Of a stretch of DNA of 64,000 bases, positions 1 to 64,000 are shown in pieces. How positions within the stretch are numbered: the first letter of the stretch is position 1; each line of letters begins with the position of its first letter. The position numbers were made by a program, and so were the translations under genes. A model generated the notes under the pieces. It made no database searches. It had not been told where the DNA came from and was given only the letters and a program-made list of their open reading frames with translations. The DNA is taken from positions 1 to 64,000 of the forward strand of contig JAUXAG010000007.1 of assembly GCA_030614915.1 (NCBI GenBank). Direction: 5' to 3'. The stretch comes from Actinomycetes bacterium (GTDB taxonomy: Bacteria > Planctomycetota > Phycisphaerae > JAACET01).

Positions 1-316
1 GCTCGACGCACCCAGGGGGTCTACCTGGCAAAAATGGGCCTGACCTGCCTGTGGTATCATGTCTGCCGGGATGTTCCCATTCGTCTGGTCATCGTTCGAG
101 ACCCAAGGGGCAAAGAGAAGGACGATTTTTTCTTTTGCACCGATGCTGCCGGAAGTGATGCCCTGGTATAGCCAAAAGCGTCATCCTTCTTTCGTTGATA
201 TGTTGTCCGCCTTGCGTAAGGTTCTTTGGCACGATCGAATTTCGAGCAACTCGAGGTTTTCCGCCAGAGTTATAGAATTATTTGAAAGGGTTTCCCATGC
301 CCTTTTCGCCGCATAG
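1..316 (+). pseudogene. Broken DDE transposase, 3' end only
   Basis: The window opens inside a transposase reading frame. Frame 1 (1-171) encodes a segment with GVYLAKMGLTCLW, RLVIVRDPRGKEKDDFFF and CTDAA, typical of the C-terminal half of an insertion-sequence DDE transposase, and stops at 169-171. The expected tail (SFVDMLSALRKVLWHDRISS..., ending HALFAA) continues in another frame up to the stop at 314-316. A frameshift near 165-195 therefore separates the two parts, so the copy visible here is inactive. The upstream part lies outside the window. The IS family was not pinned down. Confidence 0.6.
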
Positions 317-527
317 AAAATGGCTAAACCGCACAGATAGTGTACATGCTGATATTGGCCTTGGTGTTTTCTGTGCTGCAGACGTGTTTTCAGGCAGCCC
401 TGCACTACTATGCCCGCCAGAGCGTAGCCCCGCCGGGATGGGATGCCGGCGTGCTGGCTGGCGCCGTGGGCACGGGGCCTTCGAGGGGGTAGTTTGAAAA
501 ACCCTTGGGACTCAAGGCAAGGGGGGA
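317..527. other. Gap with a short membrane-like ORF remnant (340-493)
   Basis: Between the transposase remnant and the phosphatase gene there is one GTG-initiated frame on the + strand at 340-493, about 50 codons, starting with a hydrophobic stretch (MLILALVFSVLQ). No Shine-Dalgarno sequence precedes it and I do not recognise it. It may be a leftover of a gene disrupted by the transposon. Nothing else is visible here. Confidence 0.25.
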
Positions 528-1283
528 TCAGGCGAAATCGAGGACGACGACGGTGGCGTCATCGTCTGGGCCTTGCTCGGAGCTGAAAGAGTCGAGGTCG
601 GTGAAAATACTTTCAATGGTCTGCTCGGCAGTGCGGTGGGAGAGGCTGCGGAGGGCTTGTTCGAGACGCTGGACGGAATAAAGCTGGCCCTGAGAGTCGC
701 GGGTTTCCACAACGCCGTCGGTGTAAAGGACGAGGCGATCGCCGGGCTCGAACTGATGGCACTGCTCTGCGGCCTGGAACTGAGCGGCGCCGAGTAACAA
801 GGCGTCTGCAATCAAGGGAATAACCGTCTGGCCCCGGCAGCAGAGAGGAGGGGGGTGGCCGGCGTCGACATAGAAGAGGACGCGGGAGGGTATATCGAGT
901 ACGCCATAAAAGAGGCTGCAAAGTAGGATTTCTCCGGTGTTGTCGCCGAGCCCGACGAGCAACTCGTTAACCTCGGCGGTGATTTGTGCAGGGCGGAGTC
1001 TTTGGGGTCGATTGGCCCGGAGGTGCCCCAGCAGCAGGGCCATCACCAAGGCGCTGTGAATACCGTGGCCGATAGCGTCGCCGATGAGCAGACTAATCTG
1101 GTCGACACCCAAATGAGTAAAATCGTAAAAGTCACCACCGACGTGCTCGGCGGGGCGGTACTTGGCAGCGACGGTGGTACCGACGCAGCGGGGACATTCG
1201 CGTGGGAGCAGGGCCTGCTGGACGGCGCGTGCCAGGGCTAAATCGGCAGTCCGGCGGCGTTCTTGCGCGTCGATGTCGGGCAT
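528..1283 (-). CDS. SpoIIE/RsbU-type PP2C serine phosphatase
   Basis: The 251-residue protein is a stand-alone SpoIIE-type PP2C phosphatase of the kind that dephosphorylates anti-sigma-factor antagonists (STAS proteins) in partner-switching systems. The family core is visible: LARAVQQALLP near residue 15, GGDFYDF near 50, IGDAIGHGIHSALVMA near 67-82 with the metal-binding Asp and Gly, YVDAGHPPPL near 138, LVLYTDGVVE near 185 and GPDDDATVVVLDF at the C-terminus. There is no sensor or receiver domain, so the input must come from elsewhere. The start has AGGTGA upstream. It lies 31 bp after the ZIP transporter gene and is probably co-transcribed. A STAS protein is encoded at 19.2 kb; pairing the two is inference. 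Confidence 0.88.
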   Translation of the reverse strand: MPDIDAQERRRTADLALARAVQQALLPRECPRCVGTTVAAKYRPAEHVGGDFYDFTHLGVDQISLLIGDAIGHGIHSALVMALLLGHLRANRPQRLRPAQITAEVNELLVGLGDNTGEILLCSLFYGVLDIPSRVLFYVDAGHPPPLCCRGQTVIPLIADALLLGAAQFQAAEQCHQFEPGDRLVLYTDGVVETRDSQGQLYSVQRLEQALRSLSHRTAEQTIESIFTDLDSFSSEQGPDDDATVVVLDFA

Positions 1284-1314
1284 CTACTTTCACCTCAAGG
1301 CAGCAATATCCGAG

Positions 1315-2073
1315 TCAACCTAAAAGATGATCGAGGGTCATCATAATGACAAAACCAGCCATCAGGGCTCCGCTGGCCAGGCGTCCAACACCACGGCGAT
1401 GGGTTTCCCTGATAATTTCATCGACGACGACAAAAATCATAGCTCCGCCGGCAAAGGCCAAACCGAAGGGGAGTATAGTCTGGAAGATGGTGGCCAGGCT
1501 CACGGCGAGGAGGGCGCCCAGCGGCTCGACCAGGCCGGAGAGGGTGGCAATAAGCAGGGCCTGGCCGCGAGAGTATCCGACCAAGATCAGGGGGACAGCC
1601 ACGGCCAATCCTTCGGGGATGTTCTGCAGGCCAATGCCGATGGTCAAGGCGGTGCCGCGTCCGAGATCTCCGCTGGCAAAACCCAGGCCGACGGCGAGAC
1701 CCTCGGGGAAATTGTGAATGGCTATAGCCAAGACGAAGAGCCAGGCCCGGCGAGCGGCGACCATGTCAACACAGTTTTCGTGCACAAGGTGCTGGTGGGG
1801 AACTAATCTATCAACCACGTGCAAGAAGAGGGCCCCGGCCAGGATGCCGATAACGACTACGAGCAATCCGCCGCCTGGGGTGGATTCGGGGTCCAGAGCT
1901 GGGATTATCAGGCAAAAAACGGCAGCGGCCAACATGACCCCGGCGGCAAAACCGAGCATTACGTCCAGGAGTCTTCCCGGACCGCGAGGCCAAAAGACGA
2001 CCGGCAAGGCTCCGACGCCAGTGGCCAAGCCAGCCAACAAACTGGCCAACAAACCGATGAGAATGATGCTCAT
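1315..2073 (-). CDS. ZIP-family divalent metal transporter (GufA/ZupT type)
   Basis: The 252-residue protein has about eight hydrophobic segments and the two ZIP signature helices: HNFPEGLAVGLGF (about residues 120-132) and the following helix with NIPEGLAVAVPL (about 151-162). The His/Asn/Glu positions in these helices form the transmembrane metal path in ZIP proteins, which take up Zn, Fe or Mn. A His-containing loop (PHQHLVHENC) precedes TM4, as in many ZIPs. It lies between a predicted Cu/Zn efflux permease upstream and the SpoIIE phosphatase downstream, so metal import and export genes are neighbours. No Shine-Dalgarno is evident; an A-rich repeat sits directly upstream of the start. Confidence 0.9.
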   Translation of the reverse strand: MSIILIGLLASLLAGLATGVGALPVVFWPRGPGRLLDVMLGFAAGVMLAAAVFCLIIPALDPESTPGGGLLVVVIGILAGALFLHVVDRLVPHQHLVHENCVDMVAARRAWLFVLAIAIHNFPEGLAVGLGFASGDLGRGTALTIGIGLQNIPEGLAVAVPLILVGYSRGQALLIATLSGLVEPLGALLAVSLATIFQTILPFGLAFAGGAMIFVVVDEIIRETHRRGVGRLASGALMAGFVIMMTLDHLLG

Positions 2074-2078
2074 GATAA

Positions 2079-2136
2079 GAAAATCAAAAAGTAAAAATCA
2101 AAATGCAAAATTGCATATCAAAATTCAAAAAGAGTA
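2079..2136. repeat. AT-rich interspersed repeat copy 1 (AAATCAAAAAGTAAAAATC type)
   Basis: This A-rich block in GC-rich surroundings is built from the words AAATCAAAAAGTA, AAATCAAAATGCAAAA and ATATCAAAATTCAAAAAG. The same words recur at 11125-11175 and, inverted, at 11251-11289. It lies between the permease and ZIP genes on the minus strand and occupies the 5' leader of the ZIP gene. Confidence 0.6.
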
Positions 2137-2171
2137 AGAAGAACTCATTACATTTTCGATATTTGTATACT

Positions 2172-3314
2172 CTAATTTTGGTGACAAGAGGTAAGCTGTT
2201 TATTGCGTTTGTCGAGCCATTGGAGGCGCAAGGCATTCAGGACTATCAAGAGGAGCAGTATCGAGGATGCAATGCGGAGCAAACCGAAAGGAGAATGGAC
2301 GTGCCCCGCCATAGTGCTCTGGGCGATTTGCCGGAAATGGGCCAAGCCTTGGCTGGCGTAGATGAGGTTGTAGATCCAATCGAGGGCCAAGCCGCAAACC
2401 AAGGCGGAGATCATGATACTTACGGTCTGGATGATGGTCGCCCGCACGCCCAGGACCTTGAAGAGAATGGCGATGGCCCCGATGTTGGTAGCTGGACCGG
2501 CCATCAGAAAAACAAAGACGGCCCCGGGGCTGAGGCCCCTCATGGCCAGGACAACGGCTACGGGAACTGAGGCTGAGGAACAAATGTAGAGAGGAATGCC
2601 CAAGGCAATCATCAGCAACATACTCAGCAGGTTGGACTGAAAGTGCTGCTCGAAATAGCGATCGGGAATAAGCCAGGCGACGAGGCCCGCTGCGGCTACG
2701 CCGACGAAGAGCCAAAGACCGATCTCTTTGGGGATAGTGATAAGGCCGTAGCGCAGGGCTTCTATGATGTGGGTTTTCAGAGAGCTCTTTTGTGATTCAC
2801 CAGGCGGTTCATGGCAAGAGTCGGTGTCGCTGTCGCTGGGGGGCTCGTGCCCGGAACAGTGACAAGAATCAGGTTCTTGGGTGGTGGAGGCTTCGCTTTC
2901 GTGCGGGGCAAAATTGGCTACCAGGATTCCACCGAAGAGGCCTGAGAACAGGGCAGCAACGGCTCTAAAGATGGCAAAGACCGGTCCCAAGAAACTATAA
3001 GTAATGGCCAGCGAGTCGATGCCGGTCTGGGGGGTAGAGATCAGAAAGGCGGAGGTTGCCCCGCGGCTGGCGCCGTGGTCGCGGAGCCATACGCCGGTAG
3101 GTATAACCCCGCACGAACAAAGCGGCAGAGGAATGCCCAGCAGAGCAGCCTTGGTAATCGACCACCAGGAAGCTCCGCCCATATGGTTGGCCACGGTGGC
3201 CGCGGACATAAGACGGGAGAGGATGCCGGCGGCGGAAAAGCCGAAGAGCAGGAAAATGGCCATCTCGTTCCAGAGTTTAACTATAGCCAGGAAGATTTCT
3301 CTAAGGCTGTCCAC
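2172..3314 (-). CDS. SO_0444-type Cu/Zn efflux permease (UPF0718/DUF318)
   Basis: The 380-residue permease belongs to the two-repeat membrane family that includes SO_0444-like Cu/Zn efflux transporters. The first repeat carries IPLPLCSCGVIPTG (about residues 60-73) followed by GATSAFLISTPQTG, and the second carries LYICSSASVPVAVVLAMRG and FLMAGPATN. The loop between the halves (about 140-175) is rich in Cys and His (SCHCSGHE, DSCHE), a likely soft-metal binding hinge. The start is GTG with GGAG 8 bases upstream. It is the last gene before the repeat in the long Fe-S/oxygen-defence operon, 27 bp after rubredoxin, which suggests protection of Fe-S enzymes from Cu or Zn. The exact metal is not determinable from sequence. 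Confidence 0.85.
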   Translation of the reverse strand: MDSLREIFLAIVKLWNEMAIFLLFGFSAAGILSRLMSAATVANHMGGASWWSITKAALLGIPLPLCSCGVIPTGVWLRDHGASRGATSAFLISTPQTGIDSLAITYSFLGPVFAIFRAVAALFSGLFGGILVANFAPHESEASTTQEPDSCHCSGHEPPSDSDTDSCHEPPGESQKSSLKTHIIEALRYGLITIPKEIGLWLFVGVAAAGLVAWLIPDRYFEQHFQSNLLSMLLMIALGIPLYICSSASVPVAVVLAMRGLSPGAVFVFLMAGPATNIGAIAILFKVLGVRATIIQTVSIMISALVCGLALDWIYNLIYASQGLAHFRQIAQSTMAGHVHSPFGLLRIASSILLLLIVLNALRLQWLDKRNKQLTSCHQN

Positions 3315-3341
3315 CGGATGTCTCCGGGTGAGTATGGCAGT

Positions 3342-3503
3342 TTAGTCGATGGGCTCGAACTGGTCCTGACCGGCGCCGCACTCGGGGCAGACCCAGTCGT
3401 CGGGCAGGTCCTCAAAGGCGGTTCCGGGAGCGACGCCGTTCTCTTCGTCGCCGATGGCTGGATCGTAGACGTAGCCACAAATAGTGCACTTGTATCTGGA
3501 CAT
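3342..3503 (-). CDS. Rubredoxin
   Basis: The 53-residue frame encodes a complete rubredoxin, a small one-electron carrier with an Fe(Cys)4 centre. Both knuckles are present: [12 protein letters not shown] near the N-terminus and [15 protein letters not shown] near the C-terminus, giving the CxxCG and CPxCG pairs. The start is ATG preceded by AGGAG at good spacing. It lies 4 bp after cysE and close to the flavodiiron and rubrerythrin-like genes, for which it is the natural electron donor in O2 or peroxide reduction. Confidence 0.95.
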
Positions 3504-3507
3504 GTGT

Positions 3508-4530
3508 TCAGCTCCTTTTTTTTCTTTTGGCTGGGCGGTGAGTTGTGCTGGGTGAGGTTTTGGAGCGAGCGGAGGCGGTCTTGCGGCTCTTGAAAGGGCG
3601 CAACATGGTTACAGAAACCGGGGCCATGACCGTAGTGCCGGGCTTGACGGATTTGACCAGCCAGACGTTGCCGCCGACTACAGCGTTCTTGCCAACGCGG
3701 GTTTGGCCTCCGAGGATGGTCGCGTCGGGATAGATAGTAACGTTATCCTCAATGGTCGGATGGCGCTGCTTTCCACTGGCCCGCACCCGATTGAGGGTCT
3801 CCTTGGGCAAAGATTGAGCGCCAAGGGTGACGCCCTGATAGATGCGTACATTATTGCCTATGCGGGTGGTTTCGCCGATGACCACTCCGGTGCCGTGATC
3901 GATGAAGAAGTTTTTGCCAATGGTGGCCCCGGGATGGATGTCGATGCCGGTGCGGCTGTGGGCCCGCTCAGACATGATCCGGGGAATCAGGGGAACCTGG
4001 GCCTTGTAAAGCTCGTGGGCCAGCCGATAGGTGGCGATGGCCTCGATGCACGGATAGCTCAGGACGATTTCGTCGAAACTCTTGGCCGCGGGGTCGCCGG
4101 CAAAGGCAGCAGCAACGTCGCCTTTGAGCTGGCGGCGAATCCGGGGGATGGCCCGGAGGACCTTGATGGTGGCCTGCTCGGCCCTAGCCAGGCAGAGGTC
4201 TGTGGGGCAATCGGCTTTGTCGCACTCGTAGCAGAAGCTCTTCTGGACCTGCTGGGCGAGGTGCTCGAAGACCTCGTCAAAAAGCGTGCCGACCACATGG
4301 TCGAGGCGACTGCGACGAAGGGGGTCGCGGCCCACGAAGCCGGGAAAGAGTATGTTGAAGAGCTTATCGAGGCACTCAAAGATGATGTCTTTGCTGGGCA
4401 GGTTTCGGCTGTCGATGTGGTCAATGCCGCGTTGGTCCACATAGGTGGCCAAGGTCCGGCGGACGATGCCGGCCAAGACTTTGCTTGTGGTTTTGTTCTG
4501 AGTTTTAGTTCGTCTTCGTGCTTTGGCCAT
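3508..4530 (-). CDS. cysE: Serine O-acetyltransferase
   Basis: This enzyme acetylates serine to O-acetylserine, the first step of cysteine synthesis. The 340-residue protein has the alpha-helical SAT N-terminal region followed by a left-handed beta-helix of hexapeptide repeats ([56 protein letters not shown]). The start chosen is MAKARRRTK at 4530, because longer frames upstream run antisense through the flavoprotein gene. An unusual Cys motif, [14 protein letters not shown], sits in the helical domain and could bind zinc or an Fe-S cluster. The C-terminus is a basic Ser/Thr/Lys tail. It is placed in the operon with iscS, feeding cysteine to the desulfurase. Confidence 0.9.
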
Positions 4531-4577
4531 TGGTAACTCTCGCGTGGTCGTTAGTGAACGAGGCTTTGGCAAGGTGG

Positions 4578-5798
4578 CTATTTGCCGGCAAGCTGGCGGG
4601 CCTTGTCGGCGAGGTCGGCACCGGCCTGTCTGCATTGTTGTAGTGTACTCTGATCGGGGCGGTAGAGGCAACAGATAACCGGCTGGGGCAACTGGTATCC
4701 GATCTGGGTTAGTTCCTGGGCGACCCATTGGGCGCCGCCGCCGCTCCAGCCGTGGGAGCCGAAGGCCAGACCGATGCGCCCCTTTCCGCGGGGGTCGTTT
4801 TTTCCCGGGGAGACTGGTGCAAGGCTGCGGACGTAGCTCAAGAAGCCGGCTACGTCGGGCATGGGGCGGTTGTGCAGAGTGGGCGTGCCCACAGCCAGGG
4901 CAGCGGCTTCGAGGATTTCCGCCGCGGCCTCGGTCCTCCCGTCCCGGCGGAGGTGGACGAGTCGGGCAGTTGCCCCGGCCCCATTTACGCCGTCGATGAG
5001 AGCTCGGGCCATCAGCTCGGTACTGCCCCACATGGAATCATATACAACAACAACTTTGGGGTCGGATTTCAGCGAGGCCCACTTGCGATAGGCTTCGAGA
5101 ATAGCCGGAATGTGTTTTTGCCAGATGAGTCCGTGGGCAGGTGCGATGGTTGTAATCTCCAGAGCTGCCGCAGCCTCCAGGGCCTTGAGGACCATGGCTC
5201 CGAGAGGCATGATGATATTGGCGTAGTAACGGCGAGCCTCGTCCATAACCAGGCCCAGGGGCAGCTGGTGGTCAAAGCGTTCGGTGCCGGCTGTGTGCTG
5301 GCCGAAGGCGTCCATACTGAAGAGGATTTTCTCGTCGGGCAGATAGCTCATCATAGAGTCTGGCCAATGCACCATGGGCGTCGCTAAGAACTGCAAGGTG
5401 TGCTTGCCCAGGCAGAGCGTATCAGCGGTCTTGACCGTCTGGTATGGCCAATCTTCGCGGTAGTAATCATCGAAAGCCGAGCGGCACTTTTCGGTGCAGA
5501 TGAGTTTGGCCCGAGGGGCAGCCTGCATTACGGCGGACAAGCCGCTGGAATGGTCGGGCTCGGCATGGTTGGCTACGACATAATCGATTCTGGAGGGGTC
5601 AATCAAGCTGGCGATATTCTGCAAAAGCTCATCGACGAAGGTGCACTTGACTGCATCGATCAGGGCGATTTTTTCATCCAGAACGAGGTAGGAGTTGTAG
5701 GAAACACCACGGCGGGCTTCGAAGCCGTGGAAATCGTGCATCGACCAATCAAGAACACCAACCGAGTGGATGCCGGGGGATAATTCGCAAGTTGCCAA
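4578..5798 (-). CDS. Flavodiiron protein (A-type flavoprotein, O2/NO reductase)
   Basis: The 406-residue protein has an N-terminal metallo-beta-lactamase-like diiron domain and a C-terminal flavodoxin domain. The diiron ligands are visible in NHAEPDHSSG (about residues 76-85, the HxExDH motif), MVHWPDSM (about 142) and PAHGLIW (about 220). The flavodoxin part starts near VVVVYDSMWGSTELMA (about 250), a phosphate-binding loop for FMN. These enzymes reduce O2 to water or NO to N2O using rubredoxin electrons. The start is TTG with AAGGAGG about 7 bases upstream. Rubredoxin is encoded two genes downstream and the rubrerythrin-like protein two genes upstream. Confidence 0.95.
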   Translation of the reverse strand: MATCELSPGIHSVGVLDWSMHDFHGFEARRGVSYNSYLVLDEKIALIDAVKCTFVDELLQNIASLIDPSRIDYVVANHAEPDHSSGLSAVMQAAPRAKLICTEKCRSAFDDYYREDWPYQTVKTADTLCLGKHTLQFLATPMVHWPDSMMSYLPDEKILFSMDAFGQHTAGTERFDHQLPLGLVMDEARRYYANIIMPLGAMVLKALEAAAALEITTIAPAHGLIWQKHIPAILEAYRKWASLKSDPKVVVVYDSMWGSTELMARALIDGVNGAGATARLVHLRRDGRTEAAAEILEAAALAVGTPTLHNRPMPDVAGFLSYVRSLAPVSPGKNDPRGKGRIGLAFGSHGWSGGGAQWVAQELTQIGYQLPQPVICCLYRPDQSTLQQCRQAGADLADKARQLAGK

Positions 5799-5837
5799 TG
5801 TCCGCCTCCTTAGAATTCGGCGAGATACTTATGGAAG

Positions 5838-7100
5838 TTATTTGATGCCCTTGAGTATGCGGAGAAACTTATCCGGGGGCTTATATCCGACTTCAACGGT
5901 TTGGTTTCCCTGGGTATCGATGAAGATGAAGGCCGGGATACCCACGATTTTGTATTTTTCGGCAGCGGCCAGGCCTTGGGGGGTATTGCGGGTTACATCC
6001 ACTTTGATGGTCACAAACCTGCCCAGGGCCTCGATAACCCGCTGGTCGCGGAGAGTGGTTCGCTCCATTTGGACGCAGTACCCGCACCAATCGGCGCGGA
6101 AATCAATGAATGCCGGCTTGTGTCTTTTTCGAGCCAGGGCCAAACCTTCGGGCTCGGAATGTATCCACTCGATTGTGGCCGCTGGTACTTCTTGGCCTTG
6201 GGTTGGTTCATGCTCGCCCATCGCAGAAGCGGGGATGGGGGAGAGGCATTGGATTCCGCGAACGGCAAACCACATACCCACGAGCAGAAGGAGTACGCCG
6301 AGAATAGTTTTGACGGTGATCATCCATTTACCGCTGCTGATGATCCAGCCAGTCATGCCGAGGACGATCAACAACAGACCCATTCCCCAGCCGAAGACAA
6401 AGAGGGCCCACCATCCAAGCCAAATGCCGACGGTGGAGACCCATATCAGCAGGGCGCCGATGACCGGGGCAATGCAGGGGGAGGCGACCACACCGGAGAA
6501 AAGCCCCAGGACAAATACAGTGAGCAAAGATTTCTTGCTCTTCTGGCGTTGGGCTGTGGCGTCAACTTTGCTGCGTCCCCAGCCGGGTAGCGGCAAAGGA
6601 AAGACTCCGACCATTGACAAGCCCAAGACGAGAAAAAGGACGCCGATAATTATCTGGACCGGGCAGGATTGGAGAAATACGCGGACGACGACGCCGAAAG
6701 TGGCAGCCAAGAGGCCCAATAGTGCATAGGTAATACTCAGGCCGAGCACATAGACAAGGCTGCTGGCTAGGCCCGCGGCGGCACTGCGGGCGGCAGATCG
6801 GCCGGGAATAGCCTGCTTGGAGCCGGAGATAATCGATACGGTGATGGGGACCATGGGCAGCACGCAAGGGGTGAGACTAACACCGACGCCCAGGGCGAAA
6901 ATAGCGGCGAAGAATAGAATACGATTGCTGTCAAACTGTTCCTGAAGGCCTTCGGGGCTGGTGAGCTTTTGATACCAGCTTAGAGATTCTTCGTCCTGCT
7001 GTGAGTCCTGGGCCAGGACAGGTGCAGACAAGAGCACCAGCAGGCCGAGGATAAGAAGTACTCCGCCGAAAATACGATAGATATTTTTTGGCGAGTTCAT
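5838..7100 (-). CDS. dsbD: DsbD/ScsB-like thiol-disulfide transporter with C-terminal thioredoxin domain
   Basis: The protein begins with a signal-like helix (GGVLLILGLLVLLSAPVLAQ) and a short linker instead of the usual DsbD alpha domain. About eight membrane segments follow, with the two conserved cysteines in VSLTPCVLPMVP and VVASPCIAPVIG. It ends in a periplasmic thioredoxin domain with DWCGYC, the redox CxxC. It moves reducing equivalents across the membrane. The start chosen is MNSPKN at 7100, with GGGGGAA upstream; an earlier ATG at 7133 gives an implausible N-terminus. It lies between the rubrerythrin-like and flavodiiron genes. It is a shortened, CcdA-plus-thioredoxin form of the family. 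Confidence 0.88.
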   Translation of the reverse strand: MNSPKNIYRIFGGVLLILGLLVLLSAPVLAQDSQQDEESLSWYQKLTSPEGLQEQFDSNRILFFAAIFALGVGVSLTPCVLPMVPITVSIISGSKQAIPGRSAARSAAAGLASSLVYVLGLSITYALLGLLAATFGVVVRVFLQSCPVQIIIGVLFLVLGLSMVGVFPLPLPGWGRSKVDATAQRQKSKKSLLTVFVLGLFSGVVASPCIAPVIGALLIWVSTVGIWLGWWALFVFGWGMGLLLIVLGMTGWIISSGKWMITVKTILGVLLLLVGMWFAVRGIQCLSPIPASAMGEHEPTQGQEVPAATIEWIHSEPEGLALARKRHKPAFIDFRADWCGYCVQMERTTLRDQRVIEALGRFVTIKVDVTRNTPQGLAAAEKYKIVGIPAFIFIDTQGNQTVEVGYKPPDKFLRILKGIK

Positions 7101-7136
7101 TGGCGTTCCCCCAAAAGGAGGTTTTAGGATCAACAG

Positions 7137-7625
7137 TTAGATATTTGACAAGGTCCGCTGGATAAGTGCAATATGCCCCTGCTCCTGTTTGACCAGGCCC
7201 AAGACGTCGGCTTTGCCGAGGCGTTCGGGGACCATGTCGGCGACGCCAAGGAAGTAGATGACGGTGTCTTTCTCGAACTGCAGGGCCAATTCGAGGATTT
7301 GGCGGGCATCGGCGTTGTCTTTGAGCAGGCTAGTCGGATCGGCGTTGGTTTTGAAGACATGGCTGTCGGCGGCAGCCTTTAGGTAAGCGCCGGCTTCGCC
7401 GTCGGGGTCCCAGGTGATTTCCTCCCGGGCCTGTTCGCTGAGCTTGGCATGGAGGGCCTGGAAGGTCTTGAGATGCTCGGCTTCCATGTCAGCCAAGTCC
7501 TGAAGGACTTGCTTGGTAACCGATTCTTTAACTCTCTGGGCCGAATCACTGTAGAACTTCTGCCCGTTGCGCTCGATCTGTTCGGCGATGTTGTAGAGTT
7601 CGTCGGCATTGAAGGTGATAGCCAT
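7137..7625 (-). CDS. Rubrerythrin-like ferritin-fold protein
   Basis: The 162-residue four-helix protein belongs to the rubrerythrin/erythrin family. ExxH-type iron ligands are visible: EQIERNGQKFY in helix 1, DMEAEHLKTF in helix 2, LALQFEKDTVIYF in helix 3 and LVKQEQGHIALI in helix 4. It lacks the C-terminal rubredoxin domain of classical rubrerythrin; a separate rubredoxin is encoded in the same operon. The likely role is peroxide reduction or iron handling in an anaerobe. The start is MAITFNADEL at 7625, preceded by GGAGAA; the longer frame would begin inside iscS. Confidence 0.88.
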   Translation of the reverse strand: MAITFNADELYNIAEQIERNGQKFYSDSAQRVKESVTKQVLQDLADMEAEHLKTFQALHAKLSEQAREEITWDPDGEAGAYLKAAADSHVFKTNADPTSLLKDNADARQILELALQFEKDTVIYFLGVADMVPERLGKADVLGLVKQEQGHIALIQRTLSNI

Positions 7626-7651
7626 GAGCGTTTCTCCAATTGTGTAGGGGA

Positions 7652-8839
7652 TCAAGGTTTTTTCTCAGACACTTTTTCGGCCTTGTTGCGGCCGAAGGGG
7701 GAAATATCGCGTAATCTCTGGATGATGCCGGGCATGTGCTCGATGACGTACTCGATATCATCGTCAGTATTATAGCGGCTAAGGCTAAAGCGAATCGAGC
7801 CGTGGGCCATCGTAAAGGGCACGCCCATTGCCCTGAGGACGTGGGAAGGCTCGAGCGAGCCGCTGGTGCAGGCCGAGCCGCTCGAAGCGCAGATGCCCAG
7901 GCGATCGAGCAAGAGCAGAATGGCTTCACCCTCGATGTATTCGAAACTTATACTGGAGGTATTGACCAGTCGTTGGGATTTGTGGCCATTGAGCGCCGAG
8001 CCGGGGCATTTGCTCAGCAGGGCATCTTCGAGCTTGTCGCGAAGCCGGCGGATTTGGGCACGCTCGGAGTCAAAGTTCTGGTGAGCCAATTCGCAGGCCT
8101 TTCCGAAACCGATAATATAAGGGACGTTTTCGGTACCTGCCCGGCGACCGCGTTCCTGGTGTCCGCCAATGAGCAGTGGTATGAATCGGGTGCCCCGCCG
8201 GATGTATAATACGCCTATGCCCTTGGGGGCGTGGAGCTTGTGGCCGGAGATACTGAGTAAATCGACCGGCACCTTGGACATATCGAGGGGCTCTTTGCCG
8301 GCAGCCTGCACAGCGTCGGTATGCAAGACGGCCCCGGCGGACTTCACCATTTGAGCGATTTTGTCCATGGGGAAGAGCACGCCGGTTTCATTGTTGGCCC
8401 ACATGATGCTTACCAGGGCGGTCTCGGGGGTCAGGGCGTCGTCAAGCTCGTCCAGATCGAGCAGGCCCTGGCGGTCCACGGAAAGTTCGGTTACACGATA
8501 GCCCTGCTCAGCCAAGTACTGGCAGAGCCCGCGCACGGCGGGGTGCTCAACACGGGTGGTGATGATGTGGCGCTTGAAAGGGTAGGATTCGAGGGCCCCG
8601 CGGATAGCGGCGGAGTCGCTTTCAGTTCCGCAACTGGTAAAGATAATCTCGCAAGGGTCGGCGTTAATGAGAGCGGCGACTTGCTCTCGGGCCCGTTCCA
8701 GACGAGCGGCGAGTTTACCGCCGAAGGTGTGAATGCTGGAAGGGTTTCCGTACTCCGGGCCGAAATACGGGCGCATGGCCTCGAAGACCTCCGGAGCAAC
8801 AGCGGTGGTGGCATTGTTGTCCAGATAGACGGTTCTCAT
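7652..8839 (-). CDS. iscS: Cysteine desulfurase (IscS/NifS)
   Basis: The 395-residue PLP enzyme takes sulfur from cysteine for Fe-S assembly. It begins MRTVYLDNNATT as NifS/IscS proteins do. HTDAVQAAGK is near residue 195, the PLP lysine is in SGHKLHAPKG (about 215-224), and the catalytic-cysteine loop is SSGSACTSGSLEPSHVL (about 345). Its ATG overlaps the nifU stop by 4 bp (ATGA), implying translational coupling. The order nifU-iscS-rubrerythrin is a common anaerobe arrangement. The C-terminus carries a short charged extension (NKAEKVSEKKP). Confidence 0.96.
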   Translation of the reverse strand: MRTVYLDNNATTAVAPEVFEAMRPYFGPEYGNPSSIHTFGGKLAARLERAREQVAALINADPCEIIFTSCGTESDSAAIRGALESYPFKRHIITTRVEHPAVRGLCQYLAEQGYRVTELSVDRQGLLDLDELDDALTPETALVSIMWANNETGVLFPMDKIAQMVKSAGAVLHTDAVQAAGKEPLDMSKVPVDLLSISGHKLHAPKGIGVLYIRRGTRFIPLLIGGHQERGRRAGTENVPYIIGFGKACELAHQNFDSERAQIRRLRDKLEDALLSKCPGSALNGHKSQRLVNTSSISFEYIEGEAILLLLDRLGICASSGSACTSGSLEPSHVLRAMGVPFTMAHGSIRFSLSRYNTDDDIEYVIEHMPGIIQRLRDISPFGRNKAEKVSEKKP

Positions 8840-9696
8840 TCGCGGGCCTCTTCCACGCTAATCCCCTCATCAATGAACTCGCGGAGCTTGGCCTGGACCC
8901 ACTGCTCGAGAGTGACCCCGGCGGCGGGGCATTGGCTGCACATTCCCCGCAGGGCCACCAGCACGCGGGGGCCATCGATATCGATTAGCTCGATGTCTCC
9001 ACCATCGCGTTGCAGGGCAGGGCGTATCTGGCTGTCGATGATTTCCTGAACCAACTGCATTCGCTTGATATTAGTCAGGCTCCTGGGACGCCGGGCAGGG
9101 CGCTTTTGGGCAGCAGCAGCCTTTGCGGGCTCCTTGGCGCCGAGGCGCTGAAGTATGGCCTCGATGTCGGAGTGGCAGCCGCCGCAGCCGCCGCCGGCCT
9201 TGCAGTAGTTGGTTACCTGCTCGACGCTGCTCAATCCGTTTTCGCGGATGACCCGGGCGATCTCCCCTTCGGTTACGCCAAAACAGGTGCAGATAATCTT
9301 GCTTTCGGCGTCCCGCCTGACGTGTTTGCCGGTGCGATAGTTCTCGATGGCAGCCTCGAGGGCTTCGCGGCCCATGACCGAGCAGTGCATCTTCTGCTCT
9401 GGAAGGCCGTCGAGATAATCGGCGATGTCCTGATTGGTCACTTTCTGGGCTTGTTCGATGGTTTTGCCCTTGATCATCTCGGTGAGTGCACTGCTGGCGG
9501 CAATGGCGGAACCGCAGCCGAAGGTCTGGAATTTGACGTTGGCAATTCGGCCTTGCTCGTCGAGCTTGAACATCAATTGCAGGGCGTCGCCACAGGCCAG
9601 CGAGCCGACTTCGCCCAGGCCGTCGGGCTCTTCGATGGTCCCGACGTTGCGAGGGTTGAAGAAATGATCCTTGACCTTGTCGCTATAGTCCCACAT
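8836..9696 (-). CDS. nifU: NifU, three-domain Fe-S scaffold
   Basis: The 286-residue protein contains all three NifU domains. The IscU-like scaffold (1-125) has cysteines in LACGD, FGCGSAIA and MHCSVMG. The central BFD-like [2Fe-2S] domain has IICTCFGVTEGE and YCKAGGGCGGC (about 135-175). The C-terminal Nfu domain has GMCSQCPAAGVTLEQ (about 253-267). It receives sulfur from IscS, encoded immediately downstream with a 4-bp overlap. It is the first gene of a long minus-strand operon, behind a promoter at 9748-9776. Full-length NifU outside a visible nif cluster is normal in anaerobes, where it acts as the general Fe-S scaffold. Confidence 0.95.
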   Translation of the reverse strand: MWDYSDKVKDHFFNPRNVGTIEEPDGLGEVGSLACGDALQLMFKLDEQGRIANVKFQTFGCGSAIAASSALTEMIKGKTIEQAQKVTNQDIADYLDGLPEQKMHCSVMGREALEAAIENYRTGKHVRRDAESKIICTCFGVTEGEIARVIRENGLSSVEQVTNYCKAGGGCGGCHSDIEAILQRLGAKEPAKAAAAQKRPARRPRSLTNIKRMQLVQEIIDSQIRPALQRDGGDIELIDIDGPRVLVALRGMCSQCPAAGVTLEQWVQAKLREFIDEGISVEEARE

Positions 9697-9747
9697 GCTC
9701 GCTAAACCACCGGCAGGCCTATAAGAAATCCACAGAAGCTAACAATC

Positions 9748-9776
9748 ATTCTAGGACGTAACCCCCGGACAGGCAA
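9748..9776 (-). promoter_or_regulatory. Predicted sigma-70 promoter of the nifU operon
   Basis: On the minus strand TTGCCT (9776-9771) is followed by a 17-bp spacer and TAGAAT (9753-9748), about 50 bp before the nifU start. It is judged by eye only. Confidence 0.55.
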
Positions 9777-9832
9777 TAACTGGGACATTTAAATATCGGC
9801 CTTGCGAGCGGGTGAGCTGAGGCAGTTTCGCA

Positions 9833-9861
9833 TTGACATGCGTGGTCTTTGAGGGGATAAT
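9833..9861 (+). promoter_or_regulatory. Predicted sigma-70 promoter of metX
   Basis: TTGACA (9833-9838), a 17-bp spacer and GATAAT (9856-9861) form a near-consensus promoter 83 bp before the metX start codon. It is divergent from the nifU promoter. The roughly 75-nt leader shows no riboswitch that I can recognise. Confidence 0.7.
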
Positions 9862-9944
9862 TCGCAGTTGGAAACTGTTATAGAGCGAAGTATCGGGCAG
9901 TTTGACTCGACGTCATAACCCTTGCGAATAAGAGTACTTACATC

Positions 9945-11063
9945 GTGTCTGACCTGGGGATAGTCAAAGCTGAATCTTTCGTTTTTGCCGAGAAACCAGA
10001 CCGTCTAAAGCTGGACTCGGGGGAGTTCTTCGGTCCGATTACGGTGAGCTACGAGACCTACGGAAAGCTTTCGCCCAAGCGAGATAACGCGATCCTGCTT
10101 CTGCACGCCCTGAGCGGGGACCACCATGCGGCGGGCAGATACAGCCTGGAAGATCACAAGGCGGGCTGGTGGGACAACTTCGTGGGACCTGGAAAAGGGC
10201 TGGACACCGAGAAGTACTACGTAATCTGCAGCAATTTTCTCGGCGGCTGTATGGGCACAACCGGTCCGAGTTCAATAAACCCTCAGACCGGTAAGCCTTT
10301 CGCACTTTCGTTCCCGAATATTACGGTCAGCGACATGGTGCGGACGGAAAAAGCGCTGCTGGACCATCTGGGCGTTCACAGGCTTCGAGCAGTTATCGGG
10401 GGCTCTCTGGGGGGGATGCAGGCCCTGGAATGGACGCTGCTGTATCCGGAGACGGTGCGCTCGGCGATTGTTATTGCGGCAACTTCCCGGATGAGTACCC
10501 AGGCCATAGCCTTCGATGCAGTCGGTCGCAACGCGATTATCTCCGACCCGGGATGGCAGAACGGCAACTATTATGGTAAGGCCGGGCCGACCAGGGGATT
10601 GGCCATTGCCCGGATGGTGGGGCACATCACTTATCTGTCCAGTGCCTCGATGCGGCGGAAATTCGGGCGAGCACTGCTGCAACGCTCGGATCAACGGCAG
10701 TTCTACGATGATGAATTCGAGGTTGAAAGTTACCTGAGCTACCAGGGACAGAGTTTTGTGGAGCGCTTCGATGCCAACAGCTATCTGTATATAACCAAGG
10801 CTATGGACTACTACGACATCGCCAAGCGATTCGGGGGCCTAAATAAAGCCTTCCGTAAAGTGCGGGCCAAGTTTCTGGTGGTAAGTTTCACCAGCGATTG
10901 GCTGTTTCCTCCGTATCAGTCCATGGAAATCGTCAGGGCCTTGATGAGCAACGACAAAGAGGTAAGTTACTGCAATGTCGAATCGGACTACGGACACGAC
11001 GCCTTCCTGCTGGAGGTGGAGAGTCTGGCACGTCTGGTGCGAGGCTTTCTAGACCACGTTTAG
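9945..11063 (+). CDS. metX: Homoserine O-acetyltransferase
   Basis: This alpha/beta-hydrolase acetylates homoserine for methionine synthesis by sulfhydrylation. The 372-residue protein shows LLHALSGDHHAAG (about residue 52), NFLGGCMGTTGPSS (about 97-110), the nucleophile elbow GGSLGGMQALEW (about 152), a late Asp in FTSDWLFPP (about 315) and the catalytic His in DYGHDAFLLE (about 350). The start is GTG with a weak ribosome site. metW lies 300 bp downstream with the same orientation, the usual pairing. Some family members prefer succinyl donors; the acetyl assignment is by overall type. Confidence 0.92.
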   Translation: MSDLGIVKAESFVFAEKPDRLKLDSGEFFGPITVSYETYGKLSPKRDNAILLLHALSGDHHAAGRYSLEDHKAGWWDNFVGPGKGLDTEKYYVICSNFLGGCMGTTGPSSINPQTGKPFALSFPNITVSDMVRTEKALLDHLGVHRLRAVIGGSLGGMQALEWTLLYPETVRSAIVIAATSRMSTQAIAFDAVGRNAIISDPGWQNGNYYGKAGPTRGLAIARMVGHITYLSSASMRRKFGRALLQRSDQRQFYDDEFEVESYLSYQGQSFVERFDANSYLYITKAMDYYDIAKRFGGLNKAFRKVRAKFLVVSFTSDWLFPPYQSMEIVRALMSNDKEVSYCNVESDYGHDAFLLEVESLARLVRGFLDHV

Positions 11064-11124
11064 TACTACAGCGCAGGTTATACATCCAGCAGCTATAATA
11101 ATGTCTTGACATGAACGGAGTTAT

Positions 11125-11289
11125 ATTAAAAATCAAAAAGTAAATATCAAAAATACAATGCAAAAATCAAAAATAGCAGCCCTCGGCCGTATTCGCCGGC
11201 AAACCCGCACTCCTGACTCAGGGCCTATCTGCTGGATTTTGCTTGAGAATTGCTCTTTTTGCATTTTGATTTTTGATATTTGATTTTAC
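11125..11289. repeat. Inverted AT-rich repeat pair (copies 2 and 3 of the interspersed repeat)
   Basis: The left arm (11125-11175) reads AAATCAAAAAGTAAATATC, then AAAAATACAATGCAAAAATC. The right arm (11251-11289) is its approximate reverse complement (CTTTTTGCATTTTGATTTTT, then GATATTTGATTTTA). About 75 bp of GC-rich sequence lies between. The same words occur at 2079-2136. The unit sits in the metX-metW gap and could form a long hairpin. It resembles a palindromic mobile repeat more than a terminator, but this is inference. Confidence 0.6.
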
Positions 11290-11371
11290 TGCCGTAAAAG
11301 TGTTTTTTGAGCATAAGTTGCGTTGTAGTATTAGAAGCGTATGAACAGATAGAGCTGATGGGAGCTCAGTA

Positions 11372-12010
11372 GTGCCGGACAGGCAAGCTTACACGAAGCT
11401 AACCAAACGTGCTCAACCAGCGAGCCTTTCGACGGATTACGACATCGTGGTGGAGTTGATACCGCCGCGGGCCAAGGTTCTGGACTTGGGATGCGGGTCG
11501 GGGGAATTGCTGGAGCGTCTGCTCACGGAAAAGAGGGTTCAGGGCCGAGGACTGGATATCGACCCGGAGCTGGTAATCAAGTGCGTGGAGAAAGGTTTGT
11601 CCGTAGTGCAGGGCAACCTGGACGAAGGTTTGGCTCAATACCAGGCTAAATCGTTCGACTGGGTAGTGCTCAACCAAACACTGCAGGTGACGCACCGTCC
11701 GGCACTGGTGCTTCGGGAAATGCTGCGCGTGGGACAGGCTAGTGTCGTAAGTTTTCCCAACTTCGCTTATTGGTCGGTGCGAAGCCAACTGTTCCTGCGA
11801 GGGCGAATGCCGATCAGCCGATCGTTGCCCTACCCCTGGTATTCGACGCCTAATATTCACCTTCCGACGATCCGGGATTTTCGCCGGCTGTGCCGACAAG
11901 TGGGCGGAAAAATTATCAAAGAGATCTACCGAACATCCAAACGGCGGCGGCGGACAGGGTTTATGGCCAATCTGCTCAGCGAAGAGGCGATCTTCGTGGT
12001 GGCTGAGTAG
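11372..12010 (+). CDS. metW: MetW-like class I methyltransferase-fold protein
   Basis: The 212-residue protein matches MetW, a SAM-methyltransferase-fold partner of MetX needed for full homoserine acetylation in several bacteria. The glycine-rich SAM loop KVLDLGCGSGELL is near residue 35, GRGLDIDPE near 60, DWVVLNQTLQ near 97 and the conserved FPNFAYWSVRSQL near 130. The start is GTG with GGGAG upstream. It follows metX in the same direction, with the repeat structure between them. The last 15 residues are strongly basic before the family C-terminus. Confidence 0.9.
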   Translation: MPDRQAYTKLTKRAQPASLSTDYDIVVELIPPRAKVLDLGCGSGELLERLLTEKRVQGRGLDIDPELVIKCVEKGLSVVQGNLDEGLAQYQAKSFDWVVLNQTLQVTHRPALVLREMLRVGQASVVSFPNFAYWSVRSQLFLRGRMPISRSLPYPWYSTPNIHLPTIRDFRRLCRQVGGKIIKEIYRTSKRRRRTGFMANLLSEEAIFVVAE

Positions 12011-12057
12011 GCTCCTGTCAGCAAGCAAAATTTCTCAATGGTTAAGGAATAAGGCAA

Positions 12058-12489
12058 ATGAGGGTAAGCGAAGGACGTGTGGGACGGGTTTTCGTGGTCC
12101 GTTTGGATGACGGGGATCGTCTGCCGGGGACGCTCGAAGACTTGGCCAAGGAAAAGGGCATTACTGCGGCCAGCGTTATCCTCCTCGGCGGTATCGGGCA
12201 GGGCGAGGTGGTAGTGGGGCCGAAGATAGCGGAGCTTCCGCCTGAGCCGATGACGGCTGAGCTTGAAGGCGTACACGAAATTGCCGCCGTGGGCACTCTG
12301 TTTTGTAACGAAAAGGGCCAGCCGAAGCTGCATTTACACGCTGCCTTAGGCCGCGACGGCCGAACCATTACCGGCTGCACGCGCACGGGGGTCGAAGTCT
12401 GGCTGGTGGCTGAGGCTATTATTACGGAGATTGTCGGGACGAAAGCTCGGCGAGTGTTGGAGGAAGGGTTAGAACTATTACAACCTTAG
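12058..12489 (+). CDS. PPC-domain (DUF296) protein
   Basis: The 143-residue protein consists of one PPC/DUF296 domain, the fold found in plant AT-hook proteins and as single-domain bacterial proteins that form trimers. Visible family features are FVVRLDDGDRLPGTLEDLA at the start, ITAASVILLGGIGQ near 35-50, and the metal-type His pair in LHLHAALG near 100 followed by GCTRTGVEVWLVAEAII. No AT-hook is present. Its biochemical role in bacteria is not established. It follows metW by about 50 bp and may be in the same operon. Confidence 0.85.
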   Translation: MRVSEGRVGRVFVVRLDDGDRLPGTLEDLAKEKGITAASVILLGGIGQGEVVVGPKIAELPPEPMTAELEGVHEIAAVGTLFCNEKGQPKLHLHAALGRDGRTITGCTRTGVEVWLVAEAIITEIVGTKARRVLEEGLELLQP

Positions 12490-12629
12490 GCACTTCGTGT
12501 CCTTGCTGATCGGGCTTGGCAGTATCGCTGGTTTCGGAAGTTAGGGCATTATCTGCATTGAGGAAAGATTGATTGGAAGTTTAGAGTGCAGGTCCCCAGT
12601 GAAACTGGGGGCTAAATAAGCCGGATTGG

Positions 12630-12690
12630 GAGCTTGCGTTTGGCAAGGTGTATCTCAAAGATGGTCTTTCGAATGTCGGTGTCGGGTAAA
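12630..12690 (-). pseudogene. Fragment of a Ycf46-like AAA ATPase gene
   Basis: The minus strand here encodes a peptide with DTDIRKTIFEIHLAKR, matching DSDTRKTIFEIHLAGR of the AAA ATPase encoded at 16994-18487. At DNA level 12642-12672 is identical to 17243-17273 (31 of 31 bases), and similarity continues to about 12687. Homology ends abruptly on both sides. The plus strand runs into an unrelated frame ending ENIVGWIEEQTG with a stop at 12778-12780, apparently the tail of a lost gene. The rest of the 12490-12815 gap shows nothing recognisable. Confidence 0.7.
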
Positions 12691-12815
12691 ACCGCGCTGA
12701 AGGAATACCTCAAGCCAGGACATATTGCCAAAGAAGTGATTGAGAACATTGTCGGCTGGATTGAGGAGCAAACAGGCTGACAAAGAGTGCACCGGCCCGT
12801 TTGAAGGAGATAATA

Positions 12816-14633
12816 GTGGAGTTGCCGCAGCGCAAAATCGAGGATCGCTTCCTGCCGCCGGGCAAGTACCGGTCCCTCGAACAAAGCCTCCGTTCCAAGA
12901 GGCAATTAGCACAGGTGCGCTCCCTGGTGGTATCGGCGTTTGACCAGCGCACACGGATGTTGCCCTTCATTTATATCGACTGGCATATGGTGCCTTGTGG
13001 CCTGCGATCGGTCGGGGCTGCTCTTTACGATGCCGGATTGCAAAAGACCCGCCTGGTATATCAACTGTGGAACCCGAAGATCCGACCCTGCCGGGCCCAA
13101 ATCGACGGTGCCAGGATCGACATGCTTCTTGTTTCCAGCATGCAAGTTCACTCGAGGCCGTCATATCGCTTGATCGAGGACGCCTGGAGGATGGATAAGG
13201 ACCGTCCGTTAATCATCAGCGGGGGCCCCAAGGCATGTTATGAACCATTCGACTATTTCGGGCTGGGCCCTGATGGGCAGATTGGTGCCGATGTGGTCGT
13301 CACTGGCGAAGAACCGGTTCTGCTGGAGTTGCTGACCGTACTGGCGGATTTCGGCGCAGGCCAGGGAACGATGCTGGCAGCCTTCAATCGCGCCCGCCAG
13401 GCAGGGGCCCTGCGTGAGATCCCAGGGTTGGTGTATGCCTTGGACCCTCGTCACGACGGGAAAAACCTGATCAACACCGGCCCCCAAAGGTTGATGCGCG
13501 ACCTGGATGACTTGCCCTTGCCTAGCTCCGGATTCCGTACGCTTGAAGGGCCACACAGCCAGGCCACGCTGGCGAAGAAGGCGATGGGGCTCGATAAGGT
13601 TTGTCGACCCCCAATGATCGCCAATGTCCTGGTAACGCGCGGCTGCAAATTCCATTGCCACTATTGCCCCATTCCCGCCTACAACCAGCGCAGCTTCCGC
13701 TACAAAAGCCCCCAGCGAGTGATCGCCGAATTCATCGACTGCTACCGTCACATGGGTACACGTCGTTTTTTCGGTGTGGACGACAACTTCTTCAATAGCC
13801 GCAAGTACGTCCGACAGTTGTTAGAGGCGATGGCCTCGACGCAGCTTGACGGGCGTCCCTTGGGCCGACAAATCCGCTTTCGAACTGAATCCACGGTGAT
13901 CGACTTGTACAAAAACCGCGATCTGCTACCCCTGGCCAGAAGGGCGGGGCTGGCCGGTGTCTGGATGGGTGTGGAAGATCTGTCCGCCAGATTGGTTGAT
14001 AAGGGGCAGGCTCCTGGTATTACGGAGGTATTATTCGCTGAGATGACGGCTAACAAGATCCGTCCCATGGCTATGCTGATGCACCACGAGGGACAACCCC
14101 TTCATTCAGCACGGCAGCTGAGGGGACTGATTGATCAGGCCCACTTTCTGTTTAACGCTGGTGCGGTCGGCTTGCAGGTTTGCATTGCCTCTCCCCTGGT
14201 GGGATCGAAATGGGCCAACGAGGCCTTTACCACCGGCCTGGTCTATGAGCGTCTCGGCAGACGCAAGCTCGAGGACGCAGAGTGCGACGGCAACCATGTG
14301 GTCGCCTCTAATGGCTCGGATCCCTGGCGCACACAGATCAACCTCCTACGGGGATATGCGGCCTTCTATAATCCGTCAAACTTACTCCGGGCCCTGTTAG
14401 CCAGATGGCGACCGCTAGGGGTGAACCGCTGCCAGTACCAATTTTGGGGTATCGGAGCCTTGGCTCAAACAGCCTGGAAGCTGAAGGGACACATTTGGCG
14501 GCTTTGGCGCGGCCCCATACACCGATTTAGTGACTGGCCTGCGAAGTTTCGGCGGCCGGGCTCGCCTTATTCCGATCTTATCGAATCCGCTACCGTTAGG
14601 CACGCTGCGATAGACCGAAAGGGTTGTGATTGA
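12816..14633 (+). CDS. B12-binding-type radical SAM protein
   Basis: The 605-residue protein has an N-terminal cobalamin-binding-like region (about 45-180, ending in the typical ADVVVTGEEPVLLELL) followed by a radical SAM domain with CKFHCHYC (C277, C281, C284). Downstream are FFGVDDNFFN, RTESTV and WMGVEDLS, as in the BchE/hopanoid-methylase-type group. The C-terminal 120 residues are basic and possibly membrane-associated. The start is GTG at 12816 because AAGGAG lies 6 bases upstream; a TTG at 12801 is in frame but has no ribosome site. The substrate is unknown. A second gene of the same broad class follows at 15.3-16.9 kb. Confidence 0.85.
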   Translation: MELPQRKIEDRFLPPGKYRSLEQSLRSKRQLAQVRSLVVSAFDQRTRMLPFIYIDWHMVPCGLRSVGAALYDAGLQKTRLVYQLWNPKIRPCRAQIDGARIDMLLVSSMQVHSRPSYRLIEDAWRMDKDRPLIISGGPKACYEPFDYFGLGPDGQIGADVVVTGEEPVLLELLTVLADFGAGQGTMLAAFNRARQAGALREIPGLVYALDPRHDGKNLINTGPQRLMRDLDDLPLPSSGFRTLEGPHSQATLAKKAMGLDKVCRPPMIANVLVTRGCKFHCHYCPIPAYNQRSFRYKSPQRVIAEFIDCYRHMGTRRFFGVDDNFFNSRKYVRQLLEAMASTQLDGRPLGRQIRFRTESTVIDLYKNRDLLPLARRAGLAGVWMGVEDLSARLVDKGQAPGITEVLFAEMTANKIRPMAMLMHHEGQPLHSARQLRGLIDQAHFLFNAGAVGLQVCIASPLVGSKWANEAFTTGLVYERLGRRKLEDAECDGNHVVASNGSDPWRTQINLLRGYAAFYNPSNLLRALLARWRPLGVNRCQYQFWGIGALAQTAWKLKGHIWRLWRGPIHRFSDWPAKFRRPGSPYSDLIESATVRHAAIDRKGCD

Positions 14634-14636
14634 GCT

Positions 14637-14660
14637 AAGAGGCCGCATATGCAGCCTCTT
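14637..14660. terminator. Hairpin between convergent genes
   Basis: AAGAGGC (14637-14643) pairs with GCCTCTT (14654-14660) around a GCATATGC core. It sits 3 bp after the radical SAM stop and 40 bp before the convergent RRM gene end. There is no long T-run, so it may act as a weak bidirectional terminator. Confidence 0.45.
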
Positions 14661-14699
14661 GCAGTGTTCCGTCAGCACATCTCTTGCTGGGTCTGATGA

Positions 14700-15014
14700 C
14701 TACCAGCGTCGGTCGCGACCGCCACCGCCACCGCCACCACCACCGCCACCACCACCCCTGCCGCGGTCTACTTTCGGCTTGGCGACGTTGACGGTAATAG
14801 TCCGGCCACCCAATTCTGAGCCGTTTAGGCCCTCGATAGCTGCCTTGCCCTCGTCGTCTTTGGCCATCTCTACAAAACCAAAACCACGCGAGCGACCGGT
14901 CATCCGGTCGGTGACCACGTTGGCTTTGTTGACGTCCCCGAAAGCTGCAAAGGCTTCCTGCAACTGACTTTCCGAGACGTCGAACGATAGATTCCCTACA
15001 TAAATATTAGTCAT
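14700..15014 (-). CDS. RRM-domain RNA-binding protein with Gly-rich tail
   Basis: The 104-residue protein has one RNA-recognition motif: RNP2 as IYVGNLSF at residues 4-11 and RNP1 as RGFGFVEM near residue 44. A tail of Arg and about 13 consecutive Gly ends in RDRRW. Such small glycine-rich RRM proteins occur in cyanobacteria and planctomycetes and are often cold-induced RNA chaperones. The start has GGAG 8 bases upstream and a promoter at 15102-15130. The poly-Gly coding stretch makes a CCACCGCCA repeat on the plus strand that is prone to length change. Confidence 0.92.
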   Translation of the reverse strand: MTNIYVGNLSFDVSESQLQEAFAAFGDVNKANVVTDRMTGRSRGFGFVEMAKDDEGKAAIEGLNGSELGGRTITVNVAKPKVDRGRGGGGGGGGGGGGGRDRRW

Positions 15015-15101
15015 AACTTGACTCCAAGTGGCGACCGATCAGATTGTGATTTACGGGTATCAAAACCAGAAAGGGATCGCAGTGTGAAATAAACTAAAGC
15101 T

Positions 15102-15130
15102 CTTGTAGCACACATCGTCTGCTTGGTCAA
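15102..15130 (-). promoter_or_regulatory. Predicted promoter of the RRM gene
   Basis: On the minus strand TTGACC (15130-15125), a 17-bp spacer and TACAAG (15107-15102) give a leader of about 85 nt before the RRM start, longer than elsewhere in the window, which would fit cold-shock-type 5' UTR control. The remaining 15131-15300 shows nothing definite. Confidence 0.4.
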
Positions 15131-15300
15131 TTTTCTTTAAGGAATTTTTTTCATTGGGATCCCCACCTCCGAACTCACAGCAGCCAAAGGCGGTTTGTCC
15201 TGGTATACAATACCCCAGAATTGGCCGAAAAACGGGTTTTTTAGTCAAAAACAGCTCTAAACGACCCGTCGCTTCGGAAGGGTCCGCTCAGCGGTCCCAA

Positions 15301-16875
15301 TCATTGTCCCTGTCTTAGGCTCGCCCGTGCCTTTTGCTGTTTTTCAAAAAACTTGTCTCGGCCGAATTCTAGCGTCCATCTCCTCAAGGTCAGCCAACCG
15401 CCAAAACGAACCAGGTAGTTGCGCCAGGGGCGATGCCACCTTTGCCATCCCGAACGTATATTATGTAAGAAGAAAACCAGAGCTGGGAACGACAAAATAT
15501 TTAGGGCTACAAGAAATATGTATTTGAACTGATAGAACCTGCCCATGATTTTTTGGGCAGCGCCGTGGAGCTCTTCGGCGCTCATGGGCTCATCTGGTTC
15601 GAACAAGGGGAAATTGCCGTCATAATATTCCCATCCGATATCTTGATGCGGGTAAATTCGGTCTTGTTTTTCCAGTCTATGTCTTAGCTCCGTGCCCGGA
15701 AGTGGAACGGGCAGCAATATCTGTACGGTATCGATTTTAGCCTGCTTGATGAACTTCCTATAAGCACTAACGCGATCCTTCAGAGACATTTTGACATTAG
15801 CGTCTTCCTTTAACGGGTAGCCGAAGATGAACATGCCATGTACCCAAAATCCGAATTTGTGAAATATTTTTGCCATCGTCATCATGTCCGCAGAACGTAT
15901 GTGCTTCCTCATCGCCTTGAGTTCGTCGTCGATGGGCGATTCAAATCCGATGGCTACTGTTTGGATGCCTGCTTGTCGCATGGCATAAAGCAACTCACTG
16001 TCCCGAGCCTTGTCCAGTCTTATCTGGGCTGTTATATCAAGCCTCTTGCCTATTCTTTCTTGATAGTCCGCAAGCATATTGCAGAGCCTTATCGTTTCAT
16101 CTCGTTGTTGGCCGAATAGATCGTCAACTATGAAAAAACACTTGGCCTTTCTGTTCTCCACCAGAAAGCTGATGTGCTCAAGTAAGCGTTCTGGCTTGGC
16201 TGGTCTAGGTTTGCCCTTAACGGTGCAGAACTCACAATCCATGCCACAACCGCGTATTCTCTCCACCGGATACATTTTCATCCTGGCGTAACGTACCAAC
16301 GAAAAATCCGGCAAAGGTTGCTTCTCAAAATCCACCAGTGGCGCCCTTTCCGGGGTTAGAACAGGTTCGCCATTTCTCAGGTAAGCAATGCCCTTGACTT
16401 TGGCTAGGTCACCATCGCTTTCTAGAGCCCGCAAGAGTTCCTTGATGGTTTCTTCGCCTTCGCCAATAACCAGATAGTCAACACCCGAAGAGAGGCCCTC
16501 GCTTATATTCGCTAGGGCAAAATGCTGTCCCCCAGCGATCGTGGGGATACCTTGTTTCTTGTAAAACTCTGCTATTCGATAGAGCCTGGGTATAGTACTT
16601 GTCAACCCTCCGTAAAGGGCAACTACATCGGCAGGTCTCTGACTTTGTAAGAATTCGTGGTCGGCTCCCTCAGATTCGTGCCTGGGTCCGAATCGGCCAA
16701 GGTTATTTTCGTCAACAATCTCAACATCCCATTTTTCCATTTTATTCACTGCGGTAGCCACGCAGACCGGGCCCAAAGCGGTTGTCTTGTTGGCTACGCA
16801 AGAATAAATATTGAAGGCTGGATACGCCGGGACCACAATCCTCAGTCGATATCTGTCTCTAATTGCGTCAAACAT
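15301..16875 (-). CDS. B12-binding-type radical SAM protein (class B-like)
   Basis: The 524-residue protein begins with a cobalamin-binding-like Rossmann region (about 10-150, with ADVVALYGGLTST and YLVIGEGEETIKELL), then a radical SAM domain with RGCGMDCEFC (C210, C214, C217), IVDDLF, QIRLD and IGFESP. The C-terminus holds one hydrophobic segment (about 450-475) and a basic tail, suggesting membrane association, as in several enzymes acting on lipids. It has no close co-transcribed partner. The substrate is unknown. It is not simply a duplicate of the gene at 12816: the spacing and the residues around the cluster motif differ. Confidence 0.85.
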   Translation of the reverse strand: MFDAIRDRYRLRIVVPAYPAFNIYSCVANKTTALGPVCVATAVNKMEKWDVEIVDENNLGRFGPRHESEGADHEFLQSQRPADVVALYGGLTSTIPRLYRIAEFYKKQGIPTIAGGQHFALANISEGLSSGVDYLVIGEGEETIKELLRALESDGDLAKVKGIAYLRNGEPVLTPERAPLVDFEKQPLPDFSLVRYARMKMYPVERIRGCGMDCEFCTVKGKPRPAKPERLLEHISFLVENRKAKCFFIVDDLFGQQRDETIRLCNMLADYQERIGKRLDITAQIRLDKARDSELLYAMRQAGIQTVAIGFESPIDDELKAMRKHIRSADMMTMAKIFHKFGFWVHGMFIFGYPLKEDANVKMSLKDRVSAYRKFIKQAKIDTVQILLPVPLPGTELRHRLEKQDRIYPHQDIGWEYYDGNFPLFEPDEPMSAEELHGAAQKIMGRFYQFKYIFLVALNILSFPALVFFLHNIRSGWQRWHRPWRNYLVRFGGWLTLRRWTLEFGRDKFFEKQQKARASLRQGQ

Positions 16876-16993
16876 GGTAGAACCTCGTAACCCGCTGCCC
16901 GGGAATGATACCAGAACTCAAGCTAATATTCTATACCCGAATGGAATGGTCACTTCTCTGCCCATCCCAGCACACATAGCGAATCTGCAGGCT

Positions 16994-18487
16994 CTAATCA
17001 GCCCGGACGCAACGGGAGAGTGCCCAATCGCGGAGGGAGTCGATCTTTTCGGCCATAAATACCGACAGCGGCTGAGTTTGAGCCAGTTCGGTGAGGATGT
17101 GCTCGGTGGCCAACTCCTGATCATCGGAAAACGCGGCGTACATGGCCCCCATCACGGCCTGCTCGATCTCTGAGCCGCTAAAGCCATCCGAGGTGTCGGC
17201 CAAGGCGGCGGTGTCGAAGGCCTGCGGGTCGCGGTTGCGTCCGGCAAGGTGTATCTCAAAGATGGTCTTTCGAGTGTCGCTGTCGGGCAGGTCCACGAAG
17301 AATATTTCGTCGAATCTTCCTTTGCGGACCAACTCGGGGGGCAGGGCGGCTATATCGTTGGCGGTGGCTACGAGAAAGACGGGCTCGGGGTGGTCCTGCA
17401 TCCAGGTGAGCAGTTGTCCGAACATGCGTTTGCTGAGTCCGCCGTCGGATTCCGGGCCGGCACTGGCAGAGGCGAAGGCCTTTTCAATCTCGTCGATCCA
17501 AAGGACACAAGGAGCTAGAACCGAAGCGACCTTGAAGGCCCTTCGCAGGTGGCGTTCGCTTTCGCCGATGTATTTGTCGTAGAGGGAGCCGACGTCCATG
17601 CGGAGCAGGGGCATTTTCCACGCAGCCGCGACGAAGCGGGCCATGAGACTCTTGCCGCAGCCCTGCATGCCCAGGATGAGGATTCCGTGGGGAGCTTCGA
17701 GTCCGAAGTTGCGGGCCTTGGCGGTGAAGGCCCTGGAGCGTCGGTCGAGCCAGCGTCGCAGGTTCTTCATGCCGCCGACGGAGGGGATGGCTTGCGGGGA
17801 AGGGATGTAATCGAGCACGCCGGTCTGGTGTAGGCGCTGGCGTTTGATCTCGATGGCTTTGGTGATGTCGTCGGGACTGAGTTTGCCGTCGCCCAGGATG
17901 GCTTCAGCGACGACCTGGTAGATTTCCATGCGGGTCAGGCCTCGAAGGTTGGCCAGGAATTGGCTGAACTGAACCTCGGTCATTTCGACGACGCGGTCGG
18001 AGAACTCGGTGAGCTCCTGGAAGTTGGTCTTGACCAACTTGTAGATTTCCTGCTCGTCGGGCAGGGGCAGATCGTAGGAGACGGTCAAGGGATGAAGTGG
18101 CCAAGGCAGCTCACCGCCGGGATCGATTAGAAATATGGTGCGGTTGTCCTGGGCGAAGGTCTGGGCGACATCGCGGAGCAAGCGCTCGACGACGGCGTCT
18201 TTGATGTATCTAAGGGCATCCTTGAAGATGTAAACGTTGGTGGCCTCGTTGTTGCGGATGAACTTGAGGGCTCCGACGAGGGTCTTAGTGGCGGGGATGA
18301 TTTCCCCGGGGGTCGGCGCGGTGTGATGGAGCCCGTCGGAGACGGACCATTCGAGGACAGCGAGGCCCATTTCCAGGCCGGCCTGGTGGACCTGGCAGGC
18401 GGCGAAGGCTTCGTCAAGGGTCTGGATAGTGACAATGGCGTGACGCGTTCGGATAAGACGTTTGAGATCATCCAATAAATCAGGCAC
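16994..18487 (-). CDS. Ycf46-like AAA+ ATPase
   Basis: The 497-residue protein matches the Ycf46-like AAA group of cyanobacteria and other bacteria. An N-terminal non-ATPase region (DLKRLIRTRHAIVTIQT, LEWSVSDGLH) is followed by an AAA module with Walker A GMQGCGKS (about residue 268), a Walker B-type LWIDEIEKAF (about 330), sensor 1 VFLVATAND and the arginine-finger region PELVRKGRFDEIF. The start is GTG at 18487 with AAGGAAAC upstream rather than the longer frame to 18520. The cellular role of the family is poorly known. A fragment of a closely related gene lies at 12630-12690. Confidence 0.88.
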   Translation of the reverse strand: MPDLLDDLKRLIRTRHAIVTIQTLDEAFAACQVHQAGLEMGLAVLEWSVSDGLHHTAPTPGEIIPATKTLVGALKFIRNNEATNVYIFKDALRYIKDAVVERLLRDVAQTFAQDNRTIFLIDPGGELPWPLHPLTVSYDLPLPDEQEIYKLVKTNFQELTEFSDRVVEMTEVQFSQFLANLRGLTRMEIYQVVAEAILGDGKLSPDDITKAIEIKRQRLHQTGVLDYIPSPQAIPSVGGMKNLRRWLDRRSRAFTAKARNFGLEAPHGILILGMQGCGKSLMARFVAAAWKMPLLRMDVGSLYDKYIGESERHLRRAFKVASVLAPCVLWIDEIEKAFASASAGPESDGGLSKRMFGQLLTWMQDHPEPVFLVATANDIAALPPELVRKGRFDEIFFVDLPDSDTRKTIFEIHLAGRNRDPQAFDTAALADTSDGFSGSEIEQAVMGAMYAAFSDDQELATEHILTELAQTQPLSVFMAEKIDSLRDWALSRCVRAD

Positions 18488-18527
18488 GGCTGTTTCCTTC
18501 TGGGAGTGTGAAGCAAGCAAGGTGAGC

Positions 18528-19067
18528 TTATGGGGGCTCGGCTGGCTTGATGGTTATATCCACGTTGAGCTCCTCGCCGAGCTTGGCCAGTTCGCTGCGA
18601 ATCTGCTCGGTGTGGAGATTGGCTGGGACGGCGAGCTTCATGTGCATGGAAAATATGGGGGTGGCGGTTTCGGGAGCGTGGGAGGTAGAGGTTTCGGCGG
18701 CTTCAACGTTGATGTTCATTGTGCTGAGCAGGTGAGCGATGTTGTGAACAATGCCGCTGTGGTCCATGCCCACGGCCTTGAGGTTGTAAGGAACGACCGG
18801 TACTGCCCGAGCAGTCGAGGGCCCTCCTGCCGAGCGGGATACAATGGTCAGGGCGGATTTGTCCTGGAGCTCGGGCAGATGATCGCCCAACTTTTTGACC
18901 TCGTTCCCAGGACCGGAAACGAGCATTATGAGGGCGAAATCTCCCCCGAGCACAGCCATGCGCGAATCTTCCACGTTGCATTGGTGGGCCAAGATGAATG
19001 CCGAGACCTCGTCGACGATGCCGGGGCGGTCCTGGCCAACAGCGGAGATAACCAGGTGAGTATCCAT
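18528..19067 (-). CDS. GcvR-like tandem ACT-domain protein
   Basis: The 179-residue protein consists of two ACT domains: residues 1-85 (VISAVGQDRPGIVDEVSAFI) and 92-175 (LKAVGMDHSGIVHNIAHLL). This is the layout of the glycine cleavage repressor GcvR and related amino-acid-sensing proteins. No DNA-binding domain is present, so regulation would go through partner proteins. The start is preceded by AAAGGA. The AAA ATPase gene lies 40 bp downstream on the same strand. No gcv genes are in the window. Confidence 0.85.
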   Translation of the reverse strand: MDTHLVISAVGQDRPGIVDEVSAFILAHQCNVEDSRMAVLGGDFALIMLVSGPGNEVKKLGDHLPELQDKSALTIVSRSAGGPSTARAVPVVPYNLKAVGMDHSGIVHNIAHLLSTMNINVEAAETSTSHAPETATPIFSMHMKLAVPANLHTEQIRSELAKLGEELNVDITIKPAEPP

Positions 19068-19240
19068 GCCGAGTCCTTTCCAAGTGAATACGCGGCAACA
19101 AGCTCTGGTAGATTATATTGTTCTGTGGGACCCGGACAAGGCCAAAGTGGGCGCTAGAATAGACTTGACCGGCGGTGAGGCACGATGATAGCCTAGCGGG
19201 TGGCTGTAAGCGGGCAACCGACCTTTTTGGAGAGTTCAGG

Positions 19241-19600
19241 GTGGCTGAGGTAGATCCATTATTCGAGATAAAAGCAGACGGTCCGGCGGCTGTGGTGAGG
19301 TTTCTGCGGACTACGCACATAGAGGCGGGGGCTGCTGAGCCGTTGGCTAATTTGCTGTCGGCGCTGAGGCCGTCGTCGCCGAAGGGAGTTATCGTGGACC
19401 TGAGCTGCCTGGAGTGGGCGAACAGTCTGTTCCTGGGGATACTGGTGGGGCTGTATAAGAAGCTGGAGGAAAAGGATCGGAAGATGGTGGTAGCCTGTGT
19501 TCCGGAGCAGATACGAGATATGCTGCGACTGACCGGGCTGCACCGGCTGCTGAATATCCATAAGAATCTGGAAGAGGCTGTGGATGAGATAAGCAAGTAG
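19241..19600 (+). CDS. STAS-domain anti-sigma factor antagonist-like protein
   Basis: The 119-residue protein has STAS features: PKGVIVDLSCLEWANSLFLGILVGLYKKLEE (strand, phosphorylation loop, helix), then VVACVPEQIRDMLRLTGLHRLL. The usual phospho-acceptor Ser or Thr is preserved as the Ser of WANSLF. The chosen start is GTG at 19241, with GGAG 8 bases upstream; the longer frame to 19175 is not supported by base composition. It could be the substrate of the SpoIIE phosphatase at the left of the window, but the genes are 18 kb apart and this is inference. Confidence 0.78.
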   Translation: MAEVDPLFEIKADGPAAVVRFLRTTHIEAGAAEPLANLLSALRPSSPKGVIVDLSCLEWANSLFLGILVGLYKKLEEKDRKMVVACVPEQIRDMLRLTGLHRLLNIHKNLEEAVDEISK

Positions 19601-19719
19601 TCGCCAGAAGCCGATTATTCAAGTCTTCGTTCAACAAACGCAATAAGACAAAGATCCCCTTGGCAGTGTGGCTCTGTGTAGAGGACCTCTGGCCGAAACA
19701 TCCCCAGGAAGTTACAGAA

Positions 19720-21018
19720 TCAATGGTGATTCGCCTGGGCTCGAATCCGGATGATCGTGCAATTTTCATTTGTCAAGTATGTCTTGGCGGCTTGAGAAAC
19801 CTGCTCAGGAGTGACAGCGGCTAAGCGTTGGGCCAGGGTTGCACGATTGGAGCCGTAGCGAAAATCGTGAATGGTCCATTGTATAGCGAGATTGCCTTCA
19901 ATCATAGCCTCCGTTACGTTCGCTGGTGCCTGAGCTTTGGCAATTGCGGGATCCCTTAAGTTGGTTAGCTGATAAGAAAGCTGTTTGCCGATCATGGCAG
20001 TTTCCGTCTGCGGAGCTGACTGGGACCGTAGGATCTGGAGGTGGTGAGAGATTTTCTTTCGGACTTCATCGAATGAGGCATTGGGCTTAAGCGAGGCTGA
20101 AATATAGAAAAAGTCTCCTTCAGGGGTACTCAGGTCGGTGCCGCTCAAGACCAGGCCAGTCAGGTTCTTGAGCTCGGGATCGGTGAAAAATTTCATCATT
20201 AACCAATAGTTGGCGACCATCAAAGATGGATAATCCTTATGCGTAAAGCTTGGTATGGGCCAGGAGAGCACGAGATGGCGAGCGTCGAGGTCCCAAGTCA
20301 TCTGGTGATCACCGGGGTGAAGCTTTACGGGTTCGGGTGTTTTTGCAGTGCTTGTGATGTTGGCTAATTTCTCGGTGATTACCGGTTTCAGAGTTTTGGC
20401 GTCGATACCACCAACTACACAGATCACTACTCTGTCCAGAACAGCCAGGTGACTGTCACGGTATCTCTGGATTTCCTCGAGGCTTGCCTTGCTTATATCG
20501 GCCTTTAGAGCGGCGTGTTTTCGGCCGTGCCGATAGCCCTGGGCCCAGGCAGCTATCGCAAACTTGTGGGTGAAAAATCTTTTTGCCGTGAAATCACATT
20601 CAGAATTGACCCGTGGTTTTTCCGCTTGAAGTCTTTCCTTTGTGAAGGGGATGCCTTTGAGCCATTTGGCATGAAGGGACAGTCCCTCCTGCCAGTTATC
20701 CACCGTGCCGGAAAAGTCCAAGTGCATGTTGTCGGGCAAGGTTTCGCCATTTACCTGATTATAGGGCAAGGGCACGGGTGTTCGAAGCACCATGTGCTCC
20801 ACCAAGTGCGACCACTGGGCCTGTCCCGGGCCGTCGGATGCCAAGCCCATGGGAAGGAAGCTAATAATCGAGACATTTTTGCTGTCGGCAATATAAAGCG
20901 AGATGACCTGAATGCCGTTGCCCAGCGCAAAAGTGTCAACTTTCGGCTTGGCCGCCAAGGCCCTCCCGCTGGCTGACAATAGAATAATGGTCCCTACTAG
21001 TTTGCTCAACATTTTCAT
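19720..21018 (-). CDS. Secreted M16-family (pitrilysin-like) metallopeptidase
   Basis: The 432-residue protein has an N-terminal signal peptide (LVGTIILLSASGRALA) and the M16 zinc motif HLVEH (HxxEH) near residue 71, with a further Glu about 75 residues on (in RVNSECDF). The fold then continues through the usual second half (LDARHLVLSWPIPS, LVLSGTDLS). M16 enzymes degrade peptides in the envelope. The first 70 residues match typical M16 openings. It is the last gene of a three-gene operon with a DUF2089-type regulator and a membrane protein, 10 bp after the latter. Confidence 0.8.
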   Translation of the reverse strand: MKMLSKLVGTIILLSASGRALAAKPKVDTFALGNGIQVISLYIADSKNVSIISFLPMGLASDGPGQAQWSHLVEHMVLRTPVPLPYNQVNGETLPDNMHLDFSGTVDNWQEGLSLHAKWLKGIPFTKERLQAEKPRVNSECDFTAKRFFTHKFAIAAWAQGYRHGRKHAALKADISKASLEEIQRYRDSHLAVLDRVVICVVGGIDAKTLKPVITEKLANITSTAKTPEPVKLHPGDHQMTWDLDARHLVLSWPIPSFTHKDYPSLMVANYWLMMKFFTDPELKNLTGLVLSGTDLSTPEGDFFYISASLKPNASFDEVRKKISHHLQILRSQSAPQTETAMIGKQLSYQLTNLRDPAIAKAQAPANVTEAMIEGNLAIQWTIHDFRYGSNRATLAQRLAAVTPEQVSQAAKTYLTNENCTIIRIRAQANHH

Positions 21019-21028
21019 TGCTACTCTC

Positions 21029-21475
21029 CTATTTTGTGTCCATAGATTCTATTTTGCGTAGTTCTTTTTGTTCGTAGCGTCTGCGTATACTGCGAAAATT
21101 CCACGCCAAGACAACCGTAGTTATCAGCCCAAATAGGAGCAGCGGATAGTACACGCCCCAAGGCTGGGACTGGACCAATGCAATAACGCCCATCACTAGA
21201 CACACTACACCAGCTACTATCATGCCTTTCATCATTCCGAGGACGAAGCGTCTAGCCTTGACTAAACCAGCGAAAAGACCAAGGACCCCACCCATCAGTC
21301 CTACAAAGCATCCACCGAGAGAACCAAACCAAATTGTTGTGTTTCTACCCCACCATTGTCCAGCCAGCTTGGAGGGCTGTGGCTTCTGTTCGGATTGCGT
21401 AGCATCCGACGTTTCTCCAGCAAGTACCACCGACGTGCACAAGACTACGGCGGCAATTACTATGTACCTTTTCAT
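21029..21475 (-). CDS. Membrane protein of unknown function with signal peptide
   Basis: The 148-residue protein has a signal peptide (MKRYIVIAAVVLCTSVVLAG), a short polar stretch (25-45), and three further hydrophobic segments: about 48-72, rich in Gly (GGCFVGLMGGVLGLFAG), then 80-100 and 108-128. It ends in a charged tail. I do not recognise the family. Its ATG overlaps the stop of the regulator gene by 4 bp and the M16 peptidase follows after 10 bp, so the three are very likely one functional unit at the envelope. Confidence 0.75.
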   Translation of the reverse strand: MKRYIVIAAVVLCTSVVLAGETSDATQSEQKPQPSKLAGQWWGRNTTIWFGSLGGCFVGLMGGVLGLFAGLVKARRFVLGMMKGMIVAGVVCLVMGVIALVQSQPWGVYYPLLLFGLITTVVLAWNFRSIRRRYEQKELRKIESMDTK

Positions 21476-21780
21476 GAAGATCCTCCTTCGCCTTTCCGAT
21501 GAAGGGCTAACAAAGTTTTAAAGGTGCCCACGTCTATTTTTGACTCGGCGTACTTTGCCCGAAGTACCCGCTCGAATTCACTGGTGATCTGCTGGCTGTC
21601 AACTATTTTGATCTTCTCAATCAAACGGTCGAGTCGAAGACGAACCGTTGGATAGCTCACCCCGTAGATCTTAGCCATTTCTTTCAGAGACCCAGATGCC
21701 AACACGAATCTTTTCACGAACCTGAGTTCTTCCTCGCTCAGATAATCAATCCAGCTCTTTACTTTTTGTTCATTCGTCAT
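21472..21780 (-). CDS. DUF2089-like HTH regulator
   Basis: The roughly 102-residue protein begins LSEEELRFVKRFVLASGSLKEMAKIYGVSYPTVRLRLDRLIEKI, the helix-turn-helix of DUF2089-type proteins. The remainder is helical. The start MTNEQK at 21780 is supported by GAAGGGCC upstream; an in-frame ATG at 21798 is an alternative. It heads the operon with the membrane protein and M16 peptidase. The promoter at 21808-21836 overlaps an inverted repeat, which makes autoregulation likely. Confidence 0.75.
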   Translation of the reverse strand: MTNEQKVKSWIDYLSEEELRFVKRFVLASGSLKEMAKIYGVSYPTVRLRLDRLIEKIKIVDSQQITSEFERVLRAKYAESKIDVGTFKTLLALHRKGEGGSS

Positions 21781-21807
21781 GTATAGGCCCTTCATTTTAT
21801 AAAAGTC

Positions 21808-21856
21808 ATTATACAATATGTGAACAATAAAGTCAATGATTATTTTAACTTTATTG
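21808..21856 (-). promoter_or_regulatory. Strong sigma-70 promoter with overlapping inverted-repeat operator
   Basis: On the minus strand TTGACT (21836-21831), 17 bp and TATAAT (21813-21808) form a near-perfect promoter for the DUF2089 operon. CAATAAAGT (21825-21833 on +) is the exact inverse of ACTTTATTG (21848-21856). This 9-bp dyad covers the -35 region and is a good operator candidate for the operon's own HTH protein. Confidence 0.7.
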
Positions 21857-22119
21857 ATAAATAAACCATGAAAAGCTGGTGATTAACAAGTAGGTAAGCG
21901 TAACATCTTTGTTTAGCTGTGGTTAGACAATATCGGTTGAGACGGGACATGACACCTGCCGCAGGCTGCCCTTTCTGATCCCGCGACCATTGGCAATGGG
22001 TATACGATCAAAATAGAGGTGACCTACTTCGGACGCTGAAACTGAATGCAGGTTTTTGGCCAGGGACCATGTCCGCTTGGCCGCATAGTCAGGCCGCCAC
22101 GGGTGTTTGAACAGACTCT

Positions 22120-22410
22120 ATGGGGCGAGAAGAAAACAGAACCGCCAGCGAGAGCGATTCTGCCTTGTTGTTTCTGGTGCCCCCAAGGGGACTCGAACCG
22201 CAAGACGTAACTGATTGTAAACCAAACAAGTTACAAAATCCAGAAAAATCGAGCGGTGCAGAATCCGGTGCATTTTTGGCCAAAACAACCAAAACAGCCA
22301 AAATCAGCCTTGAAACACGCCAAATCGTAGAGGCTTGGCCTAAGCTTCCAGAGGCCGTCAAGGCAGGTATTCTGGCTATGGTGAGAGCTGTGGCAAAAGA
22401 GCACAGTTAG
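22120..22410 (+). pseudogene. C-terminal tail of an integrase-type gene read through a tRNA 3' end
   Basis: This 96-codon frame has no upstream body. Its start reads VPPRGLEP, the translation of an antisense tRNA T-arm, and it continues into TRQIVEAWPKLPEAVKAGILAMVRAV, a tail I associate with planctomycete site-specific recombinases whose 3' end lies at a tRNA attachment site. The catalytic part is missing. I take it as an integration scar where an element has been lost or rearranged. The preceding stretch 21857-22119 shows no gene. Confidence 0.5.
22175..22199 (-). other. tRNA 3'-end fragment, probable attachment-site core
   Basis: Read on the minus strand this is GGTTCGAGTCCCCT followed by TGGGGGCACCA: a T-loop (TTCGAGT), 3' T-stem, 7-nt acceptor strand, discriminator A and CCA. 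The upstream strand does not pair as a T-stem, and no D- or anticodon arm follows, so only about 25 nt of tRNA sequence survive. This is what an att core leaves behind. Confidence 0.55.
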
Positions 22411-22607
22411 AAACCGATAAAACAGGACAAGGCTCTGAAGTTCAGGAGCTTGTTGAAGCCCTTTGCGAGATAACGGAGAGGGGGGGATTCGAACAGGCTC
22501 GAATCGCCCGCCTCTTGACACAGCTATACTTACAGCAAAAGGCCCGCAAGTTCAAGGACTTAGATTCTCTCGAAAGCCTACTGTCTTCGCACGGTTTCTT
22601 ACTATGA
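22410..22607 (+). pseudogene. Second integrase-type tail overlapping a tRNA-Ser-like 3' end
   Basis: A frame of about 65 codons with no convincing start (EVQELVEALCEITERGGFEQ..., ending SLLSSHGFLL) begins where the previous frame stops. Bases 22474-22494, read on the minus strand, give GTTCGAATCCCCCCTCTCCG, like the T-arm and acceptor of a class II (serine-type) tRNA. Either this is a small gene coupled to the previous tail or a second integration scar. From 22608 to 22733 nothing is recognisable. Confidence 0.35.
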
Positions 22608-22733
22608 TTTACTCCCTTTTGAGGGCAACTTGAGGGCAACATTGGTCACGACTATCCTCAGAGAGTCAGGGGAAAAGATCGACGGACTTAGATTGACGAC
22701 GACCAGCTTGGGAAGCTGAAAAGAGGCAAATGT

Positions 22734-22783
22734 AAGATAAGCCCTGACAGGACAATGCTTAACCTCTTGTCAGGGCTTATCTT
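22734..22783. repeat. Perfect 16-bp inverted repeat
   Basis: AAGATAAGCCCTGACA (22734-22749) and its exact reverse complement (22768-22783) are separated by 18 nt. There is no T-run, so it could be a recombinase site, the end of a lost element, or a stable RNA hairpin. It lies between the tRNA scars and the IS element. Confidence 0.7.
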
Positions 22784-22903
22784 CTGGATTAACACTGTTG
22801 TCTAGACTGAGTTCACACTGTTTTCATACTGGTTTGTGTAAGACTTTTACCCCCTGTCTATCCCCGCGGCTGAAGAAGCTCTGAGAGATGCACAACCCGT
22901 CGG

Positions 22904-24299
22904 GGGTGCATGTCATGTTTGTAGGTAGATTTTTCATGCCGCTAGCGGCTTTTCCGACCAGAGTCGGTCCCATTGCTGGTTTAGCCAAGTTATCCGTAGG
23001 GCTAAGGTCGCTGAGGAGCCCGTCCTGCTCCAGATCATCCCAGACTGTTTGAGCCGTTTGCCTACCACGTGCTTGCAGCAGCCCTCCACCACCCCAGAAC
23101 CAATGTCATAACCTTGCCCGCGGAACACATCGTAACGCATCTCTTCTTCATTATCTTTGATATACTTATGCAGTTGGGCTAAGGCCTGACGCTTTCGCCC
23201 ACGATGGACCTTGATCTGCTGGGCCAGATCATCGATCAGCCTTTTGGTGTAGCCCTCCCACAGCCAGCTTTCGCGTAATTTAACCCATTCTTCCGTGGCT
23301 TGGCTGCCTTCACTAAAAAGTACTTTGCCGCAGTCCCAGAGATGTTCGCTGGCATGATACCAGTCGATTATAAACGTGGCTCGACCAAAATGCCTGTGGC
23401 GTTCATGGCGAATCCAAGGGGCTCCGTCACCCAGAAAAACCACCTCCTGAGCCTCACGCAGCCCGCACTGACAGGCTCCCAGCCAAAGATGCCAACCAAA
23501 GACCTCCGAGTTGACAAAGCGACCTACATAATGACTAACTCGTTCCTGACGGTCATTTTCCCAGTAGATCGCTCCCATCTTGACTCTTCGTGCCAACCGT
23601 CCTTTTCATGCACTGTAGTGCCATCTGCAGCCACGTAGAGCCTCTGTGGCTCAAGCACAGCTTCGGGGAATTCCCTCTGTCGCAAGAACTCCTCTAAGTG
23701 CTGATCCTGTTCGTTCAAAATCGTTCGGCCAACCTGATGTACCAGCCGCTCAATGCTATTGGCGGAAACCTCTTGGCCTAATAGTTCCTCAACCTTTCGC
23801 GAACTTTGCTCAAAACTGTCATCCACAGCCAAGACACAACAGGCCCGTGCCAAACCAGGACTTAGCTGCTGGTTGCCCAGGCCGCTGGCCTGGTCGTAAG
23901 GTACAGCAGTGCTCTTACAAGTCCAGCAGTGATAATAGGCCCGACCAATCTCTATCCAACCAAAGATGGTATGGATACCCTTGGCTCGATGAGCTACGAA
24001 ACGTTTGGCACCGCCGCAGCTACAGGGGATCGAACTGCCCTGATATCCGTGGGGTTGCCGGGCCAGCAAGCGCTGCAGGAGTCCCTGGCCTAACTGCCGC
24101 AACTTAGCCTGGACCGCTGTCTCCAAAGCTCCGAGGTCATCTCCAACCAAGGCCAATTCCTGGCCAAAAGCCGCTTCCAATTCATCCAGAATTCTGCTAT
24201 CCATGGTTTAGCCCTCCTGGCAAAGTGGGAATTTCCAGTATTTTCTCCATTTTGCCAAGCTGGAGGGCTATTTTCTACCTACAAATATGACATGCACCC
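22904..24299 (-). mobile_element. Complete ISKra4-family insertion sequence with 9-bp target duplication
   Basis: The 1396-bp element is bounded by near-perfect terminal inverted repeats: GGGTGCATGTCATGTTTGTA then GGTAGA at 22904-22929, and its complement at 24274-24299 with one mismatch. It is flanked by a direct repeat ACCCGTCGG at 22895-22903 and 24300-24308, the expected kind of target duplication. It carries one transposase gene on the minus strand, broken by a frameshift. Removing the element restores one continuous sequence across ACCCGTCGG. Confidence 0.9.
22934..24204 (-). pseudogene. ISKra4-family transposase, two frames
   Basis: The N-terminal part (24204 down to about 23590) has the zinc-binding-like CSCGG and HCWTCKS, then VAADGTTVHEKDGWHE, where DGT carries the first DDE aspartate. 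The C-terminal part (about 23585 to 22934) resumes as VKMGAIYWENDRQER and contains VVFLGDGAPWI with the second Asp, FIIDWYHASEHLW and GSGVVEGCCKHVVGKR. The frames join at KDGWHE/RVKMGA by a -1 shift at CACGAAGAG. No A-run slippery site is visible, so a mutation is more likely than programmed frameshifting. Confidence 0.82.
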
Positions 24300-24308
24300 A
24301 CCCGTCGG

Positions 24309-24688
24309 TGATGCTCGTAAAGCATTTGGATCTTAGACTGGGTTCGGTGTAACATGGGATGCATTTCCCTGTGGACTCGGGTATGAATGGTAGGGTGGAA
24401 GCTGATGTCCGTGGGCCATCATGAAGGAACAATCGAGTTGGGAGCACCGGTCCCAAAGTCTAACAAGCCATTGTAAGGACCTCGTAGCCCCCCTGCTGCA
24501 TCGTGTTGCCGAGGCTAAGGAAGAGACTCTAACGTCTTTTTCTAAAGGGTGTTGCAGAGACTTTGGAGCACCACTATGGACCTGGGCCAGAAGAATTTTT
24601 CCGAAAAAGTGCAACCTTTTTCAGACTAGTGCGTTAAGAGATGGGGGGATAGGATAGTATTGGCGCTATAGGCCTACCGAAAGCAAGG
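24309..24688 (+). promoter_or_regulatory. Leader region of the ECF module with ECF-like promoter motif
   Basis: This 380-bp gap shows no convincing gene. At 24613-24634 an AAC motif (in GTGCAACC) and CGT (in GCGTTAAG) are 16 bp apart, the general layout of ECF-dependent promoters, about 55 bp before the sigma gene. The GTGCAACCTTT word recurs at the end of the sigma gene (about 25327), in front of the partner gene. Autoregulation is inference. Confidence 0.35.
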
Positions 24689-25357
24689 ATGTGTATTATT
24701 AACGAGCCGATGAGAGCACAAGCCGCCAAAAGCAGCCCTGTCGATCACATAGTGGCCATAGCCGCTCAGCGGCCCTCCGAGGGCGAATTAATCGAACGCT
24801 CGAAAATCGATCCAGAAGCTTTTGCCAAACTGTACGAGAAAAATTATGACAGGATACTCAATTACATCTACAGGCTGACTCTGAATATTACCGTCACTGA
24901 GGAACTCACTTCCAATACGTTCTTCAAGGCCTTGTGTGCTCTATCGAAATTCCGCCCGCGTACCCCAATCGAAGCATGGCTGTACCGCATAGCGAGCAAT
25001 GAAGTCAAAACCTACTGGCGGCTTAATAGAAGACGCCGCCAGATCGGCCGAGTTCTCTTCGCTGAGAACGTGCTGGGTCAGATCTATTTCAACTCATCTG
25101 AGCCCGAAACGAAAGCGGAGCTTCGCGAGAAAATGAAGCGATATGCTATTTTGCATGGGGCTATTAACAGTCTGCCCGACCGGTATCAAAGGGTTCTAGT
25201 CCTCCGCTACTTCGAGGAGCTAAAGGTCGAACAGATTGCTAAGGTACTTGGGAAAAGAATTGGTACAGTCAAGTCACTTATTCACCGGGGTTTGGCTCGG
25301 CTGAGAAAGATGATCCAGAAAGAAAGTGCAACCTTTCCTGAAAGCTCGCATCCTTAA
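24689..25357 (+). CDS. ECF-type RNA polymerase sigma factor
   Basis: The 222-residue protein has sigma region 2 (FAKLYEKNYDRILNYIYRLT, AWLYRIASNEVKTYWR, about 50-118) and region 4 (SLPDRYQRVLVLRYFEELKVEQIA, then GTVKSLIHRGLARLRKM, about 160-210). The start at 24689 has AAGG directly before it, and an ATG at 24710 is an alternative. It is followed after 23 bp by a membrane protein gene that probably encodes its anti-sigma factor. The pair is transcribed towards the RiPP-like cluster. Confidence 0.9.
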   Translation: MCIINEPMRAQAAKSSPVDHIVAIAAQRPSEGELIERSKIDPEAFAKLYEKNYDRILNYIYRLTLNITVTEELTSNTFFKALCALSKFRPRTPIEAWLYRIASNEVKTYWRLNRRRRQIGRVLFAENVLGQIYFNSSEPETKAELREKMKRYAILHGAINSLPDRYQRVLVLRYFEELKVEQIAKVLGKRIGTVKSLIHRGLARLRKMIQKESATFPESSHP

Positions 25358-25380
25358 TGATGCGAAGGAGGTAAGTGGCC

Positions 25381-26223
25381 ATGAGAGTCCAAGTAGACAT
25401 TGAAAAACTTCTTGCCGAAACACCTGTTCCAAGCGTCGCTGAAGGCTTACACAAGGCAAAGCTCAAACGGGAGCTTCTGCGCCAAATACAAGGAAAGGAG
25501 ACAAGAATGGGGATATGGAAAACCATATTTTTAACGCCAAAAAGAAGGCTCGCCTTCGCCTGTAGTGCAGTCTTGGTTTTGGTGGCTACCGCCTGGGGTG
25601 TGGAAAAGGTGCACGAGAAGATTACCAGCTTCTTCGCCTACAAACCGGTAATTGTAGATACTGTGCCGGCAGAAAAGGTAACCAGCCCGGATGGTACAGA
25701 AACATCGTTAAGTAGTACGCTAAGTGTGTCCGCAAGCTGTTGGCCCGTGGACCTTGTTTTTGCCAACGGCGAGACAAGACAACAGTTTGAAGAGGTGAAG
25801 GGTCTCATAGCTCCGAAGATATACAACTTGGTCGGAGGTCCAACCTGGTTTCGCCGACGACACAAGGGCATTAAAGAGGCCATTGTCGCAGGCAGAGTTA
25901 GATTTATCAGTGTCCTAGACGTAGAGGTACATATCTGCAAGGATTCTGACTCCGGCGAAAAAGTCCGTGTCCAGCGAGTTGTTATGCCCGATGGCAATGA
26001 GGTTGCATGCGTGAGCCCATATCCATCCGTCGGACCTGTGGGAACACGTTATTACAGCATGAGTTGGCAAGACCATCTTAGGACCCTTGACAACGGAGCG
26101 CGGGAACTAATCAACAAACAACTATTCAAACTCTACAGGTATGAGGCCACCTTAGCCGATGGCTCAATTGCCATATACGGCAGTAATGTCCCGCCAAAGG
26201 AGAGAGAAGAGATAAAAAAGTAG
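25381..26223 (+). CDS. Single-pass membrane protein, putative anti-sigma partner
   Basis: The 280-residue protein has an N-terminal cytoplasmic helix-rich segment (DIEKLLAETPVPSVAEGLHKAKLKRELLRQIQ), one membrane helix at about 55-74 (LAFACSAVLVLVATAWGV), and about 200 extracytoplasmic residues. The start at 25381 is set by a strong AAGGAGGT 8 bases upstream. There is no ZAS zinc-finger motif. Its position 23 bp after an ECF sigma gene and its topology argue for an anti-sigma or signal-sensing role. The C-terminal domain is not recognised. Confidence 0.7.
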   Translation: MRVQVDIEKLLAETPVPSVAEGLHKAKLKRELLRQIQGKETRMGIWKTIFLTPKRRLAFACSAVLVLVATAWGVEKVHEKITSFFAYKPVIVDTVPAEKVTSPDGTETSLSSTLSVSASCWPVDLVFANGETRQQFEEVKGLIAPKIYNLVGGPTWFRRRHKGIKEAIVAGRVRFISVLDVEVHICKDSDSGEKVRVQRVVMPDGNEVACVSPYPSVGPVGTRYYSMSWQDHLRTLDNGARELINKQLFKLYRYEATLADGSIAIYGSNVPPKEREEIKK

Positions 26224-26328
26224 TGACCGGGGAATGTGTATACTACAACTGCGGACGAAGGCGTCTCTCGATACACCACAATTCTGGGGTCTTAGCTACA
26301 GGAAACAATAACCGTGATGAAATCGCGC

Positions 26329-28182
26329 CTAACGATATGCTGATGCCTGGCGGTTAAAAAGCTCGGTGTATCTATCGTTGAGTGCTATTAGTTCCTCGTG
26401 GCTGCCTGATTCTACGATTCGACCGGCCTCCATAACGAGGATTCGGTCCACCATCCTGACGGTGGAAAATCGGTGTGAGATCAAGATTGTTGTTTTGTCC
26501 CGGGTCAGCTCATCAAACTTCTTGTAGATCATATATTCCTGTTTTGCGTCGAGCGAGGCAGTAGGCTCGTCCAACACGAGGATTTGGGCGTCTCGTTGGA
26601 AGGCCCGTGCCAGAGCCACCTTTTGCCATTCCCCCACCGAGAGTTCCTGGCCCTCGTCGAAGAGTTTGCCGAGGATCGTCTCCCAGCCATGGTCCAGACG
26701 TTCGATGCATTCCTTGGCCCCACTTAGGTCAGCTGCCATGCGTATGCGAGACATATCATTAACATGATCAAGTTGGCCGAATCCAACATTCTCTCGGGCT
26801 GTTACCAGATAGTGGACAAAATCTTGAAAAATTACCCCTATCTGTTGGCGCCAGGCTTCCGGGGCCAGTTCGCGTAGGTCAATGCCGTCCACAGTAATCC
26901 GGCCTTGCTGGGGATCATAAAGTCTGGTCAACAGTTTGATTAACGTGGTTTTTCCAGCTCCATTTTCTCCAACAAGTGCAATCCTCTCCCCAGGCCCGAC
27001 CTCGAAGGTAATATTTTCCAGAACATTCCTACTACTGCCAGGATATCGGAAACTCACCGATTCAAAACGTATGCCTCTACGAATCGGGGCTGGCACTGGT
27101 ACAGGTACGGTAGGAGCGAGAATCTGTGGCCGTAGTGAAAGATATTCAAAAAGCTGTTTCAAATAGAGATTGTTTTCATAAAGCGCGCTGATTGCCTGCA
27201 AGCCCCCCCTCATTGCGCCAAGAGATGCTCCCATTGCCCGCGTATACATGATCATACTGCCGATAGTAACCACCGGGTCGGTGACAGTTCGGTAGAGCAC
27301 GAACACATAAAAGCCTACGAAACCTAGTGTGTTCAATATAAAGGCTCCAAGCTCTGCAAGGTTGTGTTTAATGGCTAGTCGGCGATCTTGACGATAAAAT
27401 TGCCAAAATAGCTCCTTCCACCTGGAGATAAAATACGCAGCCAGTCCGAACAGGCGGAGTTCCTTGGCTGCATAATTAGAAGTTAATAGAGACTGATAAT
27501 AGCTCATTTGGCGTTCTTGTTGCGTGCGACCGTATCGGACAAACCAAGTCCGCCGACCAAATCGAACATCAACAAACAGCCCCGGGATTGTCAGCAATAA
27601 TAAAAGGGGGCTAACCCACCACGCCAACGTGGCCAATAGCGCCAAATATCCGAGAAGCTCGACCAGCTGTCTGACCGAACTGACGCTCGAAGATAAGATC
27701 ATGAAAGGACGAGTGCCCGCCTCCCGTTGAGCCCGCTGGAGTTTGTCGTAGAAACTGGGTGTCTCAAAAAAAGCCATATCCAGTCTCACAGCCAGGTTCG
27801 TAATTTTGGTCTGGATGTAATGCGTAAGCCGCGTTCGCAATACGCGGTCCAAGAAGCGTATAAGAATATCGAGTGTTCCCTGCAACAGCCTCGCACCAAA
27901 CATGAGACACAAGAATAGCGTGAGCATTTCTCTTCCGCCGGACCGATCTCCCTGCAGCAACAATGTCACTCCGTCAATGATCTTCTTGCTGCAGTAAAGA
28001 GAAAAGGCAGATAGGGGAGCGGCGATGAGAGTGAGGATCGGTATGAGGCCTGCGGCGAACGGATGCGCACGCCACAACAGTTGAATGACACGAGGCATTT
28101 GCTTCAGTACAGCAATCCACTCTTGAATGTGGTTACAAGGCGAAGGCTTTGTCTTTCTACTTTGCGGGAAGTTTTTGGTCAC
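26329..28182 (-). CDS. ABC transporter, fused permease-ATPase, probable RiPP exporter
   Basis: The 617-residue protein has an N-terminal six-helix ABC transmembrane region (about 30-340) and a nucleotide-binding domain with Walker A GENGAGKTT (about residue 405), the signature as LSVGEWQKVALARAF (the usual LSGGQ is changed), Walker B ILVLDEPTASLD and the H-loop LISHRFST. No C39 peptidase domain is present, so it would not cut a leader itself. It lies 53 bp downstream of the radical SAM maturase and is the last gene of the RiPP-like operon. The start is GTG with a weak ribosome site. Confidence 0.9.
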   Translation of the reverse strand: MTKNFPQSRKTKPSPCNHIQEWIAVLKQMPRVIQLLWRAHPFAAGLIPILTLIAAPLSAFSLYCSKKIIDGVTLLLQGDRSGGREMLTLFLCLMFGARLLQGTLDILIRFLDRVLRTRLTHYIQTKITNLAVRLDMAFFETPSFYDKLQRAQREAGTRPFMILSSSVSSVRQLVELLGYLALLATLAWWVSPLLLLLTIPGLFVDVRFGRRTWFVRYGRTQQERQMSYYQSLLTSNYAAKELRLFGLAAYFISRWKELFWQFYRQDRRLAIKHNLAELGAFILNTLGFVGFYVFVLYRTVTDPVVTIGSMIMYTRAMGASLGAMRGGLQAISALYENNLYLKQLFEYLSLRPQILAPTVPVPVPAPIRRGIRFESVSFRYPGSSRNVLENITFEVGPGERIALVGENGAGKTTLIKLLTRLYDPQQGRITVDGIDLRELAPEAWRQQIGVIFQDFVHYLVTARENVGFGQLDHVNDMSRIRMAADLSGAKECIERLDHGWETILGKLFDEGQELSVGEWQKVALARAFQRDAQILVLDEPTASLDAKQEYMIYKKFDELTRDKTTILISHRFSTVRMVDRILVMEAGRIVESGSHEELIALNDRYTELFNRQASAYR

Positions 28183-28235
28183 TGTCTTGATTCACCCATA
28201 CCGTCGTATATCCCGTTTCGGCAGTGTCTTAACAG

Positions 28236-29825
28236 TTACGCAACAGTGATGTCAGCCATATAATCAAATGCTTTGGGGTTGTGCTCCAGAACACTACAAT
28301 AATTAATCAAGCTCCGATGAATACTCTCACGGGAGATGGTGCAGGCTTTTCGTTTGGCATTCTGAGTTACAACGCCATTTTCGTGTACATTTGAAAAACA
28401 GCCAGCCTGGCAAATGGTCAAACACCAACATAAGCGACACTCGTCCGCGTTGCACTCAACCCATTCTTTGTACATCTCCCTAACCTTGGATACATCTACC
28501 CCTTCGCGAACATTGCCTATTATCATGTAATCGGATTCCGGCACCCGCTCACAAACAAGATAATCACCATCAACCGTTACAAAGGTGCGCCGTATGCCGG
28601 GTATGCATGCTGAAGAAACACACATTCTATCCGTAATTATCGGGTGATCTTGGGTAGCGTATGGGCGCTTATGAAGGCGCAGAAATGCTTGCTCAAAATA
28701 TGCACGTTGAAGTACAAATGCTCTGTCGGTGAGATTGTCACCTATTTTACCGTTCACCAAGTTGCAAATGAAGTTTTGGTATAACTCCTCGATCCCGTGC
28801 AGTCTTCGGTCTTCTGATGGTAGGGATTCTAGAAATGTCGTGCAGCTAGGGTCTACAGACATAGCACTTGTGCCCATTCCTTTCGAAAACAGGTCACTCA
28901 TCCTGAAGAAGTCGTCTACTTCAAGCACATCTGTCCCTGGCACAGATACGGCAGCAAAACGCATTCTTCCGTTGGTTTTATACTCAGGATGGTTATCCAA
29001 GAACCTTCTCACTCCATTCACCACCATGTGCCATGTGCCGTTTCCACCTTGTCCTCGCCGGTATTTGTCATGAACATGCTGAGGACCGTCCAAACTAACA
29101 GTGATGCCGACGTTAGCAGAAGCCAGAAACTTTCCCACTTCATTTGTCAGCAGAGAGCCATTTGTGGTAAGCCCAAAGTAGACGTCCTCGTTCTGCGGAT
29201 CCTGTCTGATGTACGCAACACATCGTCGCAAAAGTTCAAGATTCAGTAGCGGCTCGCCACCATAAAAGGTAACGGCCCTGTGATCAGCCTTTTTGCTATT
29301 AAGAAGGAACTCATCGATAGCCGCCTTGGCTGTATCCCAATTCATCATTCGGCCTGTGTGTGACCGCCGAGTGGGGTCTGCCTCTCCGAAGACGCAATAC
29401 GCACATCGAAAGTTGCAGGCTTCGCTTACGTTCAAAATTAGCTGTTCACGATTGCTGGCCAACATCTGTCGAATGCAGTCCTCAGTATGTGGCATCATAA
29501 TCTGCTTGGGACGCGTGGAAAGTAAAAGCCCCTCTTGTTGTCGAACATGTTTGATGTCATTATGGGCTATAGAAATCTCGTCGGATTTATAACGAGGACC
29601 ATATTTTGAAATAATCTGACTTTTGCTTAGAGACCCGAAATCATCAATGATATCCCATGTAACGGCATCAACCTGGACAATGCGTCCTGTGTTCACATCG
29701 TAGATATATTTATGTCGTATTGTCCGAAATTTGTGAATAAACGGAGTTGCTTTATCCTCACATTGTGGTACAATTGCACTAAATTGTGAGCCAATATAAC
29801 TCTGTTTAGGATTGCAGTCTGACAT
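28236..29825 (-). CDS. Radical SAM/SPASM peptide maturase
   Basis: The 529-residue protein matches radical SAM enzymes that install crosslinks in ribosomal peptides. Residues about 30-100 (HKFRTIRHKYIYDVNTGRIV, VDAVTWDIIDDF) resemble the PqqD-like peptide-recognition domain at the front of Cys-rich-peptide maturases. The SAM cluster motif is CNFRCAYC (C137, C141, C144), followed by TFYGGEPLLN and LTTNGSLL. The C-terminal SPASM region carries many Cys (CVSSACIPG, DYLVCERV, ECRLCWCLTICQAGC) for auxiliary clusters. AAGGAA precedes the start. The Cys-rich precursor gene lies directly upstream. Confidence 0.9.
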   Translation of the reverse strand: MSDCNPKQSYIGSQFSAIVPQCEDKATPFIHKFRTIRHKYIYDVNTGRIVQVDAVTWDIIDDFGSLSKSQIISKYGPRYKSDEISIAHNDIKHVRQQEGLLLSTRPKQIMMPHTEDCIRQMLASNREQLILNVSEACNFRCAYCVFGEADPTRRSHTGRMMNWDTAKAAIDEFLLNSKKADHRAVTFYGGEPLLNLELLRRCVAYIRQDPQNEDVYFGLTTNGSLLTNEVGKFLASANVGITVSLDGPQHVHDKYRRGQGGNGTWHMVVNGVRRFLDNHPEYKTNGRMRFAAVSVPGTDVLEVDDFFRMSDLFSKGMGTSAMSVDPSCTTFLESLPSEDRRLHGIEELYQNFICNLVNGKIGDNLTDRAFVLQRAYFEQAFLRLHKRPYATQDHPIITDRMCVSSACIPGIRRTFVTVDGDYLVCERVPESDYMIIGNVREGVDVSKVREMYKEWVECNADECRLCWCLTICQAGCFSNVHENGVVTQNAKRKACTISRESIHRSLINYCSVLEHNPKAFDYMADITVA

Positions 29826-29853
29826 TTCTTCATTCCTTAAGAAATTGGAACTC

Positions 29854-29988
29854 TCATATTTGCCTGCTTATGGGCTTCCTTCTAATCTGGGGCAAGCCTA
29901 CTGGGATATAGCTGGCCCCATAGCCCGCGATGAATTCAACACTATCAAGCAACTTGGTCGTACAGCCGTCTACAGCTACATTTGTCAT
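29854..29988 (-). CDS. Possible small peptide ORF between precursor and maturase
   Basis: A 44-codon ATG frame begins MTNVAVDGCTTKLLDSVEF and ends RRKPISRQI. No Shine-Dalgarno is visible and there is only one cysteine. It occupies the 270-bp gap between the precursor and maturase genes, where a second peptide could sit, but composition gives no strong support. Confidence 0.15.
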   Translation of the reverse strand: MTNVAVDGCTTKLLDSVEFIAGYGASYIPVGLPQIRRKPISRQI

Positions 29989-30093
29989 TGTTGCTAAACG
30001 AACGGCTAGACTGCCCAAGGAGCAGGTATTACCACGGAGTGCCAGGACTGCGCGCTTCCCAGAGAAGGTTCTTTGTAAACTGCGCGGTTCGGA

Positions 30094-30327
30094 TCAAGGT
30101 ATTATCTGTAGGGTGATAGCGACAGTGCTAAATGTCGCTCCCCAGTTGATATTTCCGAGCGCCTGTGAGTTTTCAGGGGCGAGATTACAAGATATACTCG
30201 TCATGGTTTCAGGGCTGCCGCATCCGCACGTGCAAACGCACGGACAGTAGCAGGGGCAAAAAACGCAAAGACACGGAATCGTAGAGAGTCCTGAAGTACC
30301 TTCCCCAAATGTAGTTGTGTTAATCAT
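30094..30327 (-). CDS. Cys-rich RiPP precursor peptide candidate
   Basis: The 77-residue peptide starts with a short leader-like segment (MINTTTFGEGTSGLSTIP), then has nine cysteines in 18 residues at positions 19, 21, 24, 26, 28, 30, 32, 34 and 36, almost a perfect CxC ladder with small, proline and aromatic residues between. A 40-residue tail follows with one more Cys (47), ending in a hydrophobic stretch (TVAITLQIIP). The start is set by AAGGAG 8 bases upstream; a longer frame to 30372 lacks this. It lies directly upstream of the radical SAM/SPASM maturase. Unlike SCIFF-type peptides, the Cys cluster is internal and a long tail follows it. Confidence 0.75.
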   Translation of the reverse strand: MINTTTFGEGTSGLSTIPCLCVFCPCYCPCVCTCGCGSPETMTSISCNLAPENSQALGNINWGATFSTVAITLQIIP

Positions 30328-30375
30328 TTTCTTAGCTCCTTGTAAAAAAGACCGTTCAACAAATACGTGCACTGT

Positions 30376-31518
30376 TTATATACTATCAGACTCACCAACA
30401 TTTATTTGTATCTCTGGGTGTGCCCCCCATAGAACTATACCTCGCGTCTCAGGAGTTGGGCCACGGAATGATGGTAACCGACGTCCAAATCTGAATTCCT
30501 CAGGAAATCTGGATTTGGTGGCTATGTAGATGTTGAAACCAGTTGCCTTGCCCTGACTCAGGTAGTTCCGGAGGTTTGTGAGGCGTTTGCCGTAACCCGT
30601 CCAATATCCCCGATTTACCTGCTGTAACTGCCATTCCACGACTTCCTTGGCTTTCTCCAAATCGTTTTTTCCTAGAAGCAAGCCTTGATCACAGGCGCGT
30701 ATAAAATCTTGCCATGTTGGTTCACGCCCCTGTTCGATTTCTCGTTTGATCTGAGTGAATTGTTCGGAACGAAGGGCAAAGAGAGTTTCCCGATTTGTTA
30801 CGTGCCGCTGTATTCTCTCAATTCCTCCACCAGGTAAGGGGAACGGGAAAGCCGACTGTATCGTTTCGACGAGTTCATCCGTTATGTTCATATTCTCGGG
30901 GTTGCGGTTGTGAGCCAGCTCTAACAAGAGGCGAGCCTTGTACGCGTAAGGATATGAAGACCGAGATAAGCAACCGCCAGCCTTCCAGAACGTCTCGCGA
31001 TACTCCAAGGCAATCCTAACCAGTTCCTCCGCCGTCGTATTCTCCAGGTCCAGTTTCTCCGCCAGTTCCTCCCTCAATTTCTCCTGGACATCGGAATAGG
31101 TTGGCCACGTTTTTGTAACCTTGTCCTGAGCCTTCCAGATCTGTGTGCTCTCCGCCTTTGACAACAGCATACCTATTTCTGTGTCAGAAATGGCTTCAGG
31201 TAGATCGAGGTATGAAGTGTCATCGGCAGCCAAAGAGTCCTTTCGTTCCTTAGCTGAGAGAATCTTTTGTGGTGACGACTTCTTCGTCTGCGCCGATGAA
31301 ATGGTTTCGATCGCAGAATCCGTCTCGGGGTCGAGTTGGCTAGGATTAGTCATTCTGCTGATATTATGTGTGTCCTGGTTGGATGCAAATTCCACGTGAT
31401 TAGTGGGAGTTATATTGCCTTGTAACATGAAGCATATCAGAGCCCCAAACGACACGATAACAGCAATCAGCACCAGCACTATTTTACGTGTGAATATGGC
31501 CTTCATACTCCAAAACAT
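30376..31518 (-). CDS. Single-pass membrane protein of the RiPP-like operon, unknown function
   Basis: The 380-residue protein has one N-terminal membrane helix (about 12-33, IVLVLIAVIVSFGALICF), a Ser/Thr-rich linker (about 40-105) and a helical extracytoplasmic domain (about 110-330, with KLREELAEKLDLENTTAEEL, FWKAGGCLSRSS and LLLELAHNRNPEN). I do not recognise the family; the helical part has the look of a TPR-like fold. It lies between the FecR anti-sigma gene and the precursor gene. It may be a sensor or a docking protein. The start could be 31518 or the ATG at 31506. Confidence 0.7.
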   Translation of the reverse strand: MFWSMKAIFTRKIVLVLIAVIVSFGALICFMLQGNITPTNHVEFASNQDTHNISRMTNPSQLDPETDSAIETISSAQTKKSSPQKILSAKERKDSLAADDTSYLDLPEAISDTEIGMLLSKAESTQIWKAQDKVTKTWPTYSDVQEKLREELAEKLDLENTTAEELVRIALEYRETFWKAGGCLSRSSYPYAYKARLLLELAHNRNPENMNITDELVETIQSAFPFPLPGGGIERIQRHVTNRETLFALRSEQFTQIKREIEQGREPTWQDFIRACDQGLLLGKNDLEKAKEVVEWQLQQVNRGYWTGYGKRLTNLRNYLSQGKATGFNIYIATKSRFPEEFRFGRRLPSFRGPTPETRGIVLWGAHPEIQINVGESDSI

Positions 31519-31597
31519 CCTTTGTACGTGGATATGGTTTCCAGGACGCGTAATTATCCACTTGACACTCTCTGCGTTTTTTGTCTAACAAGCCTCG

Positions 31598-33457
31598 TCA
31601 TTCCATAGTTCCTTCTGCTTTTACAGTCTTGCCGCCGCCATTTTCGGCCAGGGCCGCCGTGAACTTCGACAATCGTTGAGTCAACTCAACTGATTGCGAT
31701 AGGCAACCTTGGCCCCTAGGCGTTGTAAATAATTCCTGTGCTGTAAATCCGACTGACTGGGCAGCCAGGATGTGTTCATCGAGATATCCCAGCCACGATT
31801 GGATATTTCTCACGCCACCTGACAGTGAGAGTGGCAGCAAATATCCCGACAGGTATTTATCTCCTGACAACAGCTTCTCAGCTGCTTCTGGATATGTTTT
31901 TGCCCACAGATACGCTGCTGTCCACGTCTTGGTCAGATAGGTATTGGCTCGAAGGGTAAAGAGCAATAGATCATTCGGAAGCGGATCTCCGCTATCAACG
32001 TGCCCCTGTATGTCAGCTTGCCATTGTCGCAGTGCGGCGAGGTAGGCCTCGCCGGGCTTATCAATCCTGGCGGCGGCCAGTGATTCAAACTGTCGGGCCC
32101 AGACTCTGGAAGCGACAACCTCCCTAAACCACTCAGGATCAACTTCGTAATACTTCGCTACCCGCTCGATAGCAGCAGGATCAAATTCCGGAATGGGCCT
32201 GTTATAAGACTTGGGATAGAGAAACTGCCAAATGTCCCCCGAAACCATCAAAATTCCGACGTAATCAGTTTCAACACCCCGATCAGTTAACCCGGCCTCA
32301 GCCTGAACGGCCCACGGAAACTCCCGAGCAAACCAGTCACGCTGATCGGCGACCCATTTCTCATAGTTAATTGATGCAAGGTCTGGTGGTGTGGGTTGTT
32401 TCCAGATATTCCCAAGGGAAAGCAATAATTCATCACCGGCCTTCGGCTCTATATGGGCCAGGGCCTCCTTGAATAAAAACTCTCTCGCCCATGCGGTCGC
32501 AGCCAAGGCATTGGCCGAGACCGGAGTAGTTGGTGCAGATTCACCGAAGATCGTGGAAGTATGCCCAGCTGTTACATCTACCCATTTGTCATGTGAGTCA
32601 GGCGTGCTTACCCTGACAGTGCCCTCGACAACCGCAAGGTCCGTTCGACCTGGTTCGGTCCGTACGCTGAATTTAGTCCCGAGGATGGCGTGAACAGCAT
32701 TGTCGGTTCTGACCATAAAAGGATGGCCGGGTACGACTTCGGCATATGCTTCACCTTTGACCAGTTCTACTTTGTAACGCAGTTTGCTTGTCTGGTTCTC
32801 TCGTGTAGTAATGTCGGCAGTGATTTTGGCGGAGCTGCCTTGATTTAGAGCAACCCAGTGCATATCACCAAGCAAGAGTTTCTGGAGTTGGTCCTTTGCG
32901 TATATTGTTTGGCCTAATGGCACTGTTTCCCGTCCTGACGGTGTAATTAGTTCAACAAGAGCTCCTTGCAGTTCAGGACCAGCAGGAAATTGAGTAATTA
33001 ATGTTGTTTCGCTAGTATTGTTTGGGGCGAAAAGTGCGTTCCAACCGACTATAACGGCGATTACGACCGAAGCAGCCACGGCTGCAGCGGTTCCAATCCG
33101 CCAGAATAACCTGCGGCGTTGTTTATCCTCTTCTTCCCCTCGGCGACAAGCCTCGGCTAAACTGGGACATCTGCGCTTCAGGTCTTCCCAGCCTTCTTCA
33201 TGTGACATTGGGCGTTTGGCGAGCTTGACGGGTTCTCTCGCACGGGCTGAACCGTCCTTTGATTTCCAGTATTGCTGAACCAGACTTATGACCCACCTGG
33301 TTTCGTCATACTCCCGAACACATTTAGGGCAATCGTACAGATGAGCTTCGAACGCCATACGGTCCTCTCTTGTCAGACTGGGATCTCTGACCATGTACAG
33401 ATGAATCAGACGCCGAGCCCGGCGGCAGGAGATTTGTTTGTATGGTAAATTGCTCAT
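31598..33457 (-). CDS. FecR-domain anti-sigma/signal transducer
   Basis: The 619-residue protein starts with a zinc-finger-like anti-sigma segment (FEAHLYDCPKCVREYDE, about 33-49: HxxxCxxC). A cytoplasmic linker, a membrane helix (about 122-142, GTAAAVAASVVIAVIVGW) and a FecR domain follow (about 165-310, with LQKLLLGDMHWVALNQG and NAVHAILGTKFSVR, then LAVVEGTVRV). About 300 further extracytoplasmic residues are unassigned. The layout matches transmembrane anti-sigma proteins that release an ECF factor on an envelope signal. The sigma gene is about 200 bp upstream in the same orientation. Confidence 0.85.
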   Translation of the reverse strand: MSNLPYKQISCRRARRLIHLYMVRDPSLTREDRMAFEAHLYDCPKCVREYDETRWVISLVQQYWKSKDGSARAREPVKLAKRPMSHEEGWEDLKRRCPSLAEACRRGEEEDKQRRRLFWRIGTAAAVAASVVIAVIVGWNALFAPNNTSETTLITQFPAGPELQGALVELITPSGRETVPLGQTIYAKDQLQKLLLGDMHWVALNQGSSAKITADITTRENQTSKLRYKVELVKGEAYAEVVPGHPFMVRTDNAVHAILGTKFSVRTEPGRTDLAVVEGTVRVSTPDSHDKWVDVTAGHTSTIFGESAPTTPVSANALAATAWAREFLFKEALAHIEPKAGDELLLSLGNIWKQPTPPDLASINYEKWVADQRDWFAREFPWAVQAEAGLTDRGVETDYVGILMVSGDIWQFLYPKSYNRPIPEFDPAAIERVAKYYEVDPEWFREVVASRVWARQFESLAAARIDKPGEAYLAALRQWQADIQGHVDSGDPLPNDLLLFTLRANTYLTKTWTAAYLWAKTYPEAAEKLLSGDKYLSGYLLPLSLSGGVRNIQSWLGYLDEHILAAQSVGFTAQELFTTPRGQGCLSQSVELTQRLSKFTAALAENGGGKTVKAEGTME

Positions 33458-33660
33458 AAACTATGCCTTTTAAGGCCTTGATAGACAGACCCTAAACGAC
33501 CTGGTAAATCTCGGTTCTTCTATCCCTTAGTAGAACGAAACGCTAAATCCCTTCGCTGTTTTTCAAGAAAACGCGTAGATTTTTATAACCTTCTTTCTCA
33601 CAATACGTTGCAATGCGACTTTTTAGCCCTTCCTATATAGAGAATTCCAGACGTAGTCTC

Positions 33661-34236
33661 TTATGGCTCCATAGATCTCAAAAGCTGCCGTAGCCGCCTG
33701 TACGCCCGACAAAGCCGACTTTCGAAAGCCCTGATAAGACAGCCAGCGTGCTGCGCTGCTTCCTGTAGGGATATTCCCTTGCGGTGAACGAGTTCTACGG
33801 CCTGTCTCTGTTCAGCTGTTAGCTGGAACATGGCCTGTTCCATGGCTTCTGTAATTTCTGCAATGTGGACGTTTGCCTCCGGCTCGGATAAACCGTTTGA
33901 ACGCTTTAGACGACATTCCAGAGACCGGGCCCGGCTAGTTGCTATTTGCTTCGGTAAGCGTTTCAACTCGTCCGCTAGGACGTTCCTGGCAATGCCGCAG
34001 AGATAGGTCTTGATGGTTGAATCACCCCTAAATCTTCTGCGATGCTCCCAGACACGTGCGAAGACCTCTTCGGTAAGATCATCTAACACATCTGTCGGGC
34101 ATTTGAGCCTCGCGAGGAAGTTTCTGACAATTGGACGATACTTGTGGTCCAATTCATCGAAAGCTTGGTGATCACAGCGTTTGACCTGAAGCATCAGGTG
34201 AATGTCGTCATCTGTGTTAGCTGGACGTTGCCTCAT
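33661..34236 (-). CDS. ECF-type RNA polymerase sigma factor of the RiPP-like cluster
   Basis: The 191-residue protein has sigma region 2 (DHQAFDELDHKYRPIVRNFL, DDLTEEVFARVWEHRRRF, TYLCGIARNVLADELKR) and region 4 (QLTAEQRQAVELVHRKGISLQEAA, then FESRLCRAYRRLRQLL). It heads a minus-strand series running through the FecR anti-sigma protein, membrane protein, precursor, maturase and exporter. The intervening gap 33458-33660 has no gene. This places peptide production under an extracytoplasmic signal, if the series is co-regulated. Confidence 0.88.
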   Translation of the reverse strand: MRQRPANTDDDIHLMLQVKRCDHQAFDELDHKYRPIVRNFLARLKCPTDVLDDLTEEVFARVWEHRRRFRGDSTIKTYLCGIARNVLADELKRLPKQIATSRARSLECRLKRSNGLSEPEANVHIAEITEAMEQAMFQLTAEQRQAVELVHRKGISLQEAAQHAGCLIRAFESRLCRAYRRLRQLLRSMEP

Positions 34237-34812
34237 GGTGGTCTCAAGATACGCCTGGAAGTGAAGTGCATGATTTCCTCACCGGATTTGTAGGCGATTC
34301 GCTGGGCCAGCTTCGATCCAGGTACAATCCAAAATGGTGGAGAATAAAGGAATGTCTGCAATAACCGGCAAGGTCGAGACTTTAAGCTCTTAGATGGACT
34401 TCGTCCCCCTCGGTCCCAATTAATTCATTGAGTGTAGCCTAGCTGAGTTCCCCCCATGGCCAAGTAAAAGAAAAGTAAAGTATGGACGAAAGGAAGGTGA
34501 GTGTTGGATGATTGTTCTCTTCCAGTCCAAGCACCTTGACTTGCAGAGCGAGCAAACAACTAGCGGACGATGTGTCTCTGGATTCTGCCAAAACCGGGAA
34601 GCTGGGCAGTTCTGGCCGATAAAAGCAGCTTATTGTCGCATAATGCAAGTAATTATCATTTTGCGCGAATACGCCTGTGGGCATCCTTTACAAGGCATTT
34701 CCCGAAGGCTGCCGGCAGGCTTCAATTTTCAGGCTCGATCTTCGTTCTTGCCATGCCGACAAAATTGCTCGTTCTCGCCACGAAAGCAGGTTTTGGGATG
34801 ACTTCATCTAAC
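34237..34812. other. Gap without recognisable gene
   Basis: Several frames are open on both strands (for example 34570-34860 on +), but none has a ribosome site, protein-like composition or a recognisable motif. The region should contain the promoter of the ECF gene at 34236. No repeat or RNA gene was seen. Confidence 0.4.
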
Positions 34813-35904
34813 TTATCGATCTTCCGCCAAATTAAGTCGTTGCAAAAAATCAAATTCTAATTGTTCATCCGGGGGAGAGATAGTCAGGAATTTTTTGATT
34901 TCAAGCCAAACGCTATTCAAGTCTTCTATATCCTGATCGGTATATGTGACGTAATTGACTCCATATCTCCGCCAATACTTTTTGTGTTTGTCCATTTCAC
35001 GCTCATAATTTGTCCTCGCATCATCATCGAGTTCGCTGAGTGTTTTATCCTTCCCCTTCAATTTCCCATGAGATGACCAGGGAGAGAATTCGAACCCTGT
35101 TTTACTCATGTCCCATGGGTTTATTATCAAAAAATCTAAACGATATTTGTGCGATCGCTTTAAAGGATCATATCTTAGTTCTGGGATCATTAGCGGTATA
35201 TCATTCTTGTTCTTTTGGCCTTTTACAAATTCAATATATTGATCTGCAATATTAAGTTGATAAATTGACCGTGCTCGTCTTACCATGTCTCTGAAAAAGG
35301 AAAGATAATCTGGTAAGCCAGAAAATCGTCTGATTCTATTTTCGCCCATGTAGCATAACCCTGTTTCTAGTACATGCGAAATCGTCCAATAAGGAAATTT
35401 GAAATGGCGGATATCTGATTTGTCATTTTCCCATACTTTGTCATATCTCGGTGTGACTAATAGCCCAAATTCATCATTATTATTGCCAAACCAATATTCG
35501 GACTCATCAATTTTTGGCCTTACTTTATATAACTCTTCATAATGTTTCAGAAAAGATCTCTCTAAAAACTTGTAAACATATTTTTGGAAATACGGATGAT
35601 TTCCGGTTAGCAGGTCATGCATGCGTTTATGCCTCGGGCTTGGGCATTCTTTTTGGTTTTCTTTTAAAAACCCTTTTGTCCACCGGCTTTGATATTCAAG
35701 AGGTGTCTTAATAACATCGTTATGCAAATTAAGATATTCACCAGTTTTGCTCCCAATAAAAGCATTTAATTTAGCCTGTGTATTATATTTGAGATGGATG
35801 CGTTTGATCTCACGAAAGACCTTCTCTTGCAGGAGAATCAAATCTCTTGTTAATACCTCTATTTTCTTGTTTCTAGCTGCTTTATTTGGATTCTGTTCTG
35901 CCAT
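34813..35904 (-). CDS. TrlF-associated protein, possible PD-(D/E)XK-type nuclease
   Basis: The 363-residue protein is not recognised as a named family. The N-terminal half is helical and basic (IEVLTRDLILLQEKVFREIK). The C-terminal third has HKYRLDFLIINPWDMSKTGFEF, then SPWSSHGKLKGK and VNYVTYTDQDIED, an arrangement of Asp, Glu and a following strand like a restriction-type nuclease core, though the usual Lys is Ser (EFS). The start overlaps the end of the TrlF gene by 23 bp. The DNA is AT-rich like its partner, pointing to joint transfer. A nuclease role is inference. Confidence 0.6.
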   Translation of the reverse strand: MAEQNPNKAARNKKIEVLTRDLILLQEKVFREIKRIHLKYNTQAKLNAFIGSKTGEYLNLHNDVIKTPLEYQSRWTKGFLKENQKECPSPRHKRMHDLLTGNHPYFQKYVYKFLERSFLKHYEELYKVRPKIDESEYWFGNNNDEFGLLVTPRYDKVWENDKSDIRHFKFPYWTISHVLETGLCYMGENRIRRFSGLPDYLSFFRDMVRRARSIYQLNIADQYIEFVKGQKNKNDIPLMIPELRYDPLKRSHKYRLDFLIINPWDMSKTGFEFSPWSSHGKLKGKDKTLSELDDDARTNYEREMDKHKKYWRRYGVNYVTYTDQDIEDLNSVWLEIKKFLTISPPDEQLEFDFLQRLNLAEDR

Positions 35905-38866
35905 CTTGTTCTCTATTTGTTATCATTGTTATTGAGTCTGTAGCTAATCGATTCTTTGCCCCATAGTTTAGTCTCTCTGCGTAGTACTTTTGATCTCTGT
36001 TGTCAAACGCAGGTTGAGTTCCCTCCAAAATGTCTATAAGAGCTTTATTTATTTTGGGATTTTCAATAGCACCACAAGTATATGTTATTTTGTTTCTTTC
36101 TTCTTTTTTCATCTCACAATGTATAATTTGATCCGCATCGCAGACTACCGCAAGATTAGGATTATGCGTTACAATAATAATCTGCCGTCTTTTCTTAGCT
36201 TCTTTTATACAAGGGACTAAGACTCCATATACTGTTTCGTTGTCGAGATTTTCCTCCGGTTGGTCTATAATCAATGGTATATCATCCCGCGAAATAAACA
36301 GATAAAATATTAGCAAAACAGTCCCTCTTTCTCCCGGGGACAATTGGCTTAAGTCCTTGCCAGCCCAACGTAGAATATACTTGGGTTTTAAGTAATCGAG
36401 TGAATATATATAATTATAAAAATCCTGAATTTGGATACTTTGCCTCAGCTGGTCATTAATATAACGAACGGTGTCTCTAAATTCATTTCTTTGATCGACG
36501 TTAAGATTGGCCTCTAATTGCTGCAGGAATTTTTCTAATCCTGGACTACTATCAAAATCCGAACTATCTAATATATCTTTGAGTCTTTTTTGACCGTCGT
36601 CAGCCCCGTAAAAGGACCCTTTTTTGTTTTGAGTAATAAAATTAAAGAATTGCTCGGGGAATCCGCTACATATTATGGAAACCCTAAAATCCATGGAAAA
36701 TCGTTCTTTCGAAAATTTTTGCGAATCAGCAAAGTCTTTGACACGCTTATACAGCGTGCTATATTCATCTCTCAATTGACATAGCTGGCCGAATATTTCT
36801 TTTATCTTTGAAAGCCGTTTTTCTCTTAGTACGCGTAGTTGTTCTGGAATATCATCGATTTCTTTGATTTGTTTTTCGTAGTATTTGATTGTATCAGGCA
36901 TTGAATCGTCGCCATCAATCGCCTTGGCCTTTATTTCCCATTCAGCTTTTTCTTTGAGGTACGCTTGATATTCTTTATTTGGTTGATCGAGCTCATTTCG
37001 CAGAGCGTCAATCTCTTTCTGCAATTGCTGTTTCTTGAAAAACGGGCCATCTTTATTATCTTCTTTGAGAGTACCAGATTTGGTTACATAGCTAGCCCAG
37101 GACTCCGTATTTATTTTTTCAATAGCATCCCTTTTAATTTCTAATTTAATAACGTCATCAATGTTAAGGCCCAATACACCTACAATTGCTTTACATTCAC
37201 TCTTAAATAATTCATATTGTTTTTGAAAGTTATCGAGTTTGTCTGAAAGTTTTCTTGCATTTACGGATTTATTATAATCGATCTTTATTTCCTTCTCTAT
37301 TCTCTCGATTTCCTTCTCATATGCCTGAATACCTTCAACTTTTTTATAAATTTTAGCCGTGATAGCATCGATTTCTTTCTGTTTGGCAGGATCTGTCCCC
37401 GGTTTTGTTCTTTCTTTTGGTTTTATTAAATCATGGGAAGCTCTTTCCTGTTTCTTTATTTGTAATCTGTTATTGATTTGTGTTTTATAATCAGGGTGTA
37501 GTTTACCTTCCAATATAGCGATCTCTTTATTGAGCGTCGTGATTTCGTTTTTAGCAATATCGATAGAACTGTTCATTTCTTTCGTTTTGAATTCTATTAA
37601 ATCATCTAACTTATTGAAATTCAATTTCTCGGTATCGCTGACATGAGAGAAAATGACTTTCTTTAATTCATCATTAAATAGACTTCCTTCAAGTTGTTCT
37701 GTGCATATTTTTTCAAGATAATTTTGAGGGATGCATTTAACAGTTTCAACATCACTGCCTTCAATATCATCGTTAAGATTTTTTTCAGAAGAATTGCCAC
37801 TTTCCCATTTCAATAAAGCTTTAAAGTGTTTTGCTTTATTATCTTTTTTATCTCTAAACTTGGTGGGATTTAAAAATGAAAAATGGCTGCTCTGTTGTGT
37901 GTTGCCTAGCAAACCTAATGTATCAGCTATAGAACTTTTCCCGCTTCCTTTGTTGCCTATGATCGATATTAAACCCGGATTTAAAATAACTTCGGGATTT
38001 TCGCTAAACCATATTTCATCGAGGGTGACTTCCTCTTCTTTGTTTATCGCAAATGAATGAATGTGTTTCGTTTTATTGTTTCTAACTCTTCTTAATATAT
38101 CAGGTTCATCACCGATAAATACTCTATCCTCAGGTTCAATTATTATCTGCTTCAATCCTTCAAATGTTTGGTCGGCTTTAATCCATGTAAATCGTGCATT
38201 TTCATATTCACTTATTTTATGATTGTCTGAGCAGCAGACGGTTGGCAATCTAAAGCCAATAGAAGGAAAAACAATAGTGTTATAATCGTTCTGGTCCTCC
38301 GGCTTGCTAATTTCAAGTATATCTATAAAATCAGTAACCAAATCAGTTTTAACTTGGTCTTTAAATTTCGCCAGATTACTTCTTATATTCTCAATAGTAT
38401 TGCTTTTGCTTCCGGCATGGACAGCCACCAGGCCACCTAAATCATGTATAACTTTTGCCGACTCTTTTAAATCGCAATATATCTTATTTTCGCCTTTATC
38501 GTGTTTGTCTTGTTCTGTGATCTTTTGGGCCGCAGAAAATTTAGTCCATATATCCTGCAACTGTGCTTTATTAAGATCATTTGGAAAAATCCCAGTAAAA
38601 TGGACAGATTCACTTCCTCCGAGTTCCGAACGACATTCTATTGCCGGAAATATTGCTATGTCTGTGGCCGCAATACTCTGAAGATTTATAATTCTATTAA
38701 CGTCAATTGTATGGTGATCGGTTATAGCTATGGCAGCGATATTTGAATCTTTCAATTTTTGTATTATCGCTTCATTTGTTATTGATTTGTCTTGGTAATC
38801 CTCAGAGGCGGGTGTATGAAGATGCAAATCCCATTTTCGCCAAACTGAACCTCTCGGGTCATTCAT
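35882..38866 (-). CDS. TrlF-family PHP-SMC-like ATPase
   Basis: The 994-residue protein fuses an N-terminal PHP phosphoesterase domain to a RecF/SMC-like ABC ATPase. PHP metal motifs are visible: KWDLHLHTPAS (12-22), AIAITDHHTID (about 45), FPAIECRSE, VAVHAGSKS and CCSDNHK. The ATPase has Walker A GNKGSGKSS (about 305), two long coiled-coil stretches (about 415-720), the signature LSPGERGTVLLIF (about 850), Walker B LIIDQPEENLDN and VTHNPNLA. The family is found in mobile and defence contexts; its substrate is uncertain. GC content is much lower than in the left half of the window. The downstream gene overlaps by 23 bp. Confidence 0.88.
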   Translation of the reverse strand: MNDPRGSVWRKWDLHLHTPASEDYQDKSITNEAIIQKLKDSNIAAIAITDHHTIDVNRIINLQSIAATDIAIFPAIECRSELGGSESVHFTGIFPNDLNKAQLQDIWTKFSAAQKITEQDKHDKGENKIYCDLKESAKVIHDLGGLVAVHAGSKSNTIENIRSNLAKFKDQVKTDLVTDFIDILEISKPEDQNDYNTIVFPSIGFRLPTVCCSDNHKISEYENARFTWIKADQTFEGLKQIIIEPEDRVFIGDEPDILRRVRNNKTKHIHSFAINKEEEVTLDEIWFSENPEVILNPGLISIIGNKGSGKSSIADTLGLLGNTQQSSHFSFLNPTKFRDKKDNKAKHFKALLKWESGNSSEKNLNDDIEGSDVETVKCIPQNYLEKICTEQLEGSLFNDELKKVIFSHVSDTEKLNFNKLDDLIEFKTKEMNSSIDIAKNEITTLNKEIAILEGKLHPDYKTQINNRLQIKKQERASHDLIKPKERTKPGTDPAKQKEIDAITAKIYKKVEGIQAYEKEIERIEKEIKIDYNKSVNARKLSDKLDNFQKQYELFKSECKAIVGVLGLNIDDVIKLEIKRDAIEKINTESWASYVTKSGTLKEDNKDGPFFKKQQLQKEIDALRNELDQPNKEYQAYLKEKAEWEIKAKAIDGDDSMPDTIKYYEKQIKEIDDIPEQLRVLREKRLSKIKEIFGQLCQLRDEYSTLYKRVKDFADSQKFSKERFSMDFRVSIICSGFPEQFFNFITQNKKGSFYGADDGQKRLKDILDSSDFDSSPGLEKFLQQLEANLNVDQRNEFRDTVRYINDQLRQSIQIQDFYNYIYSLDYLKPKYILRWAGKDLSQLSPGERGTVLLIFYLFISRDDIPLIIDQPEENLDNETVYGVLVPCIKEAKKRRQIIIVTHNPNLAVVCDADQIIHCEMKKEERNKITYTCGAIENPKINKALIDILEGTQPAFDNRDQKYYAERLNYGAKNRLATDSITMITNREQDGRTESK

Positions 38867-39039
38867 TGGAATAGTACCTTAAATCGTTATTCTTATTACG
38901 ACTATTATCTGGGGTCCCCACATGGATTACCCCCACTCGGACACATCGCCGAGCATTCAAGTATTTTACCATGCAACCCAACCAACTCAACGAAAATTAG
39001 CTTGAAAACAAGAAGCCGAGTCGATATAATAATCATGTG

Positions 39040-39076
39040 AAAGGTTCAGATTTGGTATGAAGTCTGAACCTTTTTT
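39040..39076 (+). terminator. Hairpin with T-run
   Basis: AAAGGTTCAGA (39040-39050) pairs perfectly with TCTGAACCTTT (39063-39073), loop 12 nt, followed by further T residues to 39076. It looks like a rho-independent terminator on the plus strand, yet no plus-strand gene precedes it. Confidence 0.55.
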
Positions 39077-39292
39077 CTTGCGCACGCCGCAAAATCTCGC
39101 CATTCCGTGAATCTGTAACGTCTTGTTGCCGCTGTCCTTACAATCATCTCTACGTTCAAGCCTTCCATTTTCACTGTTTTCCACAAGGTTTATAAACTGA
39201 GCCGTTCAACGCTAGATATCCGTGCGTAACAATTTACATGCAAAGCACTTACGCTTGGGATGCTTTGCCAGAAACGTTCAGAGTTCATACCA
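39053..39292. repeat. Inverted 17-bp repeat flanking about 205 bp before the recombinase gene
   Basis: TGGTATGAAGTCTGAAC (39053-39069) and GTTCAGAGTTCATACCA (39276-39292) are inverse copies with one mismatch. The first arm overlaps the 3' part of the terminator-like hairpin; the second lies 44 bp before the recombinase start. Recombination-site arms are a possible explanation. No gene is seen in 38867-39335 otherwise. Confidence 0.55.
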
Positions 39293-39335
39293 ACTGCGAA
39301 CTTTTCTGAAAAAGTTACGCAAGGGGGTATTGAAA

Positions 39336-39965
39336 ATGGCTGGGCTAAATTGGGTCTTGGACAGGAGCAAGTTCCTCTCTCTAGCTGAGGCAAGGCAGCT
39401 TCTGGACACAGCGAGAGAATTGGCTGAGACAGCCTCTCTCTATGGCCACAGGACCCCGGTACGAGACTACTTCATCATACATTTGGCTCTGGCTACAGGG
39501 CTGAGGGTCATGGAAATAGCAGAGTTGAATTGTGGGGATCTTTTCATAGATGAATTCTACACCGCTCTCATCGTCAGGAGGGGGAAGGGTGGCAAGAAGA
39601 GGCCGGTCTGGTTTGGTACGGAATTTAAGCAGCACTACGAAAACTACCTGGATTGGAAACAGGCTAACGACGAACCAGTTGGCCCAGATGATCCGCTGTT
39701 TTTATCCAGCAATACAGGGAAGCACATGACAACTCGAGCCATTGAAAAAGCCTTCAAGAGAGTAGCTGCCAGAGCAGGTCTGCCAGAACATTTCTCCATA
39801 CACAGCCTCAGACACACATACGCATGCCAGCTATATAGGGCCAGTGGCTACAATCTCCGCCTAGTTCAAAAGCAGCTGGGACATTCAAGATCGCAAACCA
39901 CAGAAGTTTATGCAGACGTAATGATGCCGGAAATCAAAAAAGCGTTGGATAGAATGTATAGGTGA
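39336..39965 (+). CDS. Tyrosine recombinase, catalytic domain only
   Basis: The 209-residue protein has all tyrosine recombinase catalytic positions: Arg in ATGLRVMEIAEL, Lys in RRGKGGKKRP, HSLRHTYACQLY (HxxR), LGHSRSQTTEVYADV (His and nucleophile Tyr). It lacks the N-terminal SAM-like core-binding domain of normal XerC/D-type integrases, so it is a short form like integron-type or phage accessory recombinases. The start ATG has AGGGGG 8 bases upstream, which excludes the longer frame to 39222. A PEP-CTERM protein gene follows after 28 bp. Confidence 0.88.
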   Translation: MAGLNWVLDRSKFLSLAEARQLLDTARELAETASLYGHRTPVRDYFIIHLALATGLRVMEIAELNCGDLFIDEFYTALIVRRGKGGKKRPVWFGTEFKQHYENYLDWKQANDEPVGPDDPLFLSSNTGKHMTTRAIEKAFKRVAARAGLPEHFSIHSLRHTYACQLYRASGYNLRLVQKQLGHSRSQTTEVYADVMMPEIKKALDRMYR

Positions 39966-39993
39966 GTTATTTGAATTATAGAAAGGACGGTTT

Positions 39994-41655
39994 ATGAAGT
40001 CAAAAGATATTGCCGGACGTATCTTCAAAGGTTTTTGTGATAAGCAAATTGCCGCTGAACTTAAGATAAGTCTTCCAACCACCACACTCACTGTGATTCT
40101 GCTCATGCTTGTGGTTATCGCGTCTCCTCTTTTAGCTAAAACGACGTACTATATAGCTAATGGTGGGAATTGGAAAAGCTCTAGTAGCTGGGACAATGGC
40201 ATACCCAATCCGAGTGACCTGGCAATAGTCAACAATAACAAGAATGTGTATGTGAACGCAGGTTCCTATGCTAGGCAGTTGACTTTGGGTGATACTAGCG
40301 GTAATCGTGGGACCGCGTCGCTAAATGATAGCAGCTATAACTATTCCTGGATGGAAACGGAGTACACTGTCCTGGGTTATTACGGTACAGGATATGTGTT
40401 TCACTATGGCGGCAGGAATAACGTTAGTGCACAACTGCTTCTAGGGTACAAGTCCGGCTCAGATGGCTTCTATTCACTACAGGGGGGTGAACTATTTGCG
40501 AACAGTGAAATTGTGGGTGTGGAATCAAACGGAACAATTGAGCAAAGAGGTGGAGAAAATAAAGTCGACACTGAACTTGGCGTTGGATATGCCAGCGGAG
40601 CAACTGGATTGTATAAGCTAGAGAATGGAATTATGTCATCTGACATACTTGGCGTTGGGATCTTCGGACAAGGAACCTTCAGGCAAACTGGCGGCTCAAG
40701 TACAGTAAGTACTGTCTGCAATCTTGGCTTAGAAACGGGCAGCGTGGGAAGTTTCGAAATCTCTGCCGGAGAGTCATCCGTAAACAGTTTCCGGATTGGT
40801 TATGATGGGTCTGGTTCCTTATTGATCCAGGGAGGGTCTGTGGAGGTTGCTGGCGGCATACGCCTCGGCGAGAGGACTGGCGGTGCAGGATCGGTTAGGC
40901 TTAGTGGTGGGCAGCTGTCAGCCGATCTTGAGGAGGTAGGCTATCTTGGCGACGGACAATTTGTCCAAGATGGCGGCACAAATACAGCAAACAGGCTGTG
41001 GATTGGATCTGCATATGACTCGGCTTCATATGAAATATCAGACGGAAGCTTAGAGGCTGGGGAACTGCTTGTTGGCAGCGGGAGTGTACCAGGGACATTT
41101 TCGATCGGTGATGCAACAGCTGGTATTACAATATCAGATAGGTTTGTGCTGGCAGAAAATGGGCAATTCCAAGCAGTTGCTGGGGCAGCTATTCACATGA
41201 CAGGTTCTGCATTTGAAAACGAAAGCATTACCCCAGACAATCTGACAGACCTTGCTAATCTCACGCTCATCTTTGAAGGAGGCCAAGGAGTAATCGACCC
41301 ATTTGAAATTGCGGGAGAGGACATGGGGACTATGTTGGCAGGCTTTGACACCAACTTTGCTCTTGGAACATTACAGCTTGGCGGGGATGCTGGTATTGGC
41401 CAAATTCAACTTGTAGACCTTTTTGACAATAGGCCTGAATGGGAAGGCTCCGAGGCTCTATATGTAGAGAACCTAATTTTGGGGGCAGATTCGTCACTTG
41501 ATTTGAACGGGTTAAATCTCTATTACCAGAATCTCACTGATCTTGGCGGCACAGTCAGTTTTAGCGGCGGGACAATGACGCAAGTTCCTGAACCAGCGAC
41601 GCTGATATTGCTTGTAATCGGTGGCTTGGCAACTCTGCTACGACGGAACTTGTAG
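39994..41655 (+). CDS. PEP-CTERM surface protein with beta-repeat body
   Basis: The 553-residue protein has a signal-type helix (about 28-48, LTVILLMLVVIASPLLA), then a body with repeating units of about 45 residues, each with LGYxxGSxGxYxLxxGxL-like strands, as in autotransporter-type beta-helices. It ends in a PEP-CTERM sorting signal: VPEPATLILLVIGGLATLL followed by RRNL. Such proteins are cut by exosortase and placed on the surface. The N-terminal 27 residues before the helix are unusually long (KDIAGRIFKGFCDKQIAAEL) and resemble a short HTH-like helix pair. It lies immediately after the recombinase gene. Confidence 0.85.
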   Translation: MKSKDIAGRIFKGFCDKQIAAELKISLPTTTLTVILLMLVVIASPLLAKTTYYIANGGNWKSSSSWDNGIPNPSDLAIVNNNKNVYVNAGSYARQLTLGDTSGNRGTASLNDSSYNYSWMETEYTVLGYYGTGYVFHYGGRNNVSAQLLLGYKSGSDGFYSLQGGELFANSEIVGVESNGTIEQRGGENKVDTELGVGYASGATGLYKLENGIMSSDILGVGIFGQGTFRQTGGSSTVSTVCNLGLETGSVGSFEISAGESSVNSFRIGYDGSGSLLIQGGSVEVAGGIRLGERTGGAGSVRLSGGQLSADLEEVGYLGDGQFVQDGGTNTANRLWIGSAYDSASYEISDGSLEAGELLVGSGSVPGTFSIGDATAGITISDRFVLAENGQFQAVAGAAIHMTGSAFENESITPDNLTDLANLTLIFEGGQGVIDPFEIAGEDMGTMLAGFDTNFALGTLQLGGDAGIGQIQLVDLFDNRPEWEGSEALYVENLILGADSSLDLNGLNLYYQNLTDLGGTVSFSGGTMTQVPEPATLILLVIGGLATLLRRNL

Positions 41656-42178
41656 CGTTGTGGCAGCTTTATAGATACTAGCAGTTACCAGAAGGCCGTC
41701 TTCCACCCTCGGGCGAACTGTGCCCCCCCACGGTTCTGCCTACCGGCAGGCGGCTTTCATATTTTCGCTATCTTCACCTCGGTAGTAGGTCTTATATTGG
41801 GCGATCCGCTGCTGCTCCTCTGTGTCAAATGTTCAATCTGCTTTGCTAATTCCAAGACTTCCGCAAGTTGCCTATCTACGACATTGTGATCTTCCATTTC
41901 TGTATAGAATTCATTTGCTAAGTATAAATATTATCAACTGAATAGGGCTGCAGCCGACATTAGGGAAAAGTATAAATATTAGCGAGTTGTAAATATGATA
42001 TGAAAAAGAACGTAACATTGCAGTATCATGCTGGGGATACAATAAGCTCCCAAAATAATTACCAAAGGTTGGACGCCCCAACCGGCGTAAGGACCATAAG
42101 TAAAATAGCCGGGCGAATTTTTCATAAATTTTTGCAAAACAGTTTAACACATATAAAGGAGGTAGGGTTTCCTGTAGA
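41656..42178. other. Gap with direct repeats upstream of the second integrase
   Basis: No gene is seen. CTGCC/GGCAG (about 41737-41750) could form a small hairpin. AAGTATAAATATTA occurs twice, at about 41920-41933 and 41968-41981, 48 bp apart, and TATAAATAT-like words resemble archaeal TATA boxes. AAAGGAGGT at 42157-42165 precedes the integrase start. Confidence 0.45.
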
Positions 42179-43285
42179 ATGCTAAAGAGAGACCCCTACA
42201 GCCACGCTGACCGGTGGGAGAAGTGGAGAGAAGAAAATCAAAATGGGATAAAAGGAATTTCCAAACATAACTCTGATTTAGCACTATCGTTCCTATTTGA
42301 CATGGAAATTGGTAAGAATATTTCTCCTAGATCTAAAAAAGGTGAGAGAAGTTTTACTCGACTTAACGATCTTAGGGGGAAAATCTTATTCTTTGCAGAA
42401 AGACTCACAAAAGATTTAGATAAGATTACCAAAGACGAAATTCATGACTTCTTTCACGAGATGAGAAAATCTAAAATCCTTCGAAAAGATGGAAAGCCTT
42501 TTTTATCTGTTGGTGACTTTGTCAGAGATTTCAAAGCCTTCTGGGGCTGGCTTAGACGAACAGCCAGGGTCGACGAGGATATTACAATGGACCTTCGAAG
42601 AAGTGATGGACGTAAACCTGCATGGGTCTTTTTGACTGAAGAGGAATTCAAAACCTTAGCCAATCAAGCTAATTCTGATTACCGTGCTCTGATGTGGTTC
42701 ATGTATGACACTGGCATGAGGGTCACAGAAGCGTATTCAATTAGAATCAGTGATTTCTCAAATGACTTTACACGGTTGGCAATTCGAAAAGAGTATTCAA
42801 AGACATTTGGTAGAACAATAAATCTCAAGCTTTGTTCAAACTTTATCAGAGAGCTTGTAAAACACCATAATCTAGGCCCGAATGATTTCATCTTTATCAA
42901 AAAACCTGCTACCTTCAATAAATATCTCCGAACCCTAGCAGCCAAAACATTTGGTGATGGGGAATCTCCCGCCCGTAAACCATATAACAAAATGAGGCTC
43001 TACGATATTAGACATAACGCAAGTTGTTATTGGCTTAAGAGATATCCAACTCGGCAGGGTCTCATGTATCGGATGGGTTGGTCGCGAGAAAAAATGGTAA
43101 TGTACTACTCTGAATTCCTTGGCTTAGCAGATCAAATTGACGATGATGATATGGTTACAAAAGAGAATAAGACAAAATATGAAAAAAGAATTGAAATCTT
43201 AGAGCGGGGAAAGGAAGAAACAAATGAGTTGATAAAAGAATTGATGAGAAAAGTTTTAGCATTGCAATCTATCTTGGCAAATTGA
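42179..43285 (+). CDS. Archaeal-type tyrosine recombinase/integrase
   Basis: The 368-residue protein has an N-terminal core-binding domain (about 40-150) and a catalytic domain with Arg in DTGMRVTEAYSIRISDF (about 185), LYDIRHNASCYWLKRYP (the HxxR box in the degenerate form seen in archaeal integrases) and the C-terminal Tyr in MGWSREKMVMYYSEF. A Lys/Glu-rich coiled coil ends the protein (about 330-365). Overall style and lysine-rich composition match integrases of archaeal mobile elements more than bacterial XerC/D. It is AT-rich. It probably marks the left part of the element that carries the ubiquitin-like cassette. Confidence 0.82.
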   Translation: MLKRDPYSHADRWEKWREENQNGIKGISKHNSDLALSFLFDMEIGKNISPRSKKGERSFTRLNDLRGKILFFAERLTKDLDKITKDEIHDFFHEMRKSKILRKDGKPFLSVGDFVRDFKAFWGWLRRTARVDEDITMDLRRSDGRKPAWVFLTEEEFKTLANQANSDYRALMWFMYDTGMRVTEAYSIRISDFSNDFTRLAIRKEYSKTFGRTINLKLCSNFIRELVKHHNLGPNDFIFIKKPATFNKYLRTLAAKTFGDGESPARKPYNKMRLYDIRHNASCYWLKRYPTRQGLMYRMGWSREKMVMYYSEFLGLADQIDDDDMVTKENKTKYEKRIEILERGKEETNELIKELMRKVLALQSILAN

Positions 43286-43477
43286 AGCAGCTTGAAGAGA
43301 TGTCGGTATGTCGCTTATCAAACAAAATGTGATTGTATGGCGATTATCTCGGCTCCTATGTCTAAGGTTCTTTTTTGCTTGATATTTTGGATGGGACCAA
43401 ATAGAATGTCGGAAGGATTTTCGTCCGGCTGTTCAAGTTAATTCTGTCATGATTTCTCTATATGGAGGGCGGTATCT

Positions 43478-43870
43478 ATGCCAGTGGAACTAATAGCTGT
43501 AATCATTGGTGGAATAATTGGTATCATTGGTAGCCTTTCCACAACGGTGCTCGTTACAACCCTATCCAATCGCAGACGTACCCGGGCCATCCGTGCCATT
43601 GCGAAGGGAGAAATAGTTGCAATCAAGGAAAAAGCTGAAAGGTTCCTTTCGGGCCAAAGCAACAAAAGCGGTCTTGGGGCATCTACACCAATGCTGACTT
43701 CAATCGCTTCTGAGTTGGGTTTTCTTTCCGAGGAGCAAGCAATAGCACTCAGACGGGCAGTGACCTTGGATATGGAAATGAGGAAAGAGGAATCTCAATC
43801 TAAAGCAAAACTAACCGTCCAAGCATGTGAGGAATCTTTGCGTATCCTTTCCTCTCGTGGGACTTCATAG
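43478..43870 (+). CDS. Small membrane-anchored protein of unknown function
   Basis: The 130-residue protein has an N-terminal membrane helix (LIAVIIGGIIGIIGSLSTTVLVTTL), a basic stretch (SNRRRTRAIRAIAKGE) and a soluble helical domain. The start has GGAGG upstream. The helix-then-charged-helix layout resembles phage or plasmid accessory proteins, but no family is recognised. Confidence 0.6.
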   Translation: MPVELIAVIIGGIIGIIGSLSTTVLVTTLSNRRRTRAIRAIAKGEIVAIKEKAERFLSGQSNKSGLGASTPMLTSIASELGFLSEEQAIALRRAVTLDMEMRKEESQSKAKLTVQACEESLRILSSRGTS

Positions 43871-43888
43871 TATCTTGCTCAAGCGGAA

Positions 43889-44083
43889 CTATGGAATTCT
43901 CCGAGCAACTTTTGGCAGATCGCCCAAATCATAGTAATCTCGCAGGCAATTCTCAGAACAAAACAACAGCGTTTCTAATGGCACAAAGCCTCTCATGCCA
44001 ATAACGCCTTTTTCAGCTTTTATTGCATCAACTCCTACATCGAGATCATGTTGGCAGTTTGCACAGGTTTTTTTGTCTTCCAT
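43889..44083 (-). CDS. Small FCS/TRASH-like zinc-finger protein
   Basis: The 64-residue protein has two cysteine pairs: CANC at the N-terminus (7, 10) and LLFCSENCLRDYY (42, 46), the FCSxxC form seen in FCS/TRASH-type zinc fingers. No clear ribosome site precedes the ATG. Convergent with the previous gene (gap 18 bp). The function is unknown. The following gap 44084-44439 shows no feature. Confidence 0.5.
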   Translation of the reverse strand: MEDKKTCANCQHDLDVGVDAIKAEKGVIGMRGFVPLETLLFCSENCLRDYYDLGDLPKVARRIP

Positions 44084-44439
44084 CTCGGAAATTCATAAGA
44101 ATCCAGTTTAAATAAGTTTGAACTGAATTGCTGTGTGAGCTTGACCGCACGCTAAATCCTAGTATTGGACTGCAGAAACTTATAAATCTTTGATGGTTCA
44201 ATATCGTTAGGCTACCTGCGTGTGAATATATTGGTTGAAGATTATCCAGATAGTGGTATGATAGAGGGGCCAAATTGGGGTGATCGCAAGGAGTTCTGTG
44301 GCAAAAGAAAATATACGCATGCCGATGGATGGGATGTGAAGGATGTGGGCTGATGTGCCAAATGTGTCAGAGGAAGCGTTTTATACGAAAACAATGTAAT
44401 CAGCTATTGGGCCTAGAAATGTACTGTTGAGGAGTAGAA

Positions 44440-45642
44440 ATGTCCCGGAACGAAATAATAAAGGTTGATGCGAAGGAGATTGTCGAGTCATCTGGAGTAA
44501 CAGCTGTCTTAGACCGCATCCGGCCTGAGTGGAAAAGTAAACGACTCATTGAGAGAGTTAAGCGGTTACTTCCTGTAGATCCTAGCAGTGCCTGTCAACG
44601 CATATTCAATGCAGCGATTCATGACTTAAAAGATAAAATTGTGCTGGCTGGTCTTGACATTGCAACGCAAGCGGCGGAACAACACAATATGCCTTCAATA
44701 TCGAAGGTAGAAGATGTCGAAAACCTAGATGTTACTAGAACTATACACCTCGCTTATTACATGGGGCTTTTGACGCGTCCTGAGTGGAGGAGACTATTGA
44801 GGGTCTATGATATAAGAAGAGATTTGGAACACGAAGATGATGAATATGAAGCTACTTTTGAAGATTGCGTTTACATATTCATGACCTCTGTTGATGTGGT
44901 GCTCAGCAAAGACCCAGTCGAGATTATCAAACTTGAAGATGTAAAAGATATTGTTGAGCAACCATCGGCGGCAACATTAAGTGAAAATCTGTTTGTTGAT
45001 TATCAGCATGCACCTGATCCCAGGCAAAGCGAAATATTTGCTTTCCTTATTAGCACATCCCTGAATCTTGATAGCCCCGATATTGTGAGGCAGAACTGTT
45101 ATAATATGCTTGGTGAGTTGCGACAAATAACAAATAAACAAGTCATAATCAGCACAGCCAAGAAGTTTTTTGGCAAACGAAAACGCCCCAGTGACTTGGA
45201 AGCAAGAGTTGCTTATCAAACTGGCATTTTCCCTTATTTTAAGAAAGCAACAACGAAAGATTACTTTAATGGCTACTTAGAGCAACTGAAAGCTATTGGT
45301 CCTACATTTAGGGGGCATAAAAAACACGGTGAGATCCTGAGAGGGCTTTTAGAAATTGGTGGGTTACAATACTGCCCAAAGGAGCTGCTATCTGACTTTC
45401 TATATTGGTTGATTCTTTGCTATATTGGAGAAAGGAGTTTTGGCTATTGGTCACAGATCAGAAAAGTCTATTACAGCGACATAGGTGCACCTTTAGCCCT
45501 TGAAATAATCCGAACGTGCCCTCATAAGATATATCAACAAGTTGAGGACCTGGGACATCAAAAGGATATAAAATCACTCTGCCATGAAAGTGAATCTGTC
45601 GCAAGAAGGTTTGAAGAAATCCTCGATGCCTTAGGAGAATAG
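44440..45642 (+). CDS. HEPN-like protein of unknown function
   Basis: The 400-residue, mostly helical protein contains YDIRRDLEHEDDEYEATFEDC (about 127-147). The RRDLEH part fits the R-x4-H motif of HEPN ribonucleases, within an all-helical context with a preceding TRPEWRRLLRV helix. The rest (about 190-400) has repeated helices and is not recognised. ATG start; GAGGAG lies about 7 bases upstream. It lies on the element between the integrase and the regulator. An RNase-type defence or abortive-infection role is possible but unproven. Confidence 0.6.
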   Translation: MSRNEIIKVDAKEIVESSGVTAVLDRIRPEWKSKRLIERVKRLLPVDPSSACQRIFNAAIHDLKDKIVLAGLDIATQAAEQHNMPSISKVEDVENLDVTRTIHLAYYMGLLTRPEWRRLLRVYDIRRDLEHEDDEYEATFEDCVYIFMTSVDVVLSKDPVEIIKLEDVKDIVEQPSAATLSENLFVDYQHAPDPRQSEIFAFLISTSLNLDSPDIVRQNCYNMLGELRQITNKQVIISTAKKFFGKRKRPSDLEARVAYQTGIFPYFKKATTKDYFNGYLEQLKAIGPTFRGHKKHGEILRGLLEIGGLQYCPKELLSDFLYWLILCYIGERSFGYWSQIRKVYYSDIGAPLALEIIRTCPHKIYQQVEDLGHQKDIKSLCHESESVARRFEEILDALGE

Positions 45643-46047
45643 AACTCTAAGGGGAACTACTGAAAACACACTTCAACATATTGACTACTGGCCTTTGTGC
45701 TCGGACTCGTTACTGCAGTATTTGTCTGGATATATTACCTCGGTAGAATCATGCTAGAACTGCTTGCCAACCAGAAGATGTAGTGCGTAAGTACTATCTA
45801 AACGCCGCTTATGTCCACTTCACCCTGCTTCTTGTTACGTCCCTAAACCACCCCTATTTAACCTTACCGAAAAATAGTTTTATAAGTGTTGTTACTTATA
45901 AGTGACAACAACACACATTAACACACAGAATAGGCATAGGGCAAATCAGTTCAAGTGCTTTAAAAGGAGGTGTTGTTCTCATATTAACCAATTGGCTCAT
46001 TACAGGTCTCGTAAGATGGTCTGTAGGGAGGAGACATTAGCCGGCTA
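45643..46047 (+). other. Gap with a possible 28-residue membrane peptide
   Basis: Frame 45697-45783 (GTG start) encodes a single hydrophobic helix (VLGLVTAVFVWIYYLGRIML) and ends ANQKM. No ribosome site is seen, so it is only a possibility. The remainder holds the inverted repeat at 45886-45914 and the AGGGAGGAG-rich leader of the next gene. Confidence 0.2.
45886..45914. promoter_or_regulatory. Nested inverted repeat, operator candidate
   Basis: GTGTTGTT (45886-45893) and AACAACAC (45907-45914) are perfect inverse arms around ACTTATAAGT, itself a palindrome. TTATAAGTG also occurs twice as a direct repeat. The structure lies 130 bp before the winged-helix gene and would suit binding by a dimeric regulator. 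Confidence 0.5.
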
Positions 46048-46635
46048 GTGCATTTACTAATGCAAACTAGCAACGTATACAAATGGATAAAGAAAGAAGA
46101 AACTCGGAAGAAAGTTTTGATGTCACTGAGACAGCCTTTGACTGCAAAGCAAATAAGCAGGAGAACAAGAATCAGTGTTGATACTTGTAGTTACCTCTTG
46201 GGCAAATTTGCAGCAAAAGGCATCGGGGTATGTGTAAACCCAAATGCAAGAAACAGCAGATTATACTGGATCACAGATACTGGACGAAAATGCCAGGAGC
46301 GTTTACGTCGAGAGCTTTCCCTGTCAGAGGAATCATATGACGTTTCTCCTGTAAACTGGGAGCTTTACGGCTGGGTGTGTTTCAACCACCGTGCAGCTAT
46401 TATCCGTATTATTACTGGACCGATACAGCCTTCAGAGATGAAGCGAAGATTGAGGTATCTCAATTCAGACATCAGAATTAGTGCCAACAATATCAGAGAC
46501 GTGATCAGACTGTTTCTTCAGAAAGGTCTTGTGCAAAAGGTCGTTGTCAAAAAGAAATTCCATCCGAGATATGAACTAACAGAATTAGGAGCTAAATTTC
46601 AGGGATTATTGTCCCGGGCAGAAGTGCCATTATGA
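46048..46635 (+). CDS. Tandem winged-helix DNA-binding protein, archaeal-like
   Basis: The 195-residue protein has two winged-helix-like halves. The first (about 14-90) has KKVLMSLRQPLTAKQISRRT, DTCSYLLGKF and RLYWITDTGRKC; the second (about 110-190) has RIITGPIQPSEMKRRLRYL and VKKKFHPRYELTELG. This arrangement is common in archaeal plasmid and virus regulators. The start is uncertain: GTG at 46048 or ATG at 46060; GGGAGGAG lies 15 or more bases upstream. The inverted repeat at 45886-45914 is a candidate binding site. Confidence 0.7.
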   Translation: MHLLMQTSNVYKWIKKEETRKKVLMSLRQPLTAKQISRRTRISVDTCSYLLGKFAAKGIGVCVNPNARNSRLYWITDTGRKCQERLRRELSLSEESYDVSPVNWELYGWVCFNHRAAIIRIITGPIQPSEMKRRLRYLNSDIRISANNIRDVIRLFLQKGLVQKVVVKKKFHPRYELTELGAKFQGLLSRAEVPL

Positions 46636-46666
46636 TTCAACTAAACGAAGCAATTGAAAAATAACA

Positions 46667-47137
46667 ATGCAGCGTAGAAATATTACTCAAGATCTGGAAC
46701 AAGCAGCAAGAGACTTAGTAGCAAATATGAAAGCACGGCACGATTCAGATTCGATAACAACTTCGCTTGTACAGGAAATAGCTTTTACTTTAGAGCAAAT
46801 TGACAGACTGCGGGCTTTGCAGAAAGGGCAGTCTAAGAGTCTTCGCCGGACTGAGTGTTATGTGGATACAGAACTTATGCTAATGGAGGCACGGACGCCA
46901 AGATATTCTCCTGAGCGTTTCCCTGAAAGAGACAAATTGCAAAAACGATTATTTGATATAGAAGCAGAGCGAAGAAAGCGCTCAGTGTTTCATGAAGACC
47001 GCCTGCAGGCATTACAGAAAAAGCTTTTGTCCCTAATGCAAAAATACGGACACCTAAATATCTGTAGCAGAACAAGCAGTTTGGAAGATTTGGTGAAGGA
47101 TGACAATTCTAAGAACAAATCGACCAGATTGGCTTAA
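46667..47137 (+). CDS. Coiled-coil protein of unknown function
   Basis: The 156-residue, highly charged helical protein has repeated heptad-like stretches (EQAARDLVANMKARH, EQIDRLRALQKGQSKSLRR, KLQKRLFDIEAERRKR). No motif identifies a family. It starts 31 bp after the winged-helix gene and is probably co-transcribed. No ribosome site is evident. A hairpin CAAAAATT/AATTTTTG follows at 47203-47224. Confidence 0.55.
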   Translation: MQRRNITQDLEQAARDLVANMKARHDSDSITTSLVQEIAFTLEQIDRLRALQKGQSKSLRRTECYVDTELMLMEARTPRYSPERFPERDKLQKRLFDIEAERRKRSVFHEDRLQALQKKLLSLMQKYGHLNICSRTSSLEDLVKDDNSKNKSTRLA

Positions 47138-47202
47138 TCATATTCACATAAATTAACAATAAAACCACACAAAAAGTAGCAAAGTAACAACAAAACGCAA
47201 AG

Positions 47203-47224
47203 CAAAAATTCGTAATAATTTTTG
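47203..47224 (+). terminator. AT-rich hairpin downstream of the coiled-coil gene
   Basis: CAAAAATT (47203-47210) and AATTTTTG (47217-47224) pair around a 6-nt loop, 66 bp after the stop. It is a weak terminator candidate. Confidence 0.35.
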
Positions 47225-47262
47225 TTGCGGGCTAAAGCGACTTACAAGACACAGGTGGTTAA

Positions 47263-47487
47263 GTGAAAGAGCAAGAAACACCTCACAATGCTGGGAAACA
47301 GGTTGTGAAAAAGGTGTTTTGGTTTGAATTCTGCATAGCTTGCCTGATGTTTTTCTCGCGAAATATCCCCGAAATACGCTCGAATTGTGGTGAAATACCC
47401 CGGACCATCGTTTTTACTTCATACACAACCGAGGAAGTCGCAGAAATTCTAATTAGAAGGGCACAGCCCGACAGAGTCTATACGTAA
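47263..47487 (+). CDS. Doubtful small ORF
   Basis: A 74-codon GTG frame with AGGTGG about 4 bases upstream encodes a peptide with a short hydrophobic segment (WFEFCIACLMFF) and no recognisable motif. It stands between divergent modules. It may be a remnant. Confidence 0.3.
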   Translation: MKEQETPHNAGKQVVKKVFWFEFCIACLMFFSRNIPEIRSNCGEIPRTIVFTSYTTEEVAEILIRRAQPDRVYT

Positions 47488-47556
47488 GGTACAGTATAGC
47501 TCTCTATCCAAACAAACGCTTGCCTATATTCAGTCTATCTCTTACGTTCCAGCTGC

Positions 47557-48213
47557 TCAGTGTACATCTTGTTCCGTGTCCTGATTCTTCGCTTCTTTTA
47601 TAACTGCTTGCCATTTCGCAGTAATGGACTTTGTAGAGTTGCTGCCACGAACAAGAGATAGCCATTTCTTGGCACCCCACAATGGCCCCACTGCTAACAA
47701 AATGAGAACTACAACATCGAGCCAACCTTCTTGCCGAGAAGAAGCTAGTGGAGTTGGGCTCAACCAGCAGAGTCCAGCGCAGAGGAGATTAAGGACCACC
47801 AACATCAAAGAAACAGTAGTAATATAGGAATGTTTTCTACCCTCTTGTGCCGAAGATTTCGGTTTCACAGGAACATGACTTCGAAACAGATCCAGATGAG
47901 TTTCCCACATCCATGGGCCTTGGCTGAAGGCTTGCTCCATCATCTTCAGGTAACCGGCCTTCCGTTGTATCGAGATGGCTTTATCGAGGATAATGATTAG
48001 CGCGAGAACGTTAATAACCATAGGTGCGACGTATAACAGTGGACCGACCTCAGCTGCTGCCCCGTAAGCTAGAATAGCGGCTGTTACCGTGATGGCCATG
48101 CCAAAGAGTTGCAGCTGGCATTTTTTCTGGTCGAGGATCTCCTGTCGTATGGAGCCGTAAACGAGATCGGCAGGTGGGGGACCATTAGTTTTCTTGCTCA
48201 TAGTATTCTCCAC
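47557..48213 (-). CDS. Four-helix membrane protein, paralogue B
   Basis: The 218-residue protein has an N-terminal amphipathic helix (YGSIRQEILDQKKCQLQLF), two adjacent membrane helices (about 38-58 and 60-80), a soluble loop (about 85-130) and two more helices (about 130-150 and 165-182). The Y-x2-[IL]R-x-E motif before the first helix also occurs in the neighbour at 48222-48968 (YNTLRKELLQNKQ), so the two are paralogues in tandem, 8 bp apart. The family is unnamed to me. The 2TM-loop-2TM form recalls membrane effectors in defence loci. Confidence 0.65.
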   Translation of the reverse strand: MENTMSKKTNGPPPADLVYGSIRQEILDQKKCQLQLFGMAITVTAAILAYGAAAEVGPLLYVAPMVINVLALIIILDKAISIQRKAGYLKMMEQAFSQGPWMWETHLDLFRSHVPVKPKSSAQEGRKHSYITTVSLMLVVLNLLCAGLCWLSPTPLASSRQEGWLDVVVLILLAVGPLWGAKKWLSLVRGSNSTKSITAKWQAVIKEAKNQDTEQDVH

Positions 48214-48221
48214 GTGAATAG

Positions 48222-48968
48222 CTAATGATTTCCATTATTAGTTTCATCCGGTGGTTCAGTAGTTCCGCTTTTAATGTCAGGTTTCAGTGCTTTGATCCAT
48301 ACGGCCCTTTGGATCTCTATCAGGCCCCTCATTTTTCCAGGTCTATATGGTCCAGCAGAAAAACTAGTAAATACTAGTGCTGCTATAAAAGTAGCAGCGA
48401 ATGAAGCTATCTCGGCCCAACCTTGTGTGATGGTTACGGAAATACCTGAGACTGACAGTACGACAACAACTGTTGCGGCATGCAATAAAAAAAGGGGGCC
48501 ATAGAACATCATTGTGTCGGGAATAGCCTCCGATTTGATGTGCTTCGAGAGAGGTCCTTCTTGCCTTATTTTTCCCTCTTTCATGTGCTGCCTCGCCAGA
48601 TCATGAGATTGTTTATACTTTTGCCTTTTACGGGAGTGACGGTTCATCCATATCCTGTGAATGCGCAACGAGTTTTCCCATCCGATCCAAATATGTGGGG
48701 CAGACTCCAACACGACAGCGACGTACGCTGCAATACGTGCGATACTCATCAGCCTGTTAACGGTAAACCACAGATTGATTAGCATAATCATTATTATTAG
48801 AGGAGGCAGGAGCACAAGGGAAGGGCTCCCAGAAAGCTGCACTGCAGCCACACCCGCAGCTGTAATGATAAGCAACGGTCGTTCGAAGACGTATTGTTTG
48901 TTTTGAAGCAGTTCCTTTCTTAGTGTATTGTATTCTGCCAATCGCATTGTTAGTGTTGAGTTATCCAT
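48222..48968 (-). CDS. Four-helix membrane protein, paralogue A
   Basis: The 248-residue protein is the upstream gene of the pair. N-terminal EYNTLRKELLQNKQYVFERP is followed by two membrane helices (about 30-52 and 55-75), a basic loop (SRKRQKYKQSHDLARQH, about 113-130), and two more helices (about 150-172 and 183-205). The loop is more basic than in the paralogue. Hetero-oligomer formation with paralogue B is plausible. It is transcribed away from the ubiquitin-like cassette. Confidence 0.65.
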   Translation of the reverse strand: MDNSTLTMRLAEYNTLRKELLQNKQYVFERPLLIITAAGVAAVQLSGSPSLVLLPPLIIMIMLINLWFTVNRLMSIARIAAYVAVVLESAPHIWIGWENSLRIHRIWMNRHSRKRQKYKQSHDLARQHMKEGKIRQEGPLSKHIKSEAIPDTMMFYGPLFLLHAATVVVVLSVSGISVTITQGWAEIASFAATFIAALVFTSFSAGPYRPGKMRGLIEIQRAVWIKALKPDIKSGTTEPPDETNNGNH

Positions 48969-49424
48969 GAAATTGCACCCTTACGTTTTACTGACGGGCA
49001 TCCGACTACTGTTTATCTGTGCCAAATAAGACCCATACCCAAAGGACAGTTGGCCACCATCACGATTCAAGATACGAATGCACGCCAACAGAAATATGGA
49101 CATTCAGTGCCCGACTGGCTTCTCCTAGGTAGCCATCCGTTTGCCACAATGGCGACATTCTCGTCTACACGCAATATGACCTTAGATAGGCCGTACATAT
49201 ACTACCTTAGAGTGTCCGCAACCGCAATGTCGATATTCTAGGCCGCGTTTCTCGTATTTATCCCAATACCAGTGGGTCCCTATCTGAATTGTTCACAGTT
49301 CAGGTCGGATATCCCCTTCTTTAACTAGAAAAGTTCTCGCCATGGCAGGTCTTTCAACGGTTCAGCGTGTCGCATGGTGCAACACGCCACAAACTAACTT
49401 CTTACTATGAAAGGAGATTTAGAA
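48969..49424. other. Divergent intergenic region before the ubiquitin-like cassette
   Basis: No gene was found. GCGTGT (about 49368) and ACACGC (about 49383) form a short inverted repeat just upstream of the first cassette gene. ATGAAAGGAG at 49407-49416 is the ribosome site of that gene rather than its start. A promoter was not identified with confidence. Confidence 0.4.
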
Positions 49425-50114
49425 ATGGCTTGGAGACCAACACAACATCTTATTGAGGGTGAACTTGACAATACTATGCCTCGAACAATCGTAGGTTGGA
49501 TGAAATTTGCTGGCATGAAAAAAACCGTGAAATTTGATTTGCAAGGAGATTTTCATCGGGACATCCGTGGAGCAAAGATTCATCTCACAGGCCCGGGAGA
49601 TGAAAGTAATCCCAGGGCAGCAGCTTATATGCAAGGTTTTGCTGAGTTTCAGACCGGTTCAGCAGGAGACATCACAGCTGGCTTGCCACCATATGACTAT
49701 GTCAAAGGATATTGCTATATTGAATGGTACGGCCAGGCAAATGGCCGAGTCGTAATCGAACTTGACTCAGATCAGGTTGAGATAATTGGCCAGCCAATTC
49801 CAGCTTGTGAGTCTGACCCTATTTCCCGGGTCGAGCAGAACCGCAAAATGGCCCAGTTTCTGACAGGTCTAAGCGAGAAAATGCAGGTTCCGGCTGTTCT
49901 TGTACAGACAGGCACAAAACCAATCTCAGATCCCGCTTTTAGCCACTGGGTTATTGTACATGGCCAAATAGTCGGTGAGGCTCGTTCAGTTAAAGATGCT
50001 GGTAATGGCCAAAGCTTTGCCTATGTCAGGCTTTTCAACATGCCTGAAATGGCTGAATATGGCTACATGGATTCAGTAAGACTGCAATTCAAAAACAGCC
50101 CTTCAAAAAACTAG
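49425..50114 (+). CDS. First protein of the ubiquitin-like cassette, unknown function
   Basis: The 229-residue protein opens MAWRPTQHLIEGELDNTMPR. The beta-rich first half (GWMKFAGMKKTVKFDLQGDF, RGAKIHLTG, YVKGYCYIEWYGQANGRVVI, about 25-125) is followed by a helix and a second beta-rich part ending QFKNSPSKN. No catalytic motif or family is recognised. The start at 49425 is fixed by AAAGGAG 8 bases upstream. It is the first of seven plus-strand genes that each have a strong ribosome site and end in the E1 gene, so it probably works in the conjugation pathway as target, adaptor or accessory. Confidence 0.7.
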   Translation: MAWRPTQHLIEGELDNTMPRTIVGWMKFAGMKKTVKFDLQGDFHRDIRGAKIHLTGPGDESNPRAAAYMQGFAEFQTGSAGDITAGLPPYDYVKGYCYIEWYGQANGRVVIELDSDQVEIIGQPIPACESDPISRVEQNRKMAQFLTGLSEKMQVPAVLVQTGTKPISDPAFSHWVIVHGQIVGEARSVKDAGNGQSFAYVRLFNMPEMAEYGYMDSVRLQFKNSPSKN

Positions 50115-50170
50115 CCACTTCGTCTCGTTTATCCCCCCAACATCCTGTTTCAAGCGAAAGGACCTGAATT

Positions 50171-50551
50171 ATGGAAGCATTTTGTCAAAACCCCTATTGT
50201 GAGAGCCCAAGTTTCAAGGAAGTCCCTGTCTCTGTGAAAAAGCCGTCTGATCAAGTACGGGCATTGTGTGCCCCTTGCGAAGAAGCTTATACCTGGGGCG
50301 TACAGCACGGTCGAAAAACCACCGAAGCAAGAAAGCTTTGGATCCTGGCTGTGGCAGACCGAGGCATAATAGCCGATGTCCGGGCCTATTGCAGTAAAGT
50401 TGACGCTGAAAAAGGTTTGATTAAGTATCTTCGCAAGTACCAGAGTTACAACGGCGACGATAATGTGCAAGTTGCCTACCAATGGCTGTGTGAACATGAT
50501 GAGTATCTCGGTGTAGATATTGTCCAGCAAAAGCACCTCAGCGTTTCATGA
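50171..50551 (+). CDS. Zinc-ribbon-like protein of the ubiquitin-like cassette
   Basis: The 126-residue protein has cysteines at 5 and 10 (FCQNPYCES) and 33 and 36 (LCAPCEEAY), a likely zinc-binding quartet. A helical C-terminal part follows (ARKLWILAVADRG, AEKGLIKYLRKYQSY). AAAGGA precedes the ATG. It is transcribed with the cassette, 56 bp after the first gene. It could be a small adaptor or substrate-binding factor; this is inference. Confidence 0.65.
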   Translation: MEAFCQNPYCESPSFKEVPVSVKKPSDQVRALCAPCEEAYTWGVQHGRKTTEARKLWILAVADRGIIADVRAYCSKVDAEKGLIKYLRKYQSYNGDDNVQVAYQWLCEHDEYLGVDIVQQKHLSVS

Positions 50552-50614
50552 ATTAGCCAACAAAACATCTTTCCACAATAAATTTTTCCCCACCCTAATA
50601 TGAAAGGAGCACTT

Positions 50615-50686
50615 ATGTTTTTCAATGGAACCAGTGCGCGCGGACCTCCGCAAGGTGAACCGGTTTACTATTCTGTTCTTGTTTGA
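50615..50686 (+). CDS. 23-residue micropeptide in the ubiquitin-like cassette
   Basis: A complete micro-ORF with the best ribosome site of the region (AAAGGAG, 7 bases before ATG) encodes MFFNGTSARGPPQGEP and ends PVYYSVLV. It sits between the zinc-ribbon gene and the Ubl gene (gap to Ubl 42 bp), and the next gene has its own ribosome site, so it is not just a leader of the Ubl. It could be a conjugation substrate, an inhibitor or a translational-coupling peptide. Confidence rests on the ribosome site and position only. Confidence 0.45.
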   Translation: MFFNGTSARGPPQGEPVYYSVLV

Positions 50687-50728
50687 CGTTCAAATTTGCT
50701 CACGTTTTCAAAATGAAAGGAAATTACT

Positions 50729-50950
50729 ATGAAGATTTTGTTCATAAACAATGAAGGCGGTGGTTTTGCCGACTATGTCAATCTTGATGGAGGTACCACA
50801 GTTGAGAAGTTTTTCAGCGAAAAAATGGCTCACGGCAAAGCTGAAGACTACCTCATCCGTGTGAATCGCCAACCTGTGTCTCGCGACTATGTTTTACACG
50901 AAGGCGATCGCGTGACTATTACGCCAACTAAAATCGAGGGTGCCGAATAA
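50729..50950 (+). CDS. Ubiquitin-like beta-grasp protein (Ubl)
   Basis: The 73-residue protein has the beta-grasp pattern of ThiS/MoaD/ubiquitin: strand MKILFINNEGGG, helix VEKFFSEKMAHG, then YLIRVNRQPVSRDYVLHEGDRVTITPT. It ends KIEGAE, so the conserved Gly is followed by two residues and there is no terminal GG. The JAMM protease of the same operon could trim it to expose Gly before adenylation by the E1. AAAGGA precedes the ATG. The presence of E1, E2 and JAMM genes downstream argues for conjugation rather than sulfur transfer. Confidence 0.8.
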   Translation: MKILFINNEGGGFADYVNLDGGTTVEKFFSEKMAHGKAEDYLIRVNRQPVSRDYVLHEGDRVTITPTKIEGAE

Positions 50951-51036
50951 CTCGGCAAACCACATCTTGAGCAAGGGGCATCTGTCATCCAACAATTGGC
51001 AGGTGCCCTTTGCTATTTTAGGAAAGGAAAAAACCC

Positions 51037-52077
51037 ATGAGTTTATCAAAACAAAAGCTGGTTCAAATCAGTCAAGCAATTCGAGAACAGCTCCAAAAGC
51101 TAAACGTGTATCGCTATGGAGAACTTCAAAAGACATTCCAAATGCTGATGGAAAACCTGGATCAGTTGCAGACCATCCAGAGGAAATTGGGAATTTGTAC
51201 TGCTCACAACTGGACGGCTGCAGGAGGCAAACTAATCAACAATTTGGCTGGAATACTGAGGGATTTTCCATCTGCTGTTGCGACAGTTGAGTGGGCTATT
51301 GGCCCCTGTCAAATCAAAGCACCTTGCCTGCGAGATGTGCTGGCAGAGCTTCAACAGACCCAGCAGGAGCTTGGCCGCTTACGGTATGACTCTGAGCACC
51401 AGATTCTGGCTGTAACTACTGAGGCTATTAAATTGGAGGGTCTCTACTTCGGTGAGTTCGAGATACAGCTGCATATCCCCAGTCTGGCAGAGATGCGTTA
51501 CAACAGTTTGTATTCCATCGTAGCCCTGGATCCCCATCCGGCAGGAAGCAATCAATGTGTAACCCACCCTCATGTAAGCGATGAAAAGCTTTGTGCGGGC
51601 GATGCCGCGGCAGCTATTCAACAAGCCTTGGCCAATGGCCGGATTTGTGATTTTTTCCAGCTTGTTCACTCAGTGCTCACAACTTACAACCCTGCCTCGC
51701 CATTTGTGAAACTGGAGGAATGGGATGGCATTCCTTGCTATGACTGCGGTTACACCATGTCCAGCGATGACAGCTATTTCTGTCAAGGCTGCGAGAATAC
51801 CTACTGCGAGGAATGTATTTCCTCCTGCCGGCACTGTGAAGACTTCTATTGTTTTAGCTGTCTGGCAGACTGCCGGGTCTGTGGAGACTCAGTTTGTGGT
51901 GCCTGCGTGAAAGATTGTCCGGATTGTGGAGAAGGGTTGTGCCACAGCTGTGTAGAAGATAATCAGTGTCCCTGTGTTGAAGAAACGGAGGATGAAAATG
52001 AATCAGAAGAAAACGCAACAATCAACGAGAAAGAACAAGTCCGACAACCAGCAGAATCAGGAACAGAAGCGGCGTGA
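51037..52077 (+). CDS. E2-like conjugating enzyme fused to a RING-like CxxC zinc array
   Basis: The 346-residue protein has an N-terminal coiled region (1-125), a UBC-like domain (about 125-225) and a cysteine array (234-313). The E2 hallmark is [18 protein letters not shown] at 177-179 and the likely thioester Cys at 186, spaced as in HPN...C of E2 enzymes. The array has nine CxxC pairs (234/237, 249/252, 257/260, 264/267, 272/275, 279/282, 287/290, 294/297, 302/305) plus 311/313, enough for about five zinc sites, like RING or binuclear treble-clef fingers. The acidic tail ([11 protein letters not shown]) ends the protein. The last 80 bp overlap the JAMM gene. Confidence 0.8.
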
Positions 52078-52783
52078 GTTTGTCCAACCATCAGAACCGG
52101 TCCTGCGGTTCCTGCCGACGGCCTGGGCTAAGCTGTTATATTTCCGTGACCGAGGCCAAACTGAGATCGGAGGCTTCGGAATTACCAAAACAGATGACTT
52201 GCTTTACGTAGAGGACTTTGTCACGGTGAAACAGGCAGCCACGGGAGCCAGTATCAGTTTTGATGATGAGGCTGTGGCTGATCTCTTCGACAGCCAGGTA
52301 GATGCCGGAAGAAAGCCAGAGCAGTTCGCCAGGATTTGGCTACACTCACATCCTGGAAATTCGCCCCAGCCGAGCTCAATAGACGAAGAAACATTCCGGC
52401 GTGTCTTCGGCAATTGCCAGTGGGCAGTGATGTTTGTCCTCGCTCTAGGTGGTAAGAGCTATGCAAGGCTCAGGTTCAATGTGGGGCCTGGCGGCCCACT
52501 GATTGTTCCCGTGGTGGTTGATTACACTCAGTCCTTTGGCCCAAGTGATTACGAAGCATGGGAGGCTGAATACCAGGCTAATATCAAGCATACCAGCTGG
52601 TCTAAAACCTTTGGCAGTCAAATAGAGCCGGGATTTGAGGAAAATGTTTCCAACTACTCTGTGCCAGATGATTGGCTCGAAGAACTTGAGGCCATGGAAC
52701 CTAGTGAGAGACAGTGCATCCTCGATGAATTAGCTGACAGACCTGATCTATGGAGTGAAAGTGAGGTGATTTGTGAATACTAG
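51998..52783 (+). CDS. JAB/JAMM metalloprotease (Ubl-processing or deconjugating)
   Basis: The 261-residue protein has the complete JAMM zinc centre: Glu56 in TEIGGFG, then H116 and H118 in LHSHPG, and Ser126 and Asp129 in PSSIDE (HxHPx6Sx2D). Residues 1-35 are a Gln/Lys-rich linker and the C-terminal 100 residues are acidic. In related systems such proteins cut Ubl C-terminal extensions or isopeptide bonds. The ATG at 51998 has GGAGG 6 bases upstream, giving an 80-bp overlap with the E2-RING gene; the longer GTG frame from 51974 is less likely. The E1 gene overlaps its end by 11 bp. Confidence 0.92.
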
Positions 52784-53432
52784 TAAAAGATATAGTAGAC
52801 AACGCGATATCGTGCCGGCGGAAAGGATAGCAGCCTGTAGAGTTACAGTCATTGGCGTAGGAGCAATTGGCCGGCAGGTTGCACTTCAACTGGCAGCTAT
52901 GGGTATTTCCTGGCTACAACTCATAGATTTTGATGTTATTGAAGAAAGCAACCTGGCTAGCCAGGGCTATCTTGAAGATGATCTTGGAAAGCCCAAAGTT
53001 GCGGCCACTGCAGAACTGTGCAAGCGCATAAATTCTGGTTTAGAAATCCAGCAGGTCAATGACCGCTTCCGCAGGAGCATGGAAATCGGCAATGCTGTCT
53101 TCTGCTGCGTAGATTCCATTGATATTCGCAAGCTGATCTGGGAGGCTGTCAAGGGTCGGGTTAGTTTCTATGCAGATGGCCGGATGAGTGCTGAGGTGCT
53201 TCGTGTTCTTACTGTCTGTGATTCAGCCAGTCGGGACTACTACCCTACCACACTGTTCTCAGCAGAACAGGCTTACCAAAGCACATGCACAGCCAAGACA
53301 ACCATCTACTGCGCAAATATCGCAGCAGGTCTGATGTTGGCACAGTTCAGCAAGTGGCTGCGGGGCCTGCCTGTTGATTCCGACCTGAGCCTCAATTTCC
53401 TGGCCTCAGAGATTGCTGTATTTTCTCCCTGA
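52773..53432 (+). CDS. E1-like ThiF/UBA activating enzyme
   Basis: The 219-residue protein shows RYSRQ at 6-10, the nucleotide loop [14 protein letters not shown] (24-37; GxGxxG), [15 protein letters not shown] (50-64), K73 and K75 in GKPKVAA, and CCVDSID (111-117). [20 protein letters not shown] (170-189) contains the likely catalytic Cys172, with Cys180 as alternative. It would adenylate the Ubl and pass it to the E2. It is shorter than full ThiF/MoeB proteins and lacks their zinc cysteines. The start is GTG, overlapping the JAMM gene by 11 bp. A terminator at 53473-53521 ends the operon. Confidence 0.9.
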
Positions 53433-53472
53433 GCTTCTGTCGTGAGTTTGGTGAGGGCATCAGTAGGCGACT

Positions 53473-53521
53473 ACGAGCCGGTTCTTTACCTGAATATTGG
53501 TGATTGGGCCGGCTCGTTTTT
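53473..53521 (+). terminator. Rho-independent terminator of the ubiquitin-like cassette
   Basis: ACGAGCCGG (53473-53481) pairs perfectly with CCGGCTCGT (53509-53517), followed by a T-run (53517-53521), 40 bp after the E1 stop. Confidence 0.8.
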
Positions 53522-53772
53522 GCCTTAGATGCGTTCCATGCTTTACTTTAGGGTTGTATAATGATTATGTTTGTAAATAGAACTTGGAGGATAGGTTGAG
53601 CAAGTTGGTTAGATAAGGCAGCTAACAAAACGGAGAAGAGATGAGAATCGTATTTGCACTGCCGGCCACGGTATGAACGACGCAACTTCGTGGTAAGCTC
53701 TTCTGGTCCCCGCATCTATGGTTGCAATTTCGTAGAGTGAGATTGACCAACAGGAAGATTTATATATGTCCC

Positions 53773-54003
53773 ATGTCGTTCCTAAATAATATGGTAACCA
53801 AAAAATTAGCAGCGTACTTGAAAGACTGTTACGAAAGAATTCCTGCAAATGATATCCAACTGCGTGCTCAATTTTTATCGGCGATCTTGGAAGAACCTGA
53901 TAGATATAGGCTTTATACAGCACCTGGCATAGAAGCCATAATGTCTCTTTATCAGGATACTATCACAAAGCTAGAACCTATGCTATACCAATTGCTTCTG
54001 TAA
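53773..54003 (+). CDS. Small ORF of unknown function
   Basis: The 76-residue frame (MSFLNNMVTKKLAAYLKDCY..., ending LEPMLYQLLL) has protein-like amphipathic helices but no ribosome site and no recognised family. It lies alone between the terminator and the convergent pyrimidine-like operon. The remaining parts of 53522-54214 show nothing else. Confidence 0.4.
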   Translation: MSFLNNMVTKKLAAYLKDCYERIPANDIQLRAQFLSAILEEPDRYRLYTAPGIEAIMSLYQDTITKLEPMLYQLLL

Positions 54004-54214
54004 AGAATATCTGAAAAAAACACCCTACGCTCCGACTCTCAGGTTCGTGGTAAGTCTTGACACATCTTTTGTCAAAGGAGATAGCTAGTCAGAAATATTT
54101 TTCTTTAGATCCGCGATGGTCATCTTTAGAGATGTAGAAACGAAATGTGCAGAGTTTGGTTGCACCTTTGCGTTTGGACTAATCAGCAAATATGATAACA
54201 TACTAGTCGACTTT

Positions 54215-54889
54215 TCACTGTCGAGTTATTAATTTTATTCGATTGCACAGTTCTTCTGCCGTCTCCATCGGAGTGGGGCTCTGTACAATCGTACGTCCGA
54301 CAATAAGGTAGTCAGCACCAGCTTCTATTGCGTCTATAGCATCTCCGCCTTGAGTTCCAATCCCGCAGGAAAAAATTGGAAACTTAGGTCCTACAAGTGA
54401 ACGGGCTTCTTTTATTGTATTCAGATTAGTGCCAGGGGCTTGGATTGCATGAGCACCTGATTGAATCGCTGTAGCGACGAAATCGGCTAAGGCATCGTGG
54501 AAAGGCCTCGCGGATGGTTCAGTTAACTCGGTAAGAACAACAATAGCAAAATTCTTGTCCAGAGAAGCACAAGCACTTAGAACCGATGGACCACAGTGTC
54601 CCCAGACGGTAACTCCATCGGCGCCAAGGTCTAACAATCGCCTACAAAATAATGTCGCGATGTGCTCAACATCATGAATTTTGCCATCAACTAGGATTGG
54701 GATATCCAAGTATTTCCGAAGAAGTTCTATACTCCTGTAGCCATGATCAGGGTCCGAAAGCAACACATGCCCGATCTTTATACCTGCCAGCAGGTCCTCC
54801 AACGTTTCAATTAGTCGAAGACAATTATCTAATGACAAAAAATCTGCGGCCAAAAAAATGCCCGGTTTCGATCTCTCAAAAAGTCGCAT
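54215..54889 (-). CDS. OMP-decarboxylase-fold protein, short form
   Basis: The 224-residue protein has an OMPDC/KGPDC-like TIM barrel: GIFLAADFLSLDNC, IKIGHVLL, then IPILVDGKIHDVEHIA with the family's DxKxxD catalytic array, GVTVWGHCGPSVL, TELTEPS and GADYLIVGRTIVQSP (phosphate loop). The start ATG at 54889 has AAGGGA upstream, 13 bp after the other OMPDC gene. It resembles the short class of OMP decarboxylases, but two such genes in tandem suggest that one acts on a different substrate. It is the last gene of the MerR-controlled operon. Confidence 0.8.
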   Translation of the reverse strand: MRLFERSKPGIFLAADFLSLDNCLRLIETLEDLLAGIKIGHVLLSDPDHGYRSIELLRKYLDIPILVDGKIHDVEHIATLFCRRLLDLGADGVTVWGHCGPSVLSACASLDKNFAIVVLTELTEPSARPFHDALADFVATAIQSGAHAIQAPGTNLNTIKEARSLVGPKFPIFSCGIGTQGGDAIDAIEAGADYLIVGRTIVQSPTPMETAEELCNRIKLITRQ

Positions 54890-54902
54890 TAATGTTCCCT
54901 TG

Positions 54903-55871
54903 TCACAAAGCACCGATGGCAGAGTTTACATCCTTTCGCATTTTTATAACAGCCTTTCTGATATGTTCTGTGAAGGGCACGCCGGAGATTTCTTTACCTT
55001 CGGCATTACGGAAAGCATAAGTAATCTGTCTCGAAGAGCTTACTATCGCTCCTTTTTTAGCAGCGTTAAAACATGGCGCGATATCCTTACCTTTAGCACC
55101 TTGTGCACCATATCCTGGAAGCAGGAAGATTGCATTCGGCATGAGCTTGCGCAATTGTGCTGCTACAGACGGAAACGTAGCTCCAACAACTGCCCCAACA
55201 TTCGAGAAACCAGACTTTCCAATAGATTTCTCTCCCCAACTGTCCACGAGCTCAGCCACACGCTCATAAACAGTCATACCCTGGAAGGGGTCTGCAAGGA
55301 TCAAATCTTGAATTTCTCTCGAGGACGGATTGGATGTTTTGACTAATATAAACACACCTTTCCCATATTCAGAAGCCCTTTCAATGAATGGTTTGATACC
55401 GTCATAACCAAGGTATGCATTTATCGTAATAGCATCAACGCCTAGGCCTTGCGACTTACTCGTAATTCTACTGCTAGGACAACCTAAGTGTCCAAGTGCG
55501 TACGCGGCTGCCGTGGTACCTATATCATTCCGTTTGGCATCTTCAATGACAATCAGTCCTTTCCTGTGTGCATAAGCTACGGTGTTCATAAAGGCTTTTA
55601 TGCCAGCAGCGCCATAGGCTTCGTAAAACGCTATTTGTGGTTTTACTACAGGTACAAGGTCGAAAACAACGTCTATCACTGCCTTGTTAAAAGCCTCAAA
55701 GGCATTTGCTATTGCGCTATTTGTCTTGCGTACTTTCTGGAACGCTTTTTTCACTATGCTATTTGGTAGCAACTCTAGGCGAGGATCCAAGCCTACACAA
55801 ATTGGGCTGCCTTTGGTGTTGATCGCATCTAACAGTCTGTCAGAAAAATTGTCCATTATTCTGAGATCCAT
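54903..55871 (-). CDS. pyrF: Orotidine-5'-phosphate decarboxylase, long (type 2) form
   Basis: The 322-residue protein matches the type 2 OMPDC: SPICVGLDPRLELLP (21-35), VPVVKPQIAFYEAYGAAG (73-90), VIEDAKRNDIGTTAAAYA with the catalytic Lys/Asp (DAKRNDI, about 111-117), AITINAYLGYDGIKPF, FILVKTSNPS, AVVGATFP and FLLPGYGAQG. It decarboxylates OMP to UMP. It is encoded 34 bp after the SAHH-like fusion gene within the accessory operon, so it is probably not the housekeeping copy. Confidence 0.9.
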   Translation of the reverse strand: MDLRIMDNFSDRLLDAINTKGSPICVGLDPRLELLPNSIVKKAFQKVRKTNSAIANAFEAFNKAVIDVVFDLVPVVKPQIAFYEAYGAAGIKAFMNTVAYAHRKGLIVIEDAKRNDIGTTAAAYALGHLGCPSSRITSKSQGLGVDAITINAYLGYDGIKPFIERASEYGKGVFILVKTSNPSSREIQDLILADPFQGMTVYERVAELVDSWGEKSIGKSGFSNVGAVVGATFPSVAAQLRKLMPNAIFLLPGYGAQGAKGKDIAPCFNAAKKGAIVSSSRQITYAFRNAEGKEISGVPFTEHIRKAVIKMRKDVNSAIGAL

Positions 55872-55905
55872 CTTGCAACGATATCTAATCTTGGACCTAA
55901 AAAAC

Positions 55906-57645
55906 TCATAGCCGCAACGCCGTAAACATTTTCTCTATATCATTTTGGACATCATCTGGTACGCTGATGATGCTTCGAGGTAAAGTATCTCCTTTTTCTA
56001 CCAGCTCCAGCGCCATCAAGAACAGCAGCGCAGATATGAATTGAATTTCGTTGTCCGGCACACTTTCCGATGGGCCATAAAAATTCACCGGATTGCCTTC
56101 CGCAAGAAGGTCGAGTATACGCCCATTCACAAGTGTATGTCTGGATCCATAATCTTCAATCAACTCACACTTTCTAGTCAACGCTTTGAGATCCTCATGG
56201 TTGACTTCAAAATGCTTAGAACTAGCATTCACTAATATCGTCCCATTGTCTGCTAATGCTAGCTCTCCTGCACTGAGCCTATACCGACCAGTGCACCCAA
56301 TTATTAACTTTTTGTGTGGAATGGCGGCTTCAAGCGCATTTGCTATCTTAAAACCATCACCCCTCGCCTTCCTAAGCGATTCAGGGTCTTTGTCAAAAAC
56401 CGTAATCTTTGCACCATAACCCCTTAGAGATTTGGCGACACACTTACCAATAGTACCGTAACCAATCAGCAATACGTTGCGTTCTCGCAAGCTTATTGAG
56501 ATCTTCGAGATGAGTGACTGGATATTATGGGCCACTGCATCCCCTATAAAAGGTGGCTCAATCTTGTCCTTGAGCCAACAGCTTGCTACGTCAATGACAG
56601 GAAAAAGGCGGTTTTCTTCAGGTATCTGTTGACATTCCCAGATTCCGTTTCTTGTTTGTTCGACGGCGCCAAGACAAATATTGGCATCAGATCGATAGCA
56701 AGAGTGCCATAAGGTCGATGCATACCCCCCATCCTGAAGAATGACGATCCTTTTGGACGTTCTCTTACTGTGCTCAATGGCTTCCAGTAGGGCTTGTTCC
56801 ACGTTCCCGTCGAACCTTTTTTCGTAATAAGGCGTGAACCAAATATTCCTGTAACCTTTATGTTGTAGCACAGAAATTACAGATCCCTTGGCTGAATAGG
56901 GGATTGCAACAACAAAAGTGTTCTCAGGTTTCATACCTACAGATTCAAAGGCCGCGATCAACGAATGAAAATCAGAAAGTACATGGAGAATAATCAGTAC
57001 ACAAGTATTGTCGAAAGGCCGTTTGTTGCCAGCGACCTTTTTGCTGTAGTATTCCAACATAGGAGCCATAGGAAGCTCCAGCGGTTTGCTTTTAAGGCAT
57101 ATTTCGGCAAAACCCGGTATGTTTTTCGCACAAATTCGAGAGCTGACCGTTAACCGCCTATAGTCGTCTGAGAGGAGATAATCAGGTCCGCTAAGCAACT
57201 TCGGTTGTACAAGTACGTCAGTGTATCTTAAGAATCCCTCATAAGGAAATAGTATATCTGCAGAATATGTCATGCGGGTAGCTGGAGCGAAAGCATGCTG
57301 GCAATGAAGACCATCGGTCTCAATTGTGGCAAATGGGGATATGACACCTTTGAATTGCACCGCATATGCCTGACCGGGACCGAGCGAGGAAATTTGAATC
57401 GTCCAACTGATACTGATATACTGCTTGTTTCTATGAACAAGGTACTCTACCAATTTGCTCCGGTCGATTGGATGAAAGTCCTCGTATGAAGAGTGCAATT
57501 TCTCGACAAAAGAAAACTTTACGCTGGCACTCTTATCAGATAAATTAGTGAATGTATAGGAACGTAGGAACGAAGCATTCCAGTCATGGCCAATTCTTAT
57601 TTCGTCGTAGACACTTATATTGAATTCTTCCGGACTGACATTCAT
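55906..57645 (-). CDS. SAH-hydrolase-like protein fused to an unknown beta-rich domain
   Basis: Residues 1-200 are beta-rich and unassigned (FLRSYTFTNLSDKSASVKFS, YISISWTIQISSLGPGQAY). Residues 205-579 resemble S-adenosylhomocysteine hydrolase: ILQDGGYAST (303-310), LGAVEQTRNGIWECQQ (325-340, compare GxxEETTTG), FPVIDVASCWLKDKIEPPFI (348-367) and the NAD loop LLIGYGTIGKCVAKSL (393-408) with IIGCTGRYRLSAGEL later. The usual NDSxTK segment is changed to DVASCWLK, so normal SAH hydrolysis is doubtful. It lies between the phosphoribosyltransferase and OMPDC genes. Confidence 0.75.
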   Translation of the reverse strand: MNVSPEEFNISVYDEIRIGHDWNASFLRSYTFTNLSDKSASVKFSFVEKLHSSYEDFHPIDRSKLVEYLVHRNKQYISISWTIQISSLGPGQAYAVQFKGVISPFATIETDGLHCQHAFAPATRMTYSADILFPYEGFLRYTDVLVQPKLLSGPDYLLSDDYRRLTVSSRICAKNIPGFAEICLKSKPLELPMAPMLEYYSKKVAGNKRPFDNTCVLIILHVLSDFHSLIAAFESVGMKPENTFVVAIPYSAKGSVISVLQHKGYRNIWFTPYYEKRFDGNVEQALLEAIEHSKRTSKRIVILQDGGYASTLWHSCYRSDANICLGAVEQTRNGIWECQQIPEENRLFPVIDVASCWLKDKIEPPFIGDAVAHNIQSLISKISISLRERNVLLIGYGTIGKCVAKSLRGYGAKITVFDKDPESLRKARGDGFKIANALEAAIPHKKLIIGCTGRYRLSAGELALADNGTILVNASSKHFEVNHEDLKALTRKCELIEDYGSRHTLVNGRILDLLAEGNPVNFYGPSESVPDNEIQFISALLFLMALELVEKGDTLPRSIISVPDDVQNDIEKMFTALRL

Positions 57646-57767
57646 GAAACAGCTCTAGCTAATAAATGTGCTTATTAGTTTTTCCCATACCAAGCAATAG
57701 GTACCCCAGTTCGCAGTCCATCATCAGGGTCGTTACAATCCCCGCTACGAATACACACAGACCAAGT

Positions 57768-58460
57768 TCAGTAGCTGACTATCTCTTCCCCGAGTAACCT
57801 GTAAACCGGTTCAGGATGCGGATAACTGGGGACCCACCCACACTCCACCGCTTCGCTGTGATGGACGAGAGCGTACAAAGTTATGCCAACAGCAGAGAGA
57901 TTCTCACGAGCGCCTTGCTGTCTATCAAATATAATAAAAGCAGCTGGTACTTTGCCACCAAGGTCGATAAGAGGTTTGGCCGCCGAATAAATACTTGCTC
58001 CTGTTGTAGCCAGATCACTCACAACAGCGAATATCTCCCCTGCATGAACGGCCTCTCCCTTTACCGTAGCATGTAGCAATCGTTTTCGTGGACGAACAAT
58101 ACATGTTTCAATGCTCAATAGCTCTGCCAGTGTGTTCTTATATTGTAGCATACCGACAGGCCCCATAGGAGAGTCAATAAAGGCGAGCCGTTCAACTGAA
58201 TATTGTCTCACGGGATCTTCAAGTTTCTGAGCAAAGAGATTAATAAGCTTTCGGGAATGCTGCAATCCTCTTTGGGTGCTATAGTTAACCTTTCCGTTCT
58301 CTCCGGTTTCCGCGCCTAATGACAATTCATCAAGGTCAAAAAAACTTCCACCCCTGTACCCACTAGTAAAATCCCAAACGCTAGATTTTAGACATGACCG
58401 AAACGTGCGCTCCAATATCTGATGCTCCTCAGGATTTTGGCAGTTTGAAAGTTGTTTCAT
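57768..58460 (-). CDS. Orotate-phosphoribosyltransferase-like enzyme
   Basis: The 230-residue type I PRTase has RLAFIDSPMGPVGMLQYKN (about 109-127), IETCIVRPRKRLLHATVKG (about 136-154, the Arg/Lys loop of OPRT), and the PRPP loop IFAVVSDLATTGASI (about 161-175; the second acidic residue is Leu), then AAFIIFDRQQGARENL. It would add ribose-5-phosphate to orotate or a related base. It lies in an operon with two OMPDC-fold proteins, which together would make a UMP-type nucleotide. The N-terminal 90 residues are longer than in standard PyrE. Confidence 0.82.
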   Translation of the reverse strand: MKQLSNCQNPEEHQILERTFRSCLKSSVWDFTSGYRGGSFFDLDELSLGAETGENGKVNYSTQRGLQHSRKLINLFAQKLEDPVRQYSVERLAFIDSPMGPVGMLQYKNTLAELLSIETCIVRPRKRLLHATVKGEAVHAGEIFAVVSDLATTGASIYSAAKPLIDLGGKVPAAFIIFDRQQGARENLSAVGITLYALVHHSEAVECGWVPSYPHPEPVYRLLGEEIVSY

Positions 58461-58471
58461 AACTTATTCCT

Positions 58472-58870
58472 TCATTGGGAAAAACTCTTATCAATCTGTG
58501 CAAGTTGGACGAAATATGAATCAACTACTTCGCTCAGTGCTTTCCAGCCGGATCCTTTGATGTCTGAGCCTTCTCTAGACAAGGTTTCTAAAGCTCCGCT
58601 GAGTTTGCCCAAGAACAAATTTTTTTCCTCAACAACTTGTTTGTTATAAGGAGAATCAGCAGTAAAATTATTAAAGATATCGTCAATGAACAAGGATAGG
58701 AAGTAACCAAGGCAGCGTTCTTCTGCAGAGTCACAAAAAGTCAGGTTAGATCGTAATTTGTGGTTGAGCTCTGCCAAGATTGTGAAAGTCGGCCCCCCCA
58801 TGTCTTTTTTATTCTCAGCAATCATCACAGCAGAGGCCTGACCTAACCAGTCTCTAATTTGTGCTGCCAC
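58472..58870 (-). CDS. Helical protein of unknown function in the pyrimidine-like operon
   Basis: The 132-residue all-helical protein (MAAQIRDWLGQASAVMIAEN..., LGYFLSLFIDDIFNNFTAD) has no recognised motif. It lies between the MerR-like regulator (gap 17 bp) and the PRTase gene (gap 11 bp), so co-transcription is near certain. It may be an accessory or sensor subunit. Confidence 0.6.
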   Translation of the reverse strand: MAAQIRDWLGQASAVMIAENKKDMGGPTFTILAELNHKLRSNLTFCDSAEERCLGYFLSLFIDDIFNNFTADSPYNKQVVEEKNLFLGKLSGALETLSREGSDIKGSGWKALSEVVDSYFVQLAQIDKSFSQ

Positions 58871-58887
58871 TTCTCATTCCTTTCCAA

Positions 58888-59145
58888 TCAAGACTGGTGC
58901 TGTGAGAGCATTTGCCTCACGGTTAGGAGGTTATGTCCTTCGGCCTGAAATGCACGTATTTGCTTGCACCTGTCAAGATTTCGTGGATCGTAAAACCTCT
59001 TTCTTCCTTTGCGTTCAACTGACAATAGACCGATTCGTGTCCAATGATTAATTGTGTCGTAAGACTCACCCGTTTGTCTTGCCAAGTCGTCAGCGCTCAG
59101 TTGTTTGTTCGCGTTTTTTGTTTTGCCCATCACAAGGTCATCCAT
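58888..59145 (-). CDS. MerR-like HTH regulator
   Basis: The 85-residue protein is a minimal MerR-type DNA-binding domain: LSADDLARQTGESYDTINHW (15-34), TRIGLLSVERKGRKRFYDP (35-53), LDRCKQIRAFQAEGHNLLTV. No effector domain is present. The start may be at 59145 or the ATG at 59130; neither has a ribosome site. The upstream dyad 59163-59177 lies between promoter elements, as in MerR-controlled promoters. It heads the six-gene operon down to 54215. Confidence 0.78.
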   Translation of the reverse strand: MDDLVMGKTKNANKQLSADDLARQTGESYDTINHWTRIGLLSVERKGRKRFYDPRNLDRCKQIRAFQAEGHNLLTVRQMLSQHQS

Positions 59146-59160
59146 AAGAAATAGTTACAA

Positions 59161-59188
59161 AAGATACCCTAGGTATCGGTCTTATCAA
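59161..59188 (-). promoter_or_regulatory. MerR-style promoter/operator
   Basis: On the minus strand TTGATA (59188-59183), 16 bp and TATCTT (59166-59161) form a promoter. The nearly perfect dyad GATACCCTAGGTATC (59163-59177) lies in its spacer. Transcription would start close to the ATG at 59145, leaving almost no leader, which fits the missing ribosome site. The rest of 59189-59566 shows no gene. Confidence 0.5.
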
Positions 59189-59566
59189 CCATAAAGTCAT
59201 AATAGACCTAAAACGCATCAGGTCTTTTGACCCCTAATCTTCCAAAGACAACCTTTCCTGTCAAGTGAAAAAATCCTTTGTTTCTAACTCATCACTGAAA
59301 TATCGACAATCTAGTCATATCTAGTCTGTTTATAACTCCTGCTGTATCAGAGCATTATAAGATAGAAATGGTGGTTTTGGCGGACGGCACGTTGAAGGGG
59401 GAAAATTTTTCTGACTTGACGGGCGGTGGCGGTGATAACTTACTCTGAAAAACGCCGGCTATGATCCGAACCAACAGTGTATCGGCTCTAGAGTCGCTGG
59501 GAATTTGTTTACGCCACCTATGAATTCAGTTCATTTCTTATAACTCTCTCTTGCTGTGTCCAATAA

Positions 59567-61531
59567 TTGAACATCGAAAAAATCGCCCGAAAACTCAGGC
59601 CCCTAATGCCAAATCAGGTGCAGCATTGGATGCAGACAAGAGAGTTAGCTGACCCTGAACTGAAGGAATTAATTGAAAAGCAAATCATTTCTACTGCGTA
59701 CCGCCATCTGGGTGATTTTCACAGCAAAATCCTGCTGTCGCTTCCGCCTGAAAAGAAGGCTAAAGGGTCGATTGACCTTGGGAATATTCTCTATGAAAAG
59801 GACAAATGGCCTTTCGGAATCTCAACTGATGAACTAATGCAGAACATGGCTGTGCTTGGCAGGTCAGGAGCAGGCAAGACCAATGTGGCATTTCATATAC
59901 TTCAGCAGCTCGTGGCTAAGAAAATACCTTTTGTTTTCCTTGATTGGAAACGTACTGTCCGTCACCTAATCCCACTGCTTAAAAGCAGGATCAATATCTA
60001 TACGCCAGGCAGGTCTTTATTGAAGTTTCCGTTTAATCCCTTTGTTGTTCCTCCTGGTGTTGAAGCCAATGTTTATGTCAACCAGGTTGTGGACATCATG
60101 TCTGAAGCTTTCAGCCTGGGTGAAGGCTCACGAAGTATTCTGCGAAAAGCCATTGCCAAGCTCTACAATCACGGAAAGCTCTGCCCGACAGTTAAGGAAA
60201 TAATATCAGAAGTTGAACAAATGCCTGATAAAGGCCGAGTGGGCGGCTGGAAAATTACCGCAATGCGGGCACTTGAGAGCATGGAGTTCTCAAATATTGC
60301 AACTGATGACAGAATATCACAGGAGCAGCTTGCTTCAAAACTCCTGTATGAAAATACAGTTATTGAACTTGATGCCCTGGCTCAGGAGAGCAAGAAGTTT
60401 CTGGTGCCGTTGTTGTGCCTTTGGCTTTATTATGTCAGATTAAATTCAACAGACCGTGAGAAGCTGAAACTGGTTATCTTTATTGAAGAAGCTCATCATG
60501 TTCTGCATCGCCGTGACCACGTAGCAAAGGAAACTATTTTGGAAATGCTGTTTCGGCAGTGCCGCGAATTGGGGATTGGCATTATTGTTCTCGACCAACA
60601 TCCCCACCTTCTTTCAGCTGCTGCTTTGGGTAACACATATACAACAATCTGCCTGAATCAAAAAGACCCAACTGATATAAATAAGGCTGCAGCTCTTTCG
60701 TTAGTTGACAGCGAGGAAAAGAAGTATTTCAGTATGCTTCCAGTCGGGCAAGGCATTGTGAAACTTCAGGATCGCTGGACTAGACCGTTTCTTGTTCAGT
60801 TCCCGCTGGTGGATGTGAAGAAAGGAGCAGTCACAGATGATGTTCTCGCAAGGTATTTCGCTGTAACTCGCGGAAAAAGAACAGGCTCAGGGCGGAATAC
60901 CCGGCTATCTGGCCTCGTGCTTCGTGATTTCCAGCAGGTTCCACGGGTTCCATTGTATGATAACGCTCTGAATGAAGACGCATTTGCGTTCTTAGCAGAT
61001 GTTTTGAAACATCCTGATGATGGCGTAAAGGAGAGATACAAGAAACTAGGTCTAAGCATAGGGACAGGCAACAGACTGAAAGGGCAGCTTCTGGATCAAG
61101 GCTGGCTGGAGACTCAGGTAGTTGAACTTGGCAAGACAAGAAAGGTTCTTCTGAGACTGGCAAAAGCAGGGAAGCAGGCTCTTGGTCTGGATGCTAAAAC
61201 ACCTGAGCGTGCTTCATTAGTGCATGAGTATTGGAAAAGATTTTATGCCCAGCGATTTAGGGAAAAGGGCTATAAAGTGCGTCTTGAAGCTCCACGAATA
61301 TCTGGAACAATCGATGTTCTGGCAGTAAAGGACGGCGAGAGTGTAGCTGTGGAAATCGAGACAGGCAAATCTGATATTGCCAGAAATGTGAAACAGGATT
61401 TGCTGTCTGGGTTTGGTAAGGTATTGATTGTGGCTACTGATGAAAAGGCCTTGGGGATTGTAGAGCAGAAGCTGGCTAAGGAAGGGTTGGTGGGGGTTGG
61501 GCGGGTTGTGGTTGTGTTGAGGAGAGAGTGA
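59567..61531 (+). CDS. HerA/DUF87-type ATPase with C-terminal nuclease-like domain
   Basis: The 654-residue protein has an N-terminal helical part (1-75), a HerA/VirB4-like ATPase with Walker A VLGRSGAGKT (96-105) and Walker B LVIFIEEAHHVLH (about 303-315), FRQCRELGIGIIVLDQHP (sensor region), then a winged-helix-like section (about 465-545). The C-terminal domain has GTIDVLAVKDGESVAVEIET with GKS following (D...ExE...K), a restriction-fold nuclease pattern common in archaeal plasmid proteins. The start is TTG with no clear ribosome site; an in-frame ATG lies about 13 codons on. A role in DNA transfer or processing for the mobile element is likely. Confidence 0.82.
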   Translation: MNIEKIARKLRPLMPNQVQHWMQTRELADPELKELIEKQIISTAYRHLGDFHSKILLSLPPEKKAKGSIDLGNILYEKDKWPFGISTDELMQNMAVLGRSGAGKTNVAFHILQQLVAKKIPFVFLDWKRTVRHLIPLLKSRINIYTPGRSLLKFPFNPFVVPPGVEANVYVNQVVDIMSEAFSLGEGSRSILRKAIAKLYNHGKLCPTVKEIISEVEQMPDKGRVGGWKITAMRALESMEFSNIATDDRISQEQLASKLLYENTVIELDALAQESKKFLVPLLCLWLYYVRLNSTDREKLKLVIFIEEAHHVLHRRDHVAKETILEMLFRQCRELGIGIIVLDQHPHLLSAAALGNTYTTICLNQKDPTDINKAAALSLVDSEEKKYFSMLPVGQGIVKLQDRWTRPFLVQFPLVDVKKGAVTDDVLARYFAVTRGKRTGSGRNTRLSGLVLRDFQQVPRVPLYDNALNEDAFAFLADVLKHPDDGVKERYKKLGLSIGTGNRLKGQLLDQGWLETQVVELGKTRKVLLRLAKAGKQALGLDAKTPERASLVHEYWKRFYAQRFREKGYKVRLEAPRISGTIDVLAVKDGESVAVEIETGKSDIARNVKQDLLSGFGKVLIVATDEKALGIVEQKLAKEGLVGVGRVVVVLRRE

Positions 61532-61788
61532 TTCCGGGGGCGGATGGCGGTTGTTTTGGGCAAAATTTGCTCGGTAGGACCTACGAGATTCTCCGTAATG
61601 GGTAAGTGTTTACTTGGCATATGGTTACGTGATCAATGGCGGGGGATCCGGGTCTACCAAGGTTTAAGCACCCTCCCAACATCACAACAGCCATTCTTTG
61701 GGCTCGTTTAGTGCTGGCAGCACAACTTTTCTAACCTATTTTAGAAAAAAGGCTTGACTAAGGTATTGGTTTGTGGTAGGATAGCTAA

Positions 61789-61903
61789 GTTAGGTATGTT
61801 CGGCGGCATCAGTTATTGCATGTCGTTCATTTTGTTCGCGATGCCTCGTCATCTGTAGGGATTGGTTCGCACGGAGAGCAGAGTGCTTGCCGTGCGATTT
61901 TTT
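61789..61903 (+). ncRNA. Candidate small RNA with own promoter and terminator
   Basis: TTGACT (61754-61759), 17 bp and TAGGAT (61777-61782) give a promoter with start near 61789. A hairpin CGCACGG (61868-61874) / CCGTGCG (61890-61896) followed by six T's (61898-61903) is a clear rho-independent terminator. The intervening 75 nt have a second stem GGCATC (61805-61810) / GATGCC (61840-61845). No known RNA family is recognised. A transcript of about 115 nt is predicted. Confidence 0.45.
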
Positions 61904-62269
61904 GTAGCGCGAGAATGGCCAGATTAGAAGGACACCGTGGATGGGAAACAAGAAAGTACTCAGATTACGTTTTTTTTACTTGTTTTCGCGGTATTGGGAG
62001 AAGAGGATATCTCCTACCCAGGCCGATTCAAGGGGCTGCAAGGTGAATTGGCGCTAGGCCAACAGGTCTCACGCGAGCCACGGAGGGCTGCCCATTATCT
62101 ATTACAGGAGCCAAGAGCGAGGAAAAGGACAGGCCGATTCCGGCAGTAACTGAACTATGCAGAAACCTACAATGCCCAAATCTAACTCTGGAACAACCGT
62201 TAACTTTATTAACTAAGTAATATTATTTCGAAGGCTAAGCATAGCATTCAAAGCAGGAAAGGGGTACTA
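61904..62269 (+). other. Gap with a doubtful ORF (61937-62149)
   Basis: A 70-codon frame MDGKQESTQITFFLLVFAVL, ending ARKRTGRFRQ, lacks a ribosome site, and the phrase AGGCCGATTC occurs twice in it. I regard it as probably non-coding or a remnant. AAAGGGG at about 62258 belongs to the next gene. Confidence 0.25.
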
Positions 62270-63163
62270 ATGAGAAATGTCGATGGGGTCCAGGTGTCAT
62301 CCGCCGAGCAGGCTAACAGTTTTGGCGAGTTGCTCAACGCAAAAAGGAGGTTTCTGGAAAACCTTTTTGGACTAGAAGAACTCGAGATAATTCGCAAGAG
62401 AGGTTTTTTAAATGAGAATTCGTTCGATATAAACCCCAAATTTGAGTCAGCCGGAGATCTCCGGAGTTACTGGAAATCTATTCTTGCGCAGTTCGCCGAA
62501 AGGGAAACCGATTTGTCCCCAATGCGTGGCTACTCCATCGATCAGCGTGCGCAGGATCTGATAGCAGGGTTATTCTCTCCTTCTGATACTACAGGTTTGA
62601 GCATTTTGATGGTGGGATGCTATCATGTAAGTCTTTTCAACCGAGATGATGTGGTAAAAGCAGCACAGTCATTCTTAGATGCCACCCAAGCTGAAGATTA
62701 TATGCTTATCACGGCATGTAACGAAGAAGTTATGTTTGAGGAGACTTGTCCGGGGACATATGAAAATAAGTTTCTTGAGTTGATAACTTCTAACTTGTAC
62801 GCTGATCGTGTTTTCCCGATTAAGCTTCCAGAACGTCCGGAGTTTCATTTTTCGGGTCGCTTTTCCAAGTCTAGCCAAGAGGCCGACAGTGTAGACTGTC
62901 ACATCGGTTTCGAAACCCACCACTACGAAGGGGACGTGATTAGGACAAGAGTCGAAGCCGAGTCAGAGCAGAGCTTTCGCCTGGCCTTTCGTTCCTTCGC
63001 ACGTTACGTCACAGATCCTGCACGTAGTTCGCAATGCGTGATTGAAAGGAATTTGAAGTCATACAAGAAACATCTTCCACAATTCTTCTACGCTTATAGA
63101 CAATTGCCGCCTTATCTACGGGATCGGGTGCGCATAGATTTTAGTACTGTTGGGGCAACGTAG
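62270..63163 (+). CDS. Protein of unknown function
   Basis: The 297-residue soluble protein (MRNVDGVQVSSAEQANSFGE...) has mixed alpha/beta composition, with LSILMVGCYHVSLF (about 105-118) and YMLITACNEEVMFEETC (about 143-159) as its most ordered-looking strands, and a basic C-terminus (SYKKHLPQFFYAYRQLPPYL). No family motif is recognised. AAAGGGG precedes the ATG by 7 bases. The following gene starts 56 bp later in the same direction and the two are probably a pair. Confidence 0.7.
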   Translation: MRNVDGVQVSSAEQANSFGELLNAKRRFLENLFGLEELEIIRKRGFLNENSFDINPKFESAGDLRSYWKSILAQFAERETDLSPMRGYSIDQRAQDLIAGLFSPSDTTGLSILMVGCYHVSLFNRDDVVKAAQSFLDATQAEDYMLITACNEEVMFEETCPGTYENKFLELITSNLYADRVFPIKLPERPEFHFSGRFSKSSQEADSVDCHIGFETHHYEGDVIRTRVEAESEQSFRLAFRSFARYVTDPARSSQCVIERNLKSYKKHLPQFFYAYRQLPPYLRDRVRIDFSTVGAT

Positions 63164-63219
63164 TCCTGTTTGCGAACTCTTCGAACTCCCTAAAACAGAT
63201 ATTCAGGTGGGTCTATGTC

Positions 63220-63723
63220 ATGCCGCAGTTCGATTCACAATTCTTGATGGAGACGTTTTTTACACGCTGTACGGACTCCGGCCGGCACTGCGAACCAGAC
63301 CACTCGGAAGCCAAGACTTTATGTGCGACGGCAAGGATCGATCAGACTAGGCCATTTCTTGTCCGCTCCGAGTTGATCCTAAACGGGCAGATACTTGGTG
63401 ATTACCTGGATGACCTATGTGTCGAGCAAGATACACTGTTGGAAGTATGCTTTAAGATATTCAAGGACACCTGCAAAAAACCAGATAAGACCTTAAGGCA
63501 ACGCCATGTTTTGGCATCAGTAGGTTATTTGGCATTACGATTTGTTTCTGGTGGCATAAAAGTTGTGAAATATGGGCGGCCAATATACTGGGGTCGTAAT
63601 CCTTCGGAAGAATGGGAGACGGTCTGTTGTATAATGTGGGGGGCACTGTGCGATCTGCAGGACGAGGATACATTAGTGACGTGGCTGAGCAGGCTGAATG
63701 ATTACGAGAAGCCTTTACCATAG
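63220..63723 (+). CDS. Protein of unknown function, paired with the previous gene
   Basis: The 167-residue protein has five cysteines spread through the N-terminal 90 residues and a helical core (TLLEVCFKIFKDTCKKPDK, RQRHVLASVGYLALRFV). No family is recognised. AGGTGG lies upstream of the ATG. From 63724 to the end of the window (277 bp) no gene or repeat is visible. Confidence 0.6.
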   Translation: MPQFDSQFLMETFFTRCTDSGRHCEPDHSEAKTLCATARIDQTRPFLVRSELILNGQILGDYLDDLCVEQDTLLEVCFKIFKDTCKKPDKTLRQRHVLASVGYLALRFVSGGIKVVKYGRPIYWGRNPSEEWETVCCIMWGALCDLQDEDTLVTWLSRLNDYEKPLP

Positions 63724-64000
63724 CAGCTATGTGCTTGGATAAGGCTATTTTGGCTTCAGTGGTTTAATAGTACCTTGGAGCGACAGTCATCGGGAATCTT
63801 GGGGAGTGGGTTTAACCAGACGCTAACCGCCAGATGTGAAAGACATTAGATACGTCGCTGATCTGCTTTAGTTGCTGCACGTACGTTTTTCTTTGTCATA
63901 CTTCGGTACGCAGGTTTATGGCTAGCTTTTACAGAATGCGCGGAAGAAGCCGGTAGGATTAATAGGTACCGCCGGTAGTATCCTCTTATCTCTGGGAGAT

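What the first reader, a model, noticed from the sequence alone, without database searches (positions are those of the whole stretch)
49425..53521. Complete ubiquitin-like conjugation cassette with an E2-RING-like fusion
One plus-strand operon encodes a beta-grasp Ubl, an E2-like protein with HPH...C (Cys186), a JAMM protease with the full zinc motif and an E1-like enzyme with GxGxxG and Cys172, ending at a clear terminator. Bacterial Bil and Bub systems and archaeal Ub operons are known. Here the E2 is fused to a 20-cysteine array of nine CxxC pairs, so conjugation and E3-like functions may be in one chain. Three further upstream genes (unknown beta-rich protein, zinc ribbon, micropeptide) share the same ribosome-site style and are not part of the named systems I know. 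It sits on an archaeal-flavoured mobile element.
Basis: partly seen in the sequence, partly recalled or inferred. Interest (0 to 1): 0.92.

Follow-up and report, generated by a model that had tools for sequence, protein, structure and literature searches.

The report
Ubiquitin-like conjugation cassette with E2-zinc fusion
A bacterium of the phylum Planctomycetota carries a compact four-gene kit that very probably attaches a small ubiquitin-like protein to other proteins, with the conjugating enzyme fused to a zinc-finger array; the same kit recurs across the phylum and in large phages, and in one subgroup a tiny upstream peptide with a ribosome-stalling motif precedes it.

Summary
Ubl (50729-50950), E2-zinc fusion (51037-52077), JAB (51998-52783) and E1 (52773-53432) form one operon ending at a strong terminator. 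Of 87 homologous Ubl loci with enough downstream sequence, 80 have all three partners nearby or nearly so and 76 keep the same order; nearly all are Planctomycetota. E2 HPH and Cys186, E1 Cys172 and the JAMM residues are near-invariant. An AlphaFold model shows a UBC-like domain with E2s as top structural matches (not formally significant). The zinc part is an all-cysteine FYVE/RING-like array, not a canonical RING; E3 activity and conjugation itself are untested. The archaeal reading is not supported. The 'micropeptide' is a short upstream ORF with A-R-[G/S]-P-P, a known RAPP-type arrest motif, found in 17 of 105 leaders against 4 of 6036 control windows. About 30 viral contigs also carry the cassette, about half of them with a terminase gene, and viral and bacterial E1s intermix in a tree. 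Ubl-JAB-E1-E2 operons are long known, and RING-containing ones in Planctomycetes were noted in a 2011 paper I could not read, so this is a new variant of a known kind.

The parts
50615..50686 (+). uORF, 23 aa MFFNGTSARGPPQGEPVYYSVLV; arrest-type motif A-R-G-P-P at 50636-50650
   Evidence: Short ORF with an AAAGGAG ribosome site; about 20 other loci have a 13-34 aa uORF with AR[SG]PP about 75-134 nt upstream of the Ubl start; codons vary synonymously
50729..50950 (+). Ubl, 73 aa beta-grasp (ThiS/MoaD-like), ending ...TPTKIEG-AE
   Evidence: ThiS 20.7 bits, just below cut-off; G71 107/107 and A72 101/107 conserved in 108 homologues
51037..52077 (+). E2-zinc array fusion, 346 aa: helical hairpin 5-88, UBC-like domain 98-215, zinc array 234-313
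   Evidence: AF2 pLDDT 87.7; Foldseek ranks 1-2 are E2s, and FYVE/RING-like zinc domains also appear; HPH and C186 conserved
51328..51681 (+). UBC-like domain with HPH (177-179) and predicted catalytic Cys186
   Evidence: one viral homologue has HPN in the same place
51736..51975 (+). all-Cys zinc array: nine CxxC pairs plus CxC
   Evidence: Cys positions; profile matches to B-box and FYVE domains; CARP2 FYVE-type domain 1y02, rmsd 0.9 over 45 columns
51998..52783 (+). JAB/JAMM metalloprotease (predicted processing or deconjugating enzyme), overlapping the E2 3' end
   Evidence: Prok-JAB 22.4 bits, below cut-off 25; JAMM residues unchanged in all non-gapped homologues
52773..53432 (+). E1-like ThiF-fold adenylating enzyme, 219 aa, without the CxxC zinc site of MoeB/ThiF; Cys172
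   Evidence: ThiF 88.3 bits, over cut-off; Cys172 91/92; comparison with own-genome MoeB/ThiF-like proteins
53473..53521 (+). intrinsic terminator
   Evidence: -37.5 kcal/mol, z -8.2, no shuffle as stable
49425..50114 (+). accessory gene G1, conserved beta-rich N-terminal domain (relatives end in DUF2958)
   Evidence: found in 11 other loci; start set by homologues beginning MAWRP; DUF2958 in a relative; AF2 model of the N-terminal part
50171..50551 (+). accessory gene G2, 126 aa, Cys pairs at the N-terminus
   Evidence: 5 other loci; homologues in L073 and L106 lack the N-terminal Cys pairs

Best explanation
A mobile, self-contained ubiquitin-like conjugation cassette. The E1 adenylates the C-terminal Gly71 of the Ubl, probably after the JAB removes the residues beyond it, and takes it on Cys172. 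It passes to Cys186 of the E2, whose fused zinc array acts in cis as an E3-like or substrate-recruiting module. The Ubl ends up on target proteins and the JAB can remove it. In the window's subgroup, translation of the Ubl gene is probably controlled by an upstream arrest-type leader peptide. Shown here: gene set, order, invariant catalytic residues, UBC-like predicted fold, Cys array, leader-motif enrichment, spread through Planctomycetota and phages. Inferred: every chemical step, the E3-like role, the processing site, translational control. Biological role: most likely phage or mobile-element versus host conflict, on the grounds of distribution only.
For: Co-occurrence: of 87 Ubl loci with room, E2 in 83, JAB in 81, E1 in 80, and 76 in the order Ubl-E2-JAB-E1 (the 87 include 5 viral loci and about 4 contigs counted twice). 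Catalytic residues near-invariant over about 100 homologues, E1 Cys172 included. UBC order of elements at high confidence, with E2s 3we5 and 2z5d as ranks 1 and 2. An HPN variant in a viral E2 matches the eukaryotic motif. Genes overlap or lie close together and share one terminator. Patchy distribution and several copies per genome, up to five. 30 viral contigs carry all four genes. Leader motif 17/105 against 4/6036 in control windows, with synonymous codon changes.
Against: No conjugate, thioester or cleavage has been shown. Foldseek matches are not significant by E-value (best 0.019) and Pfam finds no E2 family. The Ubl has a single C-terminal Gly (EG-A), not the usual GG. The E1 is a minimal ThiF-like enzyme without a UFD-like domain, so how it would hand the Ubl to the E2 is unknown. 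Not every homologue keeps the full zinc array, and the array lacks the His of canonical RINGs. The leader motif was noticed and tested on the same loci, and no significant RNA structure was found in the leader. A role in phage-host conflict is not tested.
Confidence: 0.75

Rival explanations
1. Sulfur-carrier or cofactor pathway: the Ubl is a ThiS/MoaD-like sulfur carrier activated by the ThiF-like E1, with the JAB as a processing protease; the 'E2' is a structural partner.
For: The Ubl is closest to ThiS and the E1 to ThiF/MoeB models; JAB-Ubl pairs are known from sulfur metabolism (own knowledge).
Against: An E2-like domain with invariant HPH and Cys is present beside it in 83 of 87 loci; the Ubl lacks the GG terminus of sulfur carriers; the genome has other, strong ThiF-family genes that could serve cofactor synthesis.
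Confidence: 0.12
2. The cassette conjugates the Ubl, but the zinc array is not an E3-like module: it is a substrate, nucleic-acid or membrane adaptor, and discharge is E3-independent or uses another protein.
For: Best zinc-domain structural match is a FYVE-type domain, and profile hits are to B-box and FYVE domains; cysteine number after the catalytic Cys varies from 3 to 48 in viral members.
Against: FYVE, B-box and RING domains are related folds; RBR E3 domains also appear among the matches. Neither side was tested.
Confidence: 0.35
3. Decaying element: a former phage cassette kept by chance, without present function.
For: Cassettes occur on phage contigs; the window cassette lies in a region with integrases and a TrlF-family gene.
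Against: All four genes are intact here, and catalytic residues are kept across about 100 diverged loci.
Confidence: 0.06

Closest known systems
Iyer et al. 2006 type 6d operons (PRTRC-like): Ubl, JAB, E1-like, E2-like
   Same: Same four activities in one operon (PMC1779556). A related set lies in the cultured Flavobacterium phage FpV4.
   Different: By that paper the 6d E2 lacks the His before the Cys; here HPH is invariant and the E2 bears a zinc array. No PRTRC model is met: only the E1 hits TIGR03736, 29.3 bits against a cut-off of 144.75.
Planctomycete RING-containing Ub operons of Burroughs et al. 2011
   Same: Planctomycetes are named as carriers of operons related to the archaeal Ub-E1-E2-RING-Rpn11 one (PMC4197634).
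   Different: The 2011 paper was not held, so I could not check whether this exact E2-zinc fusion is described there. It may be.
Archaeal Ub operon of Caldiarchaeum subterraneum
   Same: Ub, E1, E2, RING and JAMM/Rpn11 in one operon (PMC5654768).
   Different: There Ub has a C-terminal GG and the RING is a separate small protein; here a single Gly and a fused array.
Bil and CBASS type II systems
   Same: Bacterial E1, E2 and JAB acting on a Ubl or Ubl-like tail.
   Different: BilA has two Ubl domains and BilD two adenylation domains (PMC11354881). No BilA, BilB or BilC model is met; the E1 matches BilD only weakly (7.6e-6). No CD-NTase in the operon.
RAPP-type arrest-peptide leaders (ApdA, ApdP, ApcA, SecM)
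   Same: RxPP-type motif in a small ORF just upstream of the regulated gene; RGPP, present in the window, supports the most robust arrest and is the most under-represented tetrapeptide in ten bacterial groups (PMC12992588).
   Different: Only 13-34 aa, without a localization signal, upstream of a ubiquitin-like gene; that paper does not contain the word ubiquitin. Arrest is not shown here.

Membership tests
E2 / UBC fold | UBC fold with HPx motif and catalytic Cys | tested here: met
   Model, Foldseek ranks 1-2 (best E 0.019), HPH and C186 conserved; no Pfam E2 model is met
E2 / UBC fold | thioester with the Ubl on the Cys | not testable with these tools
   needs purified proteins
Canonical RING finger | C3HC4-type zinc ligands | tested here: not met
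   All-Cys array, no His in ligand positions
RING-type E3 | E3 ligase activity | not testable with these tools
   needs an assay
Type 6d / PRTRC | E2 lacking His before Cys; PRTRC family models | tested here: not met
   His present; PRTRC_ThiF far below cut-off, no PRTRC A, B or C hit
Bil | Tandem-Ubl BilA; two-domain E1 BilD | tested here: not met
   Single-domain Ubl of 73 aa, single-domain E1 of 219 aa; PADLOC
CBASS type II | CD-NTase in the operon | tested here: not met
   None among the genes of the operon
Burroughs 2011 planctomycete RING operons | Same E2-RING gene architecture | tested here: inconclusive
   Paper not held; only a review cites it
RAPP-type arrest peptide | RxPP motif in a uORF upstream of the regulated gene | tested here: met
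RAPP-type arrest peptide | N-terminal localization signal, as in most described members | tested here: not met
   peptides of 13-34 aa without one
RAPP-type arrest peptide | ribosome arrest at the motif | not testable with these tools
   needs in vitro translation

The most novel reading that the evidence does not exclude
Large tailed phages and Planctomycetota share, and exchange, one family of complete Ubl-conjugation cassettes built on an E2-zinc array fusion with a single-Gly Ubl, and one bacterial subgroup regulates it by an RxPP ribosome-arrest leader: a ubiquitin-like weapon or counter-weapon in phage-host conflict.
Probability: 0.4. Interest if true: 0.88.

Novelty: new variant of a known kind. 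Interest (0 to 1): 0.72.

Why it matters
Complete E1-E2-Ubl-JAB sets in bacteria bear on how ubiquitin signalling arose. An E2 with an E3-like zinc module in the same chain would be a minimal cascade that can be tested in E. coli. The same cassettes on large phages would make protein conjugation part of phage-host conflict from the phage side, and a RAPP-type leader would link it to the state of translation.

Tried and rejected
Archaeal setting: rejected, homologues and kin genomes are Planctomycetota. Conserved RNA attenuator in the leader: no stable structure, z between -0.75 and 1.02 in six leaders; no Rfam family near the operon. Accessory genes G1 and G2 as core parts: rejected, few loci have them. 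G1 fold: N-terminal part well modelled, but no significant structural match, weak OB-like hits only. Plasmid record carrying the E2: none found. Annotated phage records carrying the Ubl: none. Leader motif upstream of viral Ubl genes: none in 31. Other copies of the leader DNA motif in the own genome: 8 matches, no more than the reversed-pattern control, so uninformative. Direct repeats marking element ends in 38800-64000: none. tRNA genes in the window: none. The E1 catalytic Cys was assigned by conservation and motif; the automatic alignment with MoeB/ThiF misplaced that column.
Full report
The operon. Reading, the four core genes are Ubl 50729-50950, E2 fusion 51037-52077, JAB 51998-52783 and E1 52773-53432, followed by a strong terminator. 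The JAB start at 51998 has a GGAGG ahead of it and overlaps the E2 end. Family searches found ThiF in the E1 over its cut-off, Prok-JAB and ThiS just below theirs, and nothing for the E2.

Homologues. A search of 392 genomes of the phylum found the E2 in 17, with up to five copies in one genome. A Ubl-profile scan of genome contigs found 115 relatives, 80 kept; those listed are Planctomycetota apart from one Emcibacter-labelled MAG and a few records titled only 'bacterium'. Among 87 Ubl loci with enough downstream sequence, 83 have the E2, 81 the JAB and 80 the E1; 76 keep the order Ubl-E2-JAB-E1. These 87 include five viral loci and about four contigs that came in twice, by two searches.

Catalytic residues. 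Over about 100 homologues: E2 Cys186 in 103 of 103 non-gapped, His177 102 of 104, E1 Cys172 91 of 92, JAB Glu, His, His, Ser and Asp in all non-gapped, Ubl Gly71 107 of 107 and Ala72 101 of 107. The Ubl thus ends EG-A with a variable tail, not GG, which suggests trimming at Gly71; that is inference.

E2 structure. The AlphaFold model (18-sequence alignment) has pLDDT 87.7, with a UBC order of elements at 98-215. Foldseek against the PDB puts E2 enzymes at ranks 1 and 2, probability 0.96 and 0.82, though the best E-value is 0.019; a CARP2 FYVE-type domain matches at rmsd 0.9 over 45 columns and RBR E3 domains appear lower down. Sequence profiles point to B-box, FYVE and RING domains. The array has 20 cysteines in nine CxxC pairs plus CxC, with no His ligand, so it is FYVE/RING-like rather than a canonical RING. 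A viral homologue with HPN in place of HPH matches the eukaryotic motif.

Leader. An explicit scan found such uORFs with a ribosome site in 17 of 105 upstream windows against 4 of 6036 random control windows, about 20 in all with looser criteria. The motif was noticed on the same loci, so the test is not independent of its discovery. Codons differ at third positions while the peptide stays, which points to selection on the peptide. RGPP, as in the window, is reported to support the most robust arrest, and to be the most under-represented tetrapeptide in ten bacterial groups; RSPP was partially permissive (PMC12992588); structures explain RAPP arrest (PMC10951233). RNA folds of six leaders are no better than shuffles. 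The leader loci are strongly clustered in the E2 tree, in two supported clades, one of which holds the window.

Phages. A first scan found five viral contigs with the cassette; a scan with an E1 alignment found 66 viral relatives, 30 of them with all four genes, some nearly identical to each other. In 28 of these records (27 with the full set), terminase searches at E <= 0.001 gave hits with phrog_2 in 9 and PF03237 in 12, together 13 records, two of them below the Pfam cut-off; the 208-kb record has a phrog_675 terminase near its cassette. In an E1 tree viral and bacterial rows intermix: six label changes, at least three forced by well-supported branches, though many forks are weak. Viral E2s carry 3 to 48 cysteines after the catalytic Cys. 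A cultured Flavobacterium phage has a related set with a different E2. I did not find phage-borne complete cassettes in the papers searched, whose reach is limited.

Accessory genes and context. In the Planctomycetia the cassette often follows an AAA ATPase gene and three smaller genes; a member of that AAA family lies at 16994-18520 of the window, 33 kb away, link untested. Upstream of the cassette lie two integrases and a TrlF-family ATPase.

Literature. Ubl-JAB-E1-E2 operons were described in 2006 (PMC1779556), and a review says Planctomycetes carry related operons, citing Burroughs et al. 2011 (PMC4197634), which I could not read. Novelty is therefore rated as a variant, with the fusion itself possibly known.

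Verdict. A conjugation cassette is by far the best reading; its chemistry, the E3-like role of the zinc array, the arrest leader and the biological role all need experiments.

Noticed in passing
L158-L190 (viral contigs): About 30 viral contigs carry the whole Ubl-E2-JAB-E1 cassette; some Ubls are tandem (221-245 aa) and some records have a second E1/E2 pair.
   Followed up: partly
window 50615-50686: uORF with a RAPP-type arrest motif, shared with about 20 loci upstream of the Ubl gene.
   Followed up: yes
window 35882-38866: TrlF-family AAA-like ATPase, 664.5 bits over its cut-off of 350, with an unidentified 363-aa gene next to it at 34813-35904.
   Followed up: partly
window 54215-55871: Two orotidine-5'-phosphate decarboxylase-like genes side by side, of two different subtypes.
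   Followed up: no
window 59567-61528: HerA/CedD-like DNA-translocating ATPase with archaeal-model hits, all below cut-off.
   Followed up: no
window 39222-39965 and 42179-43285: Two tyrosine-recombinase integrases upstream of the cassette.
   Followed up: no
L224 (phage FpV4): A cultured Flavobacterium phage with a PRTRC-like set: E1 and JAB by profile, a possible E2 and a possible Ubl by eye.
   Followed up: partly
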